Source: an uncultured Mordavella sp.
Lineage (GTDB): Bacteria; Bacillota; Clostridia; Lachnospirales; Lachnospiraceae
DNA length: 26,334 bases
NCBI GenBank assembly: GCA_902406105.1
Contig: CABPCP010000038.1
Location: 1 to 26,334 of the forward strand
Direction of reading: 5' to 3'
The translations under genes were made by a program, and so were the position numbers. The notes beneath the pieces are model-generated. The model made no database searches, was not told the DNA's origin, and saw only the letters and a list, made by a program, of their open reading frames with translations. Below, piece by piece: positions 1-26,334 of the stretch (position 1 is its first letter; each line of letters begins with the position of its first letter).

Positions 1-938
1 GGGGCTGCTGCGGATTGAGCGCGGTAGAAGATGCCAGAAGAGTAGCGGCAGCCCTGGATATTCCTTATTATGTCATGAATTTCAGACAGGAATTTAAAAA
101 ACATGTCATAGATTATTTTGTGGGAGAGTATCTGAAAGGACGTACCCCCAATCCCTGTATCGCCTGCAACCGGTTTGTAAAATGGGAAGCTCTTCTTCAA
201 AGAAGCATGGCTATCGGGGCGGATTATATCGCTACCGGACACTATGCCCAGATCGAGCGCCTGCCCAATGGGAGACTGGCGCTCCACACGGCGGCTTCCG
301 GCGTGAAAGACCAGACATACGCCTTATATAATCTTACCCAGGAGCAGCTTGAGAGGACCCTGATGCCGGTTGGGGCCTACGAGAAAAAAGAAATCAGGAA
401 GATGGCTGAGGATCTGGGGCTTAAGGTGGCTGAAAAGCCGGACAGCCAGGATATCTGTTTTGTGCCGGACGGCGACTATGCTTCCTACATCCGGGAATAT
501 AGCCGGCAGAAGATCGAGCCTGGGAATTTCGTTCTTTCTGACGGAACAGTAGTGGGGCGTCATAAAGGTATTATCCACTATACGGTGGGGCAGAGAAAAG
601 GACTGGGGCTTTCTATGGGAAGCCCGGTATTTGTCCTGGAGATCCGGCCGCAGACCAATGAGATCGTAGTGGGAACGGCCAAAGAGTCCATGACCGCGGC
701 CGTGCGGGCCAGACAGGTGAATTTTATGGCTGTCCCAGACCTGAAGGAGCCAAGAAGAGTGTGGGCCAAGATCCGGTATAACCACCGGGGAGCCTGGTGT
801 ACCGTAGAGAAAACAGGGTCTGACGAGATCCTTTGTACTTTTGAGGAGGAGCAGAGAGCCGTCACGCCAGGGCAGGCGGTGGTCCTGTATGAAGATGGAT
901 ATGTCCTGGGAGGAGGAACGATCACTGGAAATGAATAG
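1..938 (+). CDS. mnmA: tRNA-specific 2-thiouridylase MnmA (5' truncated by window edge)
   Basis: MnmA places sulfur on C2 of the wobble uridine of tRNA-Lys, -Glu and -Gln, using ATP and a persulfide donor, in the cytoplasm. The open frame already runs at base 3, reading [19 protein letters not shown], so the true start and the N-terminal ATP-binding SGGxDS loop lie before the window. The two expected catalytic cysteines are visible: one in the stretch [12 protein letters not shown], the other in [13 protein letters not shown]. The C-terminal beta-barrel part is complete and ends at a TAG at 936-938. That stop lies inside the first codons of the next gene, so the two are probably co-transcribed. 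Family assignment is firm. Only the missing N-terminus is unknown. A TTG at 15 could be mistaken for a start, but it falls in the middle of the conserved domain. Confidence 0.95.
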
Positions 939-975
939 GCAGAAAATGAACAGACAAGAAATGAACAGACAGAGC
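931..975 (+). repeat. Three tandem 15-bp units carrying alternative start codons
   Basis: Units 931-945, 946-960 and 961-975 each begin with ATG and encode [10 protein letters not shown] and MNRQS. Unit 1 also contains the mnmA TAG stop at 936-938. The units differ by a few substitutions and look like a slippage or duplication product at the start of the phosphatase gene. Confidence 0.8.
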
Positions 976-1776
976 GTAAGGGCGGACGTGCATATGCATT
1001 CGTCCTTTTCCCATGATTCCCAGACGGGGCCGGAAGAGATGATACAGGCAGCCCTTGAGAAAGGTCTTGAAATGGTATGTTTTACAGACCATTTTGATAA
1101 GGATGATATGGAGTGGGGGGAAGAAAGCATCTTTGACCCGGAAGAATATTTCCGCATCCTTGCGCCCCTTCAGAAGAAGTACCAGGGAAAGATCGATGTA
1201 AGGATCGGGGTCGAGCTGGGATTAAGGCCGTATCTTGGAGACTACTATCGGGAATTTGTATCTGCGCATCCCTTTGATTTTGTGATCGGTTCTGTCCATT
1301 GCGTCGGAGGTTTTGATCCGGCGACGGGAAAGCTTTTCGAGGGAAGGACAGATGAGGAGGCATATCGGGCGGCATTCGCGGAAACACTGGAAGATATCCG
1401 GGCATTTCAGGATTTTGACGTGCTGGGCCATCTGGATTATGTGATCCGTTACGGCAAGACGAGGGAGAAAGAATATTCCTATCGGAAATTTTCCCGGGAG
1501 ATCGATGGGATCCTAAAGTTTTTGATCGAAAATGGAAAAGGACTGGAATTGAATACGGCTGGGCTCAAATACGGACTTCCTTTCGCCCATCCCCATCCGG
1601 AGGTGCTGAAACGTTACCGGGAGCTGGGAGGAGAGATCATTACGGTAGGGGCGGACGGCCATTGCCCAGAGCATATCGCCTATGATTTTGATGTGGTGAC
1701 GAGTCTTCTGGAGGAATGTGGTTTCCGCTATTACGCGGAATTTAAGAATAGAAAACCAGAGTTCTATAGATTATAG
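931..1776 (+). CDS. PHP-domain phosphatase, HisJ histidinol-phosphatase family
   Basis: A PHP-fold metal-dependent phosphoesterase of about 281 residues. The family includes histidinol-phosphatase, which makes histidinol from histidinol phosphate. Visible metal-ligand motifs are [12 protein letters not shown] near the N-terminus, [31 protein letters not shown] and, at the end, GADGHCPEH. Length and motif order fit the HisJ-type family. No other histidine genes are nearby, so the substrate is inferred only from family. The start is ambiguous. Three in-frame ATGs at 931, 946 and 961 each open a 15-base unit coding MNRQ plus one residue. AGGAGG at 911-916 is the best ribosome site and is nearest to 931, though its 14-base spacing is long. 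With the start at 931 the gene overlaps the mnmA stop by 8 bases, which suggests translational coupling. Confidence 0.85.
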
Positions 1777-1863
1777 ACAGAAGCCTCAGACGTGAATCTA
1801 TATGAAAAAAGTGAAAGAAGCCACGTGTTTGCGGGCATCTTCCATAAAAATACAAATATAGAC

Positions 1864-1892
1864 TTGAATTTTTGCATTGGATTTAGTACAAT
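1864..1892 (+). promoter_or_regulatory. Candidate sigma-A promoter for gap
   Basis: TTGAAT at 1864-1869 and TACAAT at 1887-1892 are separated by 17 bases. The -10 matches 5 of 6 consensus bases and the -35 matches 4 of 6. Transcription would begin near 1899, giving a leader of about 85 bases before gap. The 207-base gap between the PHP gene and gap shows no clear terminator. Confidence 0.6.
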
Positions 1893-1910
1893 TATCTACA
1901 GTTGATGATT

Positions 1911-1927
1911 CTTTAACAATGTTAAAG
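1911..1927. promoter_or_regulatory. Perfect 7-3-7 inverted repeat in the gap leader
   Basis: CTTTAAC (1911-1917), AAT, GTTAAAG (1921-1927). It lies just after the predicted transcription start of gap, a usual place for a repressor operator, and could also fold as a small leader hairpin. I could not match it to a known regulator. Confidence 0.45.
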
Positions 1928-1983
1928 GGTTCACAAATAAAGCCGCGGAAACGGCGAAAACAAACTTTTAGGAGGAATTAATC

Positions 1984-2997
1984 ATGGCAGTAAAAGTAGC
2001 GATTAATGGATTCGGACGTATTGGACGTCTTGCGTTCAGACAGATGTTCGGAGCAGAGGGATATGAGGTGGTTGCGATCAACGACCTGACATCTCCGAAG
2101 ATGCTTGCTCACCTGTTGAAATATGACTCTTCACAGGGCAAATACGCGCTGGCCGATACAGTAAAGGCAACAGACGATTCTATCATTGTTGATGGAAAAG
2201 AAATCAAGATCTACGCAATGGCGAACGCTGAAGAGCTTCCTTGGGGAGAGATCGGAGTAGATGTTGTCCTTGAATGTACAGGATTCTATACATCCAAAGA
2301 AAAAGCTTCCGCTCATGTAAAAGCAGGAGCAAGGAAAGTCGTTATTTCAGCGCCGGCTGGAAACGATCTGCCAACTATCGTATATAATGTAAACCACGAC
2401 ACTTTGAAACCGGAAGACACAGTAATCTCCGCGGCTTCCTGTACGACCAACTGTCTGGCACCGATGGCAAAGGCTCTCAATGACCTTGCGCCGATCAAGT
2501 CTGGTATCATGTGCACCATTCACGCGTATACAGGCGATCAGATGACTCTGGACGGTCCGCAGAGAAAAGGTGATTTAAGAAGATCCCGCGCCGCTGCCTG
2601 CAATATTGTTCCAAACAGCACAGGCGCTGCGAAGGCAATCGGTCTAGTTATCCCAGAGCTGAACGGAAAACTGATCGGGGCCGCTCAGCGTGTTCCGACC
2701 CCGACTGGTTCCACCACGATTCTGACAGCAGTTGTAGAGGGAGCTGTAACAGTTGATCAGATTAATGAAGCTATGAAAGCTGCTTCAAATGAATCCTTTG
2801 GATATAATACAGACGAGATCGTATCCAGCGATATCATCGGTATGAGATATGGTTCTCTGTTTGACGCTACTCAGACAATGGTACTTCCACTGGACAACGG
2901 AACTACACAGGTTCAGGTTGTTTCCTGGTATGACAATGAGAATTCTTACACCAGCCAGATGGTAAGAACAATCAAATATTTCTCTGAATTAGCATAA
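1984..2997 (+). CDS. gap: Type I glyceraldehyde-3-phosphate dehydrogenase
   Basis: This enzyme oxidises glyceraldehyde-3-phosphate to 1,3-bisphosphoglycerate with NAD and inorganic phosphate in glycolysis. The 337-residue length is normal. The N-terminus carries the nucleotide-binding GFGRIGR motif. Asp34 in VVAINDLT is typical of NAD-preferring enzymes. The active site [12 protein letters not shown] places the catalytic cysteine at residue 153, and HAYTGDQ holds the catalytic-histidine region. The start is set by AGGAGG, nine bases upstream of ATG. A strong terminator follows 10 bases after the stop, then pgk. Gap is therefore the first gene of a glycolytic run, with its own promoter and partial read-through expected. 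The glycolytic rather than biosynthetic role is inferred from this context. Confidence 0.97.
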
Positions 2998-3006
2998 TTA
3001 AGACTC

Positions 3007-3042
3007 AAAAAGGGTCCGGTCTTTCGAGGACCGGACCTTTTT
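3007..3042 (+). terminator. Rho-independent terminator between gap and pgk
   Basis: GTCCGGTC (3014-3021) pairs with GACCGGAC (3029-3036) around a short loop, with flanking A and T runs extending the stem and a T5 tract at 3038-3042. Only 38 bases remain before pgk and no good promoter fits there, so pgk is probably reached by partial read-through. This would set gap mRNA above pgk mRNA. Confidence 0.85.
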
Positions 3043-3080
3043 CTAGGTGATATTTTAATAAGAGTTAAGGAGGCAGACCT

Positions 3081-4274
3081 ATGCTTAACAAGAAATCAGT
3101 TGACGACATTAATGTAAAAGGGAAAAAAGTCCTGGTAAGATGTGATTTCAACGTTCCATTGATCGATGGGAAGATCACAGATGAAAACCGTCTGGTGGCT
3201 GCCCTTCCGACGATCAAAAAGCTGATCGCCGACGGAGGAAAAGTAATCCTTTGTTCTCACCTTGGCAAGCCAAAGGGACAGCCTGTTCCAGAGCTTTCTC
3301 TTGCGCCGGTTGCGGCGCGTTTGTCCGAACTTCTTGGACAGGAAGTAAAATTCGCGGCTGACCCGGAAGTAGTAGGACCAAACGCGAAAGCGGCGGTTGA
3401 GGCTATGAAGGACGGCGACGTGGTTCTTCTTGAGAACACTCGTTATCGGGCAGAAGAAACGAAAAACGGAGAAGAATTCAGCAAAGAACTGGCTTCTCTG
3501 TGTGATGTTTTCGTAAATGACGCGTTTGGAACCGCTCACCGGGCACATTGTTCCAACGTAGGCGTGACCCAGTTTGTGGATACGGCGGTTGTGGGGTATC
3601 TGATGCAAAAAGAGATCGACTTCCTTGGAAACGCGGTCAACAACCCGGAACGTCCATTTGTAGCGATCCTGGGCGGAGCAAAAGTTTCCAGCAAGATCTC
3701 TGTTATTGAAAATCTGCTGGATAAAGTAGATACACTGATCATCGGCGGAGGAATGTCCTATACATTCAGCAAGGCCCAGGGCGGAAGCGTTGGAAAATCC
3801 CTGCTGGAGGAAGATTACTGCCAGTATGCGCTGGATATGCTCCAGAAAGCGAAAGACAAGGGCGTAAAACTTCTGCTCCCGGTGGACACCGTAGTGGCCG
3901 ATGATTTCTCAAATGAAGCCAACAGCAAGGTCGTAAAAGCCGGAGAGATCCCGGAAGATTGGGAAGGCCTGGATATCGGACCGGAGACGGAGAAAATCTT
4001 CTGCGAAGCGGTGAAAGACGCTAAGACGGTAGTATGGAACGGACCAATGGGCTGCTTTGAGATGCCAAACTTCGCGCATGGAACAGAGGCGGTTGCCAAG
4101 GCTCTCGCGGAGACAGACGCTACTACTATCATCGGCGGCGGAGATTCCGCGGCGGCAGTGAACCAGCTTGGATATGGGGATAAAATGACCCACATCTCTA
4201 CTGGCGGCGGAGCTTCCCTGGAATTCCTGGAAGGCAAAGAACTGCCGGGCGTAGCGGCCGCTAACGATAAGTAA
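3081..4274 (+). CDS. pgk: Phosphoglycerate kinase
   Basis: PGK transfers phosphate from 1,3-bisphosphoglycerate to ADP, the first ATP-yielding step of glycolysis. At 397 residues it is full length. Substrate-binding motifs VRCDFNVPL and SHLGKPKG are near the N-terminus, followed by [23 protein letters not shown], the hinge [14 protein letters not shown], then the nucleotide-binding [15 protein letters not shown] and GGGDSAAAV. The C-terminal [19 protein letters not shown] is typical of the family. AAGGAGG lies upstream of ATG at good spacing. It is preceded by the gap terminator and followed by the 228-base repeat-bearing interval before tpiA. The TAA stop at 4272-4274 is also the first bases of a repeat arm. 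Confidence 0.97.
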
Positions 4275-4277
4275 GCA

Positions 4278-4337
4278 CTTGACGAGAGCGAGCTAAAGGC
4301 GAAGATGGAGTCTTAGTGCTTACTTAGTTCGCCGTAG
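4278..4337 (+). repeat. Intergenic 60-bp repeat, copy A
   Basis: Copy A matches copy B (4397-4456) at 54 of 60 positions. TAAGCACT at 4272-4279, which includes the pgk stop codon, is the exact reverse complement of AGTGCTTA at 4315-4322, giving an 8-bp stem across a 35-base loop. GTTCG (4327-4331) and CGAAC (4342-4346) can form a second small stem. I see no coding content, and I do not recognise a named family. Confidence 0.85.
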
Positions 4338-4352
4338 TTGACGAACGCGAGC
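4338..4352 (+). repeat. Partial third copy of the repeat head
   Basis: The 15 bases TTGACGAACGCGAGC match the head of copies A and B at 13 of 15 positions. They are followed by the short palindrome GCATG-G-CATGC at 4351-4361. This suggests a decayed unit between the two full copies. Confidence 0.55.
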
Positions 4353-4396
4353 ATGGCATGCGAAGCGTGAGTTGTAGCGGAGGTGAACAAACCCGT

Positions 4397-4456
4397 CTTG
4401 ACGAGAGCGAGCCAGAGGCGAAGGTGGAGTCTTAGTGCGAACTTAGTTCGCCGCAG
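4397..4456 (+). repeat. Intergenic 60-bp repeat, copy B
   Basis: Copy B differs from copy A at six positions. Two of them (the GA at 4439-4440) create GCGAAC (4437-4442), which pairs perfectly with GTTCGC (4446-4451) across TTA. In copy A the same place pairs instead with an upstream arm. Copy B ends 46 bases before the tpiA start codon. An open frame that could extend tpiA upstream through this repeat is not credible as protein. Confidence 0.85.
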
Positions 4457-4502
4457 CAATATACAAAAATTGATTTTATTTCATTTTGAAGGAGATAGAG
4501 AA

Positions 4503-5255
4503 ATGGCAAGAAAAAAAATTATCGCAGGCAACTGGAAAATGAACAAAACTCCAAGTGAGGCGGTTGCCCTGGTTGAAGAATTAAAACCATTGGTAGCAAA
4601 TGAGGACGTAGATGTAGTATTCTGTGTTCCGGCTATTGATATTGTTCCTGTTGTAGAGGCTTGTAAAGGAACGAATATCCAGGTTGGCGCTGAGAATATG
4701 TATTTCGAGGAGAGCGGCGCTTACACAGGCGAGATCGCTCCTGCCATGCTTGTAGACGCAGGCGTGAAATACGTAGTTCTTGGACATTCTGAGAGAAGAG
4801 ATTACTTTGGAGAGACCAACGAAGATGTGAATAAGAAAGTCCTGAAAGCATTTGAGCATGGCATTACGCCGATCATGTGCTGCGGCGAGACCCTGGAGCA
4901 GAGAGAGCAGGGCGTGACCATGGACTTTATCCGTCAGCAGGTGAAAGTAGGACTTCAGAACGTGACGGCTGACCAGGCAAAAGCTATGGTGATCGCATAT
5001 GAGCCGATCTGGGCTATTGGAACTGGCAAGACTGCTACTACAGAGCAGGCAGAGGAAGTGTGCAAGGGAATCCGTGAGTGCGTGGCAGAAGTGTATGATG
5101 CGGCTACCGCAGAAGAGATCCGCATCCAGTACGGCGGATCTGTCAACGCGGGAAACGCGGCAGAGCTGTTTGCTCAGGCTGATATTGACGGCGGATTAGT
5201 AGGCGGAGCTTCTCTGAAGGCGGATTTTGGAAAGATCGTAAACTATAATAAATAG
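4503..5255 (+). CDS. tpiA: Triosephosphate isomerase
   Basis: TpiA interconverts dihydroxyacetone phosphate and glyceraldehyde-3-phosphate. The 250-residue protein from ATG 4503 has the normal length. Visible motifs are NWKMN with catalytic Lys12, GHSERR with His96, [11 protein letters not shown] with catalytic Glu167 in the flexible loop, then GGSVNAGN and VGGASLK for phosphate binding. The start is fixed by AAGGAG just upstream and by the conserved [14 protein letters not shown] opening. A longer in-frame start at 4383 would add 40 residues translated from the intergenic repeat and is rejected. A terminator follows 46 bases after the stop, closing the gap-pgk-tpiA unit. Confidence 0.97.
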
Positions 5256-5301
5256 CCACGATTTTGCAGAATATAGCGAAAAGATAGGGGAGACCCATTG
5301 G

Positions 5302-5345
5302 AAGGCGGTTTACTTGTAATCATATACAAGGCAGACCGCCTTTTT
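5302..5345 (+). terminator. Rho-independent terminator after tpiA
   Basis: AAGGCGGT (5302-5309) pairs with ACCGCCTT (5335-5342), and an inner CTTGTA/TACAAG (5313-5318 / 5325-5330) extends the hairpin. A T-tract runs 5341-5345. This separates the glycolytic genes from the accessory insert that follows. Confidence 0.85.
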
Positions 5346-5396
5346 CAACAGTCCGGCAAAGTATGAAAGATTTCCTGTATTTTTCAAACTGTCTCA

Positions 5397-5426
5397 TTGC
5401 AAGCTTTATGACCCATCCTCTATAAT
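5397..5426 (+). promoter_or_regulatory. Candidate promoter for the alkyltransferase-like gene
   Basis: TTGCAA at 5397-5402 and a perfect TATAAT at 5421-5426 are spaced 18 bases. Transcription would begin around 5433, almost on the AGGAGG ribosome site (5433-5438), so the leader would be only about 14 bases. Confidence 0.6.
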
Positions 5427-5446
5427 GAAGGCAGGAGGTGGATGAT

Positions 5447-5941
5447 ATGGCTCATGAAGAGAAGAAAGATTTTAACGCAATGTTATATAAAGAAACTGAT
5501 ATGCCTAAAATACAGATTGTAACAGATGAGGCGACGATCCAAAAATACGGCGGCCAACGGATGTATTTTGCTCCGCCCCTTACGTACGATAAGCTCATGA
5601 AAACCGTTCCCTGCGGGAAGGTGATCACGGTGGGAGCTATCAGAGAATATCTGGCTAAAACCAATGGAGCCGATTTTACAGACCCAATAACAGCGGGAAT
5701 CTTTGTGTCTATCGCGGCATGGGCAAGTCATCAGCGGGCTGAAAATGAGACACCCTATTGGCGGACTTTGAAGGCAAACGGCGAGTTAAATCCCAAATAT
5801 CCAGGCGGCACCGAAGCCCAGAGAGAAAAGCTAGAGGCAGAGGGACATACGGTTATCCAAAGGGGCCGGAAAAATATCCGCTATTATGTAAAGGACTATG
5901 AAAAGGTTCTTTTCGGCCTGGATTTGGCAAAAAGGGAGTGA
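5447..5941 (+). CDS. MGMT/alkyltransferase-like (ATL) domain protein
   Basis: A 164-residue protein whose middle and C-terminal parts resemble the DNA-binding domain of O6-methylguanine-DNA methyltransferase. The match is VPCGKVITVGAIREYLAK, then PYWRTLKANGELNPKYPGG and QREKLEAEGH. Methyltransferases carry a PCHR motif with the methyl-accepting cysteine; here the equivalent site reads PYWR. That fits an alkyltransferase-like protein, which in other bacteria binds alkylated guanine and flags it for repair rather than repairing it. ATG 5447 is chosen over GTG 5438 because AGGAGG is 8 bases upstream of the ATG and overlaps the GTG. The gene begins a three-gene insert between tpiA and gpmI. The biochemical role is inferred from motifs; the roughly 45 N-terminal residues are unassigned. 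Confidence 0.75.
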   Translation: MAHEEKKDFNAMLYKETDMPKIQIVTDEATIQKYGGQRMYFAPPLTYDKLMKTVPCGKVITVGAIREYLAKTNGADFTDPITAGIFVSIAAWASHQRAENETPYWRTLKANGELNPKYPGGTEAQREKLEAEGHTVIQRGRKNIRYYVKDYEKVLFGLDLAKRE

Positions 5942-5947
5942 AAAGAA

Positions 5948-6373
5948 ATGGATCATATCAAGATGGGGCTGATCCGCAGCGGAAATACGAAGCTTACGCC
6001 TTTGAGCAGTGATGGGGACTTGACGGATTATCTGTGGCCGATCCTGCGGGAGATCATCAAAACAGCCATTGAAAACGGGCAGAACCTGATCGTGGAAGGC
6101 TGCTATGTTCCATTTGACTGGCGCAGAGATTTTGAGCCTAAGTATCTTTCAGAGATAAAATACTACTGTCTTGTTATGAGCGGCGATTATGTGAAGCTTC
6201 ATTTTCAAGAGATCAAGAAATATGCGGATATTGCAGAAAAGCGGCTGGATGACAGTGGATATACGATGGAAACCGCGTTGGAGGAAAACAGGAAGATTCT
6301 AGAGCAGTGCAGGGACTGCGGGAAGGAATATATTTTGATCGCGGATAAGTACCAAGTGGATATTGATCTGTGA
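5948..6373 (+). pseudogene. Nucleotide-kinase-like protein lacking its N-terminal P-loop (probable truncated gene)
   Basis: The 141 residues resemble the middle and C-terminal parts of adenylate-kinase-like or 2-phosphoglycerate-kinase-like proteins of Clostridia, from MDHIKMGLIRSGNTKLTP through LIVEGCYVPFDW to a C-terminal YILIADKYQVDIDL. In that family a Walker A loop (GxxxxGKS/T) of about 35-50 residues precedes this region. None is present, because the preceding gene ends 6 bases upstream. The frame is open and in the same frame as that gene, separated by TGA (5939-5941) and two codons, so read-through would give a fusion. GGGAG at 5934-5938 could serve as a ribosome site. Without a P-loop it cannot be a normal ATP-dependent kinase. 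It is either a decaying remnant or a repurposed fragment. Family recall is from memory. Confidence 0.6.
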
Positions 6374-6386
6374 AAGATAAGAAAGG

Positions 6387-6415
6387 TTTTCAAAATCAGA
6401 AAATTGTTGTATAAT
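6387..6415 (+). promoter_or_regulatory. Candidate promoter for the alpha/beta hydrolase gene
   Basis: TTTTCA at 6387-6392 and a perfect TATAAT at 6410-6415 lie 17 bases apart, directly after the truncated kinase gene. Start of transcription would be near 6422, with AGGAGG ahead of the ATG at 6442. Confidence 0.65.
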
Positions 6416-6441
6416 AGCATCCGGTAACAAGGAGGATTTAT

Positions 6442-7266
6442 ATGAAATATCTTGAAATACCGATTCAGACAGAAGATTCCCTGGAATACGCAAGGTTAGA
6501 AACGTATCTCCTGGATACGCCGGGCGAGAAGATCCGGATTCAGAAGCGGCCGATGATCGTGATCTGTCCGGGCGGCGGCTACTATAAGCTGAGCTACCGG
6601 GAGGGCGAGCCCTTAGCGATTCATTTTTTGAATCAGGGATACCACGCCTGTGTGCTCCGGTATTCGGTGCTCCCCGCAAGGTACCCGACGCCGCTTCTGG
6701 AGTTGGGAGAGGTAATGAAGCTGATCCATGGGCATGCAGAAGAGTGGCATGTGGATACCAGCCATATTATCCTGCACGGCGCATCGGCAGGAGGCCATTT
6801 AGCGGGAATGCTGGGAGTGTTCTGGAACCAGGAATGGCTTGCGGACAGGCTTGGCACAACGGCTGAGACGCTGCGTCCGGCAGGACTGCTTCTGAGTTAT
6901 CCTGTGATCACAGCGATGGACCCGGAAGGGCACCTGGAAAGCTTCCGCAATCTGCTGGGGGAAGAATTTGAGAAGGAAAAAGAGAGGTTTTCTCTGGAGC
7001 TGCAAGTGACGAAGGATACACCGCCTGTTTTTCTGTGGCATACCGCGGCAGATGAATCGGTGCCGGTAGAGAATTCCTTCCTTATGGCAATGGCACTGAA
7101 AAAAGCAGGCGTTCCGGTGGAACTGCATATTTTCCCGGAAGGAGCCCATGGACTGAGCCTGGCGTCGCCGCTGGTGGAGCGGCTGGATGGATCTGGCGTG
7201 GAGGAATCCTGCCAATGCTGGATCGATTTGGCGCAAGCTTGGCTAAAGCGGTTATGCGAGAAGTAA
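6442..7266 (+). CDS. Alpha/beta hydrolase, acetyl-esterase-like
   Basis: A 274-residue cytoplasmic serine hydrolase with no signal peptide. The oxyanion segment is PGGGYYKLSYREGEPLA near residue 43. The nucleophile elbow HGASAGG puts the catalytic serine near residue 115. Asp204 in HTAADESVP and His236 in EGAHG complete the triad. The order and spacing match the BD-FAE/acetyl-xylan-esterase-like branch, which removes acetyl groups from sugars or other small esters. The substrate cannot be read from sequence. It has its own promoter and an AGGAGG site and is the last gene of the insert before gpmI. The pairing with glycolysis genes may be only positional. Confidence 0.85.
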   Translation: MKYLEIPIQTEDSLEYARLETYLLDTPGEKIRIQKRPMIVICPGGGYYKLSYREGEPLAIHFLNQGYHACVLRYSVLPARYPTPLLELGEVMKLIHGHAEEWHVDTSHIILHGASAGGHLAGMLGVFWNQEWLADRLGTTAETLRPAGLLLSYPVITAMDPEGHLESFRNLLGEEFEKEKERFSLELQVTKDTPPVFLWHTAADESVPVENSFLMAMALKKAGVPVELHIFPEGAHGLSLASPLVERLDGSGVEESCQCWIDLAQAWLKRLCEK

Positions 7267-7271
7267 CTGCT

Positions 7272-7300
7272 TTGGGGAAAGCGGCAGCGAGCACTGTAAT
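7272..7300 (+). promoter_or_regulatory. Weak candidate promoter ahead of gpmI
   Basis: TTGGGG at 7272-7277 and TGTAAT at 7295-7300 are 17 bases apart. The -35 matches only three consensus bases. gpmI could instead be read from the hydrolase promoter at 6387, since only 72 bases separate the genes and no terminator is visible. Confidence 0.25.
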
Positions 7301-7338
7301 TTGGCAATAGACAAGAAACGATAGAAGGAGAGCAAATC

Positions 7339-8874
7339 ATGAGTAAGAAACCAACAGTATTGATGATCTTAGATGGATATGGATTGAATGACAGCGTGAA
7401 AGGCAACGCGGTGGCGGAGGGCAAGACCCCAGTCATGGATCGGCTGATGAAGGAGTATCCATTTGTAAAAGGGAACGCCAGCGGCATGGCGGTCGGCCTG
7501 CCGGACGGACAGATGGGAAACTCTGAGGTGGGACATCTGAATATGGGAGCCGGTCGGATCGTGTATCAGGATCTGACCAAGATCACGAAAGCGATCCAGG
7601 ATGGAGATTTCTTTGAGAACAAGGCGCTTCTTGCGGCCTGCGCAAATGTGAAGGAGAATGGTTCCAGCCTGCATCTGATGGGCCTGGTATCAGACGGCGG
7701 TGTGCACAGCCATATCGAGCACATTTTCGGTCTGCTGGAACTGGCAAAACGGCAGGGAATTGAGAAGGTTTACGTGCATTGTTTCCTGGACGGCAGGGAT
7801 ACACCTCCGGCCTCTGGAAAAGAATATGTGGAGCAGCTGGAAGCGAAGATGAAAGAACTTGGCGTTGGAGAAGTGGCTACGGTAATGGGACGTTACTACG
7901 CTATGGACCGGGATAACCGCTGGGACCGGGTAGAGAAAGCCTACCGGGCGCTGGTATATGGAGAAGGAGAGCAGGCGGCAAGCGGCCCGGAAGGAATCCA
8001 GGCGTCTTATGATAAGGATGAGACCGATGAATTCGTGCTTCCTACAGTAGTGGTAAAAGACGGGAAGCCTACGGCTGTCATTAAAGAAAAGGATTCCATA
8101 ATCTTCTTTAACTTCCGCCCGGACCGGGCAAGGGAGATTACCCGGACATTCTGCGATGATGAATTCACCGGATTTGACCGGGGAGCGCGGGTGAAGACCA
8201 CGTATGTGTGCTTTACAGAATACGATGTGACCATTGAGAATAAGCAGGTGGCATTCGTAAAAGAAGAGATCACCAATACCTTTGGAGAGTTCCTGGCAGC
8301 TCATGGACTGAAGCAGGCCCGGATCGCCGAGACAGAGAAATACGCTCACGTAACATTTTTCTTCAACGGCGGTGTAGAAGAGCCAAACGAAGGAGAAGAC
8401 CGGATTCTGGTCAAATCGCCAAAGGTTGCCACCTATGATCTGAAACCAGAGATGAGCGCGTATGAAGTGTGCGACAAACTGACGGAGGCAATCCGCTCCG
8501 GAAAGTACGATGTGATCATCATCAATTTCGCGAACCCAGATATGGTAGGCCATACCGGAGTAGAAGCGGCCGCGGTCAAAGCCATTGAGGCTGTAGACGA
8601 GTGCGTGGGAAAAGCGGTAGAGGCTATCAAAGAAGTAGATGGACAGATGTTTATCTGCGCGGATCACGGGAATGCGGAACAGCTTATAGATGAGGAAACC
8701 GGCGAGCCGTTTACGGCCCACACTACCAATCCGGTACCGTTTATCCTAGTGAACGCAGACCCGGCGTATCGATTAAGAGAAGGCGGCTGCCTGGCAGATA
8801 TCGCGCCGACTTTGATCCAGTTGATGGGAATGGAGCAGCCAAAAGAAATGACAGGAAAATCCTTGTTAATATAA
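7339..8874 (+). CDS. gpmI: 2,3-bisphosphoglycerate-independent phosphoglycerate mutase
   Basis: This manganese-dependent enzyme converts 3-phosphoglycerate to 2-phosphoglycerate in glycolysis. The 511-residue length is typical. The N-terminus reads LMILDGYGL, holding metal-binding aspartate. Ser62 in [14 protein letters not shown] is the phosphoserine nucleophile. The substrate-binding [11 protein letters not shown] and [13 protein letters not shown] follow, then [24 protein letters not shown] and the metal-binding ADHGNAEQ. Manganese enzymes of this type respond to spore pH in related bacteria, by family knowledge only. AGAAGGAG precedes ATG. The TAA stop at 8872-8874 shares bases with the A5 tail of a REP-like element, so the gene ends inside that element. 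Confidence 0.97.
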
Positions 8875-8937
8875 AAAGGGACAGGGCATTTTCAATCGGG
8901 GACGGGGGATTTTTAAAAATCCCCCGTCCCCGATTGA
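8873..8937 (+). repeat. REP-like palindromic element, copy 1
   Basis: The tail AAAAAGGGACAGGG (8873-8886) is followed by a perfect 46-base palindrome (8892-8937) centred on ATTTTTAAAAAT. Arms read GGGGACGGGGG and CCCCCGTCCCC, unlike the GGGCCGGGGG form of the other copies, yet pairing is kept. The first two bases are also the last two of the gpmI stop. It lies between gpmI and the HAD gene. No T-run follows the hairpin, so it is not a classic terminator. Confidence 0.9.
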
Positions 8938-8959
8938 TTAACGAACGAAGGAGAGAATG

Positions 8960-9604
8960 ATGGCATACGATGTTTTTTTATTTGATCTGGATGGAACGCT
9001 GACAGACTCGTCAGTTGGGATTACCAAGTCGGTGATATACGCGTTAAAAAAGTATGGGATCGAAGAAGAAGACCAGAAGAAACTTTATGCGTTTATCGGT
9101 CCGCCCCTTACGGAATCTTTTCAGAAATTCTATGGATTCTCTGCGGAACAGTCGATAGAGGCGGTAGAATATTATCGGGAGTATTACCGGGAGATAGGGA
9201 TTTTTGAAAACAAAGTCTATGAAGGGATGAAAGAGACGCTGAGACAACTAAAAGAAAAAGGGAAGCGGCTGATGGTGGCGACTTCAAAGCCAGAGCCTTT
9301 TGCGAGGCGGATCATCCGGCATTTTGGGCTGGCCTCTTATTTTGAATACGTGGCCGGCATGGAACTGGACGGAGGCCGGGGAACAAAGGCGGAAGTTATC
9401 GCTTACGCCCTGCAAAGCTGCGGCATTGATGACCGAGGGAAAACAGTTATGGTCGGAGACCGGGAACATGATGTGATCGGCGCAAAAAAAGAAGGGCTGG
9501 ACTGTATCGGTGTTTTATACGGATTTGGAAGTCGTGAAGAACTGGAAAAGGCCGGCGCCGATTGGATCATAGAAAAACCGGAAGAGTTATGTGAACTGGC
9601 ATGA
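8960..9604 (+). CDS. HAD-family hydrolase, phosphoglycolate-phosphatase-like
   Basis: A 214-residue haloacid-dehalogenase-fold phosphatase. Motif I is FDLDGTLTDSS with nucleophile Asp9 and acid/base Asp11. Motif II is MVATSKPEP, motif III is the lysine in GGRGTKAEVI, and motif IV is VGDREHDVIGAKK. A helical cap sits between motifs I and II (about residues 15-80). This layout fits the Gph/PpaX subfamily. The substrate could be phosphoglycolate, pyrophosphate or a sugar phosphate and is not resolvable. Two adjacent ATGs exist at 8957 and 8960. AAGGAG at 8948-8953 leaves a workable gap only for 8960. It follows gpmI across REP copy 1 and faces the convergent glycosidase across REP copy 2. Confidence 0.85.
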   Translation: MAYDVFLFDLDGTLTDSSVGITKSVIYALKKYGIEEEDQKKLYAFIGPPLTESFQKFYGFSAEQSIEAVEYYREYYREIGIFENKVYEGMKETLRQLKEKGKRLMVATSKPEPFARRIIRHFGLASYFEYVAGMELDGGRGTKAEVIAYALQSCGIDDRGKTVMVGDREHDVIGAKKEGLDCIGVLYGFGSREELEKAGADWIIEKPEELCELA

Positions 9605-9609
9605 CATAC

Positions 9610-9668
9610 AAAAAGGGACAGGGCATTTTCAATTTGGGCCGGGGGATTTTTAAAAATCCCCCGGCCCC
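9610..9668 (+). repeat. REP-like palindromic element, copy 2
   Basis: Tail AAAAAGGGACAGGG starts at 9610, five bases after the HAD stop and in the same direction. A perfect 32-base palindrome occupies 9636-9667. The element fills the gap between convergent genes, and its palindrome supplies the last codons (GPGDF) and TAA stop (9650-9652) of the minus-strand glycosidase. Confidence 0.9.
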
Positions 9669-11695
9669 ACCATTACCAGCGCTGAATGTGCGCCCATATT
9701 GACCACTACTTCTCCGCCCTGCACCAGGTATTCTTCATATTCTGTCGTGTACCCGTCCGCATAGGAATACATCAGCCGTTTCATCCGGCTTTTCATCGGC
9801 ACTTCCGCCTGCCAGACAGGCACCGTCACTTCTGCCAGCTCGCTCCGGTTATTGATGATGATCACAACCGGCTCTCCATTCCCAAATCTGGCAAAGCTGA
9901 ATATGTTTTCCTCCCAGGACAGGATATTCAAGGAACCGGTCCGCAGTACCGGACACTCTTTATGGATACGTATCATTTCTTTGTGGAATTCCAGCAGCTC
10001 TTTATTTTCTTTCCCCCATGGGTATGTTCTGCGATTGTCCGGATCTGTGAATCCGCAGACTCCTGCCTCGTCGCCATAGTAAACCGTCGGCGCTCCTACC
10101 CAGGTCATCTGGATGACAACGGCTTCCCGCATTACCGCCAGATTCACATATTCTCCCGCGGCTTCCGGCCCCAGTGTCTCCACACGCCCCACCATATGGT
10201 TGGTTCTTGTCAGGAAACGGGAATGATCATGGTTGGACAGCTCGTTCATCGCCGTCTGAAGGGACGGCGTCAGCATATTTGACATATGATGTGTGATCGC
10301 CCCCACTAGATTATCCGCATTTCCCTGCAGCTCCACCCGCATCTCATCGCTGTGCTTCTCCATCCCGGTCAAAAACCAGGTAAAGGGCTCCATAAACGCG
10401 TCATAGTTCATGACCGTATCCCATTCGTCTCCCTGAAGCCAGCTTCCCGGATCCCCATAATGTTCCGCCAAAATGATCGCATTTGGATTTGCGTCTTTCA
10501 CTGCCGTCCGGAATTTTTTCCAGAATTCATGGTTGTACTCATTGCTTCTTCCCAGATCAGCCGCTACGTCCAGCCGCCACCCATCCACATTAAAAGGCGG
10601 GGATACCCATTTTCTCCCAATATACAAAATATAATTTTCCAGCTTGACCGAGTCTTCATAATTTAATTTAGGCAGAGTGTCATGGCCCCACCACCCATCA
10701 TAGTGATTGTTATAAGGCCAGCTCCCCTCCTCTTCTCTGAAAAACCGGAAATAACTCCTATAAGGGCTGCGCGGCGAAATATAAGCCCCCGCCTCATATC
10801 CCTCCTGATTCTCGTAGATCCTCTCCCGATCCATCCATTTATTAAAGGAACCACAGTGGTTAAACACTCCGTCCAAAATGATCTTCATTCCTCTTCGGTG
10901 AATCTCTTCCACAAATTCGATAAAGAGCTGGTTGCTGGCTTCCAGATTCCGGATATCGGTAGTCCGCTTCTGATATTTCGTCGCTTTGGCATTGTCTGTC
11001 TCTCCATCCGCCAGCACTTCTCCGCCGTCCTCCACGATCACGCCATAGTGGGGATCAATATAATCATAGTCCTGGATATCATACTTATGGTTGGAAGGAG
11101 AGACAAAAAGCGGATTAAAATACAGCACTTCCACGCCCAGATCCTGGAGATAATCCAGCTTCTCCATGACTCCCCGGATATCTCCCCCGTAGAATTCCCG
11201 TACGCCCATTGCCGCCGGATATTTATCCCAGTTTGTCACCCGGCTGCTATATCCGCCAATATAATAATACTCATTCGTCTCCGCATCATTGGAAGGGTCC
11301 CCATTGCAAAAGCGGTCTGTATAAATCTGATACATGACCGCGCCCTTCGCCCAGTCCGGTGTGGAAAATCCCGGAGCAATGACAAAATTATAAAATTCCA
11401 CAATTTCTTTCGCAGTACCGCACTGGTTGTAATAACAAACAGATTCCTGGTCCTGGATCTCAAAACAATAGGAAAAATTCTCTTCTCCCAATCTCCACTC
11501 TATAGCATAGTAGTCAAATTCTCCTTTTGACTCCTTTTTTTCCATCTCATAGCTGCCCGCATCTGTGACCAGGCATACCCGCTGCACGTCATCCTTCGCC
11601 GTACGAAAGCGAAGTGTAACCATCTGGTTACACTTCGGTTCCGGCGGGATCACATAGCTGCCGGTCCCGTCACAAAATAACGCCTGTTTCTTCAT
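9650..11695 (-). CDS. GH13 alpha-glycosidase (neopullulanase/cyclomaltodextrinase/maltogenic amylase type)
   Basis: A 681-residue cytoplasmic enzyme, with no signal peptide, that should hydrolyse alpha-1,4 (and perhaps alpha-1,6) glucosidic bonds in maltodextrins or cyclodextrins. An N-terminal beta domain (about 1-110) precedes the (beta/alpha)8 barrel. The four GH13 regions are visible: DGVFNH near 275, GWRLDVAAD with the nucleophile near 372, ILAEHYGDP with the acid/base near 408, and NHDHSRF near 488. ATG 11695 is preferred over TTG 11704 because GAGAGG lies about 10 bases upstream of the ATG. The gene follows ftsH by 53 bases on the same strand and may be co-transcribed. Its stop and final residues GPGDF come from REP copy 2, so the native C-terminus has probably been altered. 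Confidence 0.9.
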   Translation of the reverse strand: MKKQALFCDGTGSYVIPPEPKCNQMVTLRFRTAKDDVQRVCLVTDAGSYEMEKKESKGEFDYYAIEWRLGEENFSYCFEIQDQESVCYYNQCGTAKEIVEFYNFVIAPGFSTPDWAKGAVMYQIYTDRFCNGDPSNDAETNEYYYIGGYSSRVTNWDKYPAAMGVREFYGGDIRGVMEKLDYLQDLGVEVLYFNPLFVSPSNHKYDIQDYDYIDPHYGVIVEDGGEVLADGETDNAKATKYQKRTTDIRNLEASNQLFIEFVEEIHRRGMKIILDGVFNHCGSFNKWMDRERIYENQEGYEAGAYISPRSPYRSYFRFFREEEGSWPYNNHYDGWWGHDTLPKLNYEDSVKLENYILYIGRKWVSPPFNVDGWRLDVAADLGRSNEYNHEFWKKFRTAVKDANPNAIILAEHYGDPGSWLQGDEWDTVMNYDAFMEPFTWFLTGMEKHSDEMRVELQGNADNLVGAITHHMSNMLTPSLQTAMNELSNHDHSRFLTRTNHMVGRVETLGPEAAGEYVNLAVMREAVVIQMTWVGAPTVYYGDEAGVCGFTDPDNRRTYPWGKENKELLEFHKEMIRIHKECPVLRTGSLNILSWEENIFSFARFGNGEPVVIIINNRSELAEVTVPVWQAEVPMKSRMKRLMYSYADGYTTEYEEYLVQGGEVVVNMGAHSALVMVGPGDF

Positions 11696-11748
11696 GCAAA
11701 TCAATCCTCTCTATTGGCAGTTGACAGTCTGTCTCTTTCCGTCTGGTT

Positions 11749-13596
11749 TTACGCCTTCTGCGCCCTGCCCTCAAACAGGCTTTCAAATTCATCCCTGGAG
11801 ATCTTCTCCTTTTGAAGCAGAAGTTCCGCACATGTGTGGAGCACATCATCATACTCGTGGATGATCTGTTTTGCCCTGTCATAACATTCGTCGATGATCC
11901 GTTTCACTTCCCGATCAATAGTCGTCGCCACGCTCTCCCCATATCCTCTGGAGGTATGAGCAAGGTCACGGCCGATAAAGACTTCATCGCTGTCATTGTC
12001 ATAATTGATCAGCCCGACAGCCTCAGACATTCCAAATTTCGTCACCATAGATTTGGCCAGGCTTGTAGCCTGCTTGATATCCTGGGAAGCGCCTGTGGTA
12101 ATATCATCAAATACCTCTTCCTCCGCTACACGGCCGCCCAAAGCTACCGTGATATCCTGGAGCATCTTCCCTTTGGTGTTGTACATCTCATCTCTCTCCG
12201 GCAAAGGCATGGTATAACCGCCCGCCACGCCGGTAGGGATAATAGATACACTATACACCGGTCCCACATCCGGGAGCACGTGGTACAGGATCGCGTGTCC
12301 CGCCTCGTGAAAAGCGGTAATCTTCTTTTCTTTTTCGGAAATCACGCGGCTCTTCTTCTCAGATCCTATCCCCACTTTCACAAACGCTTTTTTAATATCG
12401 TCCTGCAGTAAATAAACCCGGTTATCCTTTGCCGCAAGGATTGCCGCCTCATTCAGCAGATTCTCCAGATCGGCGCCGGTAAACCCTGCCGTCGTCTGCG
12501 CGATCTGCTTCAGATCCACTTCCTCGCTTAAAGGCTTTCCTTTCGCATGGACCTTAAGGATTTCCTCTCTCCCCTGCACGTCCGGTCTGCCTACCATGAC
12601 TTTCCGGTCAAAACGACCCGGCCGCAGGATCGCCGGATCCAGGATATCTACCCGGTTTGTCGCGGCCATCACGATAATGCCTTCATTGACGCCAAATCCA
12701 TCCATTTCCACCAGAAGCTGATTCAATGTCTGCTCCCGCTCGTCATGGCCGCCGCCCATACCTGTTCCTCTCCGCCTTGCCACAGCATCGATCTCATCGA
12801 TAAAAACAATACACGGCGCATGTTTCTTTGCGTCCTCAAACAAGTCTCTTACCCTGGAAGCGCCTACTCCCACAAACATTTCTACAAAGTCTGAACCAGA
12901 AATGCTGAAAAACGGGACTCCCGCTTCTCCTGCCACCGCCTTGGCCAGCAGAGTCTTGCCTGTTCCCGGAGGCCCTACCAGCAGGACTCCTTTCGGGATC
13001 CTGGCACCTACCTGGATGTATTTCTTAGGAGACTTCAGGAAGTCTACGATCTCCTCCAGCTCTTCTTTTTCTTCCTGCAGTCCGGCCACCTGAGCAAAGG
13101 TTACTTTTTTATCGCTGTCTGTACTCATCTTTGCCCGGCTTTTTCCAAAATTCATAGCTTTTGAATTCGCCCCGCCGCCCTGACGGTTCATAAAAAAGAA
13201 AATGATCAGAATACCGGCCAGCATCAGCATCATCGGCATGATCGTCATCGTAAACCAACTGTCTCTTGGAACGTCCGACATGTCGTAGTCAATATTTTTT
13301 CCCTTCAGATAGTCCTGAATCTCATTGACATCTGATACATACAGGTACTTCATTTCCCCTTCCTCACCGCCTGAATCTTTCAGCTGGATCTCCAGACGGC
13401 CGGTGGGCACGTTTTTATTCTGTCTGATCGTATAAGACTCCACGTCTTCGCTGGCTGTCAGTTCCTCAAATTCTTTCCAGGTGATCTCCCGGTCTCTCTG
13501 GTCAAATTGGTTTGTGAACCACAACACTCCAAATAAAAACAGGATAAATATCAGCAGGGTAACCCCGCTTAATCCTCTGTTCTTTCCGTCCTTCAA
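11749..13596 (-). CDS. ftsH: ATP-dependent zinc metalloprotease FtsH
   Basis: A membrane-anchored AAA protease that degrades misassembled membrane proteins and short-lived regulators. The 615-residue chain has a first membrane segment (about residues 11-28), a small extracytoplasmic domain (about 30-112) and a second segment (about 113-138). The AAA module then carries Walker A GPPGTGKT near 208, Walker B VFIDEID near 265 and the second region of homology [18 protein letters not shown]. The zinc site HEAGH lies in the protease domain. The start is TTG at 13594-13596, supported by AAAGGGG seven bases upstream; no suitable ATG lies near the conserved N-terminus. It follows hpt by 14 bases, matching the tilS-hpt-ftsH order of Bacillota. 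Confidence 0.95.
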
Positions 13597-13610
13597 TGTC
13601 TGTCCCCTTT

Positions 13611-14138
13611 CTATTCCACGCCTTCTACGACTCCGATATAAGGCAGATTTCTATATTTCTGCGCATAATCAAGTCCATATCCCACTACGAATTTATCTGG
13701 GATCTCAAATCCTACATAATCCACCTTTACATCTGTCACCCTTCTGTCCGGCTTATCCAGAAGTGTACACAGCTTCATGCTCTTTGGGCGCCGTTTCTGC
13801 AGGACATCCAACAGGTAGTAAAGGGTTCTTCCAGAATCAATGATATCCTCTACCACCAATACATCTTTTCCTTCCAGCGTCTCATCTAAATCCTTGGCGA
13901 TCTTTACCACTCCGCTGGAGGAGGTTCCGTCGCCATAACTTCCCACACTCATAAAATCCATAGAAACCGGCACAGAAATCCGCTTAGCCAGCTCGCACAT
14001 AAAGAACACTCCGCCCTTCAAAACGCAGATCAGGTGTACCTGTTTTCCCGCGTAATCTTCACTGATCTTTTCTCCAAGCTCTTTGATCCTTTTTTCTACT
14101 GTTTCTTCATCAATCAACACATTTACTGTCTCTGCCAT
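13611..14138 (-). CDS. hpt: Hypoxanthine phosphoribosyltransferase
   Basis: This purine-salvage enzyme makes IMP or GMP from hypoxanthine or guanine and PRPP. From ATG 14138 it is 175 residues, normal for the family. ICVLKGGVFFMCEL near the N-terminus and the PRPP-binding loop DVLVVEDIIDSGRTL in the middle are diagnostic, with the C-terminal KFVVGYGLDYAQKYRNLPYIG also conserved. GGAGG about eight bases upstream supports this start. A longer frame would run back through the end of tilS and is rejected. The first 29 bases overlap the 3' end of tilS, implying translational coupling. ftsH follows after 14 bases. Confidence 0.95.
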   Translation of the reverse strand: MAETVNVLIDEETVEKRIKELGEKISEDYAGKQVHLICVLKGGVFFMCELAKRISVPVSMDFMSVGSYGDGTSSSGVVKIAKDLDETLEGKDVLVVEDIIDSGRTLYYLLDVLQKRRPKSMKLCTLLDKPDRRVTDVKVDYVGFEIPDKFVVGYGLDYAQKYRNLPYIGVVEGVE

Positions 14139-15480
14139 TGCTTTTTCCTCCGCAAAATTCAATTTCCAATACCTTTTTGGTCTTGTCTGTGATCTGATAT
14201 GCCTGATTCTGCCGATATCCAACCACCCACATGATATGACTTCCATCCGCCGCAAGCCAGATTTGGTCCCTTTCTCCCTTGGGAACCTTCTCGTTTATAA
14301 AATACTGCTTCAGCTTCTGCCGGCCGCCCTCCTTATTGATCGTCAGATAGTCTCCAGCCTCTCGATGTCTCATTTTTACAGTATTTTTTATTATATCATA
14401 ATCGAACCATTTCGTGTAGGTTTTTTGCGGAATTGCTTTCCTTTTTCCCTCTCTGTCAAAAACCCGGAAACGGAATTCCCCTTGGATCTCCGGGGATTTT
14501 TCCTTCGTTTTGCGCCGGAACCCAACGCCTTCATAACAGCGCTCCGCCCGGACTTCATAGGGCAGGTCAGCTTCGCGCCCCACCTGATGCTCCAGCAGCT
14601 CTTCTATCATCCTGACATGGACAGAACCGATATCTCTCCTTGCGCCTGCCGCCTGACAGATCGTCTCATGGATCACTCCCATCCGCAGGATCCGGGGATA
14701 TTTTTGGAGGCGTTTTTTCAGCAGTACCCTTTCGCCCTCTTTTGTTATCACACAATCGCCAAAACATTTCATCGTTTCTTCCCGAATATATTCGGCGGCC
14801 ATCCGGAGCTGTTCTGCCGCGTCCGCCATATGGGAGGCTGCTTTTTGATTTATATGTTCTTCCAGATATGGGATCGCTTGATTGCGGAGCCTGTTCCGGG
14901 CATAGTCAATTCCCAGATTCGTTTCGTCCGTACAATAAGATATTCCCCGTTTTTCCAGATATGATTCAATCTCCCGGCGATTCACGCACAGAAGAGGACG
15001 GATCCACAGGTCTTTCACCGGCGCGATCCCCGCCAGTCCCTCCAGAGAACTTCCTCTGCACAGATGAAATAAAAGAGTCTCCGCATTGTCGTCTCTATGA
15101 TGGGCAAGGGCGATCTTTGTCCCTCCCCACTTGGAGCAGAATTCTAAAAAGGCCTCTCTTCTTACCTCCCGGCCTGCCTCCTCCTCGGAAAGGCCGTACT
15201 GCCTTGCCGCACTTTTCACATCTCTGCGGAAAACCTCCAGTTTTACTCCCTGTTTTCGGCACACGGTCCTTACATATTCCTCATCCGCATCCGCCGCTTC
15301 CCCTCTCAAGCCATGGTGAACATGTACCGCCGCCAGGGAAAAGCCAATCTCCTTTTGCAGTTCCAAAAGTATGAAAAGAAGGCATATGGAGTCTGCTCCT
15401 CCTGATATGCCTGCGATCACACGATCTTTTTTTTCCAGCATATGATACGTCTTTACATATGCTTTCACTTTCTGGTACAT
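14110..15480 (-). CDS. tilS: tRNA(Ile)-lysidine synthetase
   Basis: TilS attaches lysine to C34 of the AUA-reading tRNA-Ile, changing its identity from Met to Ile. The 456-residue chain opens with the PP-loop ISGGADSICLL (about 25-35), followed by HVHHGLRG, ALAHHRDDNAETLLF and the RPLL segment. A middle domain and a C-terminal tRNA-binding domain follow, ending near IMWVVGYRQNQAYQIT. The start ATG at 15478-15480 has AAAGGAAG upstream. The last 29 bases overlap hpt. It has a plausible own promoter at 15512-15540, after spoIIE. The gene is essential in most bacteria, by established knowledge. Confidence 0.95.
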   Translation of the reverse strand: MYQKVKAYVKTYHMLEKKDRVIAGISGGADSICLLFILLELQKEIGFSLAAVHVHHGLRGEAADADEEYVRTVCRKQGVKLEVFRRDVKSAARQYGLSEEEAGREVRREAFLEFCSKWGGTKIALAHHRDDNAETLLFHLCRGSSLEGLAGIAPVKDLWIRPLLCVNRREIESYLEKRGISYCTDETNLGIDYARNRLRNQAIPYLEEHINQKAASHMADAAEQLRMAAEYIREETMKCFGDCVITKEGERVLLKKRLQKYPRILRMGVIHETICQAAGARRDIGSVHVRMIEELLEHQVGREADLPYEVRAERCYEGVGFRRKTKEKSPEIQGEFRFRVFDREGKRKAIPQKTYTKWFDYDIIKNTVKMRHREAGDYLTINKEGGRQKLKQYFINEKVPKGERDQIWLAADGSHIMWVVGYRQNQAYQITDKTKKVLEIEFCGGKSNGRDSKCVD

Positions 15481-15511
15481 ACAACTTCCTTTGATCCTTA
15501 TGTTTTCTTAA

Positions 15512-15540
15512 ACTATATAAAATTTTAAAAGAAAAAGCAA
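15512..15540 (-). promoter_or_regulatory. Candidate promoter for tilS-hpt-ftsH
   Basis: On the minus strand, TTGCTT (15535-15540) and TATAGT (15512-15517) are 17 bases apart in an AT-rich interval between spoIIE and tilS. The -10 matches 5 of 6 bases and the -35 only 3 of 6. Confidence 0.45.
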
Positions 15541-15545
15541 GTTTC

Positions 15546-16955
15546 TTATCTCTTCCAGATTCCGATCACCAGAATCGTCATATCATCCAAAGGCAGTTCT
15601 CCCGTCCACTCTAAGACGCGTCCCAGCAGATGGTGGGCCAGCTCTTTTGGATTGTTGATAGCCGCTTCCAGGATAAAGGTTTCCATTAGAGTTTCCTGTT
15701 CTCCGGTTGGCAGCGCATCCATCACACCATCCGTTACCATGATCACAAAATCTCCGGACTCCAGCTCTCTTTTCTCCACGTCAATATCGATTTCCTGGAT
15801 CACTCCGATAGGAAGTGTGGCAGAAGAAATCCGCTCCACCCCTTCCTTTTTTTTGATAAAAGTGGCCGAGGCCCCGGCTTTCACAAACTCACAGGTACCG
15901 CTGTAAAGGTCGAACAGACTCACGTCTATCGTGGAAAACCGGACGTCATCCCTTCCGATGACCAGCGCTGTATTCATGATCTGAATCGCGGTTTTTACCG
16001 GGAAACCGGCTTCCAGAAGTTCTTCCAGCATTTCCACCACCATAGTGCTCTCTTTGCAGGCAGCTTCTCCTGACCCCATACCATCGGATAAGGCTGCGCC
16101 TTTCTTGCCCCCCGGCAGATCCGTCATCAAGAATGTGTCTCCGGATATTGTATCACAATTTTTCCCTATCTTAGCTACTCCTTGAAGCGTATGAAACCGC
16201 GCGCCTTCCACGCAGGCAATGGTACAGTACTCCTCCCCCAGGATCGGCCGTTCCCCCTGCTGGGGCACCATCGTCCTTCCAATGCAGATCCCCACCTCGC
16301 GTGCCAGATCCTTGGTAGCGACACATTGGCCTTTCGCTGTTTTCGCGGTCAAATGGATCTCATATCTTCCCTGTTCCGTCACAAAAAAGACCGAGGAAAG
16401 CAGTTTCACACCCGCTTTCTTTAGATGGGTCTTCAATTTCTTCTCTAAATGTTCATCCTCAAAAATGCCCGCATCCAATTCTCTCGTAGTATATTGGATC
16501 AATTTCGCAAAGCTGTTCAGCTGTCCCGCGTATCCTTCCCGGTTCTGGACGATCTTATTGTTCCACATCAGCACCTGTTTGGCGTTTTCAAACACTTCCA
16601 GAGTCTCTCTGAGGAATCTCGGCGCCCTTATGCAGCGCTTCTGCAGTTTTCGTTTTAGTTCCACATTTAATTCTGCCCCATATTCTTCTACGCCGCATAG
16701 GATCTCATACATCATTTGATAGGTATAAACTCTGTTTTCCCGCAGACACTGTTCTTTTTTCTCACATTCTTCGCACACTTTTCCTGTGATCTTCGCAAAC
16801 ATTTCCTCAAACTCTTCTTTAGAGAACGTCCCCTTATAACTTTCCAGAGACAAGAATGTGCGGGACAGATGGATCAGAGAATCCGCAAACTTGTCCATCT
16901 GTATCACATAAGGATTTAGAAAAACCGCCTTCTCTTTTTCGCTGATTTCCGCCAT
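15546..16955 (-). CDS. spoIIE: SpoIIE-type PP2C serine phosphatase, without the membrane domain
   Basis: SpoIIE dephosphorylates SpoIIAA and so activates sigma-F in the forespore. The C-terminal half of this 469-residue protein is the PP2C catalytic domain, with metal aspartates in ALSDGMGSGEAAC (near 291), VTDGVMDA and LDDMTILV. The N-terminal half resembles the SpoIIE central regulatory part and has a cysteine cluster, CEECEKKEQC, near residue 61. The classic protein is about 800 residues with ten membrane helices at the N-terminus; none are present here or just upstream. The place in the cluster between divIC and tilS is the normal spoIIE position. ATG 16955 has AAGGGGAG seven bases upstream. 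Identity as SpoIIE rests on domain and context; membrane targeting must differ. Confidence 0.85.
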   Translation of the reverse strand: MAEISEKEKAVFLNPYVIQMDKFADSLIHLSRTFLSLESYKGTFSKEEFEEMFAKITGKVCEECEKKEQCLRENRVYTYQMMYEILCGVEEYGAELNVELKRKLQKRCIRAPRFLRETLEVFENAKQVLMWNNKIVQNREGYAGQLNSFAKLIQYTTRELDAGIFEDEHLEKKLKTHLKKAGVKLLSSVFFVTEQGRYEIHLTAKTAKGQCVATKDLAREVGICIGRTMVPQQGERPILGEEYCTIACVEGARFHTLQGVAKIGKNCDTISGDTFLMTDLPGGKKGAALSDGMGSGEAACKESTMVVEMLEELLEAGFPVKTAIQIMNTALVIGRDDVRFSTIDVSLFDLYSGTCEFVKAGASATFIKKKEGVERISSATLPIGVIQEIDIDVEKRELESGDFVIMVTDGVMDALPTGEQETLMETFILEAAINNPKELAHHLLGRVLEWTGELPLDDMTILVIGIWKR

Positions 16956-16994
16956 TTATAATCTCCCCTTCATGATTTCCTGCCACAATAAAGC

Positions 16995-17026
16995 AAAAAA
17001 GCTTTAGGACTTTCATCCTAAAGCTT
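16995..17026 (-). terminator. Rho-independent terminator after divIC
   Basis: On the minus strand AAGCTTTAGGA (17016-17026) pairs perfectly with its complement at 16999-17009 around a six-base loop, followed by T residues at 16995-16998. It separates divIC from spoIIE, which needs its own promoter or read-through. Confidence 0.85.
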
Positions 17027-17044
17027 ATCTTCTGTGCATCGCGT

Positions 17045-17368
17045 TTATTTCGCCTTAAATATGATCTCATTCTCATGAACAAGGCCCAATTTGTCTCTTG
17101 CGATCTCTTCTACATATTCATCTGTTCCTACGTACTCTTCCAGATCATCAATCTTGGCTGACCTTGCCTTTTCCTCTTCAATCTGTTCCGCAAGTTCCGT
17201 CTCCTGCGCCTGATACTCTTTCGCCTTTGCCCCGAGCTGGAACGCGTTTACGGAAAGAACCACAGCCAACAGCAGAATCACCCCGCATACCGTGAGCATA
17301 CTGCGCCGATAATGCTGAGCACGCCTTCTGGACCGCCTTTTTTGGCGTCTTTGCTTCATACCACTCAT
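17045..17368 (-). CDS. divIC: Septum formation initiator, DivIC/FtsL family
   Basis: A small bitopic membrane protein of the divisome, 107 residues. The N-terminus is strongly basic (KQRRQKRRSRRR), followed by one membrane helix (about 25-43) and an extracytoplasmic coiled-coil segment rich in Glu and Lys. The end, DEYVEEIARDKLGLVHENEIIF, is typical of the family. In well-studied Firmicutes DivIC pairs with FtsL and DivIB at the septum. The start at ATG 17368 is chosen over the ATG at 17359 because GAGGGTGAG lies upstream of the first. It sits between yabQ and spoIIE, its usual place. A small palindrome lies 19 bases upstream. Confidence 0.9.
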   Translation of the reverse strand: MSGMKQRRQKRRSRRRAQHYRRSMLTVCGVILLLAVVLSVNAFQLGAKAKEYQAQETELAEQIEEEKARSAKIDDLEEYVGTDEYVEEIARDKLGLVHENEIIFKAK

Positions 17369-17387
17369 AATTATTAACTCACCCTCT

Positions 17388-17402
17388 TCGGAATATTTCC
17401 GA
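17388..17402. promoter_or_regulatory. Perfect 6-3-6 inverted repeat before divIC
   Basis: TCGGAA (17388-17393), TAT, TTCCGA (17397-17402), beginning 19 bases ahead of the divIC start codon in an AT-rich gap. It could be an operator or a small leader hairpin. No matching regulator is recognised. Confidence 0.35.
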
Positions 17403-17431
17403 GATAATACTTACCCCTAATATAAATTATA

Positions 17432-17785
17432 TTATCCTTTTTTTCTTTTCCCCGCAAGATTTTCAGATAATTTCTTTTTCTTTTGAGTGTAGATTTTTTT
17501 TCCGATTTTTTCGATTTTTTTAATCAAAAATGAGGCAAAAATGGCGCCGCACACACAACCTAGTATAAAATACCATCGTATACTACCAGAACTTGTATGG
17601 TAAATCTGCACAAAGAAATAAATCGCCGCCCCCATCCAGTATAAGATATCTTCAATCCCCATCACAAGAAGGCTGTGCCGCACGATCTCTCTGAAACATA
17701 CGATACAGTGATAGGACAGCCGGGCCACGCATCCGGCGATCACCGCCAGAAGAAACACCAGGATTTCCGCTCTGATCTCAGGCAT
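17432..17785 (-). CDS. yabQ: YabQ-like spore cortex biosynthesis membrane protein
   Basis: A 117-residue integral membrane protein. YabQ in Bacillus subtilis is needed for spore cortex formation. The sequence opens MPEIRAEILVFLLAVIAGC and has about three hydrophobic segments (near residues 8-24, 44-60 and 72-88). A highly basic tail (KKIYTQKKKKL, KRKKG) probably faces the cytoplasm. It is shorter than the roughly 210-residue Bacillus protein. ATG 17785 is chosen for its AGGTGAG ribosome site, which overlaps the yabP stop region; the two genes are 4 bases apart. A longer frame would overlap yabP. Identity rests mainly on position next to yabP and divIC plus the membrane pattern. Confidence 0.8.
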   Translation of the reverse strand: MPEIRAEILVFLLAVIAGCVARLSYHCIVCFREIVRHSLLVMGIEDILYWMGAAIYFFVQIYHTSSGSIRWYFILGCVCGAIFASFLIKKIEKIGKKIYTQKKKKLSENLAGKRKKG

Positions 17786-17789
17786 TTTC

Positions 17790-18074
17790 TCACCTAAACA
17801 GTTTGGAAAATATATTTTCCCCGGATTTTCCTCCCGGCTGCGCATCAGAGTATGCAATGCTGTCGATATTTCCCGACAGATCCACTTCCCCTTTCTCCAG
17901 GCTCAGCCGATTGACATGGAGATCTGTTCCCTTGACCATTAACATTCCCTGCTGGGTTTCCAGCAGCACCTCATTCAAGTCAAAAGACAACACATCCAGC
18001 ACTCCTGTCACCAAGCTGGTCTTCCGGTTATTAACTACTAATTTATGACTCTTCTGTACCGTTCTTTCTTCCAT
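17790..18074 (-). CDS. yabP: YabP-type sporulation protein
   Basis: A 94-residue soluble protein of the YabP/YqfC family, which is linked to spore cortex formation. The recognisable core is SHKLVVNNRKTSLVTGVLDVLSFD, then an ETQQGMLMVKGTDLHVNRLSLEKGEVDLSGNID stretch, here spread over residues 9-74. ATG 18074 is used; a GTG nine bases earlier at 18083 is possible but has poorer ribosome-site spacing. GAGG lies close to the ATG, and a stronger AAAGG lies inside a hairpin arm just upstream. It is directly coupled to yabQ (4-base gap) and follows rqcP. The family's molecular function is not established. Confidence 0.88.
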   Translation of the reverse strand: MEERTVQKSHKLVVNNRKTSLVTGVLDVLSFDLNEVLLETQQGMLMVKGTDLHVNRLSLEKGEVDLSGNIDSIAYSDAQPGGKSGENIFSKLFR

Positions 18075-18081
18075 GCGCCTC

Positions 18082-18114
18082 ACAACCTTTCTTAATAATC
18101 ATATGAAAGGTTGT
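18082..18114 (-). promoter_or_regulatory. 10-bp stem-loop at the yabP ribosome site
   Basis: ACAACCTTTC (18082-18091) and GAAAGGTTGT (18105-18114) are exact reverse complements around a 13-base loop. In yabP mRNA the 3' arm contains AAAGG, a possible ribosome site, and ends eight bases before the ATG. No T-run follows on the minus strand, so translation control or RNA processing is more likely than termination. Confidence 0.5.
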
Positions 18115-18137
18115 TTCCTTTTATTACACCTAAGTTA

Positions 18138-18377
18138 TTACAGGTAGCGAAACAGCTCTTTTGCTTCTTCCTTTTTGGTTGTCTCCTGGATATCCAGCAC
18201 CTCCGCTTTGACCGTTTTCGTTCCAAAGTGTATCTCGATGATGTCTCCCGGCTTGACCTTTACTGAGGCTTTCGCAACGTTCCCGTTGACCAGTACCCGT
18301 CCCGCGTCACAGGCCTCGTTTGCCACAGTTCTTCTCTTGATCAAACGGGAAACTTTCAAAAATTTGTCCAGTCTCAT
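18138..18377 (-). CDS. rqcP: S4-domain RNA-binding protein RqcP (YabO)
   Basis: A 79-residue S4 RNA-binding protein. The opening MRLDKFLKVSRLIKRRTVANEAC, then GRVLVNGNVAKASVKVKPGD, is the S4 signature. In Bacillus subtilis the equivalent YabO (RqcP) works with RqcH to add alanine tails to stalled peptides on 50S subunits. The same gene neighbours yabP there as here. AGGAGG lies six bases upstream of ATG, directly after the T-run of the hup terminator, so the gene depends on read-through from hup or a promoter inside it. Confidence is high for the fold and good for the RqcP role by synteny. Confidence 0.92.
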   Translation of the reverse strand: MRLDKFLKVSRLIKRRTVANEACDAGRVLVNGNVAKASVKVKPGDIIEIHFGTKTVKAEVLDIQETTKKEEAKELFRYL

Positions 18378-18387
18378 ATATCCTCCT

Positions 18388-18420
18388 AAAAAAGCAGAGA
18401 GCCATGCTGACTCTCTGCTT
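18388..18420 (-). terminator. Rho-independent terminator after hup
   Basis: On the minus strand AAGCAGAGAG (from 18411-18420) pairs with CTCTCTGCTT (from 18392-18401) around a nine-base loop, ending in a T6 tract (18388-18393) that runs straight into the AGGAGG of rqcP. Confidence 0.85.
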
Positions 18421-18436
18421 CACAGATCTCTCTCAA

Positions 18437-18712
18437 TTATTTATTTACAGCATCCTTTAATGCTTTTCCAGCTTTGAACTTCGGCGCTTTGCAGGCCTCG
18501 ATCTTCATTGTCTTACCTGTCTGAGGATTTCTTCCTTCTCTTGCCGCTCTCTTGCTTACTTCAAAAGTACCAAAGCCAACTAACTGGATCTTATGCTCTT
18601 TTTTCAATTCTTCTGTTACTACATCAACAAAAGCTTTTAATGCTTTCTCTGAATCTTTCTTTGACAATTCTGCTTTGTCTGCGATCGCCGCAACTAATTC
18701 TGTTTTGTTCAT
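18437..18712 (-). CDS. hup: HU-family histone-like DNA-binding protein
   Basis: HU is an abundant dimeric nucleoid protein that bends and compacts DNA. The 91-residue sequence from MNKTELVAAIADKAELSKKDSEKA matches the family throughout. The VGFGTFEVSKRAAREGRNPQTGK region forms the DNA-binding beta arm, with the conserved Pro that intercalates in DNA. AGGAGG precedes the ATG. A near-consensus promoter with a 94-base leader (18813-18841) and a strong terminator suggest high, mostly independent expression, with low read-through into rqcP and the sporulation genes. Codon use looks biased toward highly expressed codons. Confidence 0.96.
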   Translation of the reverse strand: MNKTELVAAIADKAELSKKDSEKALKAFVDVVTEELKKEHKIQLVGFGTFEVSKRAAREGRNPQTGKTMKIEACKAPKFKAGKALKDAVNK

Positions 18713-18812
18713 GGATAATTTCCTCCTCTTGTTTCATCATAGAATCCCTTATTTTAATTCTACAGATTTTACAGCGGCTACACATTCTCATGTCTCGCCG
18801 CCTTTAGTTACT

Positions 18813-18841
18813 GTTATACCTGTTTTCCCTATATTTGTCAA
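18813..18841 (-). promoter_or_regulatory. Strong sigma-A promoter for hup
   Basis: On the minus strand TTGACA (18836-18841) and TATAAC (18813-18818) are 17 bases apart. Transcription should begin near 18806. The leader contains a small stem-loop with GCGGC/GCCGC (18774-18778 / 18797-18801) enclosing ACAT/ATGT. Confidence 0.8.
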
Positions 18842-18894
18842 GGTTATTTCTCGTTTTTGCCGTATTTCCAAGGGTTTTCGGCGTTTTTTACCAT

Positions 18895-20628
18895 TTACAG
18901 CATGGCGTTGATCATAGCCAGAACTTCCCTCCCAAGTTTGTCTGATTTTTCGTCCGCATCTTCCAGCGAAGTCCCCTTGACGCCATAGTAAAATTTTACC
19001 TTCGGTTCTGTTCCTGACGGTCTTACACAAAGCCAGGCATCGTCAGTCAGGTCATAATATAATACGTTGGAGGCAGGCAGGCCTGTCGGCGTCACTTCTC
19101 CAGTGGCGATATCCTTCACTGTATCCGCCTGGTAATCTCTTGCCCGGATCACCCGGTAGCCCCCCACTTCCATCGGCGGGTTCTTGCGCAGCGTCTCCAG
19201 GATTTCCTGGATCTTCTGAACTCCTTCAATTCCCTTTAGTGTGATCGACTGGATAGCGTCTTTATAGTAGCCGTATTTCTCATACATGTCCACCATAGCA
19301 TCCCACAGGGTTTTCCCTTTAGTCTTATAGTAAGCCGCCGCTTCGCACAGCGCCATGGTGGCCACAATCGCATCCTTATCTCTCGCGTGAGTCCCGATCA
19401 GACAGCCATAACTTTCCTCAAATCCAAAGAGATAACTGCCTTTTCCTGTCGTCTCAAAACCAAGGATCTGCTGACCGATATATTTGAATCCGGTCAATAC
19501 TTCGATCAGTCCTACGCCATAAGCTTCCGCAATGGCATCCGCCATATTGGACGTAACGATTGTTTTAATCAGATAGCCATCATCCGGAAGGCCGTACAAT
19601 TCTTTCCTCTGTCCGATCTCGTAATCAGCCAGAAGGCAGCCGGACATATTTCCAGTCAGCTCTTTATACTCGCCGGATCCGCTGTCTTTTACATACACTC
19701 CCAGCCGGTCCGCATCCGGGTCTGTAGCCAGTACCAGATCCGCGTCCACTTCTTTGGCCAGTTTCAGGCCCAGCTCAAAGGCTTCTTTGGCTTCGGGGTT
19801 GGGATAAGATACCGTTGGGAAATCTCCGTCCGGAAGTTCCTGCTCTTTTACTACATATACATTTTTAAACCCTAATTCTTTCAGAATCCTGCGGGCCGGT
19901 ATGTTTCCCGTCCCATGCAGCGGACTGTAAACAATCTTCAGCTCACCGCCCACCTGGTCGATGGCATCTTGATGAATCACCTGTTTCTTCAATTCAGCAA
20001 TATAGCCGTCGTCCACTTCGGCTCCGATGGTCTGATACAGGCCCGCTCCTTTTGCCTTGTCAAGTTCCATCGTTTTTACGGTATTATAATCAGTCACCGC
20101 TCTTACTTCATCCATGATTCCTTTGTCATGAGGGGGCGTGATCTGCGCTCCATCTTCCCAATACACCTTGTAGCCATTATATTCCGGCGGATTGTGACTC
20201 GCGGTAATGTTGATTCCGGCGATACATCCCAGAGACCGGACCGCATAGGATAACTCCGGTGTTGGACGAAGAGATTCAAATACGTAGGCCTTGATTCCAT
20301 TCGCCGCTAGGCACAGCGCCGCCTCATCCGCGAATTCAGGAGACATACGGCGAGAGTCATAGGCGATCGCCACCCCTTTGTCCTGTCCGTTATTCTTGCA
20401 GATATAATTCGCCAGGCCCTGCGTTGCCTTTCTAACGGTGTAAATATTTAAGCGGTTCGTCCCCGCTCCGATCACACCTCGCAATCCTGCCGTCCCAAAT
20501 TCCAAGTCTTTATAGAACCGTTCTTTAATCTCTCCATCGTCATTTGCGATCGATTTAAGTTCTTCTTTCGTGGCTTCATCAAAATAGGGATTGCTGATCC
20601 ATTCCTCATATTTTTCACGATATTCCAT
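18895..20628 (-). CDS. pgcA: Phosphohexomutase (alpha-phosphoglucomutase/phosphomannomutase)
   Basis: A 577-residue alpha-D-phosphohexomutase that interconverts glucose-1-phosphate and glucose-6-phosphate, or the mannose equivalents. It resembles the Firmicutes PgcA type of similar length. Visible motifs are GTAGLRGVIGAGTNRLN at the N-terminus, the phosphoserine loop TASHNPPEYNGYK, the magnesium loop ATDPDADRLG, the sugar-binding GFEESYG and the phosphate-binding RPSGTEPKVKFYYG at the end. GGAGG upstream and ATG at 20626-20628 fix the start. Its own promoter (20658-20686) overlaps the 3' end of the preceding gene. It could link the GH13 glycosidase products to glycolysis, but the two genes are not adjacent. 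Confidence 0.93.
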   Translation of the reverse strand: MEYREKYEEWISNPYFDEATKEELKSIANDDGEIKERFYKDLEFGTAGLRGVIGAGTNRLNIYTVRKATQGLANYICKNNGQDKGVAIAYDSRRMSPEFADEAALCLAANGIKAYVFESLRPTPELSYAVRSLGCIAGINITASHNPPEYNGYKVYWEDGAQITPPHDKGIMDEVRAVTDYNTVKTMELDKAKGAGLYQTIGAEVDDGYIAELKKQVIHQDAIDQVGGELKIVYSPLHGTGNIPARRILKELGFKNVYVVKEQELPDGDFPTVSYPNPEAKEAFELGLKLAKEVDADLVLATDPDADRLGVYVKDSGSGEYKELTGNMSGCLLADYEIGQRKELYGLPDDGYLIKTIVTSNMADAIAEAYGVGLIEVLTGFKYIGQQILGFETTGKGSYLFGFEESYGCLIGTHARDKDAIVATMALCEAAAYYKTKGKTLWDAMVDMYEKYGYYKDAIQSITLKGIEGVQKIQEILETLRKNPPMEVGGYRVIRARDYQADTVKDIATGEVTPTGLPASNVLYYDLTDDAWLCVRPSGTEPKVKFYYGVKGTSLEDADEKSDKLGREVLAMINAML

Positions 20629-20657
20629 TTTGGGTACCTCCTGTTTTTCTTGTCCTC

Positions 20658-20686
20658 ATTATACAACAGGAATCTATAAATGAAAA
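20658..20686 (-). promoter_or_regulatory. Candidate promoter for the phosphohexomutase
   Basis: On the minus strand TTTTCA (20681-20686) and a perfect TATAAT (20658-20663) are 17 bases apart. The same TTTTCA-17-TATAAT form appears before the hydrolase gene at 6387. The -35 overlaps the last codons of the CotS-like gene. Confidence 0.65.
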
Positions 20687-21675
20687 GAAAATATGTGGTT
20701 CAGGAATCTCTCTTTTTCCTTGGTCTGGGCGATTGCCGTATTCAGCTTCTCGATGCTTTTCGCGGAAATCCACGCCTTGTTTGAGTGATAATAAGAATTG
20801 GCGATCTTCCAGAATTTCTCCGGGTACGCCAGACGGATCTTAAGATACTCCACCGCTCTCTCATCCAGAGGACGGATCGCGGAATAGGCATTCAGCATCC
20901 CATCTCCAAGACGTTCCTTCCATCCTTGCTTTTCCATGACCTTTCTCAGGAAATAATATAGGTCTTCTGTCTGGATATTTAGTTTATATTTTTCAAAATT
21001 AACGGTAGCTACTGTGGTTTTTCCATAGCTATCTTTGATCATCAAAATGTTATGATAATTATATTCCCCGTGAACAATACTGGCTTTCTCTATGCTCTCC
21101 TCAAAGAAATTCCGGTAAGAAGAATTGCTCAGCAGGCTGCCCGCGGCCTCGGTCCATTGGTACATTTGGTCGAAACATTTCAGGAAGGCGACTTCAAACT
21201 CCCCTTTCGGCGTCAGATTCCGCACGAACCGCCGGACTTTTTTTAATTCCCGGTCGTGTCTTTCATATTCCCGATCCAGCGGTTCTGCCGTTGTTATTCC
21301 TTCTGATTCTCCCTCCTGGAGCAGAATATGGAGTTTCGCCAGATTCCCCGCCGCTTCCAGAAGTTCCGCCGGTTTTCGGATGTCACATTCTCGTCCTTGG
21401 AACCATCTCTTCAACAGGTATTTGCTTCCGTCTTCCAGAACGGTCAGGCACTCTCCTTCTTTATTAAGGATGATCTGATCGATATTATGATATCCCTGCT
21501 GCCATAAGTGGTCATATAATCTATAAAGGGCAGAAATGCGCCCCGGCGCAGTGGCCGTCTCCCGCAGGAGAAGCGGGCCTTGATCCGTGTCGCATAAAAC
21601 AGCACCCCTGATCTTACGGGTGCTGCTGACGTCAATATTATATTGTTCCAGCACATACCGCTCATATTCCTGCAT
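20674..21675 (-). CDS. CotS-like, kinase-fold spore coat family protein
   Basis: A 333-residue protein of the aminoglycoside-phosphotransferase-like fold, closest by eye to CotS-type spore coat proteins. The N-lobe carries PLLLRETATAPGRISALYRLYDHL. The catalytic-loop site reads VHGEYNYHNIL, where active kinases usually have HGD. The metal-binding site reads TVNFEKYKLNIQ rather than an IDFD-type DFG. Both changes replace or weaken key acidic residues, so activity is doubtful. The start at ATG 21675 has AGGGGAT upstream and the natural MQEYERYVLEQYNI opening. A longer frame would be translated from REP copy 3. It stands between cca and the phosphohexomutase. Coat function is inferred from family only. 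Confidence 0.75.
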   Translation of the reverse strand: MQEYERYVLEQYNIDVSSTRKIRGAVLCDTDQGPLLLRETATAPGRISALYRLYDHLWQQGYHNIDQIILNKEGECLTVLEDGSKYLLKRWFQGRECDIRKPAELLEAAGNLAKLHILLQEGESEGITTAEPLDREYERHDRELKKVRRFVRNLTPKGEFEVAFLKCFDQMYQWTEAAGSLLSNSSYRNFFEESIEKASIVHGEYNYHNILMIKDSYGKTTVATVNFEKYKLNIQTEDLYYFLRKVMEKQGWKERLGDGMLNAYSAIRPLDERAVEYLKIRLAYPEKFWKIANSYYHSNKAWISAKSIEKLNTAIAQTKEKERFLNHIFSFHL

Positions 21676-21738
21676 ACCAATCCCCTGCACATTATCGTTA
21701 TTATTCTCTCTAAACTTATGAAGCGGGAAGAGAAAATA

Positions 21739-21802
21739 TGATTGGGGCCGGGGGTTTTTTAAAAATCCCCCGGCCCCAATCAAAAATGCCCTGTCCCTTT
21801 TT
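21739..21802 (-). repeat. REP-like palindromic element, copy 3
   Basis: A 44-base palindrome (21739-21782) with one internal mismatch is followed by the tail, read on the minus strand as AAAAAGGGACAGGG (21789-21802). The tail ends 3 bases from the cca stop codon, in the same orientation as cca. The element separates cca from the CotS-like gene. Confidence 0.9.
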
Positions 21803-21805
21803 GAC

Positions 21806-23131
21806 TTATATCCGTCTCAATAGTTCCTCTTTGGTATTTAATTCTGGATGTTTCAGCACAATTTTCAAAAGTTCTTCCAATTTTTCGCCAATCTGCTTTC
21901 CCGGTTCCACCCCCGCTTCTAACAGATCCTTTCCTGATACGGCTAACATTCGCATAGAAACGCACTGTCCTTCCTGCCGTATCTTTCTATACAACTCCTC
22001 AATCTCATCCAGATTCTGTATCTTTCGCTCCCTCTTATACATACTTTGCGCCAGCACATCGGCCCGGCGCACTTCCATATATGACGGAAACAGGTCCTCG
22101 CCGATCAGATATATTGCCTGGCGTACATTATACTCAGTCGCTTCCATTCGATAATCATGGAAGCGAATCAGTCGGCATACTTTACGCAGAGTATCATTAT
22201 CAAATTTCAGCCGTTTTAAAATCCCACGGGCAAGAACCTCACTTTCCGCAGCATGTTTTTTAAAATGCGCTCTTCCAGTCTCATCCATTGTCTTCAATGC
22301 CGGTTTCCCCATATCATGCAAAAGCATCGTCAGCCTCAGCACCTTTTCCGGCCGGATGTTTTTCATCGCGTGAAGGGTATGTTCCCCCACATTGTACATA
22401 TGATGTGGGGTTTCCTGTTCTGTTACCATCAGCCGGTCAAATTCCGGAAGAAATTGCGCAGTAATTCCAAGCCTATAAGCTTCTCCCAATAGTTCAGGCC
22501 TGTTTGAAACAAGCATCTTTACCAACTCTGTCTGAATCCGTTCCGCGCTGATCTTTTTCAGCGTGGGCGCCAGTATGCGCATCCCTTCCTTTGTTTCCTC
22601 GTCAATCGCAAAATCCAGCTGTGCCGCAAAACGTACCCCTCGCAGGATTCGAAGCGCATCTTCGGAGAAACGTTCTTCTGCGTTCCCCACACATCTGATC
22701 ACTTTCTTCTCCAAATCGGAAAGCCCTCCAAAAATGTCCACCAGCCCGTCTTTCTGATTATATGCCATAGCATTAATGGTAAAGTCCCGACGCCTCAGAT
22801 CCTCTTTCAGACTTCGTGTAAACGTTACCTCTTTTGGATGGCGACCGTCCTCATACTCTCCGTCAATACGGTACGTCGTCACTTCAAAGCTTTCCCCCTC
22901 CATGCGTACCGTAACCGTGCCATGCTCAATTCCCGTATCAATCGTACGATGGAAAATCTCTTTAACCTCTTCCGGCATGGCAGAAGTTGTAATATCCCAG
23001 TCCTCCGGCACCCGTTCAAGGATTGAATCTCTGACGCAGCCGCCAACCGCATATGCTTCAAAGCCTTCGCTGTGTAAAACCCGGATAATTTTATTCACCT
23101 TTTCCGGCAAATCTATTTTTAATGTGTCCAT
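21806..23131 (-). CDS. cca: CCA tRNA nucleotidyltransferase with HD domain
   Basis: Adds or repairs the 3' CCA end of tRNAs. The 441-residue protein has the class II nucleotidyltransferase head. AVGGCVRDSIL binds nucleotide and DWDITTSA holds the catalytic aspartates. RRDFTINAMAY, DALRILRGVRFAAQL and an ERIQTELVKM segment follow. The C-terminal half has an HD domain (HHMYNVGEHTLHAM and LLHDMGKP), as in the CCA enzymes of many Firmicutes. GGAGG before ATG 23131 sets the start. Its stop abuts REP copy 3, and REP copy 4 lies 43 bases upstream of its start, so it is bracketed by REP elements of the same orientation. Confidence 0.93.
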   Translation of the reverse strand: MDTLKIDLPEKVNKIIRVLHSEGFEAYAVGGCVRDSILERVPEDWDITTSAMPEEVKEIFHRTIDTGIEHGTVTVRMEGESFEVTTYRIDGEYEDGRHPKEVTFTRSLKEDLRRRDFTINAMAYNQKDGLVDIFGGLSDLEKKVIRCVGNAEERFSEDALRILRGVRFAAQLDFAIDEETKEGMRILAPTLKKISAERIQTELVKMLVSNRPELLGEAYRLGITAQFLPEFDRLMVTEQETPHHMYNVGEHTLHAMKNIRPEKVLRLTMLLHDMGKPALKTMDETGRAHFKKHAAESEVLARGILKRLKFDNDTLRKVCRLIRFHDYRMEATEYNVRQAIYLIGEDLFPSYMEVRRADVLAQSMYKRERKIQNLDEIEELYRKIRQEGQCVSMRMLAVSGKDLLEAGVEPGKQIGEKLEELLKIVLKHPELNTKEELLRRI

Positions 23132-23155
23132 GCAGTTACCTCCATATTCCTTTAT

Positions 23156-23164
23156 ATCATATCA
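23156..23164 (-). promoter_or_regulatory. Possible extended -10 promoter for cca
   Basis: On the minus strand TGATATGAT gives an extended -10 (TG, one base, TATGAT). The -35 position falls in REP copy 4, with no good hexamer. If real, the REP insertion may have displaced an older -35. Confidence 0.3.
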
Positions 23165-23173
23165 CATTTTTAG

Positions 23174-23234
23174 TTGGGGCCGGGGGATTTTTAAAAATCC
23201 CCCGGCCCAAATGAAAAATACCCTGCCCCTTTTT
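23174..23234 (-). repeat. REP-like palindromic element, copy 4 (downstream of RAYT)
   Basis: A perfect 32-base palindrome (23177-23208), extendable with one mismatch to 23174-23211. The tail reads AAAAAGGGGCAGGG on the minus strand (23221-23234), a one-base variant. It begins 3 bases after the RAYT stop codon, in the same direction as the gene. Confidence 0.9.
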
Positions 23235-23237
23235 GAT

Positions 23238-24011
23238 CTAGTTTTTCTTCTGCGTAAGTTCCATTTTTATTATATTCCGGATTTGCTGTACCTTCTTTTT
23301 TGAAATACCAAATGTCTTTTTCATTTCTTCTTCAAATAGGTTTCTTGCCTTTACATAATCTAGTATTTCTCCAGCAGGCAACTCTAGCTCTGTTTCCATT
23401 CTCCCCAGAATTTCTTCTGCAATCGCCTTCCTCTCCTGGAATTCTTCCTCCTGGATATCAATAAAAAAATCTCCGCAACTGGACCGGTGAAATTTTTCAA
23501 ATTCTCTCCGGCTGTAAAATCGACTTCTGAGTAATTCATAACTTTCGGAGTCCAAAAGTTTTTTCTCTTTCACATCCATGTACTCGGTCAGGCTGCTGTA
23601 TGGATAATTCGCAGGATTTTTACACATTTTTGCCTTTACTGGATTCAAATGAATATACCGGATACAATTCCAGAAATATGCTTCACTTTCAATACACAGA
23701 CTTCGGAACCTCTCCTGAAACACATATCCGATCCTGTTATGTTTATAATTGTAATATTGGGCATATGCGGCTAAGATTTTAGCCATGAACAACGATAAAT
23801 TTTTCAGATCTGCTTTGACAAGCAAGTGCAAATGATTTGACATAATGCAATAAGCATATATTTTAATACGGTACTTTTTTACATTTTCCCAAATGATCTT
23901 CCACATTCGGTCCTTTTCTTCTTTTGTCCGGAAAATAGATTCTTTATCCAGCCCTCTAGATACAACATGATAAATTCCTGTCCCACTCTCCCGCCTGGGT
24001 TTTCTCGGCAT
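23238..24011 (-). CDS. REP-associated tyrosine transposase (RAYT, Y1/HUH family)
   Basis: A 257-residue single-strand DNA transposase-like protein. The opening PRKPRRESGTGIYHVVSRG is typical of the family. The metal-binding HUH motif is SNHLHLLVK (His60 and His62). The helix with AAYAQYYNYKHNRIGYVFQERFRS holds the candidate nucleophile tyrosine (Tyr83, Tyr86 or Tyr87). Residues IRYIHLNPVKAKM are also hallmark. A basic C-terminal segment ending in KKKVQQIRNIIKMELTQKKN may aid DNA binding. AAAGGAGG upstream supports ATG 24011. The gene appears more AT-rich than its neighbours. REP elements flank it as mirror images with tails pointing inward, so it probably acts on them. RAYTs usually occur once per genome as domesticated, vertically kept genes; whether this one is active is unknown. 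Confidence 0.93.
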   Translation of the reverse strand: MPRKPRRESGTGIYHVVSRGLDKESIFRTKEEKDRMWKIIWENVKKYRIKIYAYCIMSNHLHLLVKADLKNLSLFMAKILAAYAQYYNYKHNRIGYVFQERFRSLCIESEAYFWNCIRYIHLNPVKAKMCKNPANYPYSSLTEYMDVKEKKLLDSESYELLRSRFYSRREFEKFHRSSCGDFFIDIQEEEFQERKAIAEEILGRMETELELPAGEILDYVKARNLFEEEMKKTFGISKKKVQQIRNIIKMELTQKKN

Positions 24012-24040
24012 TAGCGCCCTCCTTTCATATGGTCATAGCC

Positions 24041-24099
24041 AAAAAGGGACAGGGATTTTTCAATCTGGGCCGGGGGATTTTTAAAAATCCCCCGGCCCC
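24041..24099 (+). repeat. REP-like palindromic element, copy 5 (upstream of RAYT)
   Basis: Tail AAAAAGGGACAGGG starts at 24041, 29 bases from the RAYT start codon, and points toward it. A perfect 32-base palindrome spans 24067-24098, 6 bases from the proS stop. It is opposite in orientation to copy 4. Confidence 0.92.
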
Positions 24100-24104
24100 A
24101 ACTA

Positions 24105-25547
24105 TTAATAAGATTTTCCCCAATATGCCATATGTTTCGCAGGCTTTCCACACCAGATACATTTGTCTGAGATCATTTCTTCATCTTCGATCAGACATCT
24201 GGTAGCCGCTCCGCCGGTCACATATTTTACTTCTCCTTCACATTCTGGGTCTCCACACCAGCAGGCTTTCACGAAGCCGCGGTTCGCTTTGAATTTTGCT
24301 TCCATTTCATCCATGGTCGTAGCTGTGTCGATATGGTTCTGCAGGAATTCATTAGCCCTATCATACATATCCTTCTGTTCCTGCTCCAGGATCTCACGGA
24401 GTTTTACAGCGATCTCATCCAGGGATACGACCGTCTTCTCCCTATTATCCCGGCGAACTACTACCACCTGGTTTTTCTCCAGATCCTTAGGACCAATCTC
24501 GATACGGGTCGGAATTCCTACCATCTCCTGCTCCGCGAATTTCCATCCGGTACTCTTATCAGAATCATCAATCTTCACCCGATAACCTGCTTTTTTAAGT
24601 TCATCCAACAGCGCATACGCTCTGTCCAGAACTCCTTCCTTATGCTGAGCGATCGGAATGATCCGGCACTCAACCGGCGCTACGTGAGGCGGCAGCACCA
24701 GTCCGTCGTCATCACCATGCACCATGATGATAGCTCCGATACTTCTGGTTGACCATCCCCAGGATGTTTCATATGCGCTCTGAAGCTGATTGTTCTTATC
24801 TACATATTTAATACCAAACGCATCCGGGAATCCACTTCCAAAGAAATGGCTGGTAGCGGACTGCAGCGCTTTTCCGTCATGCATCAGCGCCTCGATGGTA
24901 TAGGTATCCTGGGCTCCGGCAAATTTCTCATGTTCTGCTTTCCGGCCGGATACAAATGGAATGGCCAACGTCTCTCTATAGCAGTCTTCATATACATGGA
25001 ACATCTGGATCGTCCGCTCCTCAGCCTCTTCGTAAGTGGCGTGCAGGGTATGTCCTTCCTGCCACAGGAATTCCCTGGAACGCAGGAACGGTCTTGTCGT
25101 CTTCTCCCAACGGAGCACGGAATTCCACTGATTCCATACTTTCGGAAGATCCCTGTAAGAACGTACAGACTTCGCCCACAGATCGCAGAACAGGGTCTCA
25201 GAAGTAGGACGGATACAGAATCTTTCCTGCAGTCTCTCCATTCCTCCATGAGTCACCCACGCAACTTCCGGCGCAAACCCTTCTACATGGTCTGCCTCTT
25301 TTTCCAGAAGGCTTTCCGGGATCAACATTGGAAGGCAGACATTTTCTACCCCTGTTTCTTTAAAACGCCGGTCCAGATCCGCCTGGATCAGTTCCCAGAT
25401 CGCATATCCGTTGGGAAGATAATTCAGGCATCCTTTTACGCTCGAATAATCACAAAGTTCTGCCTCCCGCACAACATCTGTGTACCACTGGGCAAAATTT
25501 TCTTCCCGTGATGTAATATTTTTTACCAGTTTCTTTTCCTTTGCCAT
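24105..25547 (-). CDS. proS: Prolyl-tRNA synthetase, archaeal/eukaryotic-like type with C-terminal zinc domain
   Basis: Charges tRNA-Pro with proline. From ATG 25547 it is 480 residues, the size of the short type without the bacterial editing insert. Class II motifs are visible: motif 2 in NSVLRWEKTTRPFLRSREFLWQEGHT, the RPTSETLF segment, and motif 3 GWSTRSIGAIIMVHGD. An anticodon-binding domain follows, then a C-terminal zinc site, CWCGDPECEG and CIWCGKP. The start is set by AGGAG eight bases upstream. A longer frame begins inside the leader terminator and is rejected. It is controlled by the T-box leader just upstream. REP copy 5 follows 5 bases after its stop. Confidence 0.95.
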   Translation of the reverse strand: MAKEKKLVKNITSREENFAQWYTDVVREAELCDYSSVKGCLNYLPNGYAIWELIQADLDRRFKETGVENVCLPMLIPESLLEKEADHVEGFAPEVAWVTHGGMERLQERFCIRPTSETLFCDLWAKSVRSYRDLPKVWNQWNSVLRWEKTTRPFLRSREFLWQEGHTLHATYEEAEERTIQMFHVYEDCYRETLAIPFVSGRKAEHEKFAGAQDTYTIEALMHDGKALQSATSHFFGSGFPDAFGIKYVDKNNQLQSAYETSWGWSTRSIGAIIMVHGDDDGLVLPPHVAPVECRIIPIAQHKEGVLDRAYALLDELKKAGYRVKIDDSDKSTGWKFAEQEMVGIPTRIEIGPKDLEKNQVVVVRRDNREKTVVSLDEIAVKLREILEQEQKDMYDRANEFLQNHIDTATTMDEMEAKFKANRGFVKACWCGDPECEGEVKYVTGGAATRCLIEDEEMISDKCIWCGKPAKHMAYWGKSY

Positions 25548-25609
25548 ATTCTTTTCTCCTTTTCTTTTCCCCAGGGCCCCTTGCCCCGCATTATATTCTG
25601 ACGGGAGCT

Positions 25610-25869
25610 TTCCTGCGCAAAAGAAAACGCCGGGTTCTTCGCTCCCCAAAAGGGACCGAAAAGCTCGGCGGTACCACCCTCGTTAACTGCAGACCGTCTG
25701 CAGTTCCCTCAATTTGCCAATAACGCCGGCGCGGCGCTGTGCTTTCACACAGAGGCTCCAAGGCGGGTTTCCATGCAGTTCAGGACGGAAATCTTTCACC
25801 CTTTGATCTCCTCTCTTTGGTCCGCTTACATGTACTATTCCTCTTCATCGCCCAAAATTTCTTGAGTTA
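25610..25869 (-). promoter_or_regulatory. T-box riboswitch leader of proS (proline-responsive)
   Basis: The T-box core, AGGGTGGTACCGCC, lies on the minus strand at 25667-25680 and is the antiterminator bulge that pairs with the uncharged tRNA end. Upstream, the stem I region has an AGTA motif, AGAGAGGAG, and nested GGAC/GTCC and CATG/CATG helices. Next to them GAAACCCGCC offers a CCC proline codon at 25765-25767 as the likely specifier. Uncharged tRNA-Pro should stabilise the antiterminator and raise proS transcription. Structure was folded by eye, so the specifier is a good guess rather than proven. Confidence 0.9.
25617..25668 (-). terminator. Leader terminator of the proS T-box
   Basis: On the minus strand CGCCG is matched by CGGCG at the base of a long imperfect hairpin over the T-box side. 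It is followed by TTTTCTTTT (25619-25627). It is mutually exclusive with the T-box antiterminator. Confidence 0.75.
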
Positions 25870-25875
25870 AACGTA

Positions 25876-25904
25876 ATTTTAAGCCAAGCCTTTTTATTTG
25901 TCAA
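25876..25904 (-). promoter_or_regulatory. Strong sigma-A promoter of proS
   Basis: On the minus strand a perfect TTGACA (25899-25904) and TAAAAT (25876-25881) are 17 bases apart. Transcription starts near 25869, giving a leader of about 320 bases, as expected for a T-box gene. Confidence 0.8.
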
Positions 25905-25946
25905 GGGCAAACGCCCGACAATCTTCCATTTTCCCGCCTATTCTAA

Positions 25947-25975
25947 TTGCATCCCGCCCTTTTGTATGCTTTAAT
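25947..25975 (+). promoter_or_regulatory. Candidate promoter for the pseudouridine synthase gene
   Basis: TTGCAT (25947-25952) and TTTAAT (25970-25975) are 17 bases apart in the divergent interval. The -10 is good, the -35 weak. AAAAAGGA at 25997-26004 is a likely ribosome site for the ATG at 26015. Confidence 0.35.
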
Positions 25976-26014
25976 AAAATACTGAAGAATAGTAAGAAAA
26001 AGGATCTGACTTTT

Positions 26015-26334
26015 ATGAAAAACGAAACTCTCAAAATATTATATGAAGATTCACAAATTATTGTATGCAAAAAACCCGCCGGCATACCCACACAAACCCA
26101 AAAACTCGGGACTCCCGACATGGTCAGCCTTTTAAAAAACCATTTGGCCGCCTGTCCATCTTCCAAAGGAGTTCCTTATCTTGCGGTCATCCACAGACTG
26201 GACCAGCCTGTGGCAGGCCTCCTTGTTTTTGCCAAAACTCCTTCCGCCGCTAAAGTTTTAAATCAGCAGCTCACCAGCCAGGGTTTTGGGAAACATTACC
26301 GCGCCCTTGTTGATCATACGCCGCCTCATCAGAA
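26015..26334 (+). CDS. RluA-family pseudouridine synthase (3' truncated by window edge)
   Basis: The first 106 codons of a pseudouridine synthase that modifies uridines in rRNA or tRNA. The opening, ILYEDSQIIVCKKPAGIPTQ, is typical of the catalytic domain. The signature HRLDQPVAGLLVFAKT carries the catalytic aspartate. Here QPVAG replaces the more usual TSG-type residues after HRLD, a pattern seen in one branch of the family. No S4 domain precedes it, unlike RluD, so it is likely a short RluA-like member, but target sites cannot be told. The gene is divergent from proS and continues past the window. Confidence 0.88.
   Translation, partial: MKNETLKILYEDSQIIVCKKPAGIPTQTQKLGTPDMVSLLKNHLAACPSSKGVPYLAVIHRLDQPVAGLLVFAKTPSAAKVLNQQLTSQGFGKHYRALVDHTPPHQ

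Follow-up and report, generated by a model that had tools for sequence, protein, structure and literature searches.

The RAYT1 locus and its flanking elements

The window, the whole stretch of 26,334 nucleotides analyzed here, encodes a single-strand transposase of the HUH/Y1 type, RAYT1 (23238..24011, minus strand, 257 aa). It lies between two conserved neighbours, proS, encoding proline--tRNA ligase (24105..25649, minus strand; TIGR00408, 582.9 bits), and cca, encoding the CCA tRNA nucleotidyltransferase (21806..23131, minus strand; NF009814, 330.3 bits). A T-box leader (25648-25857, minus strand; Rfam RF00230, 107.1 bits) is found 5' of proS. RAYT1 contains a Y1_Tnp domain (Pfam, 1.5e-11) and reaches 78.9 bits against the NCBIfam equivalog REP_Tyr_transpos, for which the cut-off is 80. 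The HUH motif is H60-L61-H62 (23826..23834, minus strand), where H60 and H62 are invariant among 58 sequences, and the predicted catalytic tyrosine, whose role is assigned by homology, is Y119 of the YIHLNP motif (23655..23657, minus strand). Y119, H121, N123, and P124 are the same in 58/58 aligned sequences. The motifs NHLH, VFQERF, and YIHLNP fit subclass 2.1, the TIRYT type, judged by visual comparison with Table 1 of Quentin et al. (2018, PMC6006769), which gives NHVH and NH[YF]H.

A structure model of RAYT1 displays the HUH/Y1 core common to IS608 and ISDra2, and is closest to E. coli TnpA_REP. Residues 178-257 (23241..23480, minus strand) are predicted to form a helical C-terminal domain, possibly HTH-like, which was modelled alone with a pLDDT of 84. 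A comparison of this domain with the PDB gave no clear match, and no HTH family hits were obtained for the window protein; weak HTH matches, below the Pfam cut-offs, were found in six of eight relatives. Named homologues 51-54% identical to RAYT1 are found in Lachnospiraceae bacterium 42-17, Dorea phocaeensis, and Faecalimonas umbilicata, making the Lachnospiraceae host proposed in the first-pass annotation plausible.

RAYT1 is enclosed by a 75-nt inverted repeat (23161-23235 and 24040-24114, 87% identity), which together with the open reading frame confirms the earlier view of a RAYT gene between two oppositely oriented REP copies. Going outward on each side, a tail is followed by a short T-rich spacer and a palindrome centred on TTTTTAAAAA, and the orientation first described, with the tail towards the gene and the palindrome outermost, is thus seen at both ends. 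The upstream tail of this element, REP1, is CAAAAAGGGACAGGG (24040..24054, plus strand), and the downstream one is TCAAAAAGGGGCAGG (23222..23236, minus strand), with one variant base; as 12-nt units they are AAAAGGGACAGG (24042-24053, plus strand) and AAAAGGGGCAGG (23222-23233, minus strand), with one mismatch. The downstream tail reads GGGGCAGG in the window and GGGACAGG at the same place in G001, the genome nearest to the window (all sampled 31-mers are common to both), and its A-run starts 3 nt past the RAYT1 stop codon. Both palindrome cores (24067..24098 upstream and 23177..23208 downstream) are perfect over 16+16 nt, GGGCCGGGGGATTTTT/AAAAATCCCCCGGCCC. The palindrome had been called loop-free. 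The sequence indeed has no spacer, but the 32-nt core folded alone forms 14 pairs and leaves a 4-nt loop (-28.8 kcal/mol as RNA).

Tails with at most one mismatch occur five times in the window, compared to 0.13 on average and at most two in shuffles (n=100). The three dispersed copies are found downstream of cca (21740..21801, minus strand, one stem mismatch), at a phosphoglycerate mutase stop codon (8873..8936, plus strand, with the stem variant ACGGGGG/CCCCCGT), and at 9609..9668 (plus strand), where the window leaves the gene order of G001. Before this last copy the window corresponds to G001 1924579-1918266 and after it to G001 169213-155970 (99.6-99.7%), the overlap being the element. 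At the two junction places the G001 order is found in G003 at both and in G002 at one, these being the other two genus members sampled. A rearrangement at this REP1 copy, or else a misjoin in the assembly, would account for the junction.

REP1 and RAYT genes in related genomes

The RAYT loci compared comprise 51 of the 76 matches in the relatives, with each of the 42 RAYT-bearing relatives represented by its best match, and a further 80 loci from named genomes, viewed with up to 1.5-2.5 kb of flank, some of it cut by contig ends. A RAYT at the same place between proS and cca is found at four of these 131 loci, one each in G001, G002, G003, and G087. The one-contig genome G001 encodes two RAYTs, RAYT1 (98% identical to that of the window) and a paralogue, RAYT2 (L002 1501-2268, corresponding to G001 1029793-1030560), which is 45% identical to RAYT1 and scores 75.3 bits against REP_Tyr_transpos. 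Between species the dN/dS of RAYT1 is 0.04-0.08, at saturated synonymous sites (pS 0.69-0.75), while the within-species value for the window and G001 is 0.47, a figure with very few changes behind it. These comparisons indicate that RAYT1 is under purifying selection and stays at one locus.

A palindrome pattern, GGGNCGNGGNNTTTTTAAAAANNCCNCGNCCC, was written to fit the stems of the three genus members, and families of another type are invisible to it. It is matched 116 times in G001, 52 in G002, 38 in G003, and eight in G087, and not at all in 141 of the 145 relatives; the reversed control gave no match in any of the 145. The REP1 stem type is accordingly present in 4/4 genomes with a RAYT between proS and cca and in 0/141 without, 38 of which carry another RAYT homologue. 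An equal abundance of the pattern in genomes lacking this RAYT had been named as evidence that would count against the unit; the sampled genomes lacking it do not share the pattern. As all three sampled genus genomes carry RAYT1, the association between RAYT1 and REP1 is as much a matter of phylogeny as of function.

In the genus members a tail-spacer pattern was matched 61, 41, and 55 times (61 in G001, compared to its 116 palindromes); of the 142 genomes outside the genus, 11 have one or two matches and 131 none. The exact 12-mer tail is found 55 times in G001. When one mismatch is allowed the number is 137, compared to 65 for the reversed pattern, and the one-mismatch matches are therefore largely background. 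A palindrome lies beside 45 of the 51 exact G001 tails inspected, and is absent at L024, L025, L033, L034, L038, and L040.

RAYT2 has a layout like that of RAYT1, with inverted flanking copies of its own type, but here the tail is GGTACAGGG, partly present as several direct modules, and the palindrome is looped and of the GGACGTAG type. The RAYT2 tail, AAAAGGTACAGGG, is found 11, 9, and 10 times in the genus members and 0-2 times in each of the 142 genomes outside, where the reversed control gave 0-3. G087 contains a private GGGGACGGAGG family (50 half-site matches, 0-3 in other genomes), and G029 a private AGCAGGCGAAAACGG family (42 matches, 0-1 in other genomes). The RAYT of G038 also has flanking elements, but their tail pattern is matched only three times, and no amplified family is seen. 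At two sites, REP1 in one species corresponds to a RAYT2-type element in another (G001 L159 versus G003 L177, and G003 L190 versus G001 L142). With two RAYTs and separate substrates, G001 offers a built-in test of specificity, RAYT1 versus RAYT2 elements.

Genomic sites and concerted change of the palindromes

The tailed copies mostly lie outside genes. Using a simple ORF caller, 3/50 in G001, 9/43 in G003, and 4/21 in G002 are found within ORFs, compared to 87-91% of random points. For genes that flank the tail and are transcribed in the direction of the element, the stop codon is found at most 17 nt from the tail start in 29/33 cases in G001, 19/28 in G003, and 13/16 in G002. In G001, 26 of the 50 copies are located within 350 kb, a distance set post hoc, of the GC-skew switch at coordinate 0; RAYT1 is also near this switch, and the two causes of clustering are confounded. 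The strand bias of REP1 relative to replication is not significant (29:21 and 26:17), contrary to what a lagging-strand mechanism might be expected to give.

The trinucleotide TYA precedes AAAAGGG in 66 of 114 tailed copies (28/50, 23/43, and 15/21), copies at shared sites not being independent, compared to 5-6% before AAAA generally. At three tailed G001 sites the element is absent in G003, and in two of them TCA is found at the insertion point; other such cases are less clean, and a base-perfect join is seen in none. Sites where the element is missing in a relative are L135:6045, L134:17989, L133:3844, and L158:15249. Element-free sites and a TYA/A junction resembling a short target, as well as the core shared with IS608 and ISDra2, could be taken to mean that REP1 belongs to an ordinary IS200/IS605 element or a derived MITE family, with the RAYT as a transposase in passing. 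This is very improbable given that G001 holds one RAYT1 and one 45% paralogue where an IS200/IS605 insertion sequence would show several near-identical transposases per genome, that the place between proS and cca is constant in four species, that RAYT1 has stayed intact across saturated synonymous divergence, and that the NCBIfam IS200 model gives 22.1 against a cut-off of 55.

The tail next to the RAYT, GGGACAGGG, is identical in G001, G002, and G003, while the palindrome differs among the three, a pattern that fits a recognition site. The tail had been put forward as the candidate site for recognition or cleavage, and its constancy beside the gene in three species agrees with this. On the other hand, 13 of the 73 palindromes in the sampled G001 stretches are tail-less, with a stem still of the species type, and the tail constancy of the dispersed copies is partly circular since both copies and stretches were chosen by the tail. 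Exact GGGACAGG is found near palindromes in 60/73 cases in the sampled stretches of G001, 47/51 in G003, and 23/26 in G002. On reading, the 24 G001 palindromes outside the tail expression comprise ten with GGGACAGG and another lead, one that is unrelated, and the 13 tail-less ones. A tail remnant, AAAAAGGGCAGGGTATT, is found without a palindrome in G002 (L197) at the site orthologous to G001 L135:7307, apparently as a deletion product.

At six of the ten unit ends tested, the tail is similar to the palindrome arm next to it when both are read in one direction (matched by at most 7 of 1000 shuffles), and in G029 the two are identical over 20 nt. Among the same ten ends the likeness is not seen at RAYT2, at G087, or at the upstream end in the window. 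In many unit ends, tail and arm look like copies of one module, and the likely plan of a unit is at least one direct module next to the gene, with the inverted pair at the outer end. This would suggest a route from plain terminal repeats, made up of direct modules, to a hairpin element made up of an inverted pair.

The 114 tailed copies of the sampled stretches have 33 distinct cores, and in these, six of 15 pairs have changed on both sides. Paired cells amount to 95.6% compared to 38-62% for slid partners, a share that is partly built in as the cores came from a palindrome finder. The palindrome pattern leaves four positions per arm free, and all of these pair in 73 of 76 listed places (hand count). 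The commonest stem is GGGCCGGGGGA in G001, GGGCCGTGGTA in G002, and GGGACGTGGTA in G003.

The sampled G001 stretches contain 74 palindromes, one of them unrelated, and for 39 sites both flanks could be placed in a G002 or G003 stretch. At these 39 sites the palindrome is also present in G003 at 24, and by pattern in G002 at 20, a count that includes at least one false match (L135:7307, where the tail remnant stands alone); the proportions are biased, as the stretches were picked for containing elements. For the 24 sites common to G001 and G003, where each species has a palindrome of its own with changes in both arms, the average difference between 11-nt arms is 0.33 within G001 and 0.08 within G003, while the same-site difference between the two is 2.92, with a minimum of two. 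Plain inheritance would hardly account for stems that are uniform in each species and yet different at shared sites, and the alignments indicate that the REP1 family evolves in concert within each species, with RAYT1 fixed at one locus.

Concerted change could also come about if the palindromes were host-maintained 3'-end elements, mRNA stabilisers or transcription attenuators, kept in place by selection and homogenised by ordinary gene conversion, with the RAYT merely located between two of them. Many copies abut stop codons, many sites are common to several species, the tail-less palindromes are also of the species type, and as RNA the hairpins are highly stable (-29 to -42 kcal/mol for the four stretches folded), all of which is in keeping with such a role. 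However, no such stem is found in the 141 sampled genomes that showed no RAYT between proS and cca, the families differ from RAYT to RAYT, and both G001 RAYTs lie between inverted copies of their own type. Furthermore, a terminator scan of 21600-24300, covering three of the five REP1 copies in the window, called none of them. Host maintenance is therefore considered unlikely, though less so than an IS200/IS605 origin.

Relation to known systems and proposed mode of action

TIRtrons contain a RAYT-like gene, TIRYT, between long terminal inverted repeats with a GGGGWSAS motif; some of these repeats are self-complementary, and there are families of moderate abundance among them (Di Nocera, De Gregorio, Rocco 2013, PMC3733652). 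The RAYT1 locus is similar in that the gene is found between inverted repeats with a motif that partly resembles GGGGWSAS, here GGGACAGG and in relatives GGGGAC. The fit is partial for the window tails GGGACAGG and GGGGCAGG, while GGGGACAG is found at the G003 downstream and G087 upstream ends. Unlike TIRtrons, REP1 comprises up to 116 palindromes that are mostly singletons, shows species-specific double-sided stem changes, and goes with one syntenic RAYT. The words 'Firmicutes' and 'Clostridi' do not occur in the main text of the TIRtron paper, figures aside (PMC3733652).

According to Table 1 of the survey by Quentin et al. (2018, PMC6006769), subclass 2.1 equals group 1 of Bertels. RAYT1 shares with it the NHxH, FQ, and YIHLNP motifs, the extra C-terminal domain, and the low copy number, with 257 aa compared to a median of 238 aa. 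That survey reports no REP-like sequences for subclass 2.1 by automatic or manual search, whereas RAYT1 has a clear REP-like family, and a subclass for which a large survey reported none is hence now tied to one. The first-pass annotation compared the locus to the REP/RAYT units of Gammaproteobacteria. This holds for a RAYT with its own inverted REP-like elements, but the motifs fit subclass 2.1/TIRYT and the nearest kin is the TIRtron (PMC3733652; PMC6006769). RAYT1 may hence be described, from its sequence, as a RAYT whose motifs are those of subclass 2.1/TIRYT and whose ends are TIRtron-like, and it would act in the manner of REP/RAYT pairs.

E. coli TnpA_REP recognises a GTAG guide (PMC6006769), and its complex with a hairpin is available as PDB 4er8. 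In RAYT1 the 'WQ' is F98-Q99, a helical domain of about 80 residues is added, and the elements have no GTAG foot; the GT[AG]G tetranucleotide is absent from the 5' foot of the hairpins in all the REP1 copies of the window, which excludes them from the canonical GTAG REPs and bears out the earlier remark that this REP type is unlike the Enterobacterial and Pseudomonas REPs. The tetranucleotides GTGG and GTAG do occur within stems (L053, L054, L236, and L057), as CGTGG in G002 and G003 and as CGTAG in the RAYT2 type and in G038. The window's own stems lack them, and their identity with the classical foot is possibly a coincidence. A canonical REPtron of the gammaproteobacterial kind, transferred into Clostridia, would explain the overall layout, a RAYT between two inverted REPs (PMC2817692), and the closeness of the protein model to TnpA_REP. 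In addition to the missing foot, FQ and YIHLNP in place of WE/WQ and YIHYNP (Table 1, PMC6006769), the fixed position between proS and cca in four species, and the origin of most of the 80 named loci listed from Clostridia or other Bacillota, with other phyla also represented, make such a transfer highly doubtful.

REPINs are populations of short palindromes associated with a RAYT that does not itself spread (Bertels and Rainey 2011, PMC3116915), and in this respect REP1 is similar. That paper counts 61% of the REPs as doublets and interprets singlets as defunct remnants. The REP1 copies are mostly singletons, yet uniform. Only three neighbour pairs within 400 bp are found among the 74 palindromes of the sampled G001 stretches (one of them with an unrelated palindrome) and one among 51 in G003, and REP1 thus does not consist of predominantly inverted doublets as REPINs do. 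Co-change of RAYT and REP is already known, since different REP classes have been reported beside orthologous RAYTs (PMC3686654). Literature searches gave no case in which concerted change at individual sites was reported for a RAYT of subclass 2.1.

The reading preferred here, with a probability of about 75%, is that RAYT1 is a vertically inherited RAYT of subclass 2.1 (TIRYT type), present in one copy, with a family of short palindromic elements of its own, REP1. The HUH/Y1 enzyme, probably as a dimer, would bind the REP1 hairpin and the GGGACAGGG tail in single-stranded form, and Y119 would cut where the tail starts on its 5' side, close to the TYA/AAAAGGG junction, and beyond the palindrome. 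The excised piece might then be joined elsewhere, mostly at gene 3' ends tolerant of insertion. Copying, or replacement of old copies, would keep REP1 uniform, the pair flanking the gene and the dispersed copies making up one substrate, while RAYT1 itself would not spread. More tentatively, and with rather less confidence than in the preferred reading, a domesticated subclass 2.1 RAYT might act as a genome-wide 'updater' and not as a spreading transposon, overwriting dozens of old site-conserved 3'-end hairpins again and again with the current palindrome, using the GGGACAGGG module as address, each species rewriting the same sites to its own sequence.

REP1 bears on the question of what role a RAYT has for its host, and whether palindromes multiply by copying or by conversion. 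A constant tail combined with a palindrome that changes by species, also at shared sites, provides a way to separate insertion from overwriting.

Other repeats were also observed. Among the 26 of the 80 named loci inspected, inverted repeats of the GGGACGGTTCT type flank several of the RAYTs, at L292 in the form of a long palindrome. The unrelated palindrome in the sampled G001 stretches, AGAAGAGGGAGCTTTTTAAAAAGCTCCCTCTTCT, is located near a REP1 copy at L133:15932 (about 152102 in G001) and has counterparts at L192 and L178, and is thus present in all three genus members.
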